Assembly (NCBI GenBank): GCA_000023185.1
Contig: CP001622.1
Coordinates: 3,162,001 to 3,226,000, forward strand
Direction of reading: 5' to 3'
Origin: Rhizobium leguminosarum bv. trifolii WSM1325
GTDB lineage: Bacteria > Pseudomonadota > Alphaproteobacteria > Rhizobiales > Rhizobiaceae
DNA length: 64,000 nt
Below are positions 1 through 64,000 of this stretch, piece by piece (the stretch's first letter is position 1; each line of letters opens with the position of its first letter). The translations under genes were made by a program, and so were the position numbers. Below the pieces are notes generated by a model. It did no database searches. It worked only from the letters and a program-made list of their open reading frames with translations, and was not told the origin of the DNA.

Positions 1-380
1 GACTGAATGCAGATCCCTCATACATCATTCCCTCGACATTCGGCATCGAGTCCGGTGCGGTGGCCGTCGAAACCCTGATGCATCTTAATCCCCGCCCAAC
101 CGCTATTTTCGCCGTCAACGACAATACCGCTATCGGCGCGTTGTCGGGACTGACGAAACTTGGTCTTTCCGTGCCGCAGGACATCTCGATCGTAGGCTAT
201 AACGACATTCCGATTGTCGGCCACCTCCCTACGCCGCTCACGACGTTGCGGGTGCCGTTTGAGCAAATTGCAGCAAACGCTCTCGATCTTCTTGCCGGCG
301 ACAACAGTCCCGCCGACGAGCGTATTCGGATCTCGGCCCCCACACTTATTCCAAGGAAATCGACGGCACCGCTACGCTAA
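1..380 (+). CDS. LacI-family transcriptional regulator, C-terminal part (5' end outside window)
   Basis: The frame is already open at base 3 and runs to a stop at 378-380, so only the last ~125 residues are visible. They match the periplasmic-binding-protein-like effector domain of LacI/GalR repressors: PTAIFAVNDNTAIGAL is the family's 'ND..A.GA' segment and VPQDISIVGYNDIP is the conserved strand before the hinge to the C-terminal lobe. Such proteins bind a small molecule, usually a sugar, and release or hold an operator. The DNA-binding N-terminus and the ligand contacts are outside the window, so the regulon cannot be told. A GTG at 60 in this frame is internal, not a start. Confidence 0.85.
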   Translation, partial: LNADPSYIIPSTFGIESGAVAVETLMHLNPRPTAIFAVNDNTAIGALSGLTKLGLSVPQDISIVGYNDIPIVGHLPTPLTTLRVPFEQIAANALDLLAGDNSPADERIRISAPTLIPRKSTAPLR

Positions 381-533
381 CTCGCGCCACACGCACACCT
401 CCGCTATCTGCACACGATTGCTCGAGCGGGTGCGATCACTCTATTCTCCGATAGCAAATCGCCAGATGTTTCGCAGACCATGTTGCCCTTATGCGGCCGG
501 CATGCGGCGGCCGCATAGAGAGGAAGGACCAGC

Positions 534-1649
534 ATGCCGGAACCGCTCAAGAACCTGCTGCATGAGGCATTGGTCGGCGATATGGCCGATCGCATTGCCG
601 GCAACGCGCCAACTTTCGATAAAAAACGCTTCGTGATGCTGGCGACCGATGGCCTCGGAGCGCTGGAGCTGATGGAGCGCTCGGCGCTTATCCGCGACGC
701 GCTGTTTGCCACGCTTCCCGGTGATTTCCGGGAGGCCGCAGCCATTTTCAAGGCCAGCCTGCCCACTGCCGGGAGTCCGGGGCTCTCCGGCTGGATGCTG
801 CTGCCGATCAATCAGTTCATCGCCGCACGCGGCCTTGATCATTTCGATCTCGGGCTCGAGCTCCTGAAGGCGCTGACGCCGCATTTCACCGCCGAATTCG
901 GTATCCGCCCCTTCATCCACCGCGACCAGCAGCGCGCGCTGGCCATCATTTCCGGCTGGGTCGACGATCCCGACCAGCATGTACGCCGGCTGGCGAGCGA
1001 GGGAACGCGGCCGCGCCTGCCCTGGGCGATGCGCCTGCCGCAGCTCGTCAAGGATCCGGCTCCGATCCTGCCCATCCTGACCGCGCTGATGGATGATCCG
1101 GAGGATTATGTGCGCCGCTCCGTGGCCAACAGCCTGAACGACGTCGCCAAGGACCACCCGGATCTGGTCGCCGCGTTCATCGCCAGTCATATCGAAGGCG
1201 CTTCGCCCGAACGCCGCTGGCTGCTGAAACATGCCTCACGCACGCTGATGAAGAACGGCCACGCGCAGGCGCTCGCCAATTTCGGCTTCGCGGCCAGCGA
1301 TTCGCTCGAATGCGAACTGCGGCTCGTAAACGGCGAGGTGATGTTCGGCGAAGGGCTGGATTTCGAAATCCGGGTGACGAATGCAGGCGAGCGAGCGCAG
1401 TCGCTGATGATCGACTACGCCGTTCACCATGTGAAGAGCGACGGTTCGCTCTCACCCAAGGTGTTCAAGTGCAAGGCGATCTTGCTCGCTCCGGGGCAAA
1501 GCCATACAATTGAGCGTCGTCACGCCATGCGGCCAATCACGACGCGGCGCTATTATCCAGGCGAACATCGCATCGCCATCCTCGTCAACGGCGCAGAGAC
1601 AGCATCGCAAAGCTTCGTCCTCGTCATGCCCTCACCTGACCAAGGCTGA
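534..1649 (+). CDS. alkC: AlkC-type DNA alkylation repair glycosylase with C-terminal Ig-like domain
   Basis: 371 residues. Residues ~1-245 are helical HEAT-like repeats of the AlkC/AlkD superfamily: an FRxA-type stretch near residue 65 (FREAAAIF), WVDDPDQHVRRLASEGTRPR, and an LLKHASRTLMKNG segment typical of AlkC. AlkC excises N3-methyladenine and related cationic bases without flipping them into a deep pocket. Residues ~262-371 are beta-rich (LDFEIRVTN, HTIERRHAM) and fit the Ig-like domain of the longer AlkC subfamily, which helps grip DNA. A ribosome site AGGAAGG at 521-527 lies 6 bases before the ATG. An inverted repeat (491-498 with 509-516) sits just upstream and could be regulatory. 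The subfamily assignment is from motifs only. Confidence 0.75.
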   Translation: MPEPLKNLLHEALVGDMADRIAGNAPTFDKKRFVMLATDGLGALELMERSALIRDALFATLPGDFREAAAIFKASLPTAGSPGLSGWMLLPINQFIAARGLDHFDLGLELLKALTPHFTAEFGIRPFIHRDQQRALAIISGWVDDPDQHVRRLASEGTRPRLPWAMRLPQLVKDPAPILPILTALMDDPEDYVRRSVANSLNDVAKDHPDLVAAFIASHIEGASPERRWLLKHASRTLMKNGHAQALANFGFAASDSLECELRLVNGEVMFGEGLDFEIRVTNAGERAQSLMIDYAVHHVKSDGSLSPKVFKCKAILLAPGQSHTIERRHAMRPITTRRYYPGEHRIAILVNGAETASQSFVLVMPSPDQG

Positions 1650-1943
1650 GGCTTTCTTGTGCACCGCACTTGACTTTCCACGCGAACTAGCCCAAATGCG
1701 GGTCAGCTTTCACCCTTCCGGCCGCCGCGTGAGCGTGCCCCTGCTGAAAAATACAGATGCAGGAAGAAGGGACAAAAGCGCATTTCGATAGAGCGCCGCA
1801 CTCCCATGAGCGGCCAGAAGCGCTGGAAAGCTTTTTCCAACTCACAAGTTCCCACTTCACGCGGGGTTCTTGACGCCAGAATGAAACCGGATCGCATGGT
1901 GCGTTCCGGCGATAGTCATTGTGGCGCCCCGAAAGGTTATACC

Positions 1944-3623
1944 TTGACTAATTTTGAATCGCTTGGTGTCTCCAAGCCGATCATCGCTACTTTGTTCCAG
2001 CTCGGCATCGAAACGCCGACGCCCATCCAGGAACATTCAATTCCTCTCCTCCTCGAAGGCCGCGACCTGATCGGCCTTGCCCAGACCGGCACCGGCAAGA
2101 CCGCCGCTTTCGGCCTGCCGCTTATCGAAAAGCTGCTCGCCGATGAACGCCGCCCCGACAACCGCACGACGCGCACGCTGATCCTTGCGCCGACCCGCGA
2201 ACTGGTGAACCAGATCGCCGAGAGCCTGAAGAAGTTCATCCGCAAGTCGTCGCTGCGCATCAATGTCGTCGTCGGCGGCGTCTCGATCAACAAGCAGCAG
2301 CTTCAGCTTGAAAAGGGCACAGACATTCTCGTCGCCACGCCCGGCCGCCTGCTCGACCTCATCAATCGCCGCGCGATCACGCTGACTGCCGTTCGCTATC
2401 TCGTGCTCGACGAAGCCGACCAGATGCTCGACCTCGGCTTCGTCCACGATCTGCGCAAGATCGCCAAGATGGTGCCGAAAAAGCGTCAGACCATGCTGTT
2501 CTCGGCGACCATGCCGAAGGCGATCGCCGATCTTGCCGGCGAATATCTCGTCGATCCCGTCAAGGTCGAAGTCACGCCTCCAGGTAAGGCTGCCGACAAG
2601 GTCGAGCAGTACGTTCATTTCGTCGCCGGCAAGAACGACAAGACGGAGCTGCTGCGCAAGTCGCTGACCGAAAACCCCGATGGCCGCGCCATGGTCTTCC
2701 TGCGCACCAAGCATGGTGCCGAGAAGCTGATGAAGCATCTCGAAAACATCGGCTATTCCGTCGCCTCGATCCACGGCAACAAGAGCCAGGGTCAGCGCGA
2801 GCGGGCGCTGAAGGCCTTCCGCGACGGCAGCATCAAGACGCTGATCGCCACCGACGTCGCCGCCCGCGGCATCGACATTCCGGCCGTCAGCCACGTCTAC
2901 AACTACGACCTGCCTGAAGTGCCCGACGCCTATGTGCATCGCATCGGCCGCACGGCGCGTGCCGGCCGCGACGGCATCGCCATCGCTTTCTGCGCTCCCG
3001 ACGAAGCCAAGCTGCTGCGTGATATCGAGCGCCTGATGGGCATCGACATCACTGTCGCAAGCGGCGAAGCGCCGGCAAACATCAGCGGCGGCCCCCGTCG
3101 CGCCAACGGCAACGGCAACAACCGCAATCGCAATGGCGGCCAGGGTCGCGAAGGTCAGGGTCGTGGCGAAGGCCGTGGCGACCAGAATCGCTCCGAGCAT
3201 CGCGGCAACCGTCAGGAACGCCGCCCGCGCCGCGAAGGTGAAGGCAGCGAAGTCCGCGCCGGCGGCGAGGAGCGTCGTCCGCGTCCGGAACGCCAGACCA
3301 GCCGCAACGAGGATTTCCGCGGTCAGCGCCGCGGTGAAACGACGCCGGATCTCGGCCCCGACAACGATCTGGCCTCGACCTCCGATTTCCGCGCCTCTGC
3401 AAAGCCGCAGCGTCCGGCCCATCACGGCGCCCATGCCAATGGTGAGCCGAGCGGTCATCACCGCGGCAACAGCCGCCATGCCCACGGCCGCCCGGCCCGC
3501 AAGCACGGCGAGGACCGCGGCCCGCAGCAGGCCCAGGCCGGCGAACCACGCCGCGACGGCAACGGCGGCAACCACCGCGGTGGCTCCCGCAACGGCGGCG
3601 GCCAGCGCCGCGAACGCGCCTGA
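1944..3623 (+). CDS. rhlE: DEAD-box ATP-dependent RNA helicase, RhlE-like
   Basis: A cytosolic RNA-unwinding ATPase. From the chosen start the order is Q motif (GIETPTPIQ), Walker A AQTGTGKTAAF, PTRELVNQI, TPGRLLD, VLDEADQMLD, SAT (FSATMPKA), then the second RecA domain with ARGIDIPAVSHV and HRIGRTARAGRDG. The last ~185 residues are a low-complexity Arg/Gly/Asn tail (RNRNGGQGREGQGRGEGRGD and more), an RNA-binding extension typical of alphaproteobacterial RhlE. I chose TTG at 1944 because GAAAGG at 1931-1936 lies 7 bases upstream and the protein then begins MTNFESLGVS as in relatives. The frame is open back to an ATG at 1806, which would add 46 unconserved-looking residues. A strong terminator follows directly. 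Confidence 0.9.
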   Translation: MTNFESLGVSKPIIATLFQLGIETPTPIQEHSIPLLLEGRDLIGLAQTGTGKTAAFGLPLIEKLLADERRPDNRTTRTLILAPTRELVNQIAESLKKFIRKSSLRINVVVGGVSINKQQLQLEKGTDILVATPGRLLDLINRRAITLTAVRYLVLDEADQMLDLGFVHDLRKIAKMVPKKRQTMLFSATMPKAIADLAGEYLVDPVKVEVTPPGKAADKVEQYVHFVAGKNDKTELLRKSLTENPDGRAMVFLRTKHGAEKLMKHLENIGYSVASIHGNKSQGQRERALKAFRDGSIKTLIATDVAARGIDIPAVSHVYNYDLPEVPDAYVHRIGRTARAGRDGIAIAFCAPDEAKLLRDIERLMGIDITVASGEAPANISGGPRRANGNGNNRNRNGGQGREGQGRGEGRGDQNRSEHRGNRQERRPRREGEGSEVRAGGEERRPRPERQTSRNEDFRGQRRGETTPDLGPDNDLASTSDFRASAKPQRPAHHGAHANGEPSGHHRGNSRHAHGRPARKHGEDRGPQQAQAGEPRRDGNGGNHRGGSRNGGGQRRERA

Positions 3624-3643
3624 TCGTTGAAAGATTGAAAGGC

Positions 3644-3671
3644 AAAAAGGCCGGGGATCTCCGGCCTTTTT
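3644..3671 (+). terminator. Rho-independent terminator of the helicase gene
   Basis: Perfect 11-bp stem (3644-3654 with 3661-3671) around a 6-base loop, GC-rich at the top and ending in TTTTT. It starts 20 bases after the helicase stop. The stem's left arm begins with AAAAA, so it can also end transcripts arriving on the minus strand from the EamA gene. Confidence 0.9.
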
Positions 3672-3719
3672 ATTATCTAGCGCATCGTGCTTTGGGCGTC
3701 CGAAAGGACGCGCGGCGCT

Positions 3720-4619
3720 CTAAACCTCCGCAGGCCTATGCTCGCTGGACGCCCTGCGGTTCGTGAGATAGACGCCTGTCACGACCACCACGGTGCCGAC
3801 GATCAGCGGCAGGGTCAGCGGTTCCCCGAAGGCGATGAAGGCTTCGAGAGCAACCGCTGGCGGCATCAGATAGATCAGCGAGGCGGCGCGTGACACCTGA
3901 CCCCGGCGGATCAGATAGAGCAGCAGCCCGACGCCGCCCATCGACAGGCCGAAGACCGACCAAGCAAGCGCACCATAGGCCTGCGCGGCGCCGTCGAAAT
4001 GCTGATGCTCGAAGATCAGCGACAGCGGCAGGGTGAGGATCAGCGCGCCGATATATTGCAAGGTCGCGATGGTTCTGAGGTCGCCGGATTGCAGGTGTTT
4101 CTTCTGATAGAGCGTGCCGTAGGTGACGGACGCCATGGCGACGAGGTTGATCGCCAGAGGCAGGGCGGCATGCGTGAGATCGGCGGTCGCCGGATCGAGC
4201 AGCTTCGGCGAAATGGCGATGGCAATGCCGATGAAGCCGAGGGCAAGGCCGAGTTTCTGTGCCTGCTGCAGCCGCTCGCCGATGAGGAAGGGAGCTGCCA
4301 TTGCCGTCAGCAGCGGCTGCAGCGCCGCGATGATGCCCGATATGCCGGCCGGCACGCCATTGGCGATCGCCCACCAGAGACCGGCGAGATAGAAACCATG
4401 AAGGAAGAAGCCGGAATAGACGGCGCGCAGCGCCCTCGCCCGGCTGGGCCATTGCGCCCGCACCACAAGGCAGAGTGCCAGGAATGCCGCCGCCGACAGC
4501 GCATAACGTATCGAAAGAAAGGTGAAGGGCTCGGAATGCAGCGAGGCATATTTCGCCACCACCCAGCCCGTAGACCAGAGCAGGACGAAAACGGCGGGGG
4601 CAAGGCGATCGAGGGACAT
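3720..4619 (-). CDS. EamA/DMT-family inner-membrane transporter
   Basis: 299 residues with about ten hydrophobic segments in two repeated EamA halves, the usual size and layout of the drug/metabolite transporter superfamily. The first half opens PAVFVLLWSTGWVVAKYA, the typical first helix with its SxG/W motif. The second half contains SVFGLSMGGVGLLLYL and ends in VVVVTGVYLTNRR. Family members export amino acids, nucleosides or toxic metabolites, and the substrate cannot be told here. The start at 4619 (MSLDRLAPAV) is preferred to an in-frame codon at 4775 because the extra 52 residues are Arg/Cys-rich and unlike a transporter N-terminus. The gene is convergent with the helicase and shares the terminator zone at 3644-3671. 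Confidence 0.85.
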   Translation of the reverse strand: MSLDRLAPAVFVLLWSTGWVVAKYASLHSEPFTFLSIRYALSAAAFLALCLVVRAQWPSRARALRAVYSGFFLHGFYLAGLWWAIANGVPAGISGIIAALQPLLTAMAAPFLIGERLQQAQKLGLALGFIGIAIAISPKLLDPATADLTHAALPLAINLVAMASVTYGTLYQKKHLQSGDLRTIATLQYIGALILTLPLSLIFEHQHFDGAAQAYGALAWSVFGLSMGGVGLLLYLIRRGQVSRAASLIYLMPPAVALEAFIAFGEPLTLPLIVGTVVVVTGVYLTNRRASSEHRPAEV

Positions 4620-4986
4620 GGGGCGCGCGGCTCGACAGAGGAGGGTTCGCCGTGCTGATAGCCCCACCCGGCGGCTGTAGTCAAAAGCGAAGGGTTGATG
4701 CTTATTTGAAATTTCACTGATGCAGAGACCGATGGCGGTTCGGCAAGGGGCGGCGAGCCTCGCACACATGACCATATTCGATCGCCTTGACAGAACGAAA
4801 AACGGTCACATGCTCAGATTTTGCGCAGACACCTTGGATGAATATCCGCCATGCCGCAGCGCATCACTTTAAATGCCCAGATTTTCACCCGTTTCCCGCA
4901 GCGCAAAATCTTTTCCCTGAACTGCGCATGGTTCTTGCATTGCCATTTGCGTTGTATTCAAATGAACAAAAAGGGGAGCCGCGCTT

Positions 4987-6396
4987 TTGGCATTTGATGA
5001 AATGATTACCGGGGACGAAAGCCCTCGCCCGCCTTACGACAAATACTTCGAGTGGTACAACAGCCAAGACCGGGCGCATCTGATTGCCAAGTCCCGCGAT
5101 GCGGAAAACATCTTCCGGAAGACCGGCATCACCTTCGCGGTCTACGGCCATGCCGACAGTTCCGAAAAGCTCATCCCCTTCGACATCATTCCCCGCATCA
5201 TCTCCGCCCGCGAATGGCGCAAGCTCGCCCAAGGCATCGAGCAGCGGGTGATCGCGCTCAACGCCTTTCTCGACGATATCTACCATAAGCAGGAGATCAT
5301 CCGCGCCGGCCGCGTTCCGCGTGAGCTGATCGAGAATAACGTCACCTTCATCCCCGAAATGATCGGTTTCCGGCCGCCCGGCGGCGTCTATACCCACATC
5401 GTCGGCACCGACATCGTGCGCACCGGAGAGGACCAGTTTTACGTGCTGGAGGATAATGCCCGCACGCCCTCCGGTGTCAGCTACATGCTGGAAAACCGGG
5501 AAACCATGATGCAGATGTTCCCTGAGCTCTTTCATGAGAACAAGGTGCAACGTGTCGAGGATTATCCCTACCTGCTGCGTCAGAGCCTCGCCTCGCTTGC
5601 CCCTCCCGGCTGCAAGGGCAAGCCGCGCGTCGCCGTGCTGACGCCGGGCATTTACAATTCCGCGTATTACGAGCATTCGTTCCTCGCCGACATGATGGGC
5701 GTCGAACTGGTCGAAGGCGCGGATCTGCGCGTCATCGACGGCAAGGTGAAAATGAGGACGACACGCGGTTACGAGGCGATCGACGTGCTCTACCGCCGCG
5801 TCGACGATGACTTCCTCGATCCCCTGACCTTCCGGTCCGATTCCGCGCTCGGCATTCCCGGCATCATGGATGTCTACCGCTCCGGCAACATCACCATCGC
5901 CAATGCGCCGGGCACCGGCATTTGCGACGACAAGGCGATCTACTCCTATATGCCCGAGATCGTCGAATTCTATACCGGCCGCAAGGCGCTGCTCGAAAAC
6001 GTGCCGACCTGGCGCTGTTCGGAAGCCGACAGCCTGAAATATGTGCTGGAACACCTGGAAGAGCTGGTGGTCAAGGAGGTGCACGGCTCCGGCGGCTACG
6101 GCATGCTGGTCGGCCCGACGGCATCGAAGAAGGAGCGCGCCGATTTCGCCGAAAAGCTGAAGGCCAAACCGAACAATTACATCGCCCAGCCAACGCTGTC
6201 GCTCTCCACGGTGCCGATCCTCGTCAACAAGGGCATTGCGCCGCGCCATGTCGACCTTCGCCCCTATGTGCTTGTATCCGACAAGGTGCAGATCATTCCG
6301 GGCGGGCTCACCCGCGTAGCGCTGAAGCAGGGCTCGCTGGTGGTCAATTCCAGCCAGGGCGGCGGCACCAAAGACACTTGGGTATTGGAGGACTGA
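4987..6396 (+). CDS. Circularly permuted ATP-grasp protein (DUF404/DUF407 type)
   Basis: 469 residues. The N-terminal part (PYDKYFEWYN, then FRKTGITFAVYG) and the later GVYTHIVGTDIVR, VLEDNARTPSGVSYMLENR and VKEVHGSGGYGMLVGP segments define the circularly permuted ATP-grasp family, predicted to join a carboxylate to an amine through an acyl-phosphate. No substrate is established here. It opens a tight operon: its TGA (6394-6396) overlaps the ATG of the alpha-E gene, and a transglutaminase-like gene follows. I take TTG 4987 as start because AAGGGGAG at 4971-4978 is 8 bases upstream; an ATG at 5002 would trim five residues. The conserved three-gene association suggests a peptide-tag or peptide-bond forming and cleaving system. 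Confidence 0.85.
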   Translation: MAFDEMITGDESPRPPYDKYFEWYNSQDRAHLIAKSRDAENIFRKTGITFAVYGHADSSEKLIPFDIIPRIISAREWRKLAQGIEQRVIALNAFLDDIYHKQEIIRAGRVPRELIENNVTFIPEMIGFRPPGGVYTHIVGTDIVRTGEDQFYVLEDNARTPSGVSYMLENRETMMQMFPELFHENKVQRVEDYPYLLRQSLASLAPPGCKGKPRVAVLTPGIYNSAYYEHSFLADMMGVELVEGADLRVIDGKVKMRTTRGYEAIDVLYRRVDDDFLDPLTFRSDSALGIPGIMDVYRSGNITIANAPGTGICDDKAIYSYMPEIVEFYTGRKALLENVPTWRCSEADSLKYVLEHLEELVVKEVHGSGGYGMLVGPTASKKERADFAEKLKAKPNNYIAQPTLSLSTVPILVNKGIAPRHVDLRPYVLVSDKVQIIPGGLTRVALKQGSLVVNSSQGGGTKDTWVLED

Positions 6397-7337
6397 TGCT
6401 CGGAAGAACAGCAAACGGCCTCTACTGGATGTTTCGTTACATCGAGCGCGCCGAAAACATAGCCCGCCTGATCGATGCGGGGTTGCGCATGTCGCTGACC
6501 CGCAGCAGCACCGGTGATGACAATTGGGATGGCGTTCTACAAAGTGCGGGCGTGCGCGAGGCTTATGATGAGGGCCATAACAAGCTGACCAACGCCGACG
6601 CGATCGACTATCTCCTGCGCGATCGCACCAATCCGTCGAGCGTCATGTCTTGCATCGATTCCGGCCGCAACAATGCCCGCATGGTGCGCACGGCGCTGAC
6701 GCGGGAGACCTGGGAAGCCACCAACGAATGCTGGATCGACTTGAAGTCGCTGCTCGAAAAGCGCGTCAAGGCGGCTGAAATGCCCGAGGTGATCGATGTC
6801 ATCAAGCGCCGCGCCGGCCTCATCCGCGGTGCCTTCCATGGCTCGACACTGCGCAACGAGCTCTATAATTTTGCCCGCATCGGCACCTTCATCGAGCGGG
6901 CCGACAATACCAGCCGCATCCTCGACGTGAAATATTACGTGCTGCTGCCCTCGGTCTCGGCCGTCGGCTCCTCCCTCGACAATGTGCAGTGGGAATCGAT
7001 CCTGCGATCGGTCTCCGCGCACCGCGCCTATAGTTGGGCCTATGACGGCGAATACCGGGCGATGAACATCGCCGACTTCTTGACGCTGAATGTCCAGATG
7101 CCACGCTCGCTTGCCTATTGCTACGAGAAGATCGTCAGCAATCTCGGCTATCTTGCCCAGGATTACGAGGCGCGGCTCCCTGCCCACGATACCGCGGATT
7201 CAATCCGCACCACGCTGCAGACGAGGGCGATCCGGGATATCATGGATCAGGGCCTGCACGAGTTCCTGGAGGATTTCGTCTCGCGCAACAACAAGCTCGG
7301 CGCGGAAATTTCCGATGGCTACCGGTTCTATGTATAA
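6396..7337 (+). CDS. Alpha-E domain protein
   Basis: 313 residues, almost wholly helical. The N-terminus MLGRTANGLYWMFRYIERAE and the repeated ARIGTFIERADNTSRILDVK are the signature ER-rich helices of the alpha-E family, and DNVQWESILRSVSAHRAYSW is the usual central block. The biochemical role is unknown; the family almost always sits beside the circularly permuted ATP-grasp protein and is thought to be its partner. The start codon shares one base with the stop of that gene (TGATG), implying translational coupling. It is followed 12 bases later by the transglutaminase-like gene. Confidence 0.85.
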   Translation: MLGRTANGLYWMFRYIERAENIARLIDAGLRMSLTRSSTGDDNWDGVLQSAGVREAYDEGHNKLTNADAIDYLLRDRTNPSSVMSCIDSGRNNARMVRTALTRETWEATNECWIDLKSLLEKRVKAAEMPEVIDVIKRRAGLIRGAFHGSTLRNELYNFARIGTFIERADNTSRILDVKYYVLLPSVSAVGSSLDNVQWESILRSVSAHRAYSWAYDGEYRAMNIADFLTLNVQMPRSLAYCYEKIVSNLGYLAQDYEARLPAHDTADSIRTTLQTRAIRDIMDQGLHEFLEDFVSRNNKLGAEISDGYRFYV

Positions 7338-7349
7338 GCGGATAACAAC

Positions 7350-8174
7350 ATGAGACTGAAGATCAGCCACCTCACCGAATACCGCTACGACGAACCGGCG
7401 CAGTTCTCGCTGCAACGGCTGCGGCTGACGCCGCCAACGAACTCCACTCAAAAAGTACTCGGCTGGGCCCTGAAGGTCGAGGGCGCTACGCCGGAGGTCG
7501 AATATGACGACCAGTACGGCAATCACGTCAATCTAGTCTCGCTGGAAGGCGAACAAGAGGTGACGCGTATCCTCGCCGAAGGCGAGGTCGAGACGGGGGA
7601 CAACAACGGCGTCACCGGTCCGCATACCGGCTTCTGCCCGCTTTGGCTCTTCCTGCGCGACACACCGCTGACAAAGGGTGGCAAGCTGGTGAAGGAACTG
7701 ATCAAGGGCGTCGGTGGCGATAACGAGCTCGCCCGCATGCATGCGCTGATGGCGGCGATCCACGAAACGGTCGATTATAGGCCCGGCACCAGCAATACCG
7801 AGACGACGGCCGAGCAGGCGCTGGAGAGGAAGAGCGGCGTCTGTCAGGACCATGCGCATATTTTCATCGCCGCCGCCCGCGCCCTGCAGGTGCCGGCGCG
7901 TTACATCTCCGGTTATTTGATGATGGAGGAAAAGATCGAACAGGCGGCGACCCATGCCTGGGCAGAGGCCCATATTCCCGGCCTCGGCTGGGTCGGCTTC
8001 GATCCCGCCAACGAGATCTGCCCGGATGCCCGTTACATCAGAGTCGCCTCCGGCCTCTGCTATCGTGATGCCGCGCCGATTTCAGGCATGCGCATCGGCA
8101 CGCCGGGCGAAACGCTGACGGTCACCGTGAAGGTCGAGGACGGCGGACAGATGCAAAGCCAGAGCCAGAGCTGA
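7350..8174 (+). CDS. Transglutaminase-like cysteine protease, third gene of the ATP-grasp operon
   Basis: 274 residues. Residues ~1-80 form the beta-rich N-terminal domain usual for this bacterial subfamily (RLKISHLTEYRYDEPAQFSL). The papain-like core follows, with Cys165 in KSGVCQDHAH, His202 in ATHAWAEAHIP and Asp218 in GFDPANE as the catalytic triad. Bacterial members of this type are mostly predicted peptidases or amide-bond exchangers, not cross-linkers. No signal peptide is seen, so it should act in the cytosol with the ATP-grasp and alpha-E proteins encoded just upstream. The C-terminus ends in a short MQSQSQS tail. No clear terminator follows. Confidence 0.88.
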   Translation: MRLKISHLTEYRYDEPAQFSLQRLRLTPPTNSTQKVLGWALKVEGATPEVEYDDQYGNHVNLVSLEGEQEVTRILAEGEVETGDNNGVTGPHTGFCPLWLFLRDTPLTKGGKLVKELIKGVGGDNELARMHALMAAIHETVDYRPGTSNTETTAEQALERKSGVCQDHAHIFIAAARALQVPARYISGYLMMEEKIEQAATHAWAEAHIPGLGWVGFDPANEICPDARYIRVASGLCYRDAAPISGMRIGTPGETLTVTVKVEDGGQMQSQSQS

Positions 8175-8536
8175 ACATACATGCAGCTTTATCGCACCCT
8201 GCGATTGGCCGGTAGAATAGCTGCCGAACTCGTCGCGAAACAAACATGTTGGACTTGAATATAGCGACCGACGGTCTCGAAATTCCGCTGTTTTCCGACA
8301 CCCATCACACGTCATAATTGCCGTTCGTCAATTTTTCATTGCAGACTAACTCTATTTTAAGGCCGCAGGCACAAGCTTGTCTGCGGCGACGCCTAGTGTA
8401 TTTCGGCAGGCGTCGTTTAAGAAGCGGCATGATGCAAGCTTTCATAATGATCTTCAGTTGCCGGCATGGATGAGGCGACGAACGCGCCCTCCGATGAGGG
8501 CAGCCTGTTTGCTTCTGGGATTTAACGGGATCGTCC
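8175..8536. other. Intergenic region before the HD-GYP gene
   Basis: No convincing gene. The central part (about 8300-8360) is AT-rich and may hold the promoter of the HD-GYP gene. A hairpin near 8362-8387 (GCCGCAG paired with CTGCGGC, with ACAAGCTTGT inside) has no T-run. A minus-strand open frame across 8305-8634 overlaps the HD-GYP start and has no family-like sequence. Confidence 0.5.
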
Positions 8537-9598
8537 ATGCCTCTTCTTATCGTCGACGACAGCGAATCCAGCCTTCTCGCCCTTGAGACCGCAGTCTGTG
8601 GTTTCGCCGGCTGTGTGGTCGAAAGCTTCACCAATCCGCTCGAAGCCCTTGCCCGCTGCCGGGAGGTCGATTTCGACGTTGTGCTGGTGGATTATATGAT
8701 GCCTGAGATGAACGGTATCGAGATGATCCGCAGGCTGCGGCGCCAGCCGGGTTATGAGGATGTGCCCGTCGTGATGATCACCTCGCAGGCGAAGCGGTCG
8801 GTTCGGCTGGAAGCGCTGGAGGCCGGCGCCACGGATTTTCTCGCCAAGCCCTTCGACCCCTTGGAACTGCAGGCACGCGTCCTCAACCTGATGGCCCTGC
8901 ACAAGGCCCAGCTGGCGCTTGCCGACCGGGCGAAATCACTGGACATGGCCTTCCGCCACGCCACCGAACAGGCCGACATGCGCGAGCAGGAGATCATCTG
9001 GTGCCTTGCCCAAGCGATGGCCTCGCGCGACGGCAATACCGGCGACCATATCGAGCGCGTCGCCAATATCGCCGAGCTGATCGCCGAAGGCCTCGGCCTC
9101 GATCGCATCCAGCGGCGCAATATCTATCTCGCTGCTCCCCTGCACGATATCGGCAAGATCGCCATTCCCGATGCCATCTTGCAGAAGCCGGGCAAGCTCG
9201 AGCGGCACGAGATCGAACGCATGCGCGAGCATGTCCCAATCGGCGTCGCCATTCTGGCCAACAGCTCCGCCGAGCTCTCCCGCGTCGCGACCGCCATCAT
9301 CGCCGGCCATCATGAGAAATGGGACGGAACCGGCTATCCAAAGGGCCTGTCCGGCGACGCCATCCCGATCGAAGCGCGCATCGTCGCCGTCGCCGACGTC
9401 TTCGAAGCGCTCTGCTCCGACCGGCCCTACAAGCAGGCCTGGCCGATCGAGCGGGCTTACGAGGAAATCATCGCCTGCAGCGGATCGCATTTCGACCCCG
9501 CCTGCGTCGCCGCTTTCCGCCGCAAATGGCCGGCAATCCGCGCGCTCTTCGAACATGGCGCCGACGAAGATCACAGCATGGTGGTCTCAAACGCCTGA
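8537..9598 (+). CDS. Two-component response regulator with HD-GYP c-di-GMP phosphodiesterase domain
   Basis: 353 residues. Residues ~1-120 are a receiver domain with acidic residues Asp7-Asp8, phospho-acceptor Asp52 in VLVDYMMPEMNG, and the FLAKPFDPLE lysine. Residues ~150-345 are an HD-GYP domain: GDHIERVANIAELIAEGLGL, the metal-binding LHDIGKIAIPD, GHHEKWDGTGYPKGLSGDAI (HHExxDGxGYP, so the GYP triplet is intact) and VADVFEALCSDRPYKQAW. Active HD-GYP proteins hydrolyse cyclic di-GMP to GMP, lowering biofilm and polysaccharide production. No histidine kinase gene is adjacent, so the input is unknown. The gene stands alone and converges on the pentose operon. Confidence 0.92.
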   Translation: MPLLIVDDSESSLLALETAVCGFAGCVVESFTNPLEALARCREVDFDVVLVDYMMPEMNGIEMIRRLRRQPGYEDVPVVMITSQAKRSVRLEALEAGATDFLAKPFDPLELQARVLNLMALHKAQLALADRAKSLDMAFRHATEQADMREQEIIWCLAQAMASRDGNTGDHIERVANIAELIAEGLGLDRIQRRNIYLAAPLHDIGKIAIPDAILQKPGKLERHEIERMREHVPIGVAILANSSAELSRVATAIIAGHHEKWDGTGYPKGLSGDAIPIEARIVAVADVFEALCSDRPYKQAWPIERAYEEIIACSGSHFDPACVAAFRRKWPAIRALFEHGADEDHSMVVSNA

Positions 9599-9628
9599 TC
9601 ACCATTAGCCTGCAAGGAACCGGCGGAC

Positions 9629-9660
9629 AAAAAAAGAGGCGGGGTGATACCCCGCCTCTT
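9629..9660 (-). terminator. Terminator of the pentose operon
   Basis: Perfect 11-bp GC-rich stem (9634-9644 with 9650-9660) and 5-base loop. On the minus strand it is followed by seven T (A-run 9629-9635 on the plus strand), so it ends the minus-strand arabinose genes. It lies 29 bases beyond the last stop. The hairpin may also slow plus-strand transcription from the HD-GYP gene, but there is no T-run in that direction. Confidence 0.88.
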
Positions 9661-9688
9661 CGTCGATTCACTGTCCTGATTGCACCTG

Positions 9689-11428
9689 TTAATGGCTGTC
9701 CTTGCCGACCGCGTTTCCACGACATCCCTTCAGGAAGTCGAGATCGGCGCCGGTATCGGCCCCTTCGACATGCTGCTGATGCAGGAAGGCATAGCCGGAT
9801 GTGGGCAGATCATGGTTCGGCTGCCACTCAGCGAGCCGCCGCGCCAGTTCCTCATCGGAAATGTCGAGATGCAGACGACGGTTCGGCACATCCAGCTCGA
9901 TCATGTCGCCGTTTTTCACGACTGCGAGCGGACCGCCGACCGCCGCTTCCGGCGAGGTGTGCAGCACGACGGTACCGTAGGCAGTTCCGGACATGCGGGC
10001 GTCGGAAATACGCACCATGTCGAGGATGCCCTTCTTGAGCACCTTCGGCGGCAGACCCATGTTGCCGACCTCGGCCATCCCGGGATAGCCCTTCGGCCCA
10101 CAGTTCTTCATGACCATGATGCAGGTTTCGTCGATGTCGAGGTTCTCGTCGTTTATCTTGGCCTTGTAGTCGTCGATGTCCTCAAACACGACCGCCCTGC
10201 CCCGGTGCACCAGCAGATGTGGCGAAGCCGCCGAAGGCTTCAACACCGCGCCCTTCGGCGCGAGATTGCCGCGCAGCACGACGATGCCGCCCGAAGCTGT
10301 CAGCGCCTTTTCGGCCGGAAGGATAACGTCTTCGTTCCAGTTGACGACGTCCTTGACCTCGTCCCAGACGGTTTCGCCGGATACCGTCAGCGCATCCTTG
10401 TGCAGCAGGCCCGCCTCGCCGAGGCGCTTCAGCACCACCGGCAGGCCGCCGGCATAGAAGAACTCCTCCATCAGATACTTGCCCGACGGCATCAGGTTGA
10501 CGATGGTCGGGACGTCACGGCCGCAGCGATCCCAGTCGTCAAGCGAAAGATCGATGCCGACACGGCCGGCAATGGCGAGCAGGTGGATGACGGCGTTGGT
10601 CGATCCGCCGATGGCCGCGTTGGTGCGGATGGCATTCTCGAAGGCTTGCTTCGTCATGATCTCGGAGGGCTTCAGGTCATCCTTGACCATCTGCACGATA
10701 CGCCGGCCGGTCAGCTGCGCCATGACCTTGCGGCGGGAATCGACGCCCGGGATCGCGGCGTTGCCTGACAGAGCCATGCCGAGTGCCTCGGCCATGGAAG
10801 CCATGGTGGAGGCGGTGCCCATGGTGTTGCAGGTGCCCGACGAACGGCTCATCGAGGCCTCAGCCTCGAGGAATTCGGCCTGCGTCATCTCGCCGGCCTT
10901 CACCATTTCGGAAAACTTCCACAGATGCGTGCCCGAGCCGACCCGTTCGCCACGGAAATAGCCGTTTAGCATCGGTCCGCCTGTGACGACGATAGAAGGC
11001 AGGTCGCAGGAAGCCGCCCCCATGATAAGCGACGGCGTGGTCTTGTCGCAGCCCACCAGCAATACGCAGCCATCCATCGGCTGGCCGCGGATCGCCTCTT
11101 CTACCGCCAACGCGGCAAGATTGCGGTACATCATCGCGGTCGGGCGGAAGGTGTTTTCGGATGCCGAGAACACCGGCACCTCGAGCGGGAAGCCGCCGGC
11201 CTCCCATACGCCCGCCTTCACCTTCTCGGCGAGCTCTCTGAGATGACCGTTGCAGGGGGTCATATCCGACCAGGTGTTGAGGATGCCGATCACCGGCCGG
11301 CCGTCGAACAGGTCGTGCGGATAACCCTGGTTCTTAAGCCAGCCGCGGTGATAAATCACGTCGCGGCTCGTACCGCCGTACCATTCCTGCGACCTCAGCC
11401 TGCGCGGCCATTCCGCTATCTTTTTCAT
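9689..11428 (-). CDS. L-arabinonate dehydratase (IlvD/Edd family, [2Fe-2S])
   Basis: 579 residues. It dehydrates L-arabinonate to L-2-keto-3-deoxyarabonate in the non-phosphorylative pentose route. The cluster-binding cysteines are Cys59 (SDMTPCNGH), Cys127 (LLVGCDKTTPS) and Cys200 (SSGTCNTMGTAS). Asp128-Lys129 supply the Mg site, Lys129 being the usual carbamylated lysine, and Ser480 in SDARMSGTAYG is the catalytic base. These numbers agree with what I recall for the structurally characterised R. leguminosarum enzyme, which makes the substrate call firmer than the family alone allows, since IlvD, Edd and xylonate dehydratases share the fold. It is the last gene of the minus-strand operon, 61 bases after the aldehyde dehydrogenase. 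Confidence 0.9.
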   Translation of the reverse strand: MKKIAEWPRRLRSQEWYGGTSRDVIYHRGWLKNQGYPHDLFDGRPVIGILNTWSDMTPCNGHLRELAEKVKAGVWEAGGFPLEVPVFSASENTFRPTAMMYRNLAALAVEEAIRGQPMDGCVLLVGCDKTTPSLIMGAASCDLPSIVVTGGPMLNGYFRGERVGSGTHLWKFSEMVKAGEMTQAEFLEAEASMSRSSGTCNTMGTASTMASMAEALGMALSGNAAIPGVDSRRKVMAQLTGRRIVQMVKDDLKPSEIMTKQAFENAIRTNAAIGGSTNAVIHLLAIAGRVGIDLSLDDWDRCGRDVPTIVNLMPSGKYLMEEFFYAGGLPVVLKRLGEAGLLHKDALTVSGETVWDEVKDVVNWNEDVILPAEKALTASGGIVVLRGNLAPKGAVLKPSAASPHLLVHRGRAVVFEDIDDYKAKINDENLDIDETCIMVMKNCGPKGYPGMAEVGNMGLPPKVLKKGILDMVRISDARMSGTAYGTVVLHTSPEAAVGGPLAVVKNGDMIELDVPNRRLHLDISDEELARRLAEWQPNHDLPTSGYAFLHQQHVEGADTGADLDFLKGCRGNAVGKDSH

Positions 11429-11489
11429 AGTCTCTATCCTTCAGGATATCGCCGGACCGCCTCGTACGGCCCGGGTTATCGCACTTGTC

Positions 11490-12923
11490 TCAAGCCAGGG
11501 TGTAGGCGGTCTTGACGGTTGTGTAGAATTCGGCGGCGTACTTGCCCTGCTCGCGCGGGCCGTAAGACGAGCCCTTGCGGCCGCCGAACGGCACGTGGAA
11601 ATCGACGCCTGCCGTCGGCAGGTTGACCATCACCATGCCGGCCTCGGAATTGCGCTTGAAATGCGTGGCATGTTTCAGGCTAGTCGTGGCGATGCCGGCC
11701 GAAAGGCCGAACGGCGTGTCATTGGCCGTCGCCAGCGCCTCGTCGTAATCCTTCGCCCGGATTACCGACACCACGGGCCCGAAGATCTCCTCGCGCGAGA
11801 TCCGCATCTGGTTGGTCGCTTCGGTGAACAGCGTCGGCTGCAGATAGAAGCCGGGCGTTTCGCGGGAGATCACCTCGCCGCCAAAGGCGAGTTTGGCGCC
11901 TTCCGACTTGCCGATCTCGATATAGTCGGTATCGGTCTTCAACTGCCGCTCATCGACGACGGGGCCGATATGAGTGCCGGCCTTCAGGGCGTTGTCGACG
12001 ACCAGCGTCTTCAGCTTATCGGTCAGCGCTGCGACGAACTTGTCGTGAATGCCTTCGGTGACGATCAGCCGCGAGGAAGCGGTGCAACGCTGGCCGGTCG
12101 AGAAGAAGCCGGAATTGGCGGCCGCCTCGACGGCGACGTTGAGATCGGCATCGTCGAGCACGACCATCGGGTTCTTGCCGCCCATTTCCAGCTGGAACTT
12201 GCGGTTATGCTCGATGGAGGCGGCGGCGACGCGTCTGCCGGTGCCGGTGGAACCGGTGAAGGTGATGCCGTGAACGTCGGGGCTTTCGAGCATGGCCTGG
12301 CCGACGACCGAGCCCTTGCCCATGACGAGGTTCAGCACGCCTTTCGGCAGGCCGGCGCGGTGCAGGATATCGACGATCGCCCAGGAACAGGCGGGCACCA
12401 GTTCGGCCGGCTTGAAGACGATAGTGTTGCCGTAGCAGAGCGCCGGCGCGATCTTCCAGGCGGGAATGGCGATCGGGAAGTTCCACGGCGTAATGATGCC
12501 GATGACGCCGAGCGCCTCGCGGGTGATCTCGACACCGATATTCGGGCGAACCGACGGAAGGACCTCACCGGCCAGCCGCAGTGCCTCGCCGGCGAAGAAT
12601 TCGAAAATCTGCGACGCGCGGATCACCTCGCCGGTGGCTTCCGGCAGCGTCTTGCCTTCTTCGCGGGCAAGCAGCGCACCGAGCTCATCCTTGCGCGCCA
12701 TGATCTCGTCGCCTGTCTTCTTCAGGATGACGTGGCGCTCCCAGATGCCGGAGCGCGACCAGGCTGGGAAGGCAGCCTTGGCGGCAGCAATGGCGTTTCT
12801 CGTGTCATCTGCGCTGCCATCGGCATAGAGGCCGACGACCTCATTCGTATCCGATGGGTTGATATTCTTCGTCGCGTTCGAGCCGACCCATTCGCCGGCG
12901 ATCAGGTTTTGATAAATGGTCAT
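11490..12923 (-). CDS. NAD(P)-dependent aldehyde dehydrogenase, probable 2-oxoglutarate semialdehyde dehydrogenase
   Basis: 477 residues, full length for the ALDH superfamily. Visible are the oxyanion Asn148 in ITPWNFP, Lys171 in VFKPAE, the cofactor loop TFTGSTGTGR, general base Glu246 in QLEMGGKNP and nucleophile Cys280 in TGQRCTASSR. In the L-arabinose pathway this enzyme oxidises 2-oxoglutarate semialdehyde to 2-oxoglutarate, which enters the TCA cycle. The assignment follows from position between gguC and L-arabinonate dehydratase; an aldehyde dehydrogenase of other specificity is possible from sequence alone. The gene starts ATG on the minus strand, 69 bases after the gguC stop. Confidence 0.85.
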   Translation of the reverse strand: MTIYQNLIAGEWVGSNATKNINPSDTNEVVGLYADGSADDTRNAIAAAKAAFPAWSRSGIWERHVILKKTGDEIMARKDELGALLAREEGKTLPEATGEVIRASQIFEFFAGEALRLAGEVLPSVRPNIGVEITREALGVIGIITPWNFPIAIPAWKIAPALCYGNTIVFKPAELVPACSWAIVDILHRAGLPKGVLNLVMGKGSVVGQAMLESPDVHGITFTGSTGTGRRVAAASIEHNRKFQLEMGGKNPMVVLDDADLNVAVEAAANSGFFSTGQRCTASSRLIVTEGIHDKFVAALTDKLKTLVVDNALKAGTHIGPVVDERQLKTDTDYIEIGKSEGAKLAFGGEVISRETPGFYLQPTLFTEATNQMRISREEIFGPVVSVIRAKDYDEALATANDTPFGLSAGIATTSLKHATHFKRNSEAGMVMVNLPTAGVDFHVPFGGRKGSSYGPREQGKYAAEFYTTVKTAYTLA

Positions 12924-12992
12924 GGGCTTAACAAGCCTCCTTTACCGTTTACGAGCAAAGAGCCGGCCGGCGGATGCGGCCAGGTCTTGAAT

Positions 12993-13988
12993 TCAGAGCT
13001 GCCTGACGGCGATCTCTTCCTCGGCGGCCACCTTCAGCGGATTGCGGAGCGCCAGGCCGAATTCGGCAACTTCGATCTCGAAGACGTCGCCCTCTTCGGT
13101 CTTGACGCCGTCGGCAAAGGAAAGGGTCGCCGTGCCGAACATATGGACATGCACATCGCCCGGAGCACGGAAGAGGCCATATTTGAAATGGTGATATTCC
13201 AGATTGGCGAAGGTGTGCGACATGTTCGCCTCACCGGATAGGAACGGCTTTTCGAAGATCACCTTGTCGCCGCGCTTGATGCGCGAGGTGCCGCGAATAT
13301 CCTCCGGGGCAGCGCCGACACGGATTTCCGGGCCGAAGCTGGCCGGGCGCAGCTTCGAATGGGCGAGATAGAGATAGTTGATCCGCTCGGTGACGTGATC
13401 GGAAAATTCGTTCGACAGCGCAAAACCGATACGGAAGGGCGAGCCGTCCTTGCCGATCACGTAGATGCCGGCCATCTCCGGCTCTTCACCGCCGTCGAGC
13501 GCGAAGGAGGGCGAGATGAGGGGCGCGCCAGGGGCTGCGGCGCCATAGCCGTTGCCCTTGTAGAACCATTCGGGCTGGACGCCCTTTTCGCCGGCCTTCG
13601 GCTTGCCGTTCTCGAGGCCCATCTTGAACATCTTCATCGAGTCCGTCAGGGTTTCCTCAGCGGCTTCGGTGGTCTTCTTGTGCATCGAATCGCGCGTTGC
13701 CGCCGAGCCCAAATGCGTCAGGCCGGTGCCGGTCAGATGCAGGTGCGCGGCATCTGGATGGGTGATCGGCGGAAGGAAGCGGCCTTCCGCATAGGCCTTT
13801 TCAAGATCGACGGCGTCCCCGTAGCCATGCGCTTCGATGACCGAGGCAAGAGACTTGCCGCCGTCTGCAGCTTCCATCGCCAGCGCATAGACGCTGACGG
13901 CGTTCTTGATCGACCTTGCAGCGCCGCCCTGCTCACGCACGGCGACGATGATCTCTCCGTTTGCACCCTTGATCTGTGAAATAAGCAC
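12993..13988 (-). CDS. gguC: GguC / AraD1-family protein (fumarylacetoacetate hydrolase fold)
   Basis: 331 residues. The C-terminal two thirds are FAH-like: EPEMAGIYVIGKDGSPFRIG, the metal-binding ALSNEFSDHV, then YLAHSKLRPASFGPEI and GDVFEIEVAEFGLAL. FAH-fold enzymes cleave or dehydrate 2-keto acids. In this operon the missing step is conversion of L-2-keto-3-deoxyarabonate to 2-oxoglutarate semialdehyde, and GguC (also annotated AraD1) is the obvious candidate. The order chvE-gguA-gguB-gguC is that of the known Agrobacterium locus. The gap to gguB upstream is 118 bases. Family is clear; the exact reaction is inferred. Confidence 0.85.
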   Translation of the reverse strand: MLISQIKGANGEIIVAVREQGGAARSIKNAVSVYALAMEAADGGKSLASVIEAHGYGDAVDLEKAYAEGRFLPPITHPDAAHLHLTGTGLTHLGSAATRDSMHKKTTEAAEETLTDSMKMFKMGLENGKPKAGEKGVQPEWFYKGNGYGAAAPGAPLISPSFALDGGEEPEMAGIYVIGKDGSPFRIGFALSNEFSDHVTERINYLYLAHSKLRPASFGPEIRVGAAPEDIRGTSRIKRGDKVIFEKPFLSGEANMSHTFANLEYHHFKYGLFRAPGDVHVHMFGTATLSFADGVKTEEGDVFEIEVAEFGLALRNPLKVAAEEEIAVRQL

Positions 13989-14106
13989 GTCTTCGATCCT
14001 TCTCGTTTCGGCGAAGACAGGAAAAAGCTCCGCCTGTCCGGCTCCATCAGGAGCCGGAATCCATCATTCATATGACTGCGAATGCCTGGCTGACGCCTTG
14101 AGACGC

Positions 14107-15318
14107 TCAGCCCTTGTTTTTATTGTAGACGTCGAAGAACACGGCAGCGAGAAGCACCGCACCCTTGACCATCTGCTGCGAGTCCGTGCCGAGACCGTGG
14201 ATCGACATGCCGTTGTTCATGATGCCCATGATCAGAGCCCCGATAACAGCGCCGGTCACCTTGCCGACGCCGCCCTGGGCGGATGCGCCGCCGATGAAGC
14301 AGGCCGCGATCACGTCGAGTTCAAGACCAAAGCCGCCCTTGGCCGTCGCCGAGTTGAGACGCAGGGCAACGATCAGTCCGGCCAGTCCGGCAAGCAGACC
14401 CATATTTGCGAACGTCAGGAAGGTCAGCCGCTCGGTGTTGATACCGGAAAGCTTCGTCGCCTTCTCATTGCCGCCCATGGCGTAGATGCGGCGGCCGATC
14501 GTCGTCCGGCGGGTAATGAAGGCATAGGCGGCCACCAGAACAAGCATGACCATCAGCACGTTCGGGAAGCCGCGATAGATCGACAGCTGGTAGCCGAGCG
14601 CCAGAATGGCGAGCGTGACGAGGGCGTTCTGGGCGAGGAAAAAGCCCAGCGGCTCGACATCATTGCCATGCTTTTCATTCGATAGGCGCTTGCGCCATGC
14701 CAGATAGAAGAGGGTTACGGCGCCGACAACGGTCAGAATGATCGAGGTCGAGTTGATGCCGCCCATATCGAAAGCGTTCGGCAGGAAGCCGATGCTGATC
14801 AGCTGGAAAGCCGGCGGGAAAGGACCGATGCTGGTGCCGGTCCCCGATGCCGTCATCACGAACAGCGTCAGGCCGCGGAAGACCAGCATGCCGGCCAACG
14901 TGACGATGAAGGACGGGATCTTGTGATACGCGACGAAATAGCCCTGGATGCCGCCGACAAGCGCGCCCATGGCAAGGCAGACGATACCCGCCAGAACATA
15001 ATTGGTGTGCCATTGCACCGTCATTACGCCGGCGATAGCGCCGATAAAGCCGACGACCGATCCCACCGAAAGATCGATATGGCCGGCAACGATCACCAGC
15101 AGCATGCCGAGCGCCATGATGACGATGAACGAGTTCTGCAGAATGATGTTTGTCAGGTTGAGCGGCCTGAAGAGAACGCCACCGGTCGAAAACTGGAAGA
15201 ACACCATGATCGCGATAAGCGCGATAAACATGCCATATTCGCGGATGTTGCCGCGAACGTAGTCTCCGATGGAGACGACACGCCCTTGCTCTGCGATGGG
15301 TTGATTGATCGGCGTCAT
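14107..15318 (-). CDS. gguB: GguB, permease of the ChvE multiple-sugar ABC transporter
   Basis: 403 residues with about ten membrane segments, of the ribose/xylose (RbsC/XylH) permease family. Family marks include [53 protein letters not shown] and the C-terminal [20 protein letters not shown]. It forms the channel for pentoses and galactose-type sugars delivered by ChvE. Its ATG overlaps the gguA stop by 4 bases, so the ATPase and permease are translationally coupled. Confidence 0.92.
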
Positions 15319-16883
15319 TGTTTCTTCTCCCCTGAGCGCATGATAGCGCGCATGATGGTTTCCTGGCTTGCTTCTCCCTTCGGCAGTTCCGCGACGATGC
15401 GTCCTTCGTTCATCACGTAGATGCGGTCACACGTGCCGAGCAGTTCGGGCATTTCCGACGAGATCATCAGAACGCCCTTTCCATCGGCGGCAAGCTGGTT
15501 GATGATAGTATAGATTTCGTATTTTGCGCCAACATCGATGCCGCGCGTCGGCTCGTCGAGGATCAAAATATCGGGATTGGAGAACAGCCATTTCGACAGC
15601 ACCACCTTCTGCTGGTTGCCGCCGGAAAGATTGACCGTCTCCTGGAAAATGCTGGAGGAACGGATACGCAACTTCGACCGATAGTCGGTCGCAACCCGCG
15701 CTTCCTTGAAGCTGTCGATAACGGACGCATTCGACACCGCCGCCAAATTGACGAGCGTCGTGTTGTGCAGGATCGTGTCGTTGAGCACGAGGCCGAGCTG
15801 CTTGCGGTCTTCGGTGACGTAGGCGAGCCCGGCATCGATTGCCTTGCGCACGGTGCTGACATCGACCGGCTTGCCGTGCATCAGCGCCTCGCCCGAAACC
15901 TTGTGGCCATAGGCCTTGCCGAACAGGCTCATGGCGAATTCTGTGCGCCCTGCCCCCATCAGGCCGGCGATGCCGACGACTTCGCCCTTGCGTACGGTGA
16001 CGTTGATATTGTGCAGGACCTGACGGTCGCGGTGCTGCTGGTGGTAGGCGTTCCAGTTCTTCACTTCGAGAATGGTTTCGCCGATCGGCACCGAACGCGG
16101 CGGATAGCGGTCTTCAAGATCGCGGCCGACCATGTTGCGGATGATGATGTCTTCGCTGATCTCGTCCGCGTGACAGTCGAGCGTCTTGACCGTCATGCCG
16201 TCGCGCAGGACCGTGATCTGGTCGGCGACCTTGCGGATCTCGTTCAGCTTGTGGGAAATGATGATGGAGGTGATGCCCTGCTTGCGGAACTCCATGAGCA
16301 GAGTGAGCAGCGCGTCGGAATCGCGTTCATTCAGCGAGGCGGTCGGCTCGTCCAGGATGAGCAGCTTGACGCTCTTCGACAGCGCCTTGGCGATCTCGAC
16401 GAGCTGCTGCTTGCCGACGCCGATGTCGGTGACCAGCGTGTTCGGAGATTCGGACAGGCCTACTTTCTTCAGCAGCTGCTTGGTGCGGTTGAATGTCTCG
16501 TCCCAGCTGATGACGCCGCTCTTGGCATTCTCGTTGCCAAGGAAGATGTTTTCGCCGATCGACAGCAACGGCACGAGCGCCAGTTCCTGGTGAATGATGA
16601 CGATGCCGATTTCTTCGGAGTCCTTCAGGACCTTGAAGTTGCGCGTCTCACCTTCGTAGATGATGTCGCCTTCATAGCTTCCTGTCGGATAGACGCCGGA
16701 TAGCACCTTCATCAGGGTCGATTTGCCGGCCCCGTTTTCGCCCACCAATGCGTGGATTTCACCCTGGCGAACCTTGAGGTTCACATTCTCCAGCGCCTTG
16801 ACGCCCGGGAACGTCTTGGTGATGCTCCGCATTTCGAGGATAGTATTGTCCATAGTCAAAGTTCCAGCGCCTGCAGCCGTCAA
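15315..16883 (-). CDS. gguA: GguA, tandem-domain sugar ABC transporter ATPase
   Basis: 522 residues with two ABC cassettes, the usual layout for CUT2 sugar importers. Domain 1 has Walker [28 protein letters not shown] in the signature region and [11 protein letters not shown]. Domain 2 has a degenerate Walker A ([15 protein letters not shown]), signature [15 protein letters not shown] and [16 protein letters not shown]. One competent and one degenerate site is normal for the family. The frame start at 16883 gives [20 protein letters not shown]; the internal ATG (MDNTILEM, 16853) is equally plausible and closer to the family N-terminus. It powers import with GguB. Confidence 0.92.
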
Positions 16884-16908
16884 CCAGCCGGGCGATCATA
16901 AAATCGAA

Positions 16909-16938
16909 GACCGGAACCCGCAAGCGCGGGCTCCGGTC
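16909..16938 (-). promoter_or_regulatory. Intercistronic hairpin between chvE and gguA
   Basis: A 13-bp stem with one A-C mismatch (16909-16921 with 16926-16938) and a 4-base loop, placed just after the chvE stop. On the minus strand it is followed by TTCGATTTTA, a weak T-run. Hairpins here usually protect the binding-protein mRNA from 3' decay or stop part of the transcripts, giving more binding protein than membrane components. That role is inferred. Confidence 0.65.
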
Positions 16939-16945
16939 CTTCTCA

Positions 16946-18010
16946 TTACTTCAGCTTGTCTTCAGAGTAGTAACCGCTGTCGACGAGAATCTGCTTGTAG
17001 TTGGTCTTGTCGACGGCAACCGGCTTCAGCAGATAGGACGGGACGACCTTGACGCCGTTGTCGTAGGTCTTCGTGTCGTTGACCTCCGGATCCTTGCCGG
17101 ACATCACAGCGTCGACCATGGCAACAGTGACCTTGGCGAGTTCGCGGGTGTCCTTGAAGATCGTCGAGTGCTGTTCGCCAGCGATGATCGACTTGACCGA
17201 CGGGATTTCAGCGTCCTGACCGGTGACGATCGGGAGCGGCTGAGCCGCAGTACCGTAACCAACGCCCTTCAGCGAGGAGATGATACCGATGGACAGACCG
17301 TCGTAAGGCGACAGAACGGCATCGACCTTGGCGTCGGTGTAGTTAGCCGAGAGCAGGTTGTCCATGCGGGCCTGGGCCGTTGCCGGATCCCAACGCAGCG
17401 TGCCGACCTTGTCCATGCCGGTCTGGCCGGACTTCACGACGAGCTTGCCGCTGTCGATGTAAGGCTGCAGGACGGACATGGCGCCATCATAGAAGAAGAA
17501 GGCGTTGTTGTCGTCAGGCGAGCCGCCGAACAGTTCGATGTTGAACGGGCCCTTGCCGTCCTTGAGGCCGAGGCCGTCAACGATGGAGCCAGCCTGCAGA
17601 ACGCCGACCTGGAAGTTGTCGAACGTCGCGTAGTAGTCGACGTTGCCCGAATCGCGGATCAGACGGTCATAAGCGATGACCTTGATGCCGGCGTCGTGTG
17701 CCTTCTGGAGAACGTCGGAAAGCGTCGTGCCGTCGATCGAAGCGATGACGAGAACCTTGGCACCCTTGGTGACCATGTTTTCGATCTGCGAAAGCTGGTT
17801 CGGAATGTCGTCGTCGCCATACTGCAGGTCAGTGCCGTAACCGGCAGCCTGGAGCTGCTTGACGATGTTGTTGCCGTCGTCGATCCAGCGGGCAGAAGCC
17901 TTGGTCGGCATTGCGATGCCGACAGTGCCCTTATCCGCGGCCAGAGCCGGTGCAACGAACGAAGCGACGCCGAAGGCAGCCGCAGCCATCAATGAGATAA
18001 TGGATTTCAT
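16946..18010 (-). CDS. chvE: ChvE, periplasmic multiple-sugar-binding protein
   Basis: 354 residues. A signal peptide ([18 protein letters not shown], then [10 protein letters not shown], cleavage likely after ALA) precedes a type-I periplasmic binding fold of the XylF/ChvE group: [53 protein letters not shown] and [17 protein letters not shown]. In Agrobacterium ChvE binds arabinose, galactose, glucose and related sugars, feeds GguAB and also presents sugar to the sensor VirA. Here uptake and chemotaxis are the likely roles, since no virA is seen. It is first in its operon and divergent from gbpR, with 270 bases between the two start codons. Confidence 0.93.
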
Positions 18011-18280
18011 TTCTCTCTCCCTTGTTAATAAGCAGCGGACGAAAAATCGCCCGCCCCGAAACTGTGGCAGGTTCCGTATTGGATAGTTACTTCAGATGGT
18101 GAGAAACGAAGTAGGTCTCCTCCACGATCTCACACGTGTTGAGTGCCAACCAGCACACGGCGGCAAACTGGTATGGATTCCTATAACTGTCAAATAGAAT
18201 AAGTGCTAACGTGCATAACAATTTTGGTATATCGTTAAAAAGTATTACTTTTGATGGAGCGCAGCGAGGAGGCTGCAACC
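18011..18280. promoter_or_regulatory. Divergent control region chvE / gbpR
   Basis: AT-rich in the half nearer gbpR (about 18165-18250). It must hold the chvE and gbpR promoters and the GbpR operator. A TAAC (18216-18219) and GTTA (18234-18237) pair has the dyad shape of a LysR site, but the 14-base gap is longer than the common T-N11-A, so it is only a candidate. Confidence 0.5.
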
Positions 18281-19285
18281 ATGACGGTTATTTCTGAGCC
18301 ATTTTTGATGGATCACGTCGATATCCACAGCGATAATTTCGGCGATGACAGCCTTTTGCGTGCAGGACTTAAGCTGAATCACCTGCGCATGATCGTCGCA
18401 ATCGAAGATAGCGGACAGATTTCCGCAGCTGCGGAAGTCTTGAACATTTCGCAGCCCGCCGCATCGCGGATGTTGTCCGAAATGGAATCGATCACCAAGA
18501 CGTCGCTCTATGAGCGGGTGGCCCGCGGCGTGGTTCTGACGACCTTCGGCGCAGCGCTTGCCCGAAGGGCTCGGAAGATCCTCCTGGAACTGCGCGAGGC
18601 GAGCCGCGAGATTGGCGAATTGAAAAGCGGCAAGGGCGGTTCGGTCTTCATCGGCGCGGTGACCGCGCCGGCCATGAGCCTCGTCGTGCCGGCGATCAAC
18701 AAGGTGCGCAAGGCTTATCCCGGCATCGAAATCAACATCCAGGTGGAGACGAGCAATGTGCTTGCCCGCGAACTGCTCGCCGCCCGCCATGACTTCATCA
18801 TCGGCCGCATTCCCGATGATCTCAACCCGCGCCTGTTCGAGGTGGCGGAGATCGGCATCGAGCGGGCTTGCCTGATCGTGCGCAGCCGCCATCCGCTTAT
18901 GAAGCACAAGATGAGCAGCCTCGCCGACGTCAGGGATTACGACTGGGTGTTCCAGCCGCCCGGCACGCTGCTGCGCCGCACGATCGAGGACGTTTTCCTG
19001 TCGCGTGGCGTGGCGCTGCCCGAAAACATCGTCAACACCTCCTCGCTGCTTCTGACCTGCGCCATCATCTGCGAGACCGATGCGATCGCTCCGGTCGCCG
19101 TCGACGTCGCCCAGTTCCTTGCCAGCCAAGGCTCGAATGCCTCGGATGTGCGCATGCTGCCGATCGATTTCGACATCAACGTCAAGCCCTACAGCATGAT
19201 CACGGCGAGGGAACGGGCGCTGCCGCCGAGCGCAAGGCTGCTCTACGACATCATCCTTGAGGAGAGCCGCAAGCAGGCCGGCTGA
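18281..19285 (+). CDS. gbpR: GbpR, LysR-family regulator of chvE
   Basis: 334 residues from ATG 18281, chosen for the GAGGAGG at 18266-18272, 8 bases upstream; a TTG at 18251 in frame would lie ahead of this site. Residues ~31-90 are the winged helix-turn-helix (LNHLRMIVAIEDSGQISAAA, NISQPAASRMLSEME). The rest is the two-lobed effector domain (GGSVFIGAVTAPAMSLVVP, IEINIQVETSNVLARELLAA). In Agrobacterium the galactose-binding protein regulator adjoins chvE and controls it in response to arabinose, galactose and fucose. Divergent placement supports the same job here and control of the downstream catabolic genes. Confidence 0.9.
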   Translation: MTVISEPFLMDHVDIHSDNFGDDSLLRAGLKLNHLRMIVAIEDSGQISAAAEVLNISQPAASRMLSEMESITKTSLYERVARGVVLTTFGAALARRARKILLELREASREIGELKSGKGGSVFIGAVTAPAMSLVVPAINKVRKAYPGIEINIQVETSNVLARELLAARHDFIIGRIPDDLNPRLFEVAEIGIERACLIVRSRHPLMKHKMSSLADVRDYDWVFQPPGTLLRRTIEDVFLSRGVALPENIVNTSSLLLTCAIICETDAIAPVAVDVAQFLASQGSNASDVRMLPIDFDINVKPYSMITARERALPPSARLLYDIILEESRKQAG

Positions 19286-19334
19286 CGACACCCGCAAGCC
19301 CTGCACCATCTTGCTCTCTTTTAATGCGCCTCGA

Positions 19335-19454
19335 GCAATTCCAGCAAAAGTGCGCAGCAGTTTTGCCGGGAAAAGCGCGAAGCGACTTTCCCAGGAATTG
19401 CGTGAACAAGGAGATAGAGCATTTCCGTGGTTCGAAGAAAAACGGAAATGCTCT
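19335..19454. repeat. Rhizobial intergenic hairpin repeat
   Basis: Two nested inverted repeats: GCAATTCC (19335-19342) with GGAATTGC (19394-19401), then a perfect 13-bp pair 19416-19428 with 19442-19454 around a 13-base loop. This matches a sequence type I recall as scattered between Rhizobium genes. It argues that the next gene starts after it, at 19468, and not at the in-frame ATG 19324 inside it. Confidence 0.65.
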
Positions 19455-19467
19455 CAAGGAAGGCGGG

Positions 19468-19941
19468 ATGCTGTTCGGACAGTCGGTATTTCAATCAGTC
19501 CTCGAGCGGCTGAAGGCGGAGGACGAGACGGCCGAAGACGCCGAAGTGCCGGCCGTCCATCGCGTCTCCGGTCTTGGCACCGGGCTCGCCTTCGATGTCA
19601 TGGAGGGCGTCTCGGCCGTCTCGCAACGCGTCGGCCAGGCCTATTTCGAAAATCTGGAACTCGATCCCGCCGCCGCGATCGCGGAGGAACCGGCGCCTGC
19701 GCCCCCACCCGAGCCCGTCATGCCGGACCATCTCGCCCGCATCGCTCCGGAAGAGATCGCCGCGGAACTCGCGATCGCTGCCGCCGATACCCAACAGACG
19801 CTGAACGAGAAGCGGCGCGCCTTTGCCAAGGCCAATCATCCTGATGGCATCGCAGAGCCTTTCCGCGACAATGCCAACAGGCGCATGATGATCGCCAATC
19901 TGCTGATCGACGAGGCGATGCGCCGGCTGCCGCACAGCTGA
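19468..19941 (+). CDS. Small protein with a C-terminal HPD (J-domain-like) segment
   Basis: 157 residues, function unknown. The N-terminal two thirds carry no domain I recognise and include an acidic stretch and a Pro/Ala/Glu-rich linker (EEPAPAPPPEPVMPDH). Residues ~115-155 read TLNEKRRAFAKANHPDG, then FRDNANRRMMIANLLIDEAM. The HPD with a basic helix before and an NxAxxxL-type helix after resembles the core of a DnaJ J-domain, which stimulates Hsp70 ATPase. No J-domain helix I is evident, so a divergent J-like partner is only suggested. ATG 19468 has AAGGAAGG just upstream. A truncated homologue of the same C-terminus lies at 21501-21647. Confidence 0.65.
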   Translation: MLFGQSVFQSVLERLKAEDETAEDAEVPAVHRVSGLGTGLAFDVMEGVSAVSQRVGQAYFENLELDPAAAIAEEPAPAPPPEPVMPDHLARIAPEEIAAELAIAAADTQQTLNEKRRAFAKANHPDGIAEPFRDNANRRMMIANLLIDEAMRRLPHS

Positions 19942-20251
19942 AGCTTTCTCGAACGCAGACAAACGTTCCGAGGCTTTGGAAGAGCCGCCGTTTCCGGCTC
20001 GATTCGCGAATTCTATATGGGCTGCTTTTCCTGCGTTTCAACCTGTGGCCATGGTAATCAGTTTGATTCTTTCGCGTTCGGGTAGCAGATAAATCTTCCG
20101 CTTTTTGGCAGCGGCAATAGCGTATTTCGGGACCCCAATAGACCATGCCTACGCCCTTTTCGGTAGGACCTAGCGCAATTTAGCGAAATTGAATGCGATA
20201 CAACCCAGTGTAACATAGGGCGGTGTAAATGTTTTTCAGGAGAGCGCCGAC
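19942..20251. other. Intergenic region upstream of the Hint-protein gene
   Basis: No gene seen. The stretch contains AT-rich parts (about 20040-20120 and 20160-20240) likely to hold the promoter of the Hint-domain gene. GGAG at 20240-20243, 8 bases before ATG 20252, is its ribosome site. Confidence 0.5.
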
Positions 20252-21130
20252 ATGTCATCTACGGAAGATCCGAAGCTACCACGCAACACTGCGCGCAGAC
20301 ATTTTCTAGGTGTAGCCGCAGCCGCCGGAGCTCGTATTGCCGGCGTGGCCGCCTTGGCCGCAGCAATTACCACCTCTCCGGCCAATGCGCTGGGGCGGCT
20401 TTGGGGACGGGGCGGCTCCGGTGGAGGCTCTGGCGGGAGCGGTGGCTCAGGCGGAAGTGGTGGCTCCAGTGGCGGTGGCGGCAGCGGGAGCGGCGCACAA
20501 TGTTTCCTGCGGGGAACGGCGATCCTCACGGATTGCGGTGAGAAGCCTGTCGAGGATCTGCGCATCGGCGATCGCGTTGCCCTTCCTGACGGTAGCACGC
20601 GTTCCGTAAAGTGGGTCGGCCGCCAAAGCTTCAAGAAGAGCGGCGCGCGCTGGCAGAAGGACGTCGTGCCTATCCGGGTTTCACGCCACGCACTGGGCGG
20701 GCACGCACCCCATTCGGATCTCTATCTGTCGCCTGGCCATGCGCTGCACCTGAACGGCATTCTGATCCAGGTAAAGGACCTCGTGAACGGCACGACGATT
20801 GCATCGGTCACTCCCGCCGCCGACGTATCGATCGAGTACTATGCCGTCATGCTCGATACGCACGAAGCTATCCTTGCCGAAGGTGCTGAGGCCGAGTCCT
20901 TCCATCTGAAGAACAGCAATCACGAGAACTTCTGCAATTTTCCAGAGTACGAGCGTCTCTATGGCAAGGAACGCATCGTGATGACATCCTTTGCGCCGTT
21001 GCTGGGAGGTGGCTGGTCACATTTGAAGGCGCTTCTCCTGCTCGGCGTTTCGCCGCTGGTACCGATGCACGATCCATTCGGGAATGCCTGCGAAAAAATC
21101 GACGCGCAAGCCAAGGAATTGTCACTCTGA
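20252..21130 (+). CDS. Tat-exported Hint-domain protein with Gly/Ser linker
   Basis: 292 residues. Residues 15-50 look like a twin-arginine signal (ARRHFLGVAAAAGARIAG, then a hydrophobic stretch to SPANALG). Residues ~54-82 are almost only Gly and Ser. From Cys84 (CFLRGTAILTDCGEKPVEDL) a Hint (hedgehog/intein) module begins: block A at Cys84, block-B-like SDLYLSPGHALHLNGIL and YAVMLDTHEAILAEGAEAES. In this bacterial Hint_2-type family the Cys may start an N-S acyl shift giving autocleavage or conjugation, but no C-extein with the canonical HN+nucleophile is visible. Substrate and role are unknown. The gene sits between members of a broken tandem duplication and may be an insertion there. Confidence 0.75.
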   Translation: MSSTEDPKLPRNTARRHFLGVAAAAGARIAGVAALAAAITTSPANALGRLWGRGGSGGGSGGSGGSGGSGGSSGGGGSGSGAQCFLRGTAILTDCGEKPVEDLRIGDRVALPDGSTRSVKWVGRQSFKKSGARWQKDVVPIRVSRHALGGHAPHSDLYLSPGHALHLNGILIQVKDLVNGTTIASVTPAADVSIEYYAVMLDTHEAILAEGAEAESFHLKNSNHENFCNFPEYERLYGKERIVMTSFAPLLGGGWSHLKALLLLGVSPLVPMHDPFGNACEKIDAQAKELSL

Positions 21131-21250
21131 CAGGACGGGAATGCGCCGGGGATCGGGCTGGCTGCACGCGAAGCCGTGCGTCGGTTTTGCGAGAGTATCA
21201 AGCCAGACGTCAAGCGTGGCGCGCATCGGAAAGATCGCGGCACGCTTTGA

Positions 21251-21500
21251 TTATTCGGCCTTCTTCTCTTCGTCACCTGCCGGCTCGTTCCCGTCCGCGT
21301 CATCGGGTGTGACGACTGCAGTCTCGGGCGGCGCCGGATCGAAGGCCAGATCAGCATATAGCCAGATCGGCATATAGAAGGAATAGACACCCGCACCGCC
21401 GGCCAGCACGCCCAGAAAGGGTCGCCGCCGACGAATTCGACGATCGCCCATCCAAAACAGACGACGACAATGAGCACGCGGAACCAAAGGTGCCGGTAGG
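21251..21500 (-). pseudogene. Frameshifted copy of the small two-helix membrane protein
   Basis: On the minus strand two adjacent frames together match the intact paralogue at 21648-21929. The first reads AYRHLWFRVLIVVVCFGWAI and on to GGDPFWA; the second resumes at VLAGGAGVYSFYMPIWLYAD and runs to EEKKAE at the stop. At the junction near 21415 the copy has one G fewer than the paralogue (GGGCGTGCTGG versus GGGCGGTGCTGG), a single-base frameshift. The 5' end runs directly into the J-like relic, and no start codon or ribosome site remains. A sequencing error cannot be excluded. Confidence 0.75.
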
Positions 21501-21647
21501 CCGCTGACGCTCCGTGAAAAGCGCCGCGCCTTCACGCGCGCCAATCATCCCGATGGCATAGAATTGCTCTTTCGCGACAATGCGACGAAGCGCATGATGC
21601 TGGCCAACCTGCTGATCGACGAAGCGCTGCGGCGATTGAGCCGCTGA
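21501..21647 (+). pseudogene. 3' relic of the HPD-motif gene
   Basis: Plus-strand codons give LTLREKRRAFTRANHPDGIE, then LFRDNATKRMMLANLLIDEA and LRRLSR before a TGA at 21645-21647. This aligns without gaps to the last ~45 residues of the gene at 19468-19941. All 5' sequence is missing and is replaced by the reversed membrane-protein copy. Its stop abuts the stop of the intact membrane-protein gene at 21648. The remaining codons still read as protein, which suggests recent decay. Confidence 0.8.
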
Positions 21648-21929
21648 CTATTCCGCCTGCCCGTCCTTAGGAGGTTTTTCAGCGGCCGCCGCGGGTTCGT
21701 CCTCGTCCTCGGGGTCCGGCTGCACGGGCAGCTCGATGGCCGGAGGCTGCGGATTGAAGGTCCAGAACAATATATAGAAGGAATAGGCGCCTGCCCCGCC
21801 GGCCAGCACCGCCCAGAACGGATCGCCGGTGACAAGTTCGACCACGGCCCAGCCGAAGCAGACGGCAACAATGGCAATTCGCACCCAGAGGCGCCGATAT
21901 GCCGGATGATTCGGATCTATGAGTTGCAT
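21648..21929 (-). CDS. Small two-helix inner-membrane protein
   Basis: 93 residues, function unknown. After a short N-terminus (MQLIDPNHPAYRRLW) come two hydrophobic segments, VRIAIVAVCFGWAVVELV and AVLAGGAGAYSFYILFW, then a Pro/Glu/Asp-rich tail (EDEDEPAAAAEKPPKDG). The start is set at 21929, where GGGGCAGGA lies directly before the ATG; the frame is open to 22286 but that extension is not protein-like. A frameshifted paralogue lies at 21251-21500, so the pair arose by tandem duplication together with the HPD gene. Confidence 0.7.
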   Translation of the reverse strand: MQLIDPNHPAYRRLWVRIAIVAVCFGWAVVELVTGDPFWAVLAGGAGAYSFYILFWTFNPQPPAIELPVQPDPEDEDEPAAAAEKPPKDGQAE

Positions 21930-22242
21930 TCCTGCCCCGCGGTCGCATTTGTCGCACTGCCTTCGGCCCATGCCGTGATTGTCTCTAGAGCCTTTCCTGG
22001 TCAGATTAAAGTATTCTCTTGGCTGAAAGGCCGGGCATCTTTCCGCCAGGATCAGAAGCGATCGGCTCTGCCCTGACCAAAACCTGCTCCGGCAGAATAG
22101 TTCAATCCGACCAGGACAGGCCTGGTTCGAATCTTGCAAATGTGAAAGATCCGCGGGCTTGACGCGGTCCACAGAAGGTGGAATGAAAATTCCATAATTT
22201 TGGCAGTTCGGTTTATTTGTTCCGAATTCAAGGGAGGTTAGA
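21930..22242. other. Intergenic region upstream of idhA
   Basis: No gene seen. A minus-strand frame covers part of it only as an extension of the small membrane gene. An AT-rich stretch and AAGGGAGG at 22230-22237, 5 bases before the ATG, serve idhA. Confidence 0.5.
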
Positions 22243-23235
22243 ATGACAGTGAGATTTGGTCTTCTCGGCGCCGGCCGCATTGGCAAAGTTCATGCAAAGG
22301 CTGTCAGCGGCGACGCCAATGCAAAGCTCGTTGCGGTCGCAGACGCCTTTCCGCAGGCAGCCGACGCGATCGCCTCCGCCTATGGCTGCGAGGTCCGCAC
22401 CATCGAGGCGATCGAGGCAGCCAAGGATATCGACGCCGTCGTCATCTGCACGCCGACGGATACCCATGCCGACCTGATCGAGCGCTTCGCCCGCGCCGGC
22501 AAGGCGATCTTCTGCGAAAAGCCGATCGACCTCGACGTCGCCCGCGTCAAGGCCTGCATCAAGGTGGTGGAAGAGACCGGCGCCAAGCTGATGGTCGGCT
22601 TCAACCGCCGCTTCGACCCGCATTTCATGGCGGTGCGCAAAGTCATCGACGAAGGCAAGATCGGCGATGTCGAGATGGTGACGATCACCTCGCGTGACCC
22701 CGGCGCCCCGCCGGTCGATTACATCAAGCGCTCCGGCGGTATCTTCCGCGACATGACGATCCATGACTTCGACATGGCCCGCTTCCTGCTCGGCGAAGAA
22801 CCGGTGTCGGTTTTCGCGACCGCCGCGGTGCTCGTCGACAAGGCGATCGGCGAAGCTGGCGACTATGACAGCGTCTCGGTCATCCTGCAGACGAAATCCG
22901 GCAAGCAGGCCATCATCTCCAACTCCCGCCGCGCCACCTACGGCTACGATCAGCGCATCGAGGCGCACGGCTCCAAGGGCCTCGTCTCGGCCGAAAACCA
23001 GCGCCCGGTCTCGATCGAAGTCGCAAACGGCGAAGGCTACACCCGCCCGCCGCTGCATGACTTCTTCATGACCCGTTATACCGAAGCCTATGCAAACGAG
23101 ATCGCCAGCTTCATCGCCGCGATCGAGAAGGGCTCCAAGATCTCTCCATCAGGCGCCGATGGCCTCGCAGCGCTGGCACTCGCCGATGCCGCGGTCCAGT
23201 CCGTCAAGGAAGGCAAGCTCATCAAGATCGGCTGA
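22243..23235 (+). CDS. idhA: myo-Inositol 2-dehydrogenase
   Basis: 330 residues of the Gfo/Idh/MocA family. The Rossmann N-terminus has FGLLGAGRIGKVHA; then come the family's CEKPIDLD with catalytic Lys, and RSGGIFRDMTIHDFDMARF with the inositol dehydrogenase Asp/His pair. The enzyme oxidises myo-inositol to scyllo-inosose with NAD in the cytosol, the first step of inositol use, important in rhizobia for rhizosphere growth. Length and sequence resemble rhizobial IdhA, though related scyllo-inositol or sugar dehydrogenases cannot be fully excluded. It is a single gene here, with no iol genes adjacent. Confidence 0.85.
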   Translation: MTVRFGLLGAGRIGKVHAKAVSGDANAKLVAVADAFPQAADAIASAYGCEVRTIEAIEAAKDIDAVVICTPTDTHADLIERFARAGKAIFCEKPIDLDVARVKACIKVVEETGAKLMVGFNRRFDPHFMAVRKVIDEGKIGDVEMVTITSRDPGAPPVDYIKRSGGIFRDMTIHDFDMARFLLGEEPVSVFATAAVLVDKAIGEAGDYDSVSVILQTKSGKQAIISNSRRATYGYDQRIEAHGSKGLVSAENQRPVSIEVANGEGYTRPPLHDFFMTRYTEAYANEIASFIAAIEKGSKISPSGADGLAALALADAAVQSVKEGKLIKIG

Positions 23236-23306
23236 CGGCCCTCTCCCGGCCGGAAGCCATGCATTTCGCGTTTCAGAGATCTTTTGGTGAACGGCGTGCC
23301 GCAACG

Positions 23307-23478
23307 CCCCCCTCTGGCCTGCCGGCCATCTCCCCCACAGGTGGGGAGATTGGCTGGCCGCGCTTGCTCGCCCGACAACAGGCGTCACAGCACGACGAAA
23401 TGCTAGACGGGCGGTAAGGTTTAGCCACTTGTGATCTCCCCACCTGTGGGGGAGATGGCCGGCAGGCCAGAGGGGGGC
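23307..23478. repeat. Palindromic element with perfect 44-bp inverted arms
   Basis: Arms 23307-23350 and 23435-23478 are exact reverse complements, with an 84-base centre. Each arm itself holds a smaller dyad (CTCCCCCACAGGTGGGGAG). Homology extends imperfectly outside both arms (GGCGTGCCG versus the complement of GGCACGGCAC). It lies between idhA and the convergent ROK gene, with no open frame, and fits the RIME-like / MITE-like intergenic palindromes common in Rhizobium. It could fold in RNA as a bidirectional terminator or stabiliser. Confidence 0.85.
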
Positions 23479-23561
23479 TGGCACGGCACACCCCTCAAAG
23501 TCGCATACTACCGACTGGCCCGTTGCTGCTGCAATCACCACACGTCGGTTCAAAGAAACCC

Positions 23562-24812
23562 TCAACCCGATTCCTGAATAATCGCCGATGCCTGGATTCC
23601 CTGAACGCCCGAGAGAACGATATCCTCGTCGATGACAGACAGCGCCCGGTTCAGATGTCCTTCGAAGACGAGGATCTGCTCGTCGGCCACCACCCTGATC
23701 TCGGGCATGCCTTCCATGCGCACAATATGCGACTGCCCGAGACCCTCTTCGATCCCTTGCCGAAGAAGGTCGTAATAACGCGTGCCCGGCCCGGTGATGG
23801 CGATCGGCATGCGCTCCGTCAAGCTCAGCATGCGCGACAGCCCGTTGCCGAGCGCCAGCCCCGCCTGGCGGAAGGCAAAGGCGGGGACGCGGTGGCCCTG
23901 GCGCGCCTTTGCGGCGATCTTGTCCAGTTCCGCCACCGGCACGAACTTTGCCGGGATCGTATCGAGCGGCACTTCGAAGGCGCTGCGCAGGATCGCGTAG
24001 AAACCGGCATAGGCCTCGATGCAGCCGCGGGTGCCGCAGCGGCAGAGCCCACCATTGGCCATGTGCAGCATGTGCCCGAAATTCGGCGCCGATATCTCCT
24101 GGCCCGTCTGGTTGCCGCGCCTGACGATGCCAAGCCCGACGCTGTGGCCGAGCGAAAGGGCGGCGAGCGAACGGAAATCGGCGCCCTTCACCATCTCCTC
24201 ACGCGCGCCGAGCGCGGCTGCGACCAGCAGCGTCTCGTTGTCGAGGATCACCTTGGCCTGCCATTCCGGCCGGAGTGCCAATTCGAAATCGATCTGGTCG
24301 CTGCCGAAGATCGGCGACCATACCAGAACCGGCTCCGTCGAATTGACCAGCCCCTTGCTGCTGATCGAGATCAGCAGCACCTTTTCTTGGCTGATCTTCG
24401 AACGATCGAGAATACGCAAAAGCCCGGCCCGCACGGCAGCGACGAAGCGGGCAGCGCCTGCAGGATCATGCGAACGTTCCTCACTGAAGCGGTCGATCAG
24501 CTTGCCGGCATAATCGACCAGCGAATATTGCACCGCATCTGAGGAGATGATGACGACGATAAGATAGCCGCAATCGCGCCGCTGGCGCAGCAGCACGCGT
24601 GGCCGGCCGCGGCCGCTTGCCGGCTGATGTTCCGACTTTTCGATGATCTGGGCTTTTTCCAGCTCAGTGGTGATCGCCGAAATGGTGGCCGACGACAGCC
24701 CGGTGAAATCGGATATTTCGGTATGCGCGAGCGCACCGTGGCGACGCAGCACGGACAGCACGAGCACGCTGTTTCTCTGCCGGACCAGCTCCGTGCTCGA
24801 TTTGGTCAGCAT
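23562..24812 (-). CDS. ROK-family repressor, likely regulator of the xylose-type transporter (XylR)
   Basis: 416 residues from ATG 24812, chosen for the AGGAGGAGAGG just upstream on the minus strand; the frame is open to 24881. Residues ~10-70 are a MarR-like winged helix (LVRQRNSVLVLSVLRRHG, FTGLSSATISAITTELEKA). The rest is a ROK sugar-kinase fold without obvious catalytic activity, carrying the zinc motif CRCGTRGCIEAY and ALSLGHSVGLGIVRRGN. Regulators of this type bind xylose or a related sugar and leave DNA. Divergent placement from the binding-protein gene, with a palindrome between, supports control of the operon at 25040-28457. Confidence 0.85.
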   Translation of the reverse strand: MLTKSSTELVRQRNSVLVLSVLRRHGALAHTEISDFTGLSSATISAITTELEKAQIIEKSEHQPASGRGRPRVLLRQRRDCGYLIVVIISSDAVQYSLVDYAGKLIDRFSEERSHDPAGAARFVAAVRAGLLRILDRSKISQEKVLLISISSKGLVNSTEPVLVWSPIFGSDQIDFELALRPEWQAKVILDNETLLVAAALGAREEMVKGADFRSLAALSLGHSVGLGIVRRGNQTGQEISAPNFGHMLHMANGGLCRCGTRGCIEAYAGFYAILRSAFEVPLDTIPAKFVPVAELDKIAAKARQGHRVPAFAFRQAGLALGNGLSRMLSLTERMPIAITGPGTRYYDLLRQGIEEGLGQSHIVRMEGMPEIRVVADEQILVFEGHLNRALSVIDEDIVLSGVQGIQASAIIQESG

Positions 24813-24905
24813 GAATGCCGCCCTCTCCTCCTGCTTGTTCTTCCCGTGGTTTCCACTGCATCTCCAGCCGATGTTTCGCAAGGAAATTAAGCTGGCAGTG
24901 CAGTG

Positions 24906-24975
24906 TTGACAGTTGAAAAAATCTCTGACACTAAATTTCTCGACTGTCGAGAAAAAAATCCGAACCTTTCTCGAC
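24906..24975 (+). promoter_or_regulatory. Candidate promoter and ROK operator for the xylose operon
   Basis: TTGACA at 24906-24911 is a good -35 element, with a weak -10 around 24928-24937. Overlapping it is a perfect 19-base palindrome at 24936-24954, TTTCTCGAC-T-GTCGAGAAA. A second half-site TTTCTCGAC follows at 24967-24975, 31 bases from the first. The dyad sits where a repressor would block RNA polymerase, between the ROK gene and the transporter operon. The binding partner is inferred from position. Confidence 0.65.
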
Positions 24976-25039
24976 AGCTATTCGCGGTGGCCGGAGGAAG
25001 CATGGGCTGGGCCGGTCGCAATCCACTCGGGAGGACATT

Positions 25040-26080
25040 ATGAAGTCTATTTTGAAATTGATGGCAGGTGCTGCCATCCTCGTTTCCGTGCATACCGCTG
25101 CCATGGCTGCCGATCTCGTCGTCGGTGTTTCCTGGTCGAATTTCCAGGAAGAACGCTGGAAGACGGACGAAGCCGCCATCAAGAAGGCTCTCGAAGCCAA
25201 GGGCGCCAAGTATATTTCCGCTGACGCGCAGTCTTCTGCCGCAAAGCAGCTTACCGACGTCGAATCGCTGATCTCCCAGGGCGCCAACGCGCTGATCATT
25301 CTCGCCCAGGATTCCGATGCGATCGGCCCGGCCATCGAGAAGGCCGCCGCTGAAGGCATCCCCGTCGTCGGCTACGACCGCCTGATCGAAAACCCGGCTG
25401 CCTTCTACATTACCTTCGACAACAAGGAAGTCGGCCGACTGCAGGCTGAAGGCGTTTTCAAGGCCAAGCCGGAAGGCAATTACGTCTTCATCAAGGGCTC
25501 GTCTTCCGATCCGAATGCTGACTTCCTGTTCTCGGGCCAGCAGGAAGTCCTGAAGGCCGCCATCGACGCCGGCAAGATCAAGAATGTCGGCGAAGCCTAT
25601 ACCGACGGCTGGCTGCCGGAGAACGCTCAGCGCAACATGGAGCAGTTCCTGACCGCCAACAACAACAAGGTTGACGCCGTCGTCGCCTCGAATGACGGCA
25701 CCGCCGGTGGCGCGATCGCTGCTCTCGACGCACAGGGCCTCGCCGGCTCCGTTCCGGTTTCCGGCCAGGACGGTGACAAGGCGGCCCTCAACCGCATCGC
25801 TCTCGGCACGCAGACGGTTTCCGTCTGGAAGGACAGCCGCGAACTCGGCCAGCGCGCCGCTGAAATCGCTCTCGACCTCGCCGGCGGCAAGGACATGAGC
25901 AAGATCGACGGCGCCCAGGCTTTCAAGGGCGGCCCCAAGGGCGTCGAAATGCAGTCGGTCTTCCTGAAGCCGCTTGCGATCACCAAGGACAATCTGAACG
26001 TCGTCATCGACGCCGGCTGGATCTCCAAGGCGGAAGCGTGCCAGGGCGTCAAGGCCGACAGCGTCGCTGCCTGCAAGTAA
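25040..26080 (+). CDS. xylF: Xylose-type periplasmic sugar-binding protein (XylF-like)
   Basis: 346 residues. A signal peptide ([25 protein letters not shown]) precedes a ribose/xylose-type binding fold: [69 protein letters not shown] and [15 protein letters not shown]. It resembles XylF, but D-xylose as the ligand is inferred from family likeness. GGGAGGA at 25029-25035 is the ribosome site. First gene of the operon; a 266-base gap with a hairpin separates it from the permease gene. Confidence 0.85.
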
Positions 26081-26104
26081 GCCAGGGCTTGTAAACTGGA
26101 ATTG

Positions 26105-26138
26105 CCGGCGCCGCAGCGAAACACCGTTGCGGCGCCGG
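26105..26138 (+). promoter_or_regulatory. Intercistronic hairpin between xylF and the permease gene
   Basis: A 13-bp GC-rich stem with one G-U pair (26105-26117 with 26126-26138), loop of 8, 24 bases after the xylF stop and with no T-run. It is likely a 3' stabiliser of the binding-protein message. The same arrangement occurs after chvE. Confidence 0.65.
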
Positions 26139-26346
26139 ATGCGGATGAGAATTCCAACGACGAAGTTTTCTCCGCCTCGCCGCACCATCGCGGGTTTTCA
26201 TTCCCTGCCGGAAGGGTGTCGCGACGCCACGCGACCGGCTTCCGGAAGCATCGCGATGGTGAGTTGAAGAACAGATGCATGACGCCGATGGCAGCCTCTA
26301 GCACGCCGGCGCGTCCGTCCAAACAAAGTGGGGGAACGGCAAACCC

Positions 26347-27660
26347 ATGGCCGAAATGGTAAAATCCACAACATCAAGCGGACCGCGAGCGGCGGAAGCC
26401 AGTCCGGTGACCCGCTTTTTCCGCGCCACCGAGATCGACACGCGTCTGCTCGGCATGATCGGCGCGCTGATCATCATCTGGATCGGCTTCCACATCATCA
26501 CCGGCGGCCTCTTCCTGACTCCGCGCAATCTCTGGAACCTCTCGGTCCAGACGACCGACATCGCCGTCATGACGACGGGCATGGTGCTGATCATCGTCAC
26601 CCGCAACATCGACCTTTCGGTCGGTTCCGTGCTCGGCCTCTGCGGCATGATCATGGGCGTGACGCAGGCCAAGATCCTGCCGGAATATATCGGTTTCGAC
26701 AGCCCCTTCACCTGGGCGATCACGCTGCTGGTCGGATTGGCGGCAGGCTGCCTGATCGGCGCCTTCCAGGGCATCATCATCGCCTTCCTCAACGTTCCCT
26801 CTTTCATCGTCACGCTCGGCGGCCTGCTCGTCTGGCGCGGCGCCACCTGGCTCGTCACCAGCGGCCAGACGGTTGCGCCGATGGACCAGACCTTCCGCAT
26901 CATGGGCGGCGGTGCCGAAGGCTCGATCGGCGCCACCTGGAGCTGGATTGTCGGCATCTGCGCCTGCCTCTTCGTCATCGCCAGCATCGTCGGCTCGCGC
27001 CGGCAGCGCCGGCGCTTCGGTTTCCCCCGCCGGCCGATGTGGGCTGAATATTTCCTCGCCATCCTGAGCTGCGTGCTCATCCTCGGCGCGGTCTGGATCG
27101 CCAACAGCTATTACTGGCCGATCAACATCGCCAAGAAATATGCCGAGACCAACAATATTCCCTGGCCCGAGACCGGCCTGGATATCCCCTACGGTATCGC
27201 CGTGCCGGTGCTGATCGCCATCGTCGTCGGCATCATCATGACCTTCATCGCGACAAGGCTGCGCTTCGGCCGCTACGTCTTCGCAATCGGCGGCAACCCC
27301 GAAGCGGCCGAGCTCGCCGGCATCAAGACCCGCTGGGTCACCGTGCGCATCTTCGCGCTGATGGGCATTCTCGCAGCCATTGCAGCGGCGATCTCCACCG
27401 CCCGCCTCAATGCCGCGACCAACTCGCAGGGTACGCTCGACGAGCTCTACACCATCGCCGCCGCCGTCATTGGCGGAACGTCGCTGGCAGGCGGTACCGG
27501 CACCATCGCCGGCGCCATGCTCGGCGCGCTCGTCATGCAGTCGCTGCAGTCGGGCATGGTGCTCGCGCATGTCGATACGCCGCTGCAGAGCGTCGTCGTC
27601 GGCACCGTCCTTGTCGTGGCGGTCTGGCTCGACACCGTCTACCGCGCCCGTGCCAAGTGA
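26347..27660 (+). CDS. xylH: Xylose-type ABC transporter permease (XylH-like)
   Basis: 437 residues with about ten to twelve membrane segments of the RbsC/XylH family. Marks include [60 protein letters not shown] and [20 protein letters not shown]. It is longer than GguB because of an added loop near residues 215-260 ([20 protein letters not shown]), as in XylH. The start at 26347 ([10 protein letters not shown]) lies after AGTGGGGGAACGG. It partners the binding protein and the single-cassette ATPase downstream. Confidence 0.88.
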
Positions 27661-27674
27661 GAGGAGCCCCAGAC

Positions 27675-28457
27675 ATGGCTGATCAACGCACTCCCCTCGT
27701 GGAACTGAAAAACATCTCGATCTCCTTCGGCGGCATTCACGCCGTGGACAATGCCTCGGTCGATCTCTACCCCGGCGAAGTGGTCGCCTTGCTCGGCCAT
27801 AACGGCGCCGGCAAGTCGACGCTCATCAAGATCCTCTCCGGCGCCTACAAGCGTGATGGCGGCGAGATCCTGATCAACGGCGAGCCTGCCGATATCCGCA
27901 ATCCGCGCGATGCCAAGAAATACGGGATCGAGACGATCTACCAGACGCTCGCCGTCGCCGACAATGTCGACGCCGCCGCCAACCTCTATCTCGGCCGCGA
28001 GCTGAAGACCCGCTGGGGCACGCTCGACGACGTGGCGATGGAAGCCTCGGCCCGCGAGGTGATGGGGCGCCTCAACCCCAACTTCAAGCGCTTCAAGGAG
28101 CCGGTGAAGGCGCTTTCGGGCGGCCAGCGGCAATCGGTGGCGATCGCCCGTGCGATCCTCTTCAACGCCCGCATCCTGATCATGGACGAGCCGACGGCAG
28201 CGCTCGGCCCCCAGGAGACGGCGCAGGTTGGCGAGCTGATCAAGCAACTGAAGAAGGAAGGCATCGGCATCTTCCTCATCAGCCACGACATCCACGACGT
28301 CTTCGACCTCGCCGACCGCGTCTCGGTGATGAAGAACGGCCAGGTCGTCGGCCACGCCCGCACCGAGGATGTGACCAAGGACGAGGTCCTCGGCATGATC
28401 ATCCTCGGCAAGGTACCGTCAAAGGCCATCCCCGGCCCCGGCGCCATGCAGATCTGA
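27675..28457 (+). CDS. Single-cassette sugar ABC transporter ATPase (XylG/FrcA-like)
   Basis: 260 residues with one ABC domain: Walker [14 protein letters not shown], signature [15 protein letters not shown], Walker [16 protein letters not shown] and the switch ISHDIHDVF. Classical XylG has two cassettes, but this one is half length, as in the rhizobial fructose importer FrcA, so it must work as a homodimer. The ATG at 27675 is preferred to the 27657 codon overlapping xylH because GAGGAG at 27661-27666 is 8 bases before it. A terminator closes the operon 33 bases after the stop. Confidence 0.9.
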
Positions 28458-28489
28458 CCGCCACAAAGCGACAGCTCGCGACAAACACA

Positions 28490-28521
28490 CTCCGCCGCCC
28501 GCAAGGCCGGCGGAGATTTTT
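28490..28521 (+). terminator. Terminator of the xylose operon
   Basis: 8-bp GC stem (28490-28497 with 28508-28515), 10-base loop, then ATTTTTG. It follows the ATPase stop by 32 bases on the same strand. Confidence 0.85.
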
Positions 28522-28662
28522 GTAAGCATTCCCCGGGCCGACGGATAAAAACACCCTTCAAAGCGCAAGCACCCGTATTTCTGAGAATTTCGCGATTGAA
28601 GCCAGCCGCAAGCTAGGCTAAGAACCACCCATCGGACAGGCGATTCAAACCGCCTTAGGCAT

Positions 28663-28739
28663 GCACCCGTAGCTCAGCTGGATAGAGTGTTGGATTCCGA
28701 TTCCAAAGGTCACAGGTTCGAATCCTGTCGGGTGCGCCA
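28663..28739 (+). tRNA. tRNA-Arg (anticodon CCG)
   Basis: 77 bases including an encoded CCA. The acceptor arms GCACCCG and CGGGTGC pair, the D-arm holds AGCTCAGCTGGATAGAG, the anticodon loop is TTCCGAT with CCG at its centre (reads CGG), and the T-loop is GGTTCGAATCC. All stems close. The DNA downstream is an accessory-looking region, so this could be an integration target, but no repeated 3' end was found in the window. Confidence 0.95.
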
Positions 28740-28991
28740 CAAAACACATTGAAATTATTGAAATATTTCCCTTTACTTGCTCTTCCTCCGAGCGGTGACA
28801 TCGGTAGCACAAGGCGAACCGCGTCGAAAAAAACCTTTGTTTTTAGTATCCGGAAATTGCCGCCGAAGCGGGCGTTAGCACAGTGTTAGCGCGAGCCACC
28901 TAATGTGGTGACGCCATGGGAAACCCGGCTGTCCGTTGAAAACAGGACAAGCAGAATGACGACCAGCCCTGCCGCAGCTTACGGAGGTTAC

Positions 28992-29318
28992 ATGAAACTG
29001 GTTCTAGGCAGCGCAATATTGGCGTCTGGGATACTGCTATCCAGCCTGTCAGCATTCGCAGCTTCGGGCGGATGGCACTCGGATGGGCAAGGGACGAGAT
29101 ACTGGCACGTCACTCCGCCGCCCGGGCAATGCAACATAAGCCAGGCGAAAAACCGGGCGCTTCGGGCCGGCATCTATCGTAGCGAGATTATACAGCAGGA
29201 TGACAATGTCATCGTGCTCAGTGGTCTGGATGAATCGGGCGACCGGCGAACGATCGGTTTCGGCAACATCAGGGGGTGTCCTGAGTTGGAGGGCCATGAG
29301 GATAGTCCAAACTTCTAA
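28992..29318 (+). CDS. Small exported protein of unknown function
   Basis: 108 residues. MKLVLGSAILASGILLSS followed by LSAFAAS is a clear Sec signal peptide with cleavage after AFA. The mature part is about 83 residues with two cysteines (GQCNISQAKNRALRAGIY and IRGCPELEG), which could form a disulfide in the periplasm. No family recognised. ATG 28992 has GGAGG at 28983-28987, an unusually short 4-base spacing; the frame is open upstream to 28905 but that part is not signal-like. It lies in the gene-poor stretch after tRNA-Arg. Confidence 0.6.
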   Translation: MKLVLGSAILASGILLSSLSAFAASGGWHSDGQGTRYWHVTPPPGQCNISQAKNRALRAGIYRSEIIQQDDNVIVLSGLDESGDRRTIGFGNIRGCPELEGHEDSPNF

Positions 29319-29787
29319 GGACATAGCCAGAGTTTGTTCAGCGAACTTTTCCAGTTCCGACCGAGGTACGCATTTCTGGGCAAGGCGTCGCGTCTCCACC
29401 GATCGACGAGGCTGGCGGTTAGAAGCGCATCGGATGCCTCATTCCCAACTGGCCCGCCCTATTGATTGATCCGGGTTTAAGGTCGATGCATGTTCTGGTC
29501 AGCCGCTAGGCGGGAGTTGAGGTCGCGTGTTCCGGGAGACTGAAGGTTGGGAGCGGTTGTAACCGTTTCAGAGCGGCGGGGATTTCAGAGCAGCACAGAA
29601 TGCGCTCGATGCTCTCCTCTCGCGGGCGTAGGGTCCGATTGCGCTTGTGATGACGCGCATCCTCACTTCGCCGAGCATACGCATCCGCTCGTTAGCAATT
29701 TGTTGACCATAAGCTGGCTTTACTAAGCGTGATGGATGCGGAGATTCCCGCACACCGTCGAGTGTTTGGTGTAGGACGGAATTGTTC
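29319..29787. other. Gene-poor intergenic stretch
   Basis: No supportable gene. Short open frames on both strands show no family-like sequence. The stretch presumably carries the promoter of the DUF882 gene that follows. Confidence 0.4.
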
Positions 29788-31158
29788 GTGTTGAAGTATC
29801 CAGTGCAAGGATTATCGGGCGGAGCCTTGGGCGGAATTGCCACACTGCTGTCGCGTGCGGAACGGTTCGTCGCAAAGACCATTCTGCCGGCTCTGTTTGC
29901 GCTGCCCGCACTTGTCGGCTCCGCAACATTTGCCTCGGCGGAAGATCGGGCCCTGAAGCTGTTCTTTACCCATACAGGCGAGAGGGCCACGATCACCTAC
30001 AAGCGGGACGGAAAGTTCGATCCAAAGGGCCTCACCCAGATCAATCGGTTTCTGCGCGACTGGCGAAGGAACGAGCCGACCCGGATGGATCCCCGGCTGC
30101 TCGACCTGGTCTGGGAGGTGTACAAGCGCAGCGGCGGCAAGGACTACATCCACATCGTCTCCGCCTATCGTTCGCCCACCACCAACAACATGCTCCGCAA
30201 CCGCTCGCGCATCACGGGCGTCGCCAAGAAGAGCCAGCACATGCTGGGCAAGGCGATGGACTTCTACGTTCCCGGCGTGAAGCTTTCGACGCTGCGTGCG
30301 CTTGCAATGCAGATGCAGGTCGGCGGTGTCGGATATTACCCTACCTCGGGATCGCCCTTCGTGCATCTCGATGTCGGCAATGTCAGGGCCTGGCCCCGCA
30401 TGTCCCGGCAGGAACTCGCTCGAATATTCCCGAATGGGCAGACGATCCATCTCCCGGCCGATGGCAGGCCGCTGCCGGGATACAATCAGGCGGTTGCAAA
30501 CTACAAGAAGCGCGGCGGCCCCACCTCGATCCAGATCGCCAGCACCGCGGGAGAAGACGAAGACGTGAGCGCGTCGGCCAGGCCGAACGGCGACACCATA
30601 GACAATAAGCTCGTGACGGCGCTTCTGCCCGCGCCCAGAAGCCGGGCATTGAATGCGCTCGCGCTGCAAACCGGCGCGGTCGAGCGTGACGACAAACGGT
30701 CCGCTGGGGATGTTTCATCTTTGCCGATTCCGATACCGGCGATGCGCCCGCCCGCCCTCAAGCACGACGCCGGCGCAGATGACAAACTGGAGACTGCGTC
30801 GATCGGCCCAATTGATGTCCTTCCGGACAGGCCGGCGCCTGCATTGCCGGCCTACGCCCGCTTCGAACCCCTCCGTGTTGCACACCAGGCCTCCAAGCAG
30901 GGCGCTGATATGATCGCCTCTCTGCCCATGACCGCTTCCTGGGAAGAAGCAAGTTTCTTTGAATCGACGTCCGACGCGGCGCTGATGAAATGGGCGCTGC
31001 ATTCTCCCGGCGAAGTAATGGGATTGAACGCGCCTCGCGTTTCCCCCCGCACGGTTCATCGTGAGGTCAATGTCGCGACGTCAGGTGAGGATATCATTCC
31101 GGTCGCCGCGACAGACCTGTTCGATGCGAGCCGGTTTGCGTCGCCCCCGGAGGGCTGA
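29788..31158 (+). CDS. DUF882 / peptidase M15-like (YcbK-type) exported protein with long tail
   Basis: 456 residues from GTG 29788, favoured because GGACGG (29774-29779) lies 8 bases before it; a TTG at 29782 is also possible. A hydrophobic stretch (TILPALFALPALVGSATF, ASAED) is a signal peptide. Residues ~55-210 are the DUF882 metallo-domain of the M15 fold: ALKLFFTHTGERATI, VSAYRSPTTNNMLR, KSQHMLGKAMDFYVPGV (zinc His and Asp) and PFVHLDVGNVRAWPRM. Homologues are thought to act on peptidoglycan cross-bridges in the periplasm. The last ~240 residues are a low-similarity Pro/Ala/Asp-rich tail that is unusual in length and may anchor or target the enzyme. Confidence 0.75.
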   Translation: MLKYPVQGLSGGALGGIATLLSRAERFVAKTILPALFALPALVGSATFASAEDRALKLFFTHTGERATITYKRDGKFDPKGLTQINRFLRDWRRNEPTRMDPRLLDLVWEVYKRSGGKDYIHIVSAYRSPTTNNMLRNRSRITGVAKKSQHMLGKAMDFYVPGVKLSTLRALAMQMQVGGVGYYPTSGSPFVHLDVGNVRAWPRMSRQELARIFPNGQTIHLPADGRPLPGYNQAVANYKKRGGPTSIQIASTAGEDEDVSASARPNGDTIDNKLVTALLPAPRSRALNALALQTGAVERDDKRSAGDVSSLPIPIPAMRPPALKHDAGADDKLETASIGPIDVLPDRPAPALPAYARFEPLRVAHQASKQGADMIASLPMTASWEEASFFESTSDAALMKWALHSPGEVMGLNAPRVSPRTVHREVNVATSGEDIIPVAATDLFDASRFASPPEG

Positions 31159-31493
31159 CCTCAATCATCAAGGCTTGATACGCCGGACGAAGCCGGTCAG
31201 CCGCGCCAGAACGACCCGGTGAGAACCGGCTTTGCGATCTCGAAAAACCAAGCGCCCCTTGCCCAGCGCCAGACGACGGTTGTTCGATGTAACGCCTGCC
31301 GGGCTCGGGCAATCGACAGCAAGCCCAGCGTCACCACGAATGGCGGGAAGCCGAGATAAGCGTCCCGAACCAGAAGCGCTGTCGATTTCTATGACGACGT
31401 TTCCGCGCGCGCGAAATTCAGACCAAAGTCCGATCCACCCCCGGACTTCGTGCCCATACTAAACTGTCGATCGCTGTAATAACATTAATATAT
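31159..31493. other. Intergenic stretch before the epimerase relic
   Basis: No gene seen. Open frames of 72-76 codons on both strands have no recognisable sequence. The end (31480-31500) is AT-rich and matches the upstream DNA of the intact epimerase gene. Confidence 0.4.
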
Positions 31494-31661
31494 TCTCAAG
31501 TAACGAGGCGAAACGATGTGAGAAACGGGGTCAGCTTCATTGGATCGCATTTATGCGACGATTTCTACTTCGAAAATGATACCCAGAAACTGGCTGTTGT
31601 TGACAATCTTTGCACCGGACCTTTCGAAAATATAACACACATTCGGAACCCTCCTTTCCAC
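31494..31661 (+). pseudogene. Decayed 5' copy of the downstream epimerase gene
   Basis: From TCTCAAGTAACGAGGC the DNA repeats that before and into the intact gene at 31999. The peptide FIGSHLCDDFYFENDTQKLA, then VVDNLCTGPFENITHIRNP parallels FIGSHLCDRLLLRKDVQKLV and VVDNLWTGLFENIAHIRDP. A small deletion removes the GGAGF nucleotide-binding loop, and homology stops after codon ~50 at about 31661. The frame runs on without similarity to 31871. A partial tandem duplication that has decayed. Confidence 0.75.
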
Positions 31662-31998
31662 AGGCAACCTCAGCTCCCTGGATCCGGAACTCGTTGGAGA
31701 GGTTCTCGATACCATGCCGATTCCTCCGATCGAACCGCAAATGGTCGCGGCCGTCTCATGGAACGGATGGTCGAGATTGGGCAGGTCACGATGATCGCGC
31801 GACGAACATCTGTAGCATCCGGTCCGGCCCGGCTGCTCGTTGTCGAGCGCAGCTCGTCAGAAACACCTTAAAGTGGTTACTCTTAACAATTGACATTAAT
31901 AAGTGAGTAATTCTTAGAACTCTTCTAAATAATTGTCATGCATTACAGGTGATACTAATAAGCAAACAGCTTAATCTCAAGTCACGAGGCACGAAGCA
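31662..31998. other. Spacer between epimerase relic and intact gene
   Basis: No gene seen. The last ~130 bases (31870-31985) are AT-rich and should hold the promoter of the epimerase gene. The ribosome site is the weak CACGAGGCACG before ATG 31999. Confidence 0.45.
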
Positions 31999-32952
31999 AT
32001 GAAAAGCGTATTGATTTCTGGCGGGGCTGGCTTCATCGGATCCCACTTGTGCGATCGACTTTTGCTGAGGAAGGACGTCCAGAAGCTAGTCGTTGTTGAC
32101 AACCTCTGGACCGGGCTTTTCGAAAATATCGCGCACATCCGGGACCCCCGTTTCCACTTCGTGAAATCTGATGTCGAGACGCTGCAGACCTCGGATAAGT
32201 TCGACGAAATCTATCACCTTGCATCCCCCGCATCGCCGCCGTGGTACATGAAGGAGCCGAAGAGAACGATCTCCGCCAATCTTCTCGGGGCATTCCGGTT
32301 GCTCGACTTGCTGAAGAAGGGCGGACGTTTCGGTTTCACCTCCTCTTCCGAAGTCTATGGCGATCCTCTGGTGTCGCCGCAGCCGGAATCCTACAAGGGT
32401 CAGGTCGACTGCACCGGACCGCGCTCGTCCTACGACGAAAGCAAAAGGTGCACTGAGTCGCTGCTGTTCGAGATGCAGCGTACCCAAGGGCTCGACGTCA
32501 AGATCGTTCGCCCCTTCAATATCTATGGTCCCCGGACACGCTCCGACGATGGGCGCGCGGTCTCCAACTTCATCACCCAGGCGCTTTCGGGTCGCCCGAT
32601 TACCGTGTTCGGTGACGGTCTTCAGTCACGCAGTTGGGGCTATGTCGATGACGTTGTCGATGGTTTCGCGCGATATTTCTGGATAAATGAAACCGACTAT
32701 AAGGGGCCTCTGAACGTCGGCAATGATCGCGAGATTTCGGTTCTCGAGGTCGCGCAATATGTCTCCAGGCTCGTTGGCGGCGTGCCGATCGTCTTCGAGC
32801 CGTCACCACCGCAGGACCCCACGAACAGACGGCCTGATTTGACCAATGCGCACTATGTCATGCCCGAATGGTCGTGCAACATCACCTACGAACAGGGCGT
32901 GGCGATGACTCTCGACTGGTTCAGGGACCAAATGAGGCACGCCGCGGAATAA
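31999..32952 (+). CDS. NAD-dependent sugar-nucleotide epimerase/decarboxylase (UDP-glucuronate decarboxylase-like)
   Basis: 317 residues, extended SDR family. Rossmann loop SGGAGFIGSHLCDRLL; YHLASPASPPWYMKEP is close to the segment of UDP-glucuronate decarboxylases (UDP-xylose synthases); catalytic TSSSEVYGDP with Ser and SYDESKRCTE with YxxxK; substrate part VRPFNIYGPRTRSDDGR and SWGYVDDVVDGFAR. It probably makes a nucleotide sugar for the surface glycan built by the neighbouring transferases and exporter. UDP-xylose synthase is the best guess; a dTDP-glucose dehydratase-like role is possible. A partial copy of its 5' end lies just upstream. Confidence 0.8.
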   Translation: MKSVLISGGAGFIGSHLCDRLLLRKDVQKLVVVDNLWTGLFENIAHIRDPRFHFVKSDVETLQTSDKFDEIYHLASPASPPWYMKEPKRTISANLLGAFRLLDLLKKGGRFGFTSSSEVYGDPLVSPQPESYKGQVDCTGPRSSYDESKRCTESLLFEMQRTQGLDVKIVRPFNIYGPRTRSDDGRAVSNFITQALSGRPITVFGDGLQSRSWGYVDDVVDGFARYFWINETDYKGPLNVGNDREISVLEVAQYVSRLVGGVPIVFEPSPPQDPTNRRPDLTNAHYVMPEWSCNITYEQGVAMTLDWFRDQMRHAAE

Positions 32953-33313
32953 ACTATGACTTTCGAGATTCTCGTCCCAGGTGCAGATGGCGTATGTTCA
33001 CGACGTGATTGAGAGAGTGATGATGCGGGAACCACTTCCGTCCGATCTGAAGGATATAAGTTTTCTCATATCGATTCACTATCTTGATCTCGCCACCTCT
33101 CACCGTGATGCCGTTTCGCTCCTGGTCTCCGATGGGCTCGTGGTCTTCCTGTCGGATGGTCTTCCCGTAGGACAAGCCTAATCGAAAGGCCTGAGACGGC
33201 GGCACTCGCCGAGCGTGCCGTACTCGACAGCCGGAACTGCCCCACGGCAGGCGCATCGGCATGAGCGCGGTAGGGCGTCTGAACCTGGCACTCGGCCGCA
33301 GCAGCGTCGGCCG
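32953..33313. other. Intergenic region between epimerase and glycosyltransferase
   Basis: No supportable gene. A 66-codon plus frame (32981-33181) and a 102-codon minus frame (32954-33262) overlap each other, and neither shows a family motif. Confidence 0.4.
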
Positions 33314-34681
33314 CTACGATTTGGTCGTATTGTCATAGAGTGCTGAACTCAGTTTCGCCTGCATCCATTGGACGTGCTGTTCGATTATATGCGCGCGGAA
33401 ACCGGGGTTATTGAGGGTGTTCAATGTGAAGTCGGACAAATGCGGGGGGACGTTGTTCGGCTGAATCTGCCATTCGGCAAGCGCCACAGGAAGATATCCG
33501 CGTATTGCCTGGCCGTTCAGCCACGGACGGAAATGCCGTGCGTCCCACGGTTCGGCGCCGATCTGGTGACCCATGTCGCCGACCGGTACCGTCCCATTCA
33601 CGATACGAGCAGCGAGGGGTCGGCGTTCCGCCAGCATAGCTTCGGCTGCCTCAAGGCCTTGGTCCAGATTGATCTCGAGCACCTCGATTTCGTCAGCGGA
33701 AGCTGTCGGATCCGTCGGAAGCCGCCAATCCTCACCCAAAACTTCCGCGGCGCCGCGAAGATAATGATATCCATTGAGCTGTCGCTCTACCTTCTCATAG
33801 AGCCTGCGAAGGCCAGCCTTTTCCAACATTTGGAGGACGCGGGGGCCAGCCTTGACGAGGGGGTCAAGGACAGAACCGGCGCGGGTAGCGATGATCCTTT
33901 GCAGACGTTTTTTCCGCCCCTTTTTTCCGGCAAACCGATGGATCTCGAGCCGCCGCTGTATGTCGGGGTGCTTGCGAGCCATCAAGGCATCGGAGCGTCC
34001 CTCTTGATGCCTGCGCACCATCTTTCCGGTCAGTGTCGCCGTCTGATGTTCGAGATGATAGCCCAATGCGTCAGGAGCAAAACGAATTGGAACTCCCTTT
34101 TTGATCAGACGCAGACCAAATTCGAAGTCTTCTCGTGCACGGGCGAATTGAGGATCGAGGCCGCCCATTGCGTGAAATAGTTCCGCATCCAGCGAAAGGT
34201 TTCCTGTCAGCACATCGGTAAAGGCGAACTGATGTCCAGGGAGGGACACGCGCTCGAAGTGCCTCGTCCACCATGCGCGCGCGCTGAGGCGGAAGCGGTC
34301 CCTTGCAATGTGCGGAAGTGGCGGATAGGGGCCCATCACTACGCCCCCAGGGTGGCGCTGATGTTCAACGACGTGCGCCCCAACGAAGTTTTCCCCGGGC
34401 TCAATGTCGTCATCAAGGAAGATCAATAAACGGCCGCTCGCGACCTGCGACCCCGCATTGCGGGCGAGTGCCGGACCGACGCCCGGCAACGACAGGGTAC
34501 GAAGCGGAACGCGGGTACGAAGCGACGCGAGCATTGTCGACGTGTCGTCCTCACAGCCATCAGCCACAACCAGGACTTCGAACGCTGGGGTCCCATCTCG
34601 CTGGGCGTCGAGCTTGCCCAGAAGCGATCTCAGCATGGCAGCACGATTATGGGTTGGTATGATAACGCTGATGTCAACCAC
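33314..34681 (-). CDS. GT2 glycosyltransferase, last gene of the wzm-wzt operon
   Basis: 455 residues. GT-A domain in residues ~1-230: VDISVIIPTHNRAAMLRSLL, VLVVADGCEDDTSTML, PGVGPALARNAGS, the metal motif FLDDDIEP and MGGLDPQFARAREDFEFGLR (ED acceptor motif). The C-terminal ~220 residues are helical with a KKGRKKRLQR basic patch and no recognised domain. It starts with GTG, 8 bases inside the end of the preceding gene, so translation is coupled. It probably adds a sugar to the glycan exported by the adjacent Wzm/Wzt. Sugar and linkage unknown. Confidence 0.85.
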   Translation of the reverse strand: MVDISVIIPTHNRAAMLRSLLGKLDAQRDGTPAFEVLVVADGCEDDTSTMLASLRTRVPLRTLSLPGVGPALARNAGSQVASGRLLIFLDDDIEPGENFVGAHVVEHQRHPGGVVMGPYPPLPHIARDRFRLSARAWWTRHFERVSLPGHQFAFTDVLTGNLSLDAELFHAMGGLDPQFARAREDFEFGLRLIKKGVPIRFAPDALGYHLEHQTATLTGKMVRRHQEGRSDALMARKHPDIQRRLEIHRFAGKKGRKKRLQRIIATRAGSVLDPLVKAGPRVLQMLEKAGLRRLYEKVERQLNGYHYLRGAAEVLGEDWRLPTDPTASADEIEVLEINLDQGLEAAEAMLAERRPLAARIVNGTVPVGDMGHQIGAEPWDARHFRPWLNGQAIRGYLPVALAEWQIQPNNVPPHLSDFTLNTLNNPGFRAHIIEQHVQWMQAKLSSALYDNTTKS

Positions 34682-35858
34682 GCTTATGCCCTGCCTTCAC
34701 TGCTCGCGCCCGCGCCCTCAGATAACGAACCGGGCCGCTCGCAGCCCCTCTGAACTGGGTTAAGGCGTCGTTGTAAGGCAGGCTGAATTGGTGTGTCCGT
34801 CGAGGTTGAAACAATCGCCGAAAAAGCCTGATGTACGAACGAATCATGCGAGGGAGCGCGCGCGGGTTTCCCTCGAACACGAGGGCCTTCGTCAAGATGG
34901 CGAGCGATGCAGCCTCGTAGCCATACATCTGCTGCTGAAGTTCCTTGCTTGAGCGACGATGGCGGTGCCAGTTCAGAGCTTCGGGATCGTAGATGATCCG
35001 ATACCCGGCTTCGAGCACGCGCCGGAACATGTCTGTGTCGCCACCAGCCAGACTTAGTGTTCCAGCGTCGAGGGCCTCGTCGAACCACCCCACCACGTCA
35101 ACGATCGTTCGGCGCAATGCCATGTTGACACCGGCACCCGCATGCCATCCGGTGAAAGGGTCCAGGTTGTAGGCGTCATAGACCTGACGCCTGAAACCAC
35201 GGCAAAAACCGCCAAAATGTTGAAAGGCGATCTGCGAGTCCGTTTCCAGCTCGGACGCCATAGTAAGGCCGGTTACGGCCAGCACCAGGGGGTCCTCGAA
35301 ATTGCGAAGCAAGGTTCTAAGCCATAGCGGGTCGGGGACCGCATCGTCGTCGATGAAGGCGACGACGTCTGCTTCTGTGTTGCGAAGGGCAGTATTGCGC
35401 GCGACGTCAAGACCAGGACGCGGCTCGCGCAGATATCTCACAGTATCGAAGCGCCCGACTAAATCTCGCGTGGCCTCGTTCGATGGGGCATTGTCGACGA
35501 CTAGAATATCGGCCTTATCGGGCATAGCCAAAAGCCCGGTGAGGCAGCGCTCCAGATCTTCGGTACGATCGCGCGTGCAGATCACCACGGAAGCTTTCGG
35601 CAGCTGATTTGGAGTCGGCGACGGGTCAGGGAGGGCCAGCCGATGCCTCAGCCAAGCCTCGAACACCGACGAACTGGCCGCAGACAGAATCCGATCCTTA
35701 ATTGGCGTCTTGCCGCCATCGGTGTCGAAGGCGATCACAGCTTGGCCGCACGGACGACCGGCGACCCGGATCAGCACAAGTGCACCCTGATAGTCACCAG
35801 TCGGCCCAAAATCTGGCGGAAGGTCAAGAATGTCGATGTCTCGGACCGCAAGGCGCAT
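34674..35858 (-). CDS. GT2 glycosyltransferase
   Basis: 394 residues from the ATG at 35858, which shares one base with the wzt stop (TGATG overlap); the frame is open to 35942 inside wzt. After a ~100-residue N-terminal region (MRLAVRDIDILDLPPDF) comes a GT-A core: LPKASVVICTRDRTEDLERC, ILVVDNAPSNEATRDLV, GLDVARNTALRNTEADVVAF, the DDDAVPDPLW metal motif and LAGGDTDMFRRVLEAGY. The extra N-terminal domain resembles that of transferases joined to polysaccharide clusters and may dock to a partner. It acts at the cytoplasmic face of the inner membrane. Confidence 0.85.
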   Translation of the reverse strand: MRLAVRDIDILDLPPDFGPTGDYQGALVLIRVAGRPCGQAVIAFDTDGGKTPIKDRILSAASSSVFEAWLRHRLALPDPSPTPNQLPKASVVICTRDRTEDLERCLTGLLAMPDKADILVVDNAPSNEATRDLVGRFDTVRYLREPRPGLDVARNTALRNTEADVVAFIDDDAVPDPLWLRTLLRNFEDPLVLAVTGLTMASELETDSQIAFQHFGGFCRGFRRQVYDAYNLDPFTGWHAGAGVNMALRRTIVDVVGWFDEALDAGTLSLAGGDTDMFRRVLEAGYRIIYDPEALNWHRHRRSSKELQQQMYGYEAASLAILTKALVFEGNPRALPRMIRSYIRLFRRLFQPRRTHQFSLPYNDALTQFRGAASGPVRYLRARARAVKAGHKRG

Positions 35859-37159
35859 CAGGAGTTCGGATCCAAGCTGTGCTGCCCCAATGAGCCGTGG
35901 TCCGGCGAGGTCGCGGTGGGGCGCGACTGCACCTGCTGCCACTGTGTCGGGGGATTCAGCATACCCTTTCTTGGGCCGGGGCCGGTCACGGCGAGAGGAT
36001 AGACTTCAGCATGATAATCGTAAACCTGCTGCCAGTCTGCCGAAAAAAGGCCCACCGTAACGCGATAGTCGCCTGGCGCCAGGTCGATACGATTGAGTGT
36101 TGTTTCGATGCGCACCGTGTCCGTATCTACGAGAGGGGCGAATTCGGCCAACTTGCTGTCGGTCTCGAAGCAGCACGTATCGTCCGCCGCATAGATGCCG
36201 ATGACGATAACGGCGTTGCGATCTCTGGTGGCGCCCACATAGGTCAGTGAAATCGACAGCCGGTCGCCCGCAACGATGGTACTTGTCGGCATGCCTTGCT
36301 CGTTCAGCAATGCTACGGCTGTGATCTGGAGTTCGCCATTGCCGAACCGGCTGACCTGCGGCACAAGCTCGACGGGCAATTTTGTAACGCCGAACGGTTC
36401 GTGCTGGACACTGGCGACCTTCGCCTCGACAGCCGAGGTATAAAGTGGGAGCATTTCGTCGATTGGTCCGTAGCCCACGACGCGTCCGCCTCTCAGGAAC
36501 AGCACGTAGTCGCAGATTTCTCTTACCTGCGAGACGTCGTGTGACACGAAGAAGATAGTGGCGCCGTCGTTCAGTATCTCCTTCACTCTTGCAATGCACT
36601 TCTGCTGGAAGGCTTGGTCGCCTACAGCGAGGGCCTCATCGATAAGCAAGATGTCCGGGCGCACATGGACTGCCACGGCGAATGCCAGGCGCATGCGCAT
36701 CCCGGTGCTATAACTGCGAACCGGGTTCTCAACGGCCGCCTCCAGCTCGGCGAAGGCTACAATCTCGTCAAACCGCTCGGCAACCTCGGTCCGCCGCATT
36801 CCCGCGATAACACCCAGCAGGAAGATGTTCTCGCGCCCCGTCAAATCGTCGGTCAAGCCCGCCCCGATGTCGAGCAAGGCGCCAATTCGACCCATCACCT
36901 TGATCTGCCCTTCGTCGGGACGACCAACGCCGCCGATCAGACGCAGCAAAGTGGACTTCCCGGCCCCGTTTAGCCCGACCACGCCGACAGCTTGCCCTGG
37001 CGCAACCGCGAAGCTGATGTGGCGCAGGCCCCAAAAGCTTTTCGACGGCACCACGGACCGTCCGGACAAAAGGTAACCCTTCAACGTGGTGGAGCGTGCA
37101 CCCCCTTGCGCACGGTAGCGCTTGCCGACGTCGTGGACGGTGATGGCGCCTTGTCTCAT
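35858..37159 (-). CDS. wzt: Wzt, ATPase of an ABC-2 polysaccharide exporter with C-terminal glycan-binding domain
   Basis: 433 residues from the ATG at 37159, which overlaps the wzm stop by 4 bases; the frame is open to 37246 inside wzm. Residues ~1-245 are the ABC domain: [37 protein letters not shown] (signature) and ILLIDEALAVGDQAFQQKC, the typical Wzt/TagH type. Residues ~265-420 are beta-rich and fit the Wzt C-terminal domain that recognises the finished end of O-antigen-type glycans (LQITAVALLNEQGMPTS). The exporter therefore probably moves a chain with a specific terminal modification, which fits the methyltransferase domain in the divergent gene. Confidence 0.9.
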   Translation of the reverse strand: MRQGAITVHDVGKRYRAQGGARSTTLKGYLLSGRSVVPSKSFWGLRHISFAVAPGQAVGVVGLNGAGKSTLLRLIGGVGRPDEGQIKVMGRIGALLDIGAGLTDDLTGRENIFLLGVIAGMRRTEVAERFDEIVAFAELEAAVENPVRSYSTGMRMRLAFAVAVHVRPDILLIDEALAVGDQAFQQKCIARVKEILNDGATIFFVSHDVSQVREICDYVLFLRGGRVVGYGPIDEMLPLYTSAVEAKVASVQHEPFGVTKLPVELVPQVSRFGNGELQITAVALLNEQGMPTSTIVAGDRLSISLTYVGATRDRNAVIVIGIYAADDTCCFETDSKLAEFAPLVDTDTVRIETTLNRIDLAPGDYRVTVGLFSADWQQVYDYHAEVYPLAVTGPGPRKGMLNPPTQWQQVQSRPTATSPDHGSLGQHSLDPNS

Positions 37160-38004
37160 AGTTCGTCCACTAGGCTTGCGCTGCCACGCTCGACCAGCCA
37201 AATTCCAGCAAATAGCATCGGCAAAGAAATCAGCGCAGTCTTCCAATAGATATCAACGGGAGGCCACGCGTGTTCGACGAAAATGGCGCGGTAGCCCTCA
37301 AGAATCCAGGCCATCGGGTTCAAGGTGTGAATTAACGCCATCGGCTCACTCGCCTTAAGTGGGCTGTAGAACACGGGTGTCAGGTAAAAACCCAGCATCA
37401 AAACTACGCCTACCAAATGTTGAGTATCCCGGAAGTGGACATGCGCAATCGCAACAAGATAGGACAGGCCCATCGTGAATAGCGCCTGCGCAAGGAAGAC
37501 GAGTGGAAGTGCGACGACGCTCAAAGTCAGGCCCCCGGTCTCGATAAACGAGATGATGAAGAGGAGTGGCAGAGCGAGCAGAAGGTGCACTGCTTGTGTG
37601 ATGACTGCGACAACAGGAAGTATGCCGACCGGAAAGCCCGGCCGGCGCACCAGTTCGCTGCTGCCGGTTATGGAAGTCGTCGCTGCGGGTACCGCAGTGC
37701 TGAGCCAACCCCAGGCCAACACGCCGGAAAAGACGAAAGTGGTGTAATGGGGAATATCTAGGGGCAGAACGTGACGAAAGATCAGCGAAAAAACCAGCAG
37801 CTGGCTCAATGGCCGCATTAAGGACCAGCCGAGGCCAATTGCGGACCGTTGATATCTCATCTTCAGATCGCGTGCCAGAAGTTCTAACAGCAAATCGTTC
37901 CATTGCAGACAGATGTGGATCAAGGACTTCCACTGATCACGGCGCCAGTATTGGTCCCGTCGCTTCGCGCGATCAAGCGCATCATCCTTGAGCTGTTCAG
38001 GCAT
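37156..38004 (-). CDS. wzm: Wzm, permease of an ABC-2 polysaccharide exporter
   Basis: 282 residues with about six membrane helices of the ABC-2 type. Marks are LLARDLKMRYQRSAIGLGWS near the amphipathic gate helix, LMRPLSQLLVFSLIFRHVL, TTFVFSGVLAWGWLSTAV and MAWILEGYRAIFV. It forms the channel through which lipid-linked glycan crosses the inner membrane, driven by Wzt. First gene of a four-gene overlapping operon (wzm, wzt, two glycosyltransferases). The 115 bases upstream separate it from the divergent three-domain gene and should hold both promoters. Confidence 0.9.
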   Translation of the reverse strand: MPEQLKDDALDRAKRRDQYWRRDQWKSLIHICLQWNDLLLELLARDLKMRYQRSAIGLGWSLMRPLSQLLVFSLIFRHVLPLDIPHYTTFVFSGVLAWGWLSTAVPAATTSITGSSELVRRPGFPVGILPVVAVITQAVHLLLALPLLFIISFIETGGLTLSVVALPLVFLAQALFTMGLSYLVAIAHVHFRDTQHLVGVVLMLGFYLTPVFYSPLKASEPMALIHTLNPMAWILEGYRAIFVEHAWPPVDIYWKTALISLPMLFAGIWLVERGSASLVDEL

Positions 38005-38119
38005 TTCGGCTCACTTTTGCCACCGGTTAAATACACCTTGCCTCAAAGTAGTAAAGATCATCATACTCGCGAACTGACACGGTACACTAGCGTGATCGTT
38101 ATCGTAGGAAGCAACAATT

Positions 38120-41100
38120 ATGCCGATGGTTTCCATCATCACACCGGCGCATGGAGCGGAAACAACGATTTCTTCGACTTTGGAGAGCCTGATAGCGCAA
38201 AGTCATCCCGACTGGGAATGCTTCATCATTGATGATGGTTCAACCGATCAGACCGCTGAGATCGCGGACCGTTTCGCGGCTCGGGATACGCGCTTCCGTG
38301 TGCTACGGCAGGAGCAGAGCGGCGTTTCGGCTGCTCGCAATGCGGGACTGGCACAGGCGAAAGGCGACTGGGTCGTCTTTCTCGACTCTGACGACGCGCT
38401 GGCACCCTTCCATCTCGAAACCATGCTGAATCACACGCGCACTTTGCCGCAGGCCGACATTCTGCATTGCGGTTGGCGCCGTCTGAAAAATGGTGCTCCC
38501 TGGTGGCAGTCTCACCCCGCGGTGAAAATGGACAATCCGTTTGCCGTAGCGGCGCGATATTGCCCCTTCGCGATCCACGCCGCCTTGCTTCGCCGGTCCC
38601 GGCTTGCAGAAGTCGGCGGCTTCAATCCAGAGATGAAAATGTGCGAGGACTGGGACCTATGGCAGCGCCTCGCCCGAGCTGGCGCCGAATTTGCGCCGGT
38701 CGAAGGCCTGATGGCTGACGTTAGCGTAGAGGCCGGTTCGCTGTCGTCAAACAGGGTTAAGCATCTCGATTTTGGTCTTAAGGTGATCCGGCGCGGCCAC
38801 CATTCCGATCCGCGCATCGCCTATCCGGTGCCGGCGCTCGCCCAGGGAATAACAAAAGCTGCTTTGGGAATGGCGTGCTGGTATCTCGCGATCTGGCTTG
38901 TCGGCGCCTCAATAGGTCAGGGCGACAATCCTGTCGAACTGCTTGACCGGGTGGCAGAGCCTATCCCACCTGACGCCGATGTCTACGCGTTCTGCGCAAT
39001 AATGATAGACGGGATTGTGGTCGGCGCCTTCCCCGACGAGCCGATCTGGCCCGGACTCTGGTCGAAGATCCAGGACAAGCTTCCGGACCTAGAGGCTTGG
39101 CTTGATCGGCATGCTCCCCAAGAAGCTTTTGGTTCCCTGTTGGTTCGTTCACTGGAGCGAAAGGTCGCTGACCAGCTGCCGACCAACGTGCCCACCACGA
39201 TCGGGAGAACAAGGATACAGCCAATTGATTTGGATCAACCTATCGTCGACCTTATCTTGCCCGGCATTGAGCGGTTGCGCTGTTGCATCTGGCGAGGTTC
39301 GACGCTGCTGGGGCAACTGGAGTTTGTTGTCTTCGGAGCAATCGAAGCGGATGCTATACGAAATCGACTTAGGAGGGAGTTCGGCCCGGAGTTCGACGAT
39401 CTGAACCACCCAGCAGCAGCTTTGTTGGCAGAAGATGGCTTCGTCAATCTTTCTGATCAGGATGACGGGCGCGCCGCCGCCAGCATGGCAGCGCCAAGCT
39501 ACAGCGGAGTAGCTCAACAGGTGCTGAAGCTCATGGCGAAAGTATCATATTGGGCCGAAGCAAAGACAGTAACGGGTTGGTGGAGCAAGAAAGAGCCGAC
39601 ACCAACACGTGTCGACTCGATATCAGGCATGGCGCACGCCGGGCGCGCCGAATTCGATCGAATCGTTGAAGAGGAAAGCCAGCGGGCGGTTGCAGCCTCA
39701 ACGCAGATGTCCATGGAGATGCCGTCGAAAAAAACCGGCCCAGTGGGCGATGAGGTGCCGAGATACGATACGGAGGCGTACTGGGAGGAGCTGTTTTCCC
39801 AGGTAGACCCTTGGGACTACCGAAACAACTATGAGACTGTGAAATATCTTCAAACACTCTCGTTGTTGGACGATCGGCGCTTTTCAAACGGCCTTGAGCT
39901 GGCCTGCGCGGAAGGAACCTTTACACGGATGTTGGCCCCCCGCGTCGACAACCTGCTGGCGACCGACATTTCGGCGTCGGCAGTCGCTCGAGCGGCCTCG
40001 CTTCAGGACCATGGTTCCGCGGTAGCCTATCGGCAGTTGGATCTTTTGAGCGACGCGCTAGAAGGGCCTTACGATCTCATCGTCTGCAGTGAAGTTCTGT
40101 ACTATTTCGAGAACAGAGAAAAACTCCAGCAGATAGTCGATAAGATTGCGGGCAGTCTTCGCACGGGTGGTTGGTTCGTTACTGCCCACGCCAACCTCCT
40201 GATTGATATGCCGCATGAGACAGGATTTGGGTGGCCGCATGAATTCGGTGCGGTCGGCATAGGTGAGATGTTTGACCAGCATCCGGATTTAACTCTCTCG
40301 GTCGAAGCCAAGAGTCCGCTCTATAGAATCCAAAGGTTCGAGAAGGTGGAGCTCGGGGGCTTCCTTGAGCCCACACGCGTGGAAGTAAACACGGCACAGC
40401 CCTTGCCTCTTCAGGTCGCCAGCCAAGTACGCTGGAGAGGGGGGCAAGTTGTGGAAGCGGCCGCCGACTGGAACGATGTCCCGATCTTGATGTATCATCA
40501 GGTTTCGGACGACGGTGCTGAACAGCTTGCTCGATACCGCCAGTCTCCGGAGGCTTTCGAAACTCAACTGGCCTTCCTGCGCGACGCCGGATGGCGCGGG
40601 ATGACTTTGGATCGGCTGCTTGCTTGTTTCGATGAAGGTGCCAAACCGCCCGAAAAGACATTAGTTCTGACCTTTGACGACGCTACACGCGATTTCATGA
40701 CGCATGCCCTCCCACTGCTCCATCGATACGGCTTCCCATCCTCACTCTTTGTCCCAACCGATCGGGTCGGCGGCTCGGCAATATGGGATTCGGCCTATGG
40801 ATCGCCAGCTCCACTGCTAACTTGGGAGGAACTTGCGGCAGTCGCGAACAGCGACGTGACGCTGGGCGCCCACGGTGTCCGGCACGTGCGTTTATCTGCC
40901 CTGGCACCGGAGAGCCTATTGCGAGAGCTTGCTGGCTCCAAAGCAATGCTTGAAAAACGTCTAGGTCGAGAAGTGCTGGCGGTCGCTTATCCGTACGGCG
41001 ACTTCGACCCCGCTATCCGGGACATAGCCGAACAATGTGGTTACCGGATCGGGTTAAGCTGCGTCGGTGGCACGGTGCGGGCGGATGCCGATAAGCTCGC

Positions 41101-41167
41101 ATTGAAAAGACAGGAGGTCTTTCGCGGGATCAGCCAGTCAGAGTTTGCAAATCTGCTATTTGGCTGA
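38120..41167 (+). CDS. Three-domain protein: GT2 glycosyltransferase, NodS-like methyltransferase, NodB-like deacetylase
   Basis: 1015 residues. Residues ~1-220 are a GT2 domain (SIITPAHGAETTISSTLESL, VSAARNAGLAQAKGDWVVFL, DSDD at 89-92, MCEDWDLWQRL). Residues ~220-545 match nothing I know. Residues ~548-760 are a SAM methyltransferase most like NodS (YWEELFSQVDPWDYRNNYE, GLELACAEGTFTRML, VCSEVLYYF). Residues ~781-1015 are a polysaccharide deacetylase of the NodB type (ILMYHQVSDDG, TFDDATRDF, LGAHGVRHVRLS, AYPYGDFDP). In Nod factor synthesis deacetylation and N-methylation act on the terminal GlcNAc; here the same pair is fused to a transferase beside a Wzm/Wzt exporter, so N-modification of an exported glycan is likely. 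No frameshift joins the parts. Confidence 0.85.
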   Translation: MPMVSIITPAHGAETTISSTLESLIAQSHPDWECFIIDDGSTDQTAEIADRFAARDTRFRVLRQEQSGVSAARNAGLAQAKGDWVVFLDSDDALAPFHLETMLNHTRTLPQADILHCGWRRLKNGAPWWQSHPAVKMDNPFAVAARYCPFAIHAALLRRSRLAEVGGFNPEMKMCEDWDLWQRLARAGAEFAPVEGLMADVSVEAGSLSSNRVKHLDFGLKVIRRGHHSDPRIAYPVPALAQGITKAALGMACWYLAIWLVGASIGQGDNPVELLDRVAEPIPPDADVYAFCAIMIDGIVVGAFPDEPIWPGLWSKIQDKLPDLEAWLDRHAPQEAFGSLLVRSLERKVADQLPTNVPTTIGRTRIQPIDLDQPIVDLILPGIERLRCCIWRGSTLLGQLEFVVFGAIEADAIRNRLRREFGPEFDDLNHPAAALLAEDGFVNLSDQDDGRAAASMAAPSYSGVAQQVLKLMAKVSYWAEAKTVTGWWSKKEPTPTRVDSISGMAHAGRAEFDRIVEEESQRAVAASTQMSMEMPSKKTGPVGDEVPRYDTEAYWEELFSQVDPWDYRNNYETVKYLQTLSLLDDRRFSNGLELACAEGTFTRMLAPRVDNLLATDISASAVARAASLQDHGSAVAYRQLDLLSDALEGPYDLIVCSEVLYYFENREKLQQIVDKIAGSLRTGGWFVTAHANLLIDMPHETGFGWPHEFGAVGIGEMFDQHPDLTLSVEAKSPLYRIQRFEKVELGGFLEPTRVEVNTAQPLPLQVASQVRWRGGQVVEAAADWNDVPILMYHQVSDDGAEQLARYRQSPEAFETQLAFLRDAGWRGMTLDRLLACFDEGAKPPEKTLVLTFDDATRDFMTHALPLLHRYGFPSSLFVPTDRVGGSAIWDSAYGSPAPLLTWEELAAVANSDVTLGAHGVRHVRLSALAPESLLRELAGSKAMLEKRLGREVLAVAYPYGDFDPAIRDIAEQCGYRIGLSCVGGTVRADADKLALKRQEVFRGISQSEFANLLFG

Positions 41168-42226
41168 GACAAGAATGGGGGGGGCCACCGTCCAACCCGC
41201 ATCGTACTTTGTTCCTAGAGCAAAGCGATGATTGGGATTTGGAGAGAAATAAGGTTCCTGCTTCAGCCATGACCGGGCCTTTTTCTTGAGGCTCTTCATT
41301 GCCTTTGATCTCGCGTCGACCACAAGCATCTTGGCGGCAATTGGCTTATCATGTCGCGACATGGTAGCCACAAGTCCGATGAGCGCGCGGTATCGGCCTT
41401 GTTCAACCGCCCTCTGGGCGAGCCACCGGCCGCAGCCGCGTAGGCCGGCCCGGATTGCAAAGCCCCTTTCCGGGTGTCTTTTTAGCATTTCATCCGCGAC
41501 CAGAATCCAGGACCGAAGCATTCGCGTGAGGTTGGCTGACATGTTGTCGGGGGTTTGGCGATAGCCGACAAGATGATCCGGCACCACTACAAAATGCGAG
41601 AGTTCAGCGGCAAGGCAGTAGAAGAGATAATCTTCACATCCCTGCGCCTCGCGCTGTTGGAGTGAGGAGTCAAATCCTCCCGTCGCGTCGAGGATATTCC
41701 GTCGTACGAGTGGCGAGCTTCCATTTCCGATGAAGTTTTTGGCAAGTACTTCGTCGAGCACATCTCCCTCGACAGAAATCTCATTGCTCCGGTAAATGAC
41801 GTAATTCTTGTGGTCGATCATCGCATACCACGTGTAGACTAGCCCAACTTGTGGGCCGCCTGTCTCCAATGCCACCAATTGTCGCTCAATTTTATCAGGT
41901 GACCAAAGGTCATCAGCATCTAGGAATGCCACTAGGTCGGCAGGGGTAGAGCGCCAACCCGCATTTCGAGCAGCAGCGACGCCGGAATTTCTTTGTTTCA
42001 ATACTCGCACGCGCGGATCAATTTTAACGATTTCTTGCGCAACAGCCAGGGTATCGTCCTTAGAACCGTCGTCCACCACGACGATATCGAGCGCATGATG
42101 CGTTTGATTGCGAACGCTGCTGATTGTTTCAGCCAGAGTTCGTTCCGCGTTGTAGGCCGGGATTACAACAGCAACAGTTACTTCACTTCTTGCCGATTTC
42201 TTCAAGCTCTCAACTCCGAAGTCCAC
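41156..42226 (-). CDS. GT2 glycosyltransferase
   Basis: 356 residues. Core: VTVAVVIPAYNAERTLAETI, DIVVVDDGSKDDTLAVAQEI, RNSGVAAARNAGW, metal motif AFLDADDLW and acceptor motif QGCEDYLFYCLAAEL. The C-terminal ~110 residues are helical and basic (MKSLKKKARSWLKQEP), a likely membrane-surface contact. It is convergent with the three-domain gene and their ends overlap by 12 bases. The start is a GTG at 42226. It probably contributes to the same surface glycan. Confidence 0.85.
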   Translation of the reverse strand: MDFGVESLKKSARSEVTVAVVIPAYNAERTLAETISSVRNQTHHALDIVVVDDGSKDDTLAVAQEIVKIDPRVRVLKQRNSGVAAARNAGWRSTPADLVAFLDADDLWSPDKIERQLVALETGGPQVGLVYTWYAMIDHKNYVIYRSNEISVEGDVLDEVLAKNFIGNGSSPLVRRNILDATGGFDSSLQQREAQGCEDYLFYCLAAELSHFVVVPDHLVGYRQTPDNMSANLTRMLRSWILVADEMLKRHPERGFAIRAGLRGCGRWLAQRAVEQGRYRALIGLVATMSRHDKPIAAKMLVVDARSKAMKSLKKKARSWLKQEPYFSPNPNHRFALGTKYDAGWTVAPPILVSAK

Positions 42227-42700
42227 ACGATCGCGAGGAAGTTACACCAAGATGGACGTTTGAGTTTCAATAAATGGAGCAATGGTTATTCGACAAAGAT
42301 ATTTCTAGCCAGCAGCTGTTCGTAGTCGATAGATTGCCGGTGCAAAGTGACGCGCGCCGCCAAAAAGACGGCTACCATCTACCTGTGAAGAAGCTGATCC
42401 GTATCCATCGATGCACAGCTGTGATTGCCAGCTTTCTTGCCGGGTGCGCCCAGCGATCGCTGCAGCAGCCCGAAACCCGGCCGCCCCTCCTCGTCGAGCA
42501 CAACTGCCCCGCCATCGATGATCATCAACGCCGGCCCCATGCCGATGCAAAACGCCCGGTCCAACGTCCATTCTGCAACCTGAATGACTTCGCCCGGTCG
42601 AACCTCTATCCGTACGATCGCACTGCTGGCCCGATCCTCGCGACCTCCGTGCCGAAAACAACCCCGTAAAATGGGTGCCATCGATAATGAAACTCTACCA
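42227..42700. other. Region with short overlapping frames, no firm gene
   Basis: A 100-codon minus frame (42379-42681) reads partly protein-like (RIEVRPGEVIQVAEWTLDRA, ALMIIDGGAVVLDEEGRPG) but lacks a ribosome site and matches no family I know. It may be a remnant of a gene. Another minus frame over the same bases is Arg/Gly-rich and looks like a shadow. Confidence 0.35.
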
Positions 42701-43069
42701 GCTTTTGTCGTCTGCTGCGCCCGCGCGTCGGCGCATCTTTATGCATTTTCAAAATTTGCCGCTTTGAAAGACTGGTCCAGCGCTGCGACCTCGCTCAGAC
42801 ACATTTATCATCATGGCCCAATGCTCGCCTCCTGCATCCTCACCAGATTGATCTTTACAAAAGCCAACAGAGCCTCACGCAGGGCGTTATCGAAAGTCTG
42901 GCCAGCGAGGGAACAGAAGCAAAAGAATCTCAGGAAATTCGACGAGATAGACCCGCTTCTCCCGTTGGTTGGCGGTTGGTCTCGCTTTAGAACGGAGGCA
43001 TTGCTCAGCCGCTTGTCTGAGATCGATCGGTCTGGCGAATGCTCTGCGGCGATTTCGCAGGAGGCCTGA
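42701..43069 (+). pseudogene. Possible C-terminal remnant of a glycosyltransferase
   Basis: The plus frame ending at 43069 reads like a helical C-terminal tail (ASAHLYAFSKFAALKDWSSA, SLRHIYHHGPMLASCILTRL, FTKANRASRRALSKV), the kind found after the GT-A core of GT2 enzymes such as the one at 41156-42226. No catalytic domain precedes it and no plausible start or ribosome site exists. Similarity is judged by eye only. Confidence 0.35.
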
Positions 43070-44274
43070 CGACTATCTCCACTATTTTGTACTACAAAAT
43101 TTTATATTAAAACAGAATAGTAATTGCTAAAAAATGGAGTAATCTACATAAAAAAGAATTACCCCAATAATGAACTTCGACAATGTCGATTTTAACTGCA
43201 ATCATACGTACGCACTGTGCAAGCATTCCTACTGGAGGACCCGCCAACCACCCCGGCGGGTCCTCAACTTTGCTTCCCGGCTGATTGCCATAATGCGGTC
43301 GCCGTTCTCGCTGCATCAGCATAATTAGATCTTACTTGGATAGTGGTATCATGCTGTTGAGATCGGCTTGATCAGAAAATCCCCCATCATCGGCAAGTGA
43401 AGGTCAAAGCTCGGGTTCTTTTTTGTCAATATTTCGACCGGCGCTTCAATTCATCTCGGGGTGTTTTCGGATCCGCAATGAATTGCAGAGACAGAAAGAT
43501 TGTCATAAAGTCGAGATTGTCATCCGGTAAAACATCATAAGTATCGATGCCACACGGAAGCATAATACCTCTTATGATTATCGGGATGAAACTCCTTAGT
43601 CATCTTATAATTGATTTTTAAATACAACCATTATCTGTAATTAATAATTTTACCTTTTGATAAAATTTTACTTTCTAAAGTCAGTTACAGATACAAACTT
43701 ATTGTGCCTAAAGTTTCAAAAGCATCGGCATTACCTTCGACGCCGGAACAGAAGATCTACCGACAGCCAATTCCCGCCCCGGGGCTCTCAACGACCCGGC
43801 AACTGCCTTCATCATTGGTGAGGTTGTCCCAGCCGATAGCCCAACAATCTCGGGATGATTGCGCGGGAAAAAGCTGCCGATGCAATTCAAGACTGCCGAA
43901 TAAAAAGGTAATATATTGATAAATAAAGATATTTTCCAACTCCACGCGACCTGTACCGATCGATTCAGCCAACAGCATTCGGTCTGTCATTTCAAAGGTC
44001 GGCATATAAGCCTGCACTCGCCAATGGAAATATGACCCACAACCCGCGGCGCAGGACATACCTATCCCCTTTGGCGAGCCTCCCGATACGAAACAACCGA
44101 TACGCTTGGGCGAAGTTGGTCAGTCCTGATTCAACACGCCAATAGCCTGTTTCACACCCCGACCTGTGTCGAAATGGTCGCACCTCGCCAACGAATTAAC
44201 CCTTCATAAAGCATTTGCTTGCTCAACTTATAATTTGTGTCATGGTCACTGTAAGTAGTGAGGGAGCCGACCTG
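43070..44274. other. AT-rich gene-poor stretch of about 1.2 kb
   Basis: No supportable gene. Base composition drops well below the flanks, especially 43080-43160 and 43560-43700. Short frames on either strand lack family sequence. It contains one strong hairpin (43235-43265). It may be a decayed mobile or horizontally acquired segment, or may hold small RNAs not recognisable by eye. Confidence 0.45.
43235..43265. terminator. Strong isolated hairpin, possible terminator
   Basis: Perfect 11-bp GC-rich stem (43235-43245 with 43255-43265) and 9-base loop, followed on the plus strand by AACTTTG, a weak T-run. No gene ends here, so it could end a small RNA or be a relic. Confidence 0.4.
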
Positions 44275-44481
44275 ATGAGTGATATAGCATCGCAGATTCC
44301 GGAATTTGGTTACGATGAGCGCGTGATGATCTGCCGGAAGCAGATCGAGAAGGCGGTCTATCAGTTCATTGCAAATACGAAGGTCGAGGGATGCGATCCG
44401 GCGGAAGTCGCAATGGCCATCGCAGACATCGCCGACGACTACATTCTGCTGCTGGCACAGAAGCGCAACCTGACCCATTAA
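44275..44481 (+). CDS. Small hypothetical protein
   Basis: 68 residues from ATG 44275, with AGGGAG at 44261-44266, 8 bases upstream. Soluble and helical, acidic (SDIASQIPEFGYDERVMICR, VEGCDPAEVAMAIADIADDY), with two cysteines. No family recognised. The good ribosome site and protein-like sequence support it as a real gene. Confidence 0.55.
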   Translation: MSDIASQIPEFGYDERVMICRKQIEKAVYQFIANTKVEGCDPAEVAMAIADIADDYILLLAQKRNLTH

Positions 44482-44885
44482 GATGAAGGGTCGGTCGTCG
44501 AAAGGCTGGCCGTGCAGAAGACATTGAGTGCGAAATCGCGCCGCCTCCCTGCCCGGAGGCAACGTCAGTGAAGCCGCTTGCCCCTCGCTCGAAACCATCC
44601 GTGAGATGGATGTCGAACAGCTTCTGAATAAAGCGCCAGCGGCCGGAAACGAGCCGGGCTCCCCTAACCTACAATTGACACGAAACGCCGAACCATAGGC
44701 CCTTACCGGGCGTCCGTTTCAGCGCGTTGCCTCACGGCGATTGAAATAAACGGCTCCGTTCGATTGACGACTGCTTGGCTGCGCGCAACCACACGCATAA
44801 CCCCGAAAATCGAAGCTGATTTTCGGGGTTATCGCGGGTTTGAAGTGGTGGAGCGTTCTCGGCGTGTCCGATCGGACGCGCCGTA
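44482..44885. other. Intergenic stretch with a convergent hairpin
   Basis: No gene seen. It lies between two small convergent genes and contains the perfect hairpin at 44798-44831. Confidence 0.45.
44798..44831. terminator. Perfect 14-bp hairpin between convergent genes
   Basis: Arms 44798-44811 and 44818-44831 are exact complements around a 6-base loop (TAACCCCGAAAATC type). No T-run follows on either strand. Its position between converging genes suggests a bidirectional, perhaps Rho-assisted, end signal. Confidence 0.55.
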
Positions 44886-45134
44886 CTAATGACTTCTCAC
44901 ACTCACTTGCGGAACTGGAGAGCTCAATTCAGCCAGTTCCCTGGTCAAACCCTCCCCCACCTCCTGCTTCACGGCCTCGAGCGCAAGGTCGAGGCAATTC
45001 GTCGCGAACGGCAGTTTGACATCCTGAGCGACCTGTCGCGCATAGGCGATCATTCGCGCCAACGCGACGAGCTCTTCCAGACCGTCTTCCGCCCCTTGGT
45101 CTGCATCCATCTTGAAAACCGATGTCACGCCCAT
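44886..45134 (-). CDS. Small hypothetical protein beside tfuA
   Basis: 82 residues from the ATG at 45134, with GGAG 9 bases upstream on the minus strand; an ATG five codons earlier lacks such a site. Helical, soluble (EDGLEELVALARMIAYARQV, LPFATNCLDLALEAVKQEVG). No family recognised. It lies 103 bases beyond the tfuA stop on the same strand, so it could be read with the YcaO/TfuA genes, but the gap leaves this open. Confidence 0.5.
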   Translation of the reverse strand: MGVTSVFKMDADQGAEDGLEELVALARMIAYARQVAQDVKLPFATNCLDLALEAVKQEVGEGLTRELAELSSPVPQVSVRSH

Positions 45135-45237
45135 GCCCCATTTCTCCAATGAATTGAAGAAATGATACGCGTGTGGAGGTGATCCAGCCCGTGAAAAAAG
45201 CGTGACACAACCCTCGGTGACTATTGCCGGCTTCGGT

Positions 45238-45945
45238 TCACAATGCAGGGCGCGTCAGGAATGAGGTTTCGTGCAGTTTCCAGGGCAGATCGGCACTCGA
45301 GCGAATGTCACGGGAGTCCTGCACGGCTTTCAGCAACGCCAAGGCATCGATGCGTTTTTGATCGATGGCATTCGACAGTAGTACCGCGAGCAGATCCGTA
45401 CGATCGCGCTCGGCCAGCCCTCCACATTGCTCGACGATCGATCGCCATGACCGCTTCTTGAAGAAGATCGCGCTTGCGGCATCTTCGAGCTCCTGGCGCA
45501 CCCCACTTGCCAGCAGCCCGCGATCCACCATCACATCGAGCGTTGCGCTGACATTGACGAGCGGTACCGTCAGCGCTTTGCTGCCCAGCGCGCTCGGCGC
45601 GTGCGTGAGTGCGACGGCGGCATCGTCGACCAGCCGGCCGGTGCGATAATCTTCGAAAATGCGGCCGATCCCGATCATGCCGAACGGATGGCATTCCGCA
45701 GCGCGCAGCGCGCCCATGCTTGCCGCCCCGAAAACCGCGACGCCCAGCGAAAGAGCATGGAGAATTTCCTTGTGCCAGACCGGTGCGGCATATTCGAAGG
45801 CGCCGTCAATCAGGCCGATGACATTGGCGCCTTGTTCCACGGCAGCCAGGACATCGCCTTGCGTGGCAGGCGGCAGGATGCGTATCCCCTCGCCGGCAAG
45901 CGACGCCGCATCGGGAAGACTGGGACCTGCGAAAATGATCTTCAA
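45238..45945 (-). CDS. tfuA: TfuA-like protein, partner of YcaO in peptide thioamidation
   Basis: 235 residues of the TfuA family, named from trifolitoxin production in Rhizobium. Family marks: KIIFAGPSLP at the N-terminus, ANVIGLIDGAFEYAAPVWHK, EILHALSLGVAVFGAASMGA, LRAAECHPFGMIGIGRIFED and DDAAVALTHAP. TfuA proteins work with YcaO enzymes to place sulfur in peptide backbone amides, as known for methyl-coenzyme M reductase and thioamitide peptides; TfuA is thought to help deliver sulfide. The ATG overlaps the ycaO stop by 4 bases, so the two proteins are made together. Confidence 0.9.
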   Translation of the reverse strand: MKIIFAGPSLPDAASLAGEGIRILPPATQGDVLAAVEQGANVIGLIDGAFEYAAPVWHKEILHALSLGVAVFGAASMGALRAAECHPFGMIGIGRIFEDYRTGRLVDDAAVALTHAPSALGSKALTVPLVNVSATLDVMVDRGLLASGVRQELEDAASAIFFKKRSWRSIVEQCGGLAERDRTDLLAVLLSNAIDQKRIDALALLKAVQDSRDIRSSADLPWKLHETSFLTRPAL

Positions 45946-47117
45946 AACCCTATTGCCCTGGCAAGCGCCCTCGTTCCAAACCGCCGGGCGCGCGCTCCCT
46001 CCGGATTTTCGAGCTCGGGGATGACAATCTTGACGACGCTGAAGGGAAGCGTGTCCTCGCTCAGGCGCACGGCGATCACCGAAGCGATCCGCCTGTTTCT
46101 GAGCGCATCGAGCACATGCTGCAGCAAGTGCGCCAGATCTTGTTGCCGAAGTCCTGCCGCCCCGGCATTGCCGATGGCGGCAGCGGGCGGTGCGGCAACC
46201 GCATCGAAGGCCCGCCGCATCAGCGGCGGCAACGATCGTGAGAAAGTTGCGGGAGAAATATCGTCCCTGGCTCCACTGATATAGGTCAGCCGGGATTGCA
46301 CGGCTTCCGTCACCGCCCGAATGGCCGCGCGCACGGGAGACGGATGAGCGCCGGTTCCGCCGGTTACCTCGACGAGGCGAATATCCCGGTGGCCCAGAAT
46401 CGGATCTCCAGGGCCCAGCATGGCGGTGAAACAGGGGATCGCGATGTCGCTGGTGATATCGAAGAGCCTGAGCGCCAATCCCGATGTTTCGATCTTGTCG
46501 ATCAGCCCGTCCAGGGCGCCGTCCTTAAAGCCGCGGGGATCGACGCAGCCGGCATAACGATCCGGTTCCGCGCCCACCTGCCACAGCACATGGGCGTCAC
46601 GTTCGATACGCTCCAGGACGCCGTGGAAGATCGCCTCCTCGACATTGTTTCCCGATGCCAGGCCGTCCGACGACATCCAGTATCGCGCGTCACGTGTGCG
46701 GTCGAGCACCACCGCTTCAAAGGGGATATAGACCTCGCCGCCGGTGAGGATATCGACGCCGGCAACCCATTCCGTCTCCTCGTCCGGTCCGAGATCGGGT
46801 TTATGAAGAGCGGTGAGGCAGTTCAGCGTGTCGGTCTTGTGCCCCATTTCCTGCAGACGGGAAGAGGTGCCGCGGACGAGATCGACGGAGGGTTCGCCGG
46901 CAACCGCCCGTTCGAGGGCTTCCATGACAGTGGAGACTTTGGCATCGAGATCGGTCAGGCCCTTTCCCTGGGCAATCACGATCGAGCGGGAATTCGGAGC
47001 GTATGCGCACCAGACGGGGATGCCGATGTCGTCCAGTCCGGTATGTCGCGCAACCCTGGTAATGCCGAACCCGGCCAAAAGAGGTTCGACGCGGGAAAGG
47101 GTTTCCCGCGGCGACAT
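45942..47117 (-). CDS. YcaO-domain ATP-dependent peptide backbone-modifying enzyme
   Basis: 391 residues. YcaO marks: STVMEALERAVAGEPSVDLV and VLERIERDAHVLW, which supply the Mg-ATP glutamates, and EVTGGTGAHPSPVRAAIRAV followed by TEAVQSRLTYISGARDD, the most conserved block. YcaO phosphorylates a backbone amide oxygen; with TfuA beside it the expected product is a thioamide, not an azoline. The C-terminus lacks the PxPxP tail of azoline-forming members, in keeping with this. A peptide gene lies 42 bases upstream and is the likely substrate. No dehydrogenase or separate leader-binding protein gene is adjacent. Confidence 0.9.
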   Translation of the reverse strand: MSPRETLSRVEPLLAGFGITRVARHTGLDDIGIPVWCAYAPNSRSIVIAQGKGLTDLDAKVSTVMEALERAVAGEPSVDLVRGTSSRLQEMGHKTDTLNCLTALHKPDLGPDEETEWVAGVDILTGGEVYIPFEAVVLDRTRDARYWMSSDGLASGNNVEEAIFHGVLERIERDAHVLWQVGAEPDRYAGCVDPRGFKDGALDGLIDKIETSGLALRLFDITSDIAIPCFTAMLGPGDPILGHRDIRLVEVTGGTGAHPSPVRAAIRAVTEAVQSRLTYISGARDDISPATFSRSLPPLMRRAFDAVAAPPAAAIGNAGAAGLRQQDLAHLLQHVLDALRNRRIASVIAVRLSEDTLPFSVVKIVIPELENPEGARARRFGTRALARAIGF

Positions 47118-47159
47118 GATCCTGTCGGAATATATGGACCGGCGCGTCAGAATGCCGGC

Positions 47160-47372
47160 TCAGCCGTCGACGTGACCGGAAAGGGCAACCTGCGCCGACG
47201 AAACCGCAACGGCGAGGTCGACGCCCTTGACGAAAGTGCCGCCGGCCTTGCGCAGGCCGTTTGCAGTCGCCAATTCCCCCGTCGGATTGAGAGGCTTGAC
47301 CGTACCCGCGTCGAGATCGGCAAGCCAGAGACCCGCCTCACCAGGTATTCCTATAATAACAGCTTTTGCCAT
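47160..47372 (-). CDS. 70-residue peptide, candidate substrate of YcaO/TfuA (RiPP precursor)
   Basis: Reads MAKAVIIGIPGEAGLWLADL, DAGTVKPLNPTGELATANGL, RKAGGTFVKGVDLAVAVSSA and QVALSGHVDG. The ATG at 47372 has GAGGGG about 6 bases upstream on the minus strand, and the gene lies between the BTAD regulator (20 bases away) and ycaO (42 bases). There is no cysteine and only one serine pair, so azole formation is unlikely, but the Gly/Ala/Val-rich second half offers thioamide sites. No signal peptide and no known precursor family recognised. Position, size and composition support the precursor role; it is not proved. A competing minus frame (47147-47341) is Arg-rich and a shadow. Confidence 0.65.
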   Translation of the reverse strand: MAKAVIIGIPGEAGLWLADLDAGTVKPLNPTGELATANGLRKAGGTFVKGVDLAVAVSSAQVALSGHVDG

Positions 47373-47392
47373 GTAACGCCCCTCAGCTATTG

Positions 47393-49240
47393 TTAAAAAC
47401 CGGCCTTCAGCAGGCCCTCCCGATAAAGCTCTTTTTGCCAATCTTCCTTGAAGGGAACGATGGTGAGCCACTTCTCGACGTCGAAGACCGGGTTGATGCT
47501 TTCGGCTCGTTGCCGATGGAACAGCGCCCGTTTTCGATCGCCGATCATTGCGCAACTGGCCGCGGCGATGCGATGGGCCGGCGCCTTGTCTTTCATCGCC
47601 TCGACATAGGCGATGGCCTCCTCGTACTGTTCCAGGAAGAAGCTCGCTCCCGCAGCGCACCAGAGGTAGGCGTCAGGCGCGATCGGATTGAGCGAAATCG
47701 CTCTTCTGATCTTGGCGAGCGCGTCGCCAGGGCGGGATGCATGCACGAGCGTGTCGGCATGGCTGTAGATGACATCGGCAAAATGCGGGCTGAGTTGTTC
47801 CGCCAGATCAAGTGCGGCGACACTGGCATCGACATCGCCGAGATAGAGTTTGGTGACGCCAAGCTCGCGATGGCCCGCCGCCGAGGCCGGATCCCGCTCG
47901 ATGGCCCGAAGCGCGTTCTGCTCCGCCAGATGCAGCAGCTCATTGTTACCCTGCGCCGTCACGAGCCACTCGCTGGTGAAGGTTCTCGCCAGCCCGGTAA
48001 ATGACGGAGAGAAATCCGCCTTGTGCGACAGCGACTGCTTGAAAGCTTTTCGTGCCCGGCGGATATGCGGCAATGTCAATTTGCTCATCAGGCTCGAGCC
48101 GACCAGATAGGCGTGATAGGCCTCAGGATTGGCTTCGAAGCGTAAGCGCTCTTCCTCGTTTTCAGCCAGCTCGCGGGCCACCGACATAGTCAACTGCTGC
48201 GCAATCAGCCGTCTCTGACGCGGCAATATATCGGGCGTCATCGTAAAGCGATTGGCCCAGATGATCTCGTCCGTGGGAAAATAAACCAGCTGGGCGAACA
48301 ATCCCTCTTCGGAAAGCCGTGTATCCAGAAGATAGGCGATCGAGTGACGGGCGACCACAGCAGCCTTCTCGGAATCGCGGCGGATCTGGCCGGCCGTATG
48401 GGGCGCTACGATGGAAATGTTTCTGAGCGCGCAGAGTTCGATCGTGACGTCTTCGATCAGGGCATTGGCAAGCGCAAGCCCGGCATCGGCATGTTTCGAT
48501 GTCGGGGGAAGCAGCACCAGTCGAGGCAGGATCAGCGGCGCTGGCGACATGCGTTCGATGTCGGCAGTTGCCTCACCGCCGGCCTCGGAACGCTTCACCT
48601 GTACCCTGGCATGGCCGTCATCGTTCGGCAATCTTTCGCTGAGGGACGAACCGCCGGATAACCGGTGCAGTAAGGCTCTGACCTGCTCGTCATTCGGATC
48701 CCGTTCGAGGATCTGCAGAGCGGCGCCGGAAATGGAGCGCGTAGCGCCGGGCTTTTGCGCATCCGGCAACGCGTCCAGCAGTGCCTGCCGCAACTGCAGC
48801 GCCTGAGCGTCCCGTTGGGCCCTGATCCAGGCGTCTATCAGCTTTGTCGCTGGTTTGATATTTCCGATGAACCCGCGCTGGGTTAATTCGGCGATTGCGT
48901 TCAGCCGCTCCAGCGGCGAACCGCCGGCGCGAAAAATATCCAGATCGCTGGAAACTGCCTGCGTGTTGAGACGAACCGTGGTGGCGGTGAAATCGAAGGG
49001 CAATTCGGCGCGCCCGCCGTCTGTCTCGCGGATGCGGGAAAGCAGTTTGCGCAGATTGAGCCGCGCCAGCTCTGGTTCGACATCATTCCACAGAAACTGG
49101 GCCAATTCGTACCGGCTGAGCTCATGGCTCGCGCCGGCATAGAGATGGGCCATCATCAACAGGCCCTTGATCGGATAGCGAACCTGGTCGCCATTCGTCT
49201 CGATCAACCGCAGATCGCCAAATGTCTGCAGATGAAGCAC
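47393..49240 (-). CDS. Large SARP/BTAD-type transcriptional regulator with TolB-like and TPR regions
   Basis: 615 residues. Residues ~1-90 form an OmpR/SARP-like winged helix (LHLQTFGDLRLIETNGDQVR, ELAQFLWNDVEPELARLNLR, KLLSRIRETDG). Residues ~95-195 fit a bacterial transcriptional activation (BTAD) helical domain. Residues ~235-345 resemble the TolB/FlgO-like segment of cyclase-type regulators (LVLLPPTSKHADAGLALANA, IAYLLDTRLSEEGLFAQLVY). From ~365 there are TPR repeats (YHAYLVGSSLMSKL, AEQNALRAIERDPASAAGHR, ALAKIRRAISLNPIAPDAYL). Such proteins sense a signal and activate nearby operons, often for secondary metabolites. It is 9 bases from the HTH gene and 20 from the peptide gene, so it probably controls this locus. 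Confidence 0.8.
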   Translation of the reverse strand: MLHLQTFGDLRLIETNGDQVRYPIKGLLMMAHLYAGASHELSRYELAQFLWNDVEPELARLNLRKLLSRIRETDGGRAELPFDFTATTVRLNTQAVSSDLDIFRAGGSPLERLNAIAELTQRGFIGNIKPATKLIDAWIRAQRDAQALQLRQALLDALPDAQKPGATRSISGAALQILERDPNDEQVRALLHRLSGGSSLSERLPNDDGHARVQVKRSEAGGEATADIERMSPAPLILPRLVLLPPTSKHADAGLALANALIEDVTIELCALRNISIVAPHTAGQIRRDSEKAAVVARHSIAYLLDTRLSEEGLFAQLVYFPTDEIIWANRFTMTPDILPRQRRLIAQQLTMSVARELAENEEERLRFEANPEAYHAYLVGSSLMSKLTLPHIRRARKAFKQSLSHKADFSPSFTGLARTFTSEWLVTAQGNNELLHLAEQNALRAIERDPASAAGHRELGVTKLYLGDVDASVAALDLAEQLSPHFADVIYSHADTLVHASRPGDALAKIRRAISLNPIAPDAYLWCAAGASFFLEQYEEAIAYVEAMKDKAPAHRIAAASCAMIGDRKRALFHRQRAESINPVFDVEKWLTIVPFKEDWQKELYREGLLKAGF

Positions 49241-49249
49241 GATCCATCC

Positions 49250-49675
49250 TCAGCTGTTCACAACCGAATCTTGCAACTCATTGTCGCTGTCAGACAATCC
49301 CGTGACTGCCAGGCTTTTGGCCAACGCCACCAGCTTTTGCCTGATATTCGGGTCTTCGATGGCGATGAATGCCTTGTTGAGCGCCAACCCCTCCTTCGAG
49401 GACAAAAAGCTGTTCAATTCATTCGTCGCGCCGTCGATCGGTCCGGCGCCGCCGTTCTCGAAGAAAAAGCCGATGGGCACGCGAAGAATCTCGGATATGC
49501 GCTGAAGACGGCTGGCGCCTATTCTATTCGTTCCCTTTTCGTATTTCTGGATCTGCTGGAAGGTAATGCCCAGAAGTTCGGCCAAGCCGTTCTGGGTCAT
49601 CCCGAGCGTCTTTCGCCGAACGCGCACGCGGTTGCCAACATAAACGTCAATCGAATTCGGCGATTTAGCCTTCAT
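49250..49675 (-). CDS. XRE-family HTH regulator at the head of the YcaO/TfuA locus
   Basis: 141 residues. The XRE helix-turn-helix is at residues ~12-65: VYVGNRVRVRRKTLGMTQNG, LAELLGITFQQIQKYEKGTN and RIGASRLQRISEILRV. The rest is helical with no ligand domain I know. The type is common in rhizobia (the PraR-like group reads very similarly) where members tune quorum sensing, attachment and polysaccharides. It is the first gene of the minus-strand set, 9 bases before the BTAD regulator. AT-rich DNA upstream (49676-49846) is the likely promoter and perhaps its own operator. Confidence 0.85.
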   Translation of the reverse strand: MKAKSPNSIDVYVGNRVRVRRKTLGMTQNGLAELLGITFQQIQKYEKGTNRIGASRLQRISEILRVPIGFFFENGGAGPIDGATNELNSFLSSKEGLALNKAFIAIEDPNIRQKLVALAKSLAVTGLSDSDNELQDSVVNS

Positions 49676-49846
49676 GTGAATAAGTCTCCCGCTTTATCAG
49701 CACGCCCGGCTGTATAATGGAGAGTTTAAGCAAGAATGCAACTAAAAGTAAATATTTCGTAAGGAATTTTTTCAGCAGCACACACAGTAAAAACAACCTG
49801 TGGATTATCGTAGCCAGCACCATCTGGCGCGGATGCGCATCGTGCT

Positions 49847-50539
49847 CTATCGCACCCGTCGCAGCGCACGAATGCCCTCCGAAATCAGTGTCGCTCCGAC
49901 GCCATCTCTAAGAGGCTTTCGCGCAACGGCAATCATCGACTTGGCGAAAACGGGAATCCTTCCGACATATTCAAAATGAACATTGTCGAAGCCGGCATCC
50001 AGCAGCAGCGTGCTCAGCGTGTCTTTTGACCAAAACTTGATATGCCCATGATCCTTCAACGGCATGAAATGATCGTCCATTTTCCCCATCGCAGCCAGGG
50101 CCAGGTTCTTCAGATAACCGTGATAAGGCGTCGACATCACGGCGATGCCGCCCGGCTTGACGAGATCGTACATCGTCGAGGTGAAAGCCTTCGGATCGTA
50201 GACATGTTCGACGACTTCCAGGCTGATGACAGCATTGAAGGTGCCGTATTCCCTGGAAAGGTCGTCATAGGCCGAGCCGACATTCAACGGCAATTCGGGA
50301 TAATTGACATTGGCCTTGGCGATGCCATCGCTGGAAGGATCGACGCCGACGACATAATATCCTTTTCCCGCAAGAGCCGCCGCCGCCCCGCCGGTACCGC
50401 ATCCCAAATCAAAGACGTCGTTCTCGAGAGAACCGTCGAAATGGCTCTCCAGCACGTCGACCACCGCGGGCAAGATATAGGCGTGCGCGGTTGTTGGTTT
50501 GGCGTGAACATAGGTGGTTGCGTCTAGCTCGACGGACAT
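49847..50539 (-). CDS. Class I SAM-dependent methyltransferase
   Basis: 230 residues. Motif I VFDLGCGTGGAAAALAGKGY, then VVGVDPSSDGIAKA, FNAVISLEVVEHVYDPKAF and LVKPGGIAVMSTPYHGYLKN give a UbiG-like core; the substrate is unknown. It lies upstream of the HTH gene on the same strand with a 171-base gap, so it could be a tailoring enzyme of the peptide locus or an unrelated gene. The ATG at 50539 is preceded by GAGGGGAGG on the minus strand. Confidence 0.8.
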   Translation of the reverse strand: MSVELDATTYVHAKPTTAHAYILPAVVDVLESHFDGSLENDVFDLGCGTGGAAAALAGKGYYVVGVDPSSDGIAKANVNYPELPLNVGSAYDDLSREYGTFNAVISLEVVEHVYDPKAFTSTMYDLVKPGGIAVMSTPYHGYLKNLALAAMGKMDDHFMPLKDHGHIKFWSKDTLSTLLLDAGFDNVHFEYVGRIPVFAKSMIAVARKPLRDGVGATLISEGIRALRRVR

Positions 50540-50872
50540 GTTCCTCCCCTCGGCGATTGCGCGGCAACCCTATCGAAGAATACGTCGAAAATTTGATTGA
50601 AATCCGCCAAATCACAAGGATATTCAGAATATAATCTATAGTTTTATAGTGCAAAATAAAACTTTTGCGTTAATGTTATTTATAAACATGATACATAATA
50701 ATATAGTTTGGCATTTTACCTAATAATACCAAGGAATACCCTAGAAAATTCAACGGAATCCATAATGAGAGCGAACAAAATCTATGCAAAAGCGGACGAT
50801 TCATAGGCTGAATGGCAAGATCATCCGCTATCTGCCATTGCGATTTCCCGCAGTTACATTGGAGATTGCCGA
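50540..50872. other. AT-rich divergent intergenic region
   Basis: No gene seen. The stretch 50590-50760 is strongly AT-rich and should hold promoters for the methyltransferase (minus) and the membrane protein (plus). Confidence 0.5.
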
Positions 50873-51931
50873 TTGAAATGGTGTTACGGCGGCGGCGCCG
50901 AGATCTGTAGCCCCTGCCTGATGGCGAGGCACAAAGGTGCCCAATTGCCGACAAGAAGCCAAAGATATTTAACGGATAAATGTATACTGCTGGATTTAGA
51001 CAGCCCGATCGAAACCCTTCTCGCGCCGGAGAAGACAAGCTTGCCCGATAATTCGTCGTCCGCATATGCGAAACAGCCTGTGGGAAAACCGCGGATTCCC
51101 GTGGTCTTCTGGTTGCTGCTGACGATTTCCCTCTCGCTGATCATGGGAACGGTGCTGCTTTCCAACAACATGAAACACTTAAAGACGGTCAGCCATTATT
51201 TTGGCTTCGATCTCTTCCCCCAGGAGGTCACACCGCCTCCCCCCAAAGCCCTTCCCCGCCCGACACCACCGGCCACCTTCACGCTTCCATTGCATGTCAT
51301 CGAACCGCCCGTGGTAGAGACCGCGTCGACTTTCCTGCGGACATGGCGGATATCCGGCGCCGCAATGTGTGCGGCGTTGCGCAATGCCGGCATCGAAACC
51401 AGCGATTGGGCGGCGGCGAGCTTCAACGCCGATACGTTCGAATGCTTTTTCGAGCGGAGCGGCAAGCGCGAGAAGGATCAGCTCTCGAGCTCTATCTTCG
51501 TCATCGTTCGCGGCGACGCCGCCGGCACGATCAACAATATGCGCGTGAAAATCATCAATCCCGAGACCGATGAAAATGGCCAGCTCGATCCCGGCATTCT
51601 GCGAATTTTCGAAATCATGCTGCGCCAGCCGCAATGGCTCGATTTTCACGAAACCCTGAACGCGATCACGAATCTGAAGGACATCAAGGAAGACGGCTTC
51701 GGAGCCGGTATCAGCTTCAGCCGCGAGGTTCTCAATCCCGGGAATTACAACTTCACGCTCTCGCTGGATGCAACTTCAGGACCTCAGAAAAGAACCAGAA
51801 ATTATTTTTCCGGCAGAAGATGGCTGCCGTTGCCGGATCCCGCAGTCGAGACCGACAGCCCACAACCGGAATCAGTCTCCAAGCCTCCCCATACCCAGGC
51901 TCCGGCTGAAAGTCAGGAACATCGGCATTAG
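50873..51931 (+). CDS. Single-pass membrane protein with periplasmic domain, unknown function (possibly DUF6030-like)
   Basis: 352 residues if the TTG at 50873 is the start (GGAGA at 50861-50865); starts at ATG 50921 or later are possible. One membrane helix near residues 75-97 (IPVVFWLLLTISLSLIMGTV) is followed by a Pro-rich linker and a ~190-residue domain (AMCAALRNAGIETSDWAAAS, ECFFERSGKREKDQLSSSIF, GAGISFSREVLNPGNYNFTL) that should lie in the periplasm. It resembles proteins I associate with rhizobial polysaccharide regions, but I cannot confirm the family. It precedes the exopolysaccharide cluster. Confidence 0.6.
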   Translation: MKWCYGGGAEICSPCLMARHKGAQLPTRSQRYLTDKCILLDLDSPIETLLAPEKTSLPDNSSSAYAKQPVGKPRIPVVFWLLLTISLSLIMGTVLLSNNMKHLKTVSHYFGFDLFPQEVTPPPPKALPRPTPPATFTLPLHVIEPPVVETASTFLRTWRISGAAMCAALRNAGIETSDWAAASFNADTFECFFERSGKREKDQLSSSIFVIVRGDAAGTINNMRVKIINPETDENGQLDPGILRIFEIMLRQPQWLDFHETLNAITNLKDIKEDGFGAGISFSREVLNPGNYNFTLSLDATSGPQKRTRNYFSGRRWLPLPDPAVETDSPQPESVSKPPHTQAPAESQEHRH

Positions 51932-51962
51932 GTTCTTCGGCTTCATGCCACGCGTCGGCTGA

Positions 51963-52337
51963 TCACGCCATGTGACTGGCATCGTCGTGATGTCTGGCCA
52001 TTATCTTGTAGAGCTCTTTCAAACTGTCCGCACTCGGCCGTTCGGTACAGTCCCCACCCGCCAGACGCCAGACACGCTCGACATTGAGGTCCTGCGTGAC
52101 TTGCGCAAGGTCTTCGTTCAGCGAGCGAATGACGACCTCCGATCGGCGCAACCGCCACGACATTCTGACCAGCGCTGCGAACGGGAAAAAAATGATGCCG
52201 ATAATGCCGAGAACAAGGACTGCGAACTGCCAGTCATCGAGAACAGACAGACCGTTTCGAACGGCCGCCATAAAAAAAACGGCATTTTGAAATGCCATGT
52301 GAAAATAGCTCATCAGATAGCTGGACCAATCTTCCAT
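51963..52337 (-). CDS. Small membrane protein with coiled-coil segment
   Basis: 124 residues from the ATG at 52337, with GGGGAGGG about 8 bases upstream; the frame is open to 52682 but that extension is not protein-like. One strong membrane segment (WQFAVLVLGIIGIIFFPFAA, residues ~32-52) follows a short helix that may dip into the membrane. The soluble part (RRSEVVIRSLNEDLAQVTQD) could form a coiled coil. No family recognised. It is divergent from the GH10 gene. Confidence 0.55.
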   Translation of the reverse strand: MEDWSSYLMSYFHMAFQNAVFFMAAVRNGLSVLDDWQFAVLVLGIIGIIFFPFAALVRMSWRLRRSEVVIRSLNEDLAQVTQDLNVERVWRLAGGDCTERPSADSLKELYKIMARHHDDASHMA

Positions 52338-52543
52338 CACGAGCGCCCTCCCCGAGCGGTTTATATCTTGGAATATGCTGAAAAGTCTAGCAGACGCGAA
52401 CAATATCCCCTGCCGGGAAAGTATATTTGAGGTTGTATTACTCTGCTGAATTGAACGCGAGGCCCCGTGATGGATCGGTGCCGACGAGCCCGGCCTTTCA
52501 AATTCCACCGCGGACATGAAAAAAGCTAACAGTGAGAGATAGA

Positions 52544-53617
52544 ATGAATAGAAGACGTTTCCTCGCCTCGGTTCCGCTCGCCCTGTTGTATGTCCGTGCG
52601 GGCCAGGCCCTCGCGCAGGTGCCTGCCTCCGCAGGGCTGCGCGTCCTTGCCGACAGGAAGTCGTTCCGATTCGGATCGGCAATCGACCTGCAAAACATCA
52701 ACAATCCAACCGCTGCCGAGATCTACATCGACAACGTCAATTCAATAACGCCGCGAAACGAGTTGAAGTGGAATTCGACGGAAAAGAGACCGGGTGTTTT
52801 CAGCTTCGGCAGCGCCGACCGCATGGTTGCATTTGCGCGCAAAAACAACATGAGGGTTTATGGCCATACGCTGATCTGGTATCGCGTCCCGGGCTGGGTG
52901 TCTGACATCAACGACGCAAAGACCATTCAGGCGGCCATGAACCGTCATATAAAACAGGTTGTCACTCGCTATAAGAACTCAATCGATGCATGGGATGTGG
53001 TAAACGAACCGTTGGAGTATGATGCACCGGATCTGCGGGATTGTGTTTTCCGACGCCTTCTTGGCGACGATTATATCCGTATGAGTTTCGACATGGCGCA
53101 CCAGGCCAATCCCGGCGCGACGCTGGTGCTCAACGAAACGCATCTGGAGAAAAAATCCGACGTGTTCGAACAGAAGCGCGCGCGTATCCTGAAAATCGTC
53201 GAGGATCTCGTCGCCAAAAAAACGCCGATCAATGCGGTGGGTCTGCAGGCGCATTTCCGCCCCGGACTCGACCGGATCGATCCGGAAGGAATGGGGCGCT
53301 TCTGCGCGGCGCTGAAGGACATGGGTGTCGGCGTTTTCATCACCGAACTGGACGCGTCCTGCCACTTCCTGAACCGCGACAAAGCCTTCACGCCGGCATC
53401 CTACGCCGATATTTTCAGTGACGTGATCACCGTGGCGGCCGAACATGGCGACTTGAAAGGCGTGACAGTATGGGGCATGTCGGAAAAATACGGCGAGCGC
53501 GATGAGAAAGCGGCCGATCCCGCTGCGGCTTGCACGAAGCGCGTTAATCTTTACGACGAAAATAATGCGCCAAGAAGTGCGATCGACGGTATCCGCCGGG
53601 CAATAGAGGCGATGTGA
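52544..53617 (+). CDS. GH10-family glycoside hydrolase (endo-1,4-beta-xylanase type), Tat-exported
   Basis: 357 residues from ATG 52544; a GTG at 52532 would add four. MNRRRFLASVPLALLYVRAG is a twin-arginine signal. The GH10 barrel shows SITPRNELKWNSTE, YGHTLIWYRVPGW, the acid/base Glu in DAWDVVNEPLEY, VGLQAHFRPG and the nucleophile Glu in VFITELDASC, so the enzyme should be active on a beta-1,4-linked chain. Its place at the head of the exopolysaccharide genes suggests it trims or processes that polymer (the pss clusters I recall carry a hydrolase called pssW), with plant xylan as an alternative substrate. Confidence 0.85.
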   Translation: MNRRRFLASVPLALLYVRAGQALAQVPASAGLRVLADRKSFRFGSAIDLQNINNPTAAEIYIDNVNSITPRNELKWNSTEKRPGVFSFGSADRMVAFARKNNMRVYGHTLIWYRVPGWVSDINDAKTIQAAMNRHIKQVVTRYKNSIDAWDVVNEPLEYDAPDLRDCVFRRLLGDDYIRMSFDMAHQANPGATLVLNETHLEKKSDVFEQKRARILKIVEDLVAKKTPINAVGLQAHFRPGLDRIDPEGMGRFCAALKDMGVGVFITELDASCHFLNRDKAFTPASYADIFSDVITVAAEHGDLKGVTVWGMSEKYGERDEKAADPAAACTKRVNLYDENNAPRSAIDGIRRAIEAM

Positions 53618-53648
53618 TGCACAAGACAACGGAGACGCAAACAGATTC

Positions 53649-54800
53649 ATGAAAAAAGCCGTTATTTATGTGGAAAAATTTTTGCCTGCCAGCCAGGCAT
53701 TTGTTCTCAACCAGGCGGTAGCGTTTCGTTCTTTCGAAGCTGAAATTCTTGCCGGCTCGCGAATTTCTTCGGCGCATACAAAAAAATCCACTGTTCCGGT
53801 TCATGACATCCGTCGGTCTCCCATTGCGCGGGCCGGTGAACTGCTACTGAAAATCCCGCAGATCGGCCTTCCCTTCCTCTTTCCTGCGATCGGCAAAGCC
53901 GATCTCGTTCACGCCCATTTTGGCAAGAACGGGTATGTCATCGGCCCGTTGGCCCGGGCCGCCGGCAAGCCGCTGATCACGACCTTCCACGGCTTCGACG
54001 CCACCTATCGCGGCGACCCGAAAAAGCCGGGCGGCTTCAATCAGGTGCGCTTCTTCGCCAAGGGCCGGAACGAGATGGCCGGCTGGAACAGTTGGAACAT
54101 CGCCGTTTCCGATTTCATCCGAGATCGGCTGCTGGCACTCGGCTTTCCGGCCGAACGCGTCTATCGCCATCATATCGGCATCGATCTCGATCTCTTCAAA
54201 ATGGAGCCTCGTCCACGAAAAAAAGGGCGCGTGGTTTCAATTGCCCGCTTCGTCGACTATAAGGGCCATCGTTTCATGATCGATGCGCTTTCACGTGTGG
54301 CCGCCGCCGGCACTCCGGTCGAATTCGTCATGGTCGGCCAGGGTCCCTTGAAGGAGGAAATCGAAGCACTGGCGCGTCGTTCCTTGCCAAGCGTCACGAT
54401 CCATGAAAATCTGTCGCAGACTGAGATAAGAGATCTGCTCGCCAGTGCGGAGCTTTATCTCCATGGAAGCGTGACCCTCGACAATGGTCACGCCGAAGCT
54501 TTCGGCCTCGCAAATCTCGAGGCGGAAGCCGTCGGTACTCCGGTCGTCGCATTTCGCTCGGGAGGCGTCGGCGAAGCGATCGAAGAGGGGAAAACTGGTT
54601 ATCTCGTGGAGGAGCGGGATGTCGCAGGAATGGCGGAGGCGGTCGGAAGACTGCTCAACGACCAGGCTCTGTGGACAGCCTTTAGCGCGCGGGCACCGCT
54701 TCTGGTGGCCGAACGCTTCGACTTACGTCGTCAGACGGGGACGCTCGAGGACTATTACAGTTCCGTGCTAGACGAATTTTCCAGCCGGGGTCGGACTTGA
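53649..54800 (+). CDS. GT4-family glycosyltransferase of the exopolysaccharide cluster
   Basis: 383 residues, GT-B fold. The N-terminal half has LVHAHFGKNGYVIGPLARAA and LITTFHGFDATYRGDP. The C-terminal half has VVSIARFVDYKGHRFMIDAL, VMVGQGPLKEEIEAL and the E-x7-E donor motif in AEAFGLANLEAEAVGTPVVA. GT4 enzymes are retaining transferases using nucleotide sugars. The position fits the gene called pssV in related clusters, but I am not sure of that name. The TGA overlaps the next ATG by one base, so expression is coupled. Confidence 0.85.
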   Translation: MKKAVIYVEKFLPASQAFVLNQAVAFRSFEAEILAGSRISSAHTKKSTVPVHDIRRSPIARAGELLLKIPQIGLPFLFPAIGKADLVHAHFGKNGYVIGPLARAAGKPLITTFHGFDATYRGDPKKPGGFNQVRFFAKGRNEMAGWNSWNIAVSDFIRDRLLALGFPAERVYRHHIGIDLDLFKMEPRPRKKGRVVSIARFVDYKGHRFMIDALSRVAAAGTPVEFVMVGQGPLKEEIEALARRSLPSVTIHENLSQTEIRDLLASAELYLHGSVTLDNGHAEAFGLANLEAEAVGTPVVAFRSGGVGEAIEEGKTGYLVEERDVAGMAEAVGRLLNDQALWTAFSARAPLLVAERFDLRRQTGTLEDYYSSVLDEFSSRGRT

Positions 54801-55306
54801 TGGTGCAGACAGGAAAAAAGCCGAAGTGGGGACTGAATGTATTTCGGCCACTGCGGAACGGATTTGTGAAGGCCAAGTGGCTCTACTATACGAAATTCTG
54901 GGGAATGGACATCGATCCGACGGCCAGCTTTTCCTTGAGCGTGCGTTTCGACAAGACCAACCCGAAGGGATTGCATATCGGCGCGGAAACTTATGTCGCC
55001 TTTGAGGCGGCGATTCTGACCCACGATCTCACGCGCGGGCTCTATCTTCACACGAGGATCGGCAAGCGCTGCTTTATCGGCGCCCGCAGCATCATTCTGC
55101 CCGGCGTCGAGATCGGCGACGAATGCGTCATCGGCTCGGGCTCGGTGGTGACCAAGAGCGTGCCGCCGCGCTCGCTCGTCGCGGGCAATCCGGCAAAGAT
55201 AATCCGCAGCGACATCAAGATCATTTCGCGTTACGGACGCATGGCACGCGAAGACGAGACGGTCTCGCAGATCGTGACGCACTTGCCGACTGGAGAAGCA
55301 CGATGA
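54800..55306 (+). CDS. Hexapeptide-repeat acyltransferase, probable exopolysaccharide O-acetyltransferase
   Basis: 168 residues. The second half is a left-handed beta-helix of hexapeptide repeats: [40 protein letters not shown] and [16 protein letters not shown], the usual LbH/CysE-like acetyltransferase end. It probably adds acetyl groups to the exopolysaccharide subunit in the cytosol using acetyl-CoA (a pssR-like role). The ATG at 54800 shares its base with the previous stop, and its own stop overlaps the next ATG by 4 bases. Confidence 0.85.
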
Positions 55307-56205
55307 AGATGTTTGCCTACCGGGGGAAACACGAGAATTTTGGCGACGAACTGAACCATTGGCTCTGGGAGCGTCTGCTGCCCGGCTTCTTCGATGACGA
55401 CGAAGGTCAGCTCTTTCTCGGCATCGGCTCGATCCTCTACGACAATTTCGACCCGAACATGCAAAAGATTGTCTTTGGCTCGGGTTATGGCGGCTACACC
55501 AACCCGCCGAAAGTCGATCGCAACTGGACGTTTTATTTCGTGCGCGGAAAGAAGACAGCCGAAATCCTCGGCATCGATCCGAGCTACGCCATCGGCGATT
55601 CGGGCATCCTCACGCGCAGCTGCTGGGATGCGAAAAGCATCGAGAAGCGTTATCCGGTCTCCTTCATGCCGCATTACGAAAGCGCCATGTACGGCAGCTG
55701 GGATAAGGCCTGCGAACTCGCAGGCATACACTATATCGATCCGCGCTGGCCGGTGGAAAAGGTTCTGACCGAAATCAGCGCATCGCATAAAGTGGTGTCC
55801 GAGGCGATGCATGGCTGCATCATCTCAGACGCGCTGCGCGTTCCCTGGCGGGCTATCCGGCCGATCGCGCCGGGGAATCGAGCCAAATGGTACGATTGGG
55901 CAAGTGCGCTTGATCTCGAGATCGACTTCGACGCGATTGGCCCGTCAAACCTCGTCGAAGCAGGAGCGTCACTGGTACGGAAAAACACCTACCTTTTGAA
56001 GAACATAACGTTCCGCCACCGCCGCATCCGTCAGCTCACTGGCAATTATGTCTTCGGGTCGACGGTCAAGACGCTGCAGCGGGTGGCGGAGAAACCAGGA
56101 CAGCTGAGTTCCGACGAGTCCATGATAAATGCGCACAACAGAATGCTGCTGGAGCTGGATCGGCTGAAGCAGGATTTTTCCAAGAAAACGGCAAGCGTCT
56201 TGTGA
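55303..56205 (+). CDS. Polysaccharide pyruvyl transferase
   Basis: 300 residues from ATG 55303 (ATGA overlap with the previous stop). Family marks: [20 protein letters not shown] near the start, [22 protein letters not shown], the radical-free acceptor part [27 protein letters not shown] and [20 protein letters not shown] with its conserved His. The enzyme adds a ketal pyruvate from phosphoenolpyruvate to a sugar of the repeat unit; R. leguminosarum EPS has two pyruvylated residues and this window has two such genes (also 57891-58895). PssM is the likely counterpart. Confidence 0.85.
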
Positions 56206-56356
56206 TGATGCAAACCGGATTCATGACGAGGCGATAAGGCATGATCCTTTCAAACTCCACCAACACTCCCTCCTCCCGCAAGGGGGGCAAGCACTTTGGA
56301 TGGGCGCTCGGCCCGCTTAGACGGTCAGTATCCTTGACGTGCGGAGCCGTTCGACC

Positions 56357-57859
56357 ATGAGCAGTGTTACCGATCGACTGATTCAAGGCAGCATGTGGCT
56401 GAGCCTATCCCGCGCCATCGTCAACGGGCTCTCGGCGCTCAGCACCTTCGTTCTCGCCTGGTACCTCGCACCGGCCGACTTCGGTCTCGTTGCCATTGCA
56501 ACGACGATCCAGGTCATCTTGAGCTCCGTCACCGAACTCTCACTCAACCAGGCGCTCATTCGTCACGAGGCGCCGAGCGAGGTTCATTTCAGTGCGGTTT
56601 GGACGTTGAGCGTCACAAGAAGTGCGATCTTGGCGTTGCTGTTTGCCGCCAGTGCCTATCCAATAGCCGAATTTTATAACGAGCCCCGGCTGACAAGCGT
56701 CATGCTTGCTTTGAGTTTCAGCTTGCTCCTGAGTGGTCTCGCCAATCCGCGTCGCGTCATGCTCCAGCGTGATCTGATCTTCTGGCAAGAATTCGTTCTC
56801 AACGTGTCGCAAAAGCTGGTTGGCTTTGTCGTGACGGTGGCAATCGCTGCCATCTACCAGAGCTACTGGGCTCTCGTTCTTGGTACCCTCGCCTATCAGA
56901 TTACCAATATCATCGTTTCCTACACCGTCTTGCCATTCTGGCCACGGGTGACCTTCCGGCATGCACGAGAATTGTTTTCGTTCTCGCTCTGGCTGACGGC
57001 CGGACAGATCGTCAACACCCTGAACTGGCGGGTCGAGTATCTGTTAATTGGCAAGATGCTGGGCGCCACGCAGCTCGGCCATTATACCGTCGGCAACACC
57101 CTTTCGACTCTGCCGACGCGCGAGGCGACGGCGCCGTTGAACCAGACGATTTACCCGGGCTTTTCGAAAGTCCGCAACGACCCGGTCCGGCTTGTCGCCG
57201 CCTATCAGCGTGCACAGGCGCTTCTGGCGGCGGTGGCGCTTCCGGCCGGAATCGGGATGGCAGTCGTAGCTGATCCGATGATGCGGCTTGCCTTGGGGGA
57301 AAAGTGGGTTCCCGCCATCTTCATCGTACAGGCACTCGCATCGGTTTTCGCTCTGCAGACCCTCGGTTCGCTCGTCCAACCGCTGGGCATGGCAAAGGGC
57401 CATACCAAGATGCTGTTCATCCGCGACACGCAGATGCTGGTGGTCCGCGTGCCCATCATCATCGCCGGTCTGATGATGGCCGGGCTTCCGGGCGTCGTTT
57501 ATGCCCGCGTGTTGACGGGTCTGATTTCCACCGTAGTCAACATGCTTCTGGTCAAGCGCTTGATCAATCTGCCATTCTTCCAGCAGCTCGCGGCAAACTT
57601 CCGCGCGCTTGCCAGCGTTGCCTTGATGGCTGCCGGCGTCTGGGGATTGTCGCATCTTCTGAACACCCCTACCGACAAGCTGGCGCTGGCACTCCACCTG
57701 GCCATCCTCGTCGTCACCGGCGGCATTCTCTATCTCGGTTCCAGCTTTGTCCTTTGGCTCGCGATGAAGAAGCCAAATGGCCCGGAAACCGAAGTTCAGC
57801 GTATCTTTGTCAAGTTCCTGTCAAAAGCCAAACGTATGGCCGTACCCAAGTCGGCCTAA
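56357..57859 (+). CDS. pssL: Wzx-type polysaccharide flippase
   Basis: 500 residues from ATG 56357, with GGAG at 56343-56346; an earlier in-frame codon at 56339 is less likely. Twelve or more membrane helices of the MOP/PST family: MWLSLSRAIVNGLSALSTFV, YLAPADFGLVAIATTIQVIL, NPRRVMLQRDLIFWQEFVLN and LGHYTVGNTLSTLPTREATA. It flips undecaprenyl-linked repeat units across the inner membrane for Wzy-type polymerisation. Order before pssK and the GT2 genes matches pssL in R. leguminosarum as I recall it. The cluster's polymerase gene is not in the window. Confidence 0.85.
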   Translation: MSSVTDRLIQGSMWLSLSRAIVNGLSALSTFVLAWYLAPADFGLVAIATTIQVILSSVTELSLNQALIRHEAPSEVHFSAVWTLSVTRSAILALLFAASAYPIAEFYNEPRLTSVMLALSFSLLLSGLANPRRVMLQRDLIFWQEFVLNVSQKLVGFVVTVAIAAIYQSYWALVLGTLAYQITNIIVSYTVLPFWPRVTFRHARELFSFSLWLTAGQIVNTLNWRVEYLLIGKMLGATQLGHYTVGNTLSTLPTREATAPLNQTIYPGFSKVRNDPVRLVAAYQRAQALLAAVALPAGIGMAVVADPMMRLALGEKWVPAIFIVQALASVFALQTLGSLVQPLGMAKGHTKMLFIRDTQMLVVRVPIIIAGLMMAGLPGVVYARVLTGLISTVVNMLLVKRLINLPFFQQLAANFRALASVALMAAGVWGLSHLLNTPTDKLALALHLAILVVTGGILYLGSSFVLWLAMKKPNGPETEVQRIFVKFLSKAKRMAVPKSA

Positions 57860-57890
57860 AAGCTAAACGAACATCAACAAGCGAGGCAGA

Positions 57891-58895
57891 ATGACCAGCC
57901 AATCCAGAACGGAGCTGATCGCAAAACTTAATGGTATGATCCACGATTGCCTGAAAGACTATGTCTCACGCGATGAACCGCTTGCGATCCTCGATTTTCC
58001 CGACATCCGCAATTGCGGCGACTCCGCAATCTGGATGGGCGAAATGGCCTATCTGAAGGATCGCTTCGGCAAACGCCCGGACTATGTTTCGAGAACGACG
58101 GACTTCTCCGCAGATGAGCTGAAAAAGCGCGTGCCGACCGGTCCGATTTTCATTCATGGTGGCGGCAATTTCGGCGACATCTGGGTTTCCCACCAGGATT
58201 TCCGCGAAGCCATCATGGAGCGTTTCCCGGATCGGCAGATCGTCCAGTTTCCGCAGTCTATTCACTACAGTTCACCTGAGCGCATCGAGCAATCCGCACG
58301 CGCAATCGCGCGTCATAAGAATTTCGTGCTGCTCGTGCGCGACGAAGAATCGAAGGAATTTTCCGAGAAGCACTTCGACTGCACCGTACGGCTATGCCCC
58401 GACATGGCCTTCGCCATCGGGCCGCTGCCGGACAGGGCAACGCAGATTTCCGTCCTCGCCATGCTGCGAGAGGATGCGGAACGGGTTGGCGGCACCGATC
58501 GCAAGATCCCTTCTGATATTCCTGTGGAGGACTGGATCACCGAGTCGAAACGCAAGGTTGATATCGCCAAGAAATTGGGGGCAGCTTCGGCTTTCCTGGC
58601 ACTGAAGCCGAGCGAAGTGGCATTGCGCAAGCTGGACGCGGCGGCGCACAACCGCTTCGAGCGCGGCATCAGCCAGATTTCACGCGCCCGCGCCATCGTC
58701 ACCGATCGCCTGCACGTTCATATCTGCTCGCTGCTGCTTGGTCGGCCGCATGCCGTATTGGACAACAGCTACGGAAAGATCCGCCGCTTCATGAATGCCT
58801 TCTCCGGCGGGACGGACCTTTCTTACAAGGCAACGTCGCTTGAAGATGGAATCGAATGGGCGCGTCACCAGGCCGGGCAAGGAGCTCGCGGATGA
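57891..58895 (+). CDS. pssK: Polysaccharide pyruvyl transferase (PssK-like)
   Basis: 334 residues. FPDIRNCGDSAIWMGEMAYL, PIFIHGGGNFGDIWVSHQDF and VQFPQSIHYSS are the pyruvyl transferase marks, and ISQISRARAIVTDRLHVHIC followed by LLLGRPHAVLDNSYGKIRRF is the C-terminal PEP-side block with its conserved His. It transfers pyruvate to a sugar of the exopolysaccharide subunit. It begins 31 bases after the flippase gene. The sequence differs strongly from the 300-residue homologue at 55303, consistent with a different acceptor. Confidence 0.85.
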   Translation: MTSQSRTELIAKLNGMIHDCLKDYVSRDEPLAILDFPDIRNCGDSAIWMGEMAYLKDRFGKRPDYVSRTTDFSADELKKRVPTGPIFIHGGGNFGDIWVSHQDFREAIMERFPDRQIVQFPQSIHYSSPERIEQSARAIARHKNFVLLVRDEESKEFSEKHFDCTVRLCPDMAFAIGPLPDRATQISVLAMLREDAERVGGTDRKIPSDIPVEDWITESKRKVDIAKKLGAASAFLALKPSEVALRKLDAAAHNRFERGISQISRARAIVTDRLHVHICSLLLGRPHAVLDNSYGKIRRFMNAFSGGTDLSYKATSLEDGIEWARHQAGQGARG

Positions 58896-58934
58896 CTGAG
58901 ACGCTGCGCGCTTGCAGGATCAGGAGGTAATCCG

Positions 58935-59756
58935 ATGACCCTTGTCACCTTCATTATCCCGGTTAGACATCAGGACAATGCCCGCGACTGGAGCAGGCTG
59001 AAGGCAAATCTGACCCAGACCGTGGCCTCAATTTCCAACCAGACCAATGGGGACTGGCGTGGCATCATCGTGGCCAACGAAGGCGCCGATCTGCCAGACC
59101 TGCCGGAAAAATTCTCTGCCGTGCGTGTCACCTTTCCGCCGAACGACCTGCATGAGCTTGGAAAGGGCAGCAAGGAAGACTTCCTTGATGCCTTCCGGGC
59201 AGACAAAGGCCGTCGCGTTCTAAGTGGCATGTTGACCGCCACCGACAGTCGCTTCTTCATGATTGTCGATGACGACGATTTTGTCAGCTCTCGGATCGTT
59301 CAACACGTGTCCGAGAATCGAAACGCCAACGGATGGACGATCGACCATGGTTATATCTGGGACGATGGCGGTAGTTTCCTGTTTGGCCACGACGACTTCA
59401 GTCATCTTTGCGGTACCTCGTTGATTATTCGCGCCGATCTCTACCAACTGCCGACCCGGTTTGAAGATGCTTCGCTCGACTGGATCAAGTCGATGCTGGG
59501 CAGCCACGTCCGCATAGCGGATATTCTTGCGCAACGGGGAGCACCGCTCACGCAGCTTCCCTTTCGCGGGGCGGTCTATCGGGTCGCCCATGGCGGATCG
59601 CATAGTCAGGCACCGAGCCTGCTGCGGCAGTATTTCCTCAACCGCGGCGTACTCACCAAACCGCGGCGGTGGTTGCGCAATCTTCGTAAGCTGAGGGTAG
59701 TCGGCGAGGGTCACAGGCGCGAGTTTTTCGGCAAGACACGGTCGAACCCCGCGTAA
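58935..59756 (+). CDS. Glycosyltransferase, GT2-like (PssJ-position)
   Basis: 273 residues. The N-terminus LVTFIIPVRHQDNARDW and the metal motif in FFMIVDDDDFVSSR fit a GT-A fold, but the family match is looser than for its neighbours; GSFLFGHDDFSHLCGTSLII and RGAVYRVAHGGSHSQAPS form the acceptor side. The location next to pssK matches pssJ, described as a galactosyltransferase, which I take as a likely but unproved identity. The ribosome site is CAGGAGG just before ATG 58935. Confidence 0.75.
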   Translation: MTLVTFIIPVRHQDNARDWSRLKANLTQTVASISNQTNGDWRGIIVANEGADLPDLPEKFSAVRVTFPPNDLHELGKGSKEDFLDAFRADKGRRVLSGMLTATDSRFFMIVDDDDFVSSRIVQHVSENRNANGWTIDHGYIWDDGGSFLFGHDDFSHLCGTSLIIRADLYQLPTRFEDASLDWIKSMLGSHVRIADILAQRGAPLTQLPFRGAVYRVAHGGSHSQAPSLLRQYFLNRGVLTKPRRWLRNLRKLRVVGEGHRREFFGKTRSNPA

Positions 59757-59837
59757 GAGCCGATCGTTCGAACATCGCACAGGCAGTCAAAATATGAAGC
59801 TTTTCTCTTTCGACTTCACCAAGAGGGTTGGTAACTG

Positions 59838-60782
59838 ATGTCGGATCTATTCGTCAGCGTGCTCTTTGCATCTTACAATGGCGCCAGCCGCCGGCTGCGC
59901 CACACTTTGGATTCCTTGGTGCGCCAGGAGCTTCCCCACGATCGATGGGAATTGATTGCTGTCGACAACAATAGCAATGACGATACGTTTGATCTTTTGA
60001 AATCGTACAGCGAGAAGCTTCCCATCACCATCCTGCAGCAGCGCAAGCCCGGAAAATCCGGCGCGCTGAATTTTGCTTTGGATCGGGTCAAGGGCGATCT
60101 CGTTGTCTTTACGGACGACGACATCCGCGCGGAACCCAACTGGCTGCAGGCGATCGTCGACTGCGCCATCGCCCATCCGGGTTATGGCGTGTTCGGAGGC
60201 AGAATCGTCCCCGATTGGGAAAAGGAGCCGAAGGGCCGCTTTATCGATTGGATTCCCATGGGATCCACGTTTGCGATCGTCGATGAAACGCAAAGCGGAC
60301 CGTGTGACCCGACGAAAGTCTGGGGTCCCAACACGATCATTCGGCGAGAGTTGCTCGGAACGAGCGTCCGCTACCGGGAAGATATCGGCCCTCTTCCAGG
60401 AAAGATATTTGCCATGGGCGAAGATGCGGAAATCATCATTCGTCTGGCCGCAAATGGCGCCAAATCCTATCGATGCGCAGAGGCCGTGGTTCATCACTGG
60501 ATACCGGCATCAAGTGTCACCGAGGATTGGGTACAGAAGCGAGGTGAACGGCTTGGCTATGGCATGCCGGCGCTTTTTCCCGACGAGGTGCCTGCAGGGG
60601 TGAGGCTGAGCGGAGTTCCGCTACCGATCTGGATCGAAAGCGCGCAGTGGGCATTTCGGGCAGCCATGCTCTATCTCTTGCCGCAATCGAAGAAGCGTTT
60701 CTGGGCTATCTGGAAATATTACTACATGCGTGGATATCGTGCTGGAATTCGCCGATATGCGCCCCAGACGCTCGCGCGGTGA
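59838..60782 (+). CDS. GT2 glycosyltransferase (PssI-position)
   Basis: 314 residues. SVLFASYNGASRRLRHTLDS, LIAVDNNSNDDTFDLL, GKSGALNFALDRVKGDLVVF, the metal motif TDDDIRAEPNW and the FAMGEDAEIIIRLAANGAKS acceptor loop make a clear GT2 enzyme. A C-terminal hydrophobic/basic stretch (SAQWAFRAAMLYLLPQSKKR) may bind the membrane. It adds a sugar to the lipid-linked repeat unit. It starts 81 bases after the previous gene, with AGAGGG at 59822-59827. Confidence 0.85.
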   Translation: MSDLFVSVLFASYNGASRRLRHTLDSLVRQELPHDRWELIAVDNNSNDDTFDLLKSYSEKLPITILQQRKPGKSGALNFALDRVKGDLVVFTDDDIRAEPNWLQAIVDCAIAHPGYGVFGGRIVPDWEKEPKGRFIDWIPMGSTFAIVDETQSGPCDPTKVWGPNTIIRRELLGTSVRYREDIGPLPGKIFAMGEDAEIIIRLAANGAKSYRCAEAVVHHWIPASSVTEDWVQKRGERLGYGMPALFPDEVPAGVRLSGVPLPIWIESAQWAFRAAMLYLLPQSKKRFWAIWKYYYMRGYRAGIRRYAPQTLAR

Positions 60783-60806
60783 TCGATTGGCCCAGGAGGC
60801 AGTAAT

Positions 60807-61691
60807 TTGAAACTCTCGGTGCTCGTCAACAATTTCAATTATGGTCGCTTTTTGCGTCCATGCATCGACAGCGTTTTGTCGCAGGCCTATCCCGACTTCG
60901 AAGTGGTGGTGGTCGACGACGGATCGACGGACGATTCCCGTGAGATCCTTGCCTCCTACGGGGAACAGATCCTGACGGTGTTGAAGGAAAATGGTGGCCA
61001 GGCCTCGAGCTTCAATGCGGGTTTTGCGGCCGCAAGCGGCGATATCCTCTTTCTCCTCGATGCCGATGATGCATTTTTGCCGGGCAAACTCGCTCGTATC
61101 GCCGAGATCTACGATCGCAACGAAATCGACTGGTGCTTCGACCGGGTGACGACCGAGGAAAGCGACCAGCCTCCCGCAGAGCTGCAAGTGACGCTGTTCG
61201 ACAAGCGGGACACGCTTCGCAGGGGTGGCTTTCCCTCGCTTCCGGTTCCGACATCGGGCCTGAGCTTCCGCCGCAATCTGCTGTCCCAGATACTGCCGAT
61301 GTCCGTCGCGACAGACGTCGTCCTCAGCGACAATTATATCAAGTTTGCTGCTGCCTTTCTCGGCCGCGGCGCCATCGTCGAAACACCGCTGACGTTTCAG
61401 CGCATTCATGAGTCGAACCGCTACACCGGCACAAGCCGAGCAAAAATGCTGCGCCCGCGGATCATGATCGCGACAGGGCTGGAACTGGCACGCCGCTATG
61501 ATGGGCTGCAGGCACTAGGTAAGAGCCTGGTGGCCGGCGGAATTGCCGAAACGACGTCGCTGCTGAAGCTCCGGGGCGAAGCTCGCAATACGGTGGCTGG
61601 CGGTCCGTTCGGCGATGCTGCCGCGACCGAAGTGGCCTTGATGGCGGCGCGTAAGCGTTTGGGAAATATGCTGCGGAGAGGACAGTCATGA
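60807..61691 (+). CDS. GT2 glycosyltransferase (PssH-position)
   Basis: 294 residues. LSVLVNNFNYGRFLRPCIDS, VVVDDGSTDDSREILASYGE, NGGQASSFNAGFAAASGDIL and FLLDADDAFLPGKL form the GT-A core with the DADD metal motif. It begins with TTG at 60807 after CCAGGAGGC. Its stop overlaps the next start by 4 bases. Probably a glucosyltransferase of the exopolysaccharide subunit, going by the composition of known R. leguminosarum EPS (mostly glucose). Confidence 0.85.
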   Translation: MKLSVLVNNFNYGRFLRPCIDSVLSQAYPDFEVVVVDDGSTDDSREILASYGEQILTVLKENGGQASSFNAGFAAASGDILFLLDADDAFLPGKLARIAEIYDRNEIDWCFDRVTTEESDQPPAELQVTLFDKRDTLRRGGFPSLPVPTSGLSFRRNLLSQILPMSVATDVVLSDNYIKFAAAFLGRGAIVETPLTFQRIHESNRYTGTSRAKMLRPRIMIATGLELARRYDGLQALGKSLVAGGIAETTSLLKLRGEARNTVAGGPFGDAAATEVALMAARKRLGNMLRRGQS

Positions 61692-62668
61692 ATCAGCAAG
61701 AGACTTTTCCGCATTCATCCGTCAGCACAGAAGCAGGCGCCGCACCGCTGAAGATCGCCGTCGGCGTGCTGACCTATCGCCGCCTCGACGGGATTGCCAA
61801 GCTGCTTGACGTCATGACGCGCCAGGTCAGGCATCCGGGTCGCCCCTATCATCTTACCATGGTGATCGTGGATAATGATGCGGCCGGCAGTGCAAGGGCC
61901 ACGGTAGAGAGTTTTGGCCAAACAGGTGCCTACGACCTGATCTACGTCATCGAACAAAACCAGGGCATACCCTTTGCACGCAATCGCGCACTGGATTCGG
62001 CACCTCCCGGCACCGACCTCTTCTGCTTTCTCGACGATGACGAATGGCCGGTTGACGGCTGGCTGGATGCGATGCTGGAGACACGGGAGAAAAACCGCGC
62101 CGATTGCGTCTATGGCCCCGTCCAACCGGTCTATCCCGAAAACCCGCCGGAATATTTCATCAAGGCAAGGGTGTTCGAGCGCAAGAAGAACAAGGACGGT
62201 CAACGCATTTCTTATGCGGCATCGAACAACGTCATGTTCGACTATCCTCTGATCCGCTCATGGAATCTGCGTTTTGAAGAGAAGATGCGCTTCACCGGGG
62301 GCACGGATTACCTTTTCTTCAACCAAGCCATCCGCCGGGGCATGCAGGTCTTCTGGGCTGACAAGGCGCTTGTCCATGATATCGTTCCGGCTAGCCGGAT
62401 GACCTGGAAATGGGTATTGCAAAGACAATACCGCCTCGGCAATACCTTCGCAGTCAGCGAGGTCCTGCATGGCAACCTCAAGCGCCGGATCTATCGCGGC
62501 GCCTATGGCGCCTCGAGAGTTATGCTTGGGCTCTTCATGCTACCCTCGATCTTGATTTCACCCTATTGGGGCATGCGAGCCCTCACCCACGTTTTACGCG
62601 GCGCGGGCATGGTTAATGGGATTCTCGGACATGCATACCAGGAATACAAGCCCGATGCCGCTCTCTGA
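61688..62668 (+). CDS. pssC: GT2 glycosyltransferase next to pssD (PssC-like)
   Basis: 326 residues. LKIAVGVLTYRRLDGIAKLL, IVDNDAAGSARATVESF, NQGIPFARNRALDSAPPG and FCFLDDDEWPVDGWL give a GT2 core; FTGGTDYLFFNQAIRRG is the acceptor motif. A C-terminal membrane-touching segment is likely (VMLGLFMLPSILISPYWGMR). Its position before pssDE fits PssC, the second glucuronosyl step; that name is from gene order. It overlaps the previous gene by 4 bases. Confidence 0.75.
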   Translation: MNQQETFPHSSVSTEAGAAPLKIAVGVLTYRRLDGIAKLLDVMTRQVRHPGRPYHLTMVIVDNDAAGSARATVESFGQTGAYDLIYVIEQNQGIPFARNRALDSAPPGTDLFCFLDDDEWPVDGWLDAMLETREKNRADCVYGPVQPVYPENPPEYFIKARVFERKKNKDGQRISYAASNNVMFDYPLIRSWNLRFEEKMRFTGGTDYLFFNQAIRRGMQVFWADKALVHDIVPASRMTWKWVLQRQYRLGNTFAVSEVLHGNLKRRIYRGAYGASRVMLGLFMLPSILISPYWGMRALTHVLRGAGMVNGILGHAYQEYKPDAAL

Positions 62669-62878
62669 TATTGTTTGCGCCCGCGCCCTTGGAAGAGTTC
62701 TGACCCTTATTATCTTCCAGCTGAAACATCACAAGTGATTGGCTGTCCATGAACTTCAAGGCTTCAATCAACCGGGCCAAAAATGGTACACTTCTATTGA
62801 ACTATCGTGACACAATCGCTGTTCGAACAGAACGGCTTTCGCCCTTATCCATCGGTCAAATATAGGAGATGCCTGTCT

Positions 62879-63337
62879 ATGACTGAGAAAAAATTGAAGG
62901 TTCTCGCTGCCTCGTCGGGAGGCGGTCACTGGGAACAGCTGATGGCCATGCGCGGCGCATTCGAGGGCTGCGATATCGTCTTCGCAACGACCATCCCCGG
63001 ACTGCTTGCAAAATACGACATTCGGGGCGGACTAGTCCTTCCCGATTGCAGCCGCGACTCGATTGCCATGTCGATCCGGTGCTTTTTCACCGCCTTCTCC
63101 ATCGTCATCAAGCAGAGGCCCGACGTCATCATCTCGACCGGTGCCGCACCCGGCCTTTTTTGCCTGCTGGCCGGCAAATTGACGGGCAAGCGGACGATCT
63201 GGATCGATAGCGTCGCCAATGTCGAGAAGCTGTCCCTATCGGGTAAATTGGCCGGCCATATTGCGACGCTCTGGCTCACGCAATGGCAACATCTGTCGAG
63301 GCCGGATGGCCCCCATTACGCAGGAGCTGTCCTTTGA
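62879..63337 (+). CDS. pssD: PssD, Alg14-like subunit of the glucuronosyltransferase
   Basis: 152 residues from ATG 62879, with TAGGAG upstream; the frame is open to 62807 but the extension lacks likeness. LKVLAASSGGGHWEQLMAMR is the Alg14 N-terminus and ISTGAAPGLFCLLAGKLTGK the membrane-associated part. With PssE it forms a split GT1-type enzyme that adds glucuronic acid to undecaprenyl-diphosphate-glucose, the second step of the repeat unit. The stop overlaps the pssE start by 4 bases (TTGA). Confidence 0.92.
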   Translation: MTEKKLKVLAASSGGGHWEQLMAMRGAFEGCDIVFATTIPGLLAKYDIRGGLVLPDCSRDSIAMSIRCFFTAFSIVIKQRPDVIISTGAAPGLFCLLAGKLTGKRTIWIDSVANVEKLSLSGKLAGHIATLWLTQWQHLSRPDGPHYAGAVL

Positions 63338-63810
63338 TCCTTGTCACCGTTGGAACGCAGCTGCCGTTTGATCGCCTCGTCAAGGCTGTCGACACGTTCG
63401 CAAACGAACTGTCGAAACCGGTTCTGGCGCAGATCGGCAAGGGCACCTACACGCCACAGAATATGAAATGGATCAAGAATATCGAGCCCAAAGACTTTGA
63501 TAACGTCTTTCGCGATGCAAGTGTCATCGTCTCTCATGCGGGAATTGGCACTGTGCTTACGGCCAAGCGTTTTGGGAAGCCGATCATTCTCGTTCCTCGC
63601 CAGGCGGCTCTCGGCGAACACCGAAACGATCATCAGCTCGCCACGGTGAGCCAGCTCGTGGGCCGGCCGGGCATCTATGTCGCAAACACCGATGACGATC
63701 TCCGGAACTATCTGCTCGAAGAGCTGGATAGCCCATCTCACGAAGATTCGTCGGAAGCCGGTCGGGCTTCGCTGGTCACCTACCTGAAAAACTATATTAC
63801 GACAGTCTGA
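63334..63810 (+). CDS. pssE: PssE, Alg13-like catalytic subunit of the glucuronosyltransferase
   Basis: 158 residues from TTG 63334, chosen because AGGAG at 63322-63326 is 7 bases upstream and the protein then starts MILVTVGTQLPFDRLVKAVD, the Alg13 N-terminus. VIVSHAGIGTVLTAKRFGKP is the UDP-sugar binding loop with HAGxGT, followed by PRQAALGEHRNDHQLA. It needs PssD at the membrane for activity. The frame upstream to 63283 overlaps pssD and is not used. Confidence 0.92.
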   Translation: MILVTVGTQLPFDRLVKAVDTFANELSKPVLAQIGKGTYTPQNMKWIKNIEPKDFDNVFRDASVIVSHAGIGTVLTAKRFGKPIILVPRQAALGEHRNDHQLATVSQLVGRPGIYVANTDDDLRNYLLEELDSPSHEDSSEAGRASLVTYLKNYITTV

Positions 63811-63855
63811 CCCCCAAGAGCCGTCATAGACTTTGACGCTGACGAGCGAATATTT

Positions 63856-64000
63856 TCATTCTCCGCAATTTTTGCCGGCGATACGTTTGATGAGTTCAGG
63901 CGCGATGATTTTGGAGGCCATGTCGGGCTGAGGATGCCCGCCATCAGGAATCGCCGTGGCCAGATCATCCGGCGTCAGACGCTCCCAGTTGGGCCGGTGG
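63856..64000 (-). CDS. Partial minus-strand gene, C-terminus only
   Basis: Reading the minus strand from the window edge gives HRPNWERLTPDDLATAIPDG, GHPQPDMASKIIAPELIKRI and AGKNCGE before a TGA at 63856-63858. The frame is open to the end of the window, so at least 47 codons are visible and the start lies outside. The 'DGGHPxPxMA' ending resembles the last block of SGNH/GDSL-type hydrolases, where His is catalytic, but the fragment is too short to be sure. It is convergent with pssE. Confidence 0.5.
   Translation of the reverse strand, partial: HRPNWERLTPDDLATAIPDGGHPQPDMASKIIAPELIKRIAGKNCGE

What the first reader, a model, noticed from the sequence alone, without database searches (positions are those of the whole stretch)
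44886..49675. Compact YcaO-TfuA locus with a candidate peptide substrate and two dedicated regulators
Five minus-strand genes with gaps of at most 42 bases: XRE-type HTH, BTAD/TPR regulator, 70-residue peptide, YcaO, TfuA (4-base overlap). YcaO-TfuA pairs are known to make backbone thioamides (in McrA and thioamitides). No azole dehydrogenase, protease or exporter is next to it, and the peptide has no cysteine, so this is not trifolitoxin or a known azole peptide. It could be a new thioamidated RiPP or a modified small cytosolic protein.
Basis: partly seen in the sequence, partly recalled or inferred. Interest (0 to 1): 0.9.

Follow-up and report, generated by a model that had tools for sequence, protein, structure and literature searches.

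The report
Rhizobial YcaO-TfuA modified-peptide cassette
Nearly all Rhizobium species examined carry a small set of genes that looks built to put a rare sulfur modification on a short peptide of its own; relatives repeat the peptide's tail up to eight times, as known precursors of modified peptide products do, but what the product does is unknown.

Summary
In detail: xre, BTAD/TPR regulator, 70-aa peptide, ycaO and tfuA lie head to tail on the minus strand; a sixth small gene, p87, belongs too. The peptide is a conserved gene (dN/dS 0.14) of a family without a Pfam or NCBIfam model. Of 354 Rhizobiaceae genomes 102 have it, and all 102 have a related YcaO; the 4 of 60 Rhizobium genomes without that YcaO lack the peptide. 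In 21 genomes the peptide beside ycaO is gone (in 7 also tfuA), yet each has another copy elsewhere; in those 7 tfuA lies about 2.2 kb from it. Relatives repeat the C-terminal motif 2-8 times with varied residues (4x FSGKLE, 6x GLFERSE plus a worn seventh, 8x DAASHHYFPNRG-like). This is the anatomy of a RiPP precursor: the window peptide is a leader plus one core ending SGHVDG; its Gly66 is kept in 108 of 109 peptides. Best reading: YcaO-TfuA thioamidates the core at that Gly, host peptidases release it, and the BTAD-TPR protein controls or senses it. Thioamide, cleavage and role are inferred; no structure prediction ran. Thioamide-type clusters of Rhizobium were already mined; my searches found no report of this precursor family.

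The parts
49250..49675 (-). XRE-type HTH protein (P0005)
   Evidence: PF01381 3e-13; found in 34 of 34 distant ycaO loci and kept beside ycaO where btad and peptide are lost
47393..49240 (-). BTAD/TPR regulator-like protein (P0004); relatives are annotated 'adenylate cyclase' or 'hypothetical protein'
   Evidence: sub-threshold TPR hits; paralog has PF03704 4.4e-14; same-strand btad directly upstream in 115 of the 119 peptide genes that one search counted as single-core
47160..47372 (-). precursor peptide gene (P0001, 70 aa and stop)
   Evidence: family alignments; dN/dS 0.14; phyletic pattern with ycaO
47379..47384 (-). GAGGGG, likely ribosome-binding site of the peptide gene
   Evidence: sequence
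47223..47372 (-). leader part, residues 1-50 (inferred boundary)
   Evidence: occurs once while the following unit is repeated in multi-core relatives
47163..47222 (-). residues 51-70 VDLAVAVSSAQVALSGHVDG: equivalent of the unit that is repeated 2-6 times in the multi-core operons; predicted core SGHVDG at 47163-47180
   Evidence: Gly66 kept in 108 of 109 distinct single-core peptides
45942..47117 (-). ycaO (P0002), predicted thioamide-forming ATP-dependent enzyme
   Evidence: PF02624; best curated model TIGR03266 (McrA-glycine thioamidation) 194.2 bits, below its cut-off 365; MJ1094 structure 6pe3 E 2.4e-29 over residues 2-371
45238..45945 (-). tfuA (P0003), overlaps ycaO by 4 bases
   Evidence: PF07812; NF033432 181.1 bits, below cut-off 235.2; structure 6xp8 E 1.8e-32
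44886..45149 (-). p87, small protein without a Pfam or NCBIfam match (P0006), sixth gene of the cassette
   Evidence: 31 of 31 near and 11 of 34 distant loci by tblastn at 1e-6; same position and similar residue pattern as the 88-aa protein of the C3 paralog locus, though BLAST finds no hit between the two; single copy in the own genome

Best explanation
The cassette makes a thioamidated RiPP. The 70-residue peptide is the precursor: residues 1-50 are a leader, the C-terminal unit carries a single core ending SGHVDG. YcaO activates a backbone amide of the core with ATP and TfuA delivers or helps to deliver sulfide, so that an amide at or next to the nearly invariant Gly66 becomes a thioamide. 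No protease or exporter is encoded, so general peptidases probably trim the precursor to a short thioamide-protected product, as proposed for thiovarsolins. One YcaO-TfuA pair can serve precursors encoded elsewhere (here a second precursor ending SGHYDG at G000:C1:97984). The BTAD-TPR protein, encoded next to the precursor rather than next to the enzymes, controls its expression or senses the product; XRE goes with ycaO. Shown: gene content, conservation, co-occurrence, split loci, core repeats. Inferred: the modification and its site, cleavage, service in trans, the roles of both regulators and of p87.
For: Phyletic pattern: 49 of 297 family genomes have the peptide and all 49 have a YcaO hit; YcaO best hits with E<=1e-66 go with it in 48 of 48 genomes, with E>1e-63 in 0 of 43, and in between in 1 of 3. 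56 of 60 Rhizobium genomes have both; the other 4 lack the peptide and have no YcaO or only a more distant one; for 23 of the 60 the outcome (21 with, 2 without) is what the YcaO hits imply. Trans copies: 21 of 21 distinct genomes without the cis peptide have another copy; in the 7 whose ycaO has no tfuA beside it, tfuA lies 2.17-2.20 kb from that copy. Core repeats in several lineages: L114 4x FSGKLE, L060/L063/L103 3x GLHE, 2-6 units of about 24 aa in eight pep-ycaO loci (tfuA near in 7), up to 8 units in other families of the order. Gly66 in 108 of 109. Cassette limits: every flanking ORF listed is in 22-31 of 31 near loci and 0 of 34 distant ones, whereas xre and ycaO are in 34 of 34. Precedent: thiovarsolins, repeating VarA, YcaO and TfuA both needed, no protease in the cluster (PMC6511847, passages and section 20).
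Against: No mass spectrum, mutant or structure: structure prediction was busy at every try. YcaO and TfuA score below the cut-offs of the curated McrA-thioamidation models. No protease, exporter or tailoring enzyme is conserved with the cassette. Peptide-BTAD linkage is tighter than peptide-YcaO: 24 single-core genes have btad but no ycaO beside them (such loci were fetched on purpose). L223 shows no tfuA near its operon. In G022 the ycaO hit carries one in-frame TAG and one of two tfuA copies a TAA, so the system may be decaying there. Peptide distances follow BTAD and YcaO distances equally (r 0.940 and 0.939). The first look of the genome searches scored only 6 or 18-20 candidates per genome, so misses are possible there; searches scored all.
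Confidence: 0.72

Rival explanations
1. The peptide is thioamidated but never cleaved: a modified small cytosolic protein, as McrA and uL16 are modified proteins.
For: A conserved 50-residue N-terminal part, no protease or exporter in the cassette; intact proteins are known YcaO substrates (PMC5589413, abstract and passages; PMC13063428, abstract and introduction).
Against: Repetition of the C-terminal unit with variable residues, 2 to 8 copies, in several lineages is the habit of multi-core precursors; lack of a cluster protease has a precedent in thiovarsolins.
Confidence: 0.15
2. The YcaO makes another change, an azoline or an amidine, rather than a thioamide.
For: YcaO enzymes do all of these (PMC13063428, introduction); Ser65 precedes Gly66 in 80 of 109 peptides.
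Against: TfuA is the partner; the closest curated model is the McrA-glycine YcaO; only 2 of 109 peptides contain Cys, and position 65 is Ala or Gly in 27 of 109, so a hydroxyl or thiol there is not required.
Confidence: 0.08
3. The peptide is only a partner or anti-activator of the BTAD-TPR protein, and YcaO-TfuA acts on some other protein.
For: BTAD and peptide are adjacent in 115 of 119 genes counted as single-core and occur together without ycaO; the three full-length BTAD homologs of the own genome each lie just upstream of a precursor-like ORF.
Against: Eight multi-core loci pair the peptide with ycaO (tfuA near in 7) without a co-oriented BTAD gene beside them; in the 354 genomes no peptide occurs in a genome without a related YcaO (0 of 102); core repeats have no place in this reading.
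Confidence: 0.05

Closest known systems
Thiovarsolin cluster (varA, varY, varT), Streptomyces varsoviensis (PMC6511847; passages and section 20 read)
   Same: YcaO plus TfuA, small leader-plus-repeated-core precursor ranging from no repeat to five repeats, no cluster protease, short linear product
   Different: Other precursor and cores (APR); thiovarsolin clusters carry heme oxygenase-like, ATP-grasp, transporter and amidinotransferase genes; no BTAD-TPR or XRE gene is named in the passages read
McrA-glycine thioamidation ycaO-tfuA of methanogens (PMC5589413, abstract and passages; TIGR03266, NF033432)
   Same: Closest curated models for both enzymes; overlapping ycaO-tfuA; glycine as presumed site
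   Different: Scores below both cut-offs; the substrate here is a small dedicated peptide, not an enzyme
TfuA-related clusters of Rhizobium found by genome mining (PMC8120280, sections 11 and 12 and passages; PMC10434180, passages)
   Same: Probably include such loci: PMC8120280 counts over 500 Rhizobium clusters; PMC10434180 finds thioamitide-related clusters on Rhizobium plasmids and calls their role unknown
   Different: The text read describes CCRG-2, berninamycin-like, albusnodin-like and Nif11-like precursors, not this family; supplements could not be opened
Trifolitoxin and phazolicin of Rhizobium (azole-modified peptides; seen in abstracts of search listings, otherwise recalled)
   Same: Rhizobial YcaO-associated peptides
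   Different: Azole chemistry on Cys/Ser/Thr-rich cores with a dehydrogenase (recalled); here no such core and no such gene in the cassette

Membership tests
YcaO-TfuA thioamide RiPP | YcaO and TfuA family proteins encoded together | tested here: met
   4-base overlap
YcaO-TfuA thioamide RiPP | Dedicated genetically encoded precursor linked to the enzymes | tested here: met
YcaO-TfuA thioamide RiPP | Leader plus core organisation | tested here: met
   core repeats in relatives; the window peptide has one unit and its boundary is inferred
YcaO-TfuA thioamide RiPP | Backbone thioamide on the core | not testable with these tools
   needs mass spectrometry
YcaO-TfuA thioamide RiPP | Release of the core | not testable with these tools
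   no protease in the cassette
McrA-glycine thioamidation (TIGR03266 / NF033432) | Score above curated cut-off | tested here: not met
   194.2 of 365 and 181.1 of 235.2 bits
Azole (SagD-type) pathway | SagD-type YcaO above cut-off | tested here: not met
   TIGR03604 96.7 of 219.25 bits
Azole (SagD-type) pathway | Core rich in Cys/Ser/Thr; dehydrogenase gene (recalled) | tested here: not met
   2 of 109 peptides with Cys; no seventh gene conserved with the cassette; genome not searched for a distant dehydrogenase
RRNPP-like receptor and propeptide pair (recalled) | TPR-protein gene directly followed by a peptide gene | tested here: met
   an arrangement only
RRNPP-like receptor and propeptide pair (recalled) | Peptide binds the TPR protein | not testable with these tools
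   no complex or structure could be run

The most novel reading that the evidence does not exclude
The thioamidated core is an intracellular or exchanged signal whose receptor is the BTAD-TPR protein encoded just before it: a Gram-negative, RRNPP-like peptide signalling system that uses a thioamide to protect the signal, with several receptor-precursor pairs at different places of the genome served by one YcaO-TfuA pair.
Probability: 0.25. Interest if true: 0.88.

Novelty: new variant of a known kind. Interest (0 to 1): 0.7.

Why it matters
One mining study counts over 500 thioamide-type clusters in Rhizobium (PMC8120280, passages); another finds such clusters on Rhizobium plasmids and calls their role unknown (PMC10434180, passages). 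This work names a substrate family, predicts the modified residue, shows that the set is kept together in the genome even when split between loci, and shows relatives in other families of the order with up to eight cores. That makes the question testable with a few deletion strains and one mass spectrum, and points to a dedicated regulator-precursor pair in nitrogen-fixing symbionts.

Tried and rejected
Peptide against Pfam, NCBIfam and solved structures: nothing usable. Methyltransferase 49847-50539 as tailoring enzyme: rejected, 30 of 31 near but 0 of 34 distant loci have it. cysE, methyltransferase, iron-containing redox enzyme and DMT transporter near the second ycaO-tfuA of a Rhizobium rhizogenes plasmid: no counterpart in the seven other multi-core loci. 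Distance correlation to tell BTAD-peptide from YcaO-peptide co-evolution: not discriminating. Peptide outside the order: 337 genomes drawn from the class gave only the own genome and one hit at 7e-4. Promoter and terminator scan: 2 and 6 found, 1.4 and 5.0 in shuffles. Literature: searches (open-licence PMC papers only; capped listings with abstract beginnings) showed no account of this precursor family; passages or sections were read in PMC8120280, PMC6511847, PMC5589413, PMC13063428, PMC10434180 and PMC8692822, no whole paper. Rows dropped before counts: one search counts 126 distinct peptide genes out of 181 hits, one of them a degenerate fragment (L202), and its pattern for multi-core genes missed L216 and counted it as single; one search used the 109 distinct peptides of 62-76 aa; one search built the tree on 133 different YcaO sequences of 188; of 18 peptide hits outside Rhizobiaceae the three weakest (G435, G583, G492) were not read.
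Full report
What is there. The window belongs to a Rhizobium of the leguminosarum group: the nearest named loci are R. leguminosarum, R. laguerreae and R. johnstonii (YcaO 90-93%, peptide up to 100% identical). The five genes of the finding are confirmed to the base and a sixth, p87 (44886-45149), follows tfuA. Of the window ORFs compared with 65 loci, every flanking ORF listed is in 22-31 of 31 near loci and in 0 of 34 distant ones, while xre (34 of 34), ycaO (34), btad (29), tfuA (27) and p87 (11) are found in the distant ones. So the unit is xre-btad-peptide-ycaO-tfuA-p87, and it lies in other surroundings in other species.

The peptide is a gene. Homologs of mostly 64-92 aa nearly all begin at the same place with a purine-rich site upstream (a few have GTG or TTG there, and L118/L129 have no start codon at the aligned place). 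dN/dS is 0.14, in the range of its neighbours (0.08-0.19). No Pfam or NCBIfam model or solved structure matches it usefully.

It goes with YcaO. In 297 Rhizobiaceae genomes 49 have the peptide and all 49 have a YcaO hit (94 of 297 have one). Ranked by YcaO score, 48 of 48 genomes with E<=1e-66 have the peptide, 0 of 43 with E>1e-63, and of the three between only G200. Of the genomes just around that limit without the peptide, G204 and G275 lie in a second YcaO clade whose loci have an unrelated 41-47-aa peptide; G333 was not placed in the tree. G200 and G271, which do have the peptide, lie outside the main 110-row clade. In 60 Rhizobium genomes 56 have both; G004 and G044 have neither, G025 and G049 only a more distant YcaO and no peptide. 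For 23 of these the YcaO hits imply what one search then found. The two samples share three genomes, giving 102 of 354. These genomes are related, so the counts are not independent; but G360 and G287 lack both the peptide and the near YcaO while congeners have both.

Splitting. In one clade of 13 tree rows btad and the peptide beside ycaO are gone or reduced to scars while ycaO and tfuA stay open and constrained (dN/dS 0.23 and 0.19). In another clade of 7 rows btad, peptide and tfuA are all gone from the ycaO locus. L064 is a separate loss. I searched whole genomes for 21 such cases (13, 7 and 1; records with identical coordinates counted once) and all 21 have a stop-free peptide hit elsewhere. 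Where I read the stretch (G005, G006, G007, G015, G017, G022, G023, G032) it follows a btad gene. In the second clade tfuA lies 2.17-2.20 kb from that peptide: by sequence in G015, G022 and G032, by coordinates in G043, G397, G398 and G399. G022 shows signs of decay: one of its two tfuA copies has a stop, the btad beside that copy is in pieces and its ycaO hit has an in-frame TAG. L029 and L041 have the peptide but no tfuA beside ycaO, and tfuA elsewhere. The set is thus kept in the genome though divided between loci.

Cores. L114 ends in FSGKLEG-FSGKLEA-FSGKLEA-FSGKLD; L060, L063 and L103 in three GLHE units. Eight loci hold peptide-ycaO-tfuA in a row (tfuA not seen in L223) with peptides of 2-6 units, the outer ones sometimes worn, such as ADVAVGFEPKEAAFSGHVFRSPG, the equivalent of VDLAVAVSSAQVALSGHVDG in the window. 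In other families of the order precursors have four GGFLE, six GLFERSE and a worn seventh, five RSDAASHIFYG and a worn sixth, and eight DAASHHYFPNRG-like units. Of the 15 such loci read, btad is seen in 15 and ycaO in 14, the last one at a contig end. In 109 distinct single-core peptides Gly66 is kept in 108, whereas the two residues after it vary.

Mechanism. YcaO matches the McrA-glycine thioamidation model best but below its cut-off and aligns over nearly its whole length with MJ1094; TfuA matches 6xp8. The general YcaO mechanism and its nucleophiles are described in PMC13063428 (introduction). Position 65 is Ala or Gly in 27 of 109 peptides and Cys occurs in 2 of 109, so an azoline is unlikely. 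From this I infer a thioamide at or next to Gly66. Thiovarsolins show that such a pair can work without a cluster protease.

Regulators. The gene before the peptide, not before ycaO, is btad; the three full-length homologs in the own genome (C1 3.21 Mb, C1 96 kb, C3 614 kb) each precede a precursor-like ORF. Multi-core loci have no co-oriented btad beside them. XRE stays with ycaO. That a TPR protein gene precedes a peptide gene recalls RRNPP systems (from memory); I could not test binding.

Novelty. YcaO-TfuA clusters of Rhizobium are in print as mining results. The searches listed in Tried and rejected showed no description of this precursor family, of its repeats or of trans-encoded precursors; supplementary files could not be read, and only open-licence papers are held. 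In annotated plasmids the peptide occurs in 57 records, all of Rhizobiaceae genera, as 'hypothetical protein' where the listed rows name it. I rate it a new variant of a known kind.

Limits. No structure prediction ran. Orphan and multi-core loci were fetched on purpose, so the proportions are not frequencies. 'BTAD' for the window protein rests on its paralog. Some genome searches scored a capped number of candidates.

Noticed in passing
L096:6390-11477 (own genome, contig C3): Divergent paralog of the whole cassette: BTAD, 47-aa peptide ending HALRFR, YcaO, TfuA, 88-aa protein, XRE in opposite orientation; in the 16 loci of this clade examined the peptides are 41-47 aa (from the inner ATG) and end in HA[LV][KR]FR.
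   Followed up: partly
L127:6025-8203 (own genome, C1 97984): Orphan BTAD-precursor pair ending SGHYDG without ycaO, tfuA or xre beside it.
   Followed up: yes
L216:2515-10055 and L214 (R. rhizogenes plasmid pC5.7c): Multi-core precursor with a second ycaO-tfuA pair, near cysE, a methyltransferase, an iron-containing redox enzyme and a DMT transporter.
   Followed up: partly
L212:4000-4480 and L133:5580-6079: Two tandem precursor genes before one ycaO.
   Followed up: no
L202:2118-2017 (G006): Degenerate remnant of a multi-core type precursor beside a BTAD gene.
   Followed up: no
44797-44832: Perfect 15-base inverted repeat with a 6-base loop after p87, a possible transcript end, without a T run (read by eye; not listed by the scan).
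   Followed up: no
50873-51931: DUF6030 protein (PF19495, 3e-58) near the cassette; in 31 of 31 near and 0 of 34 distant loci.
   Followed up: no
L241:1033-1746: Precursor of about 237 aa with eight DAASHHYFPNRG-like units beside BTAD and YcaO in another family of the order.
   Followed up: partly
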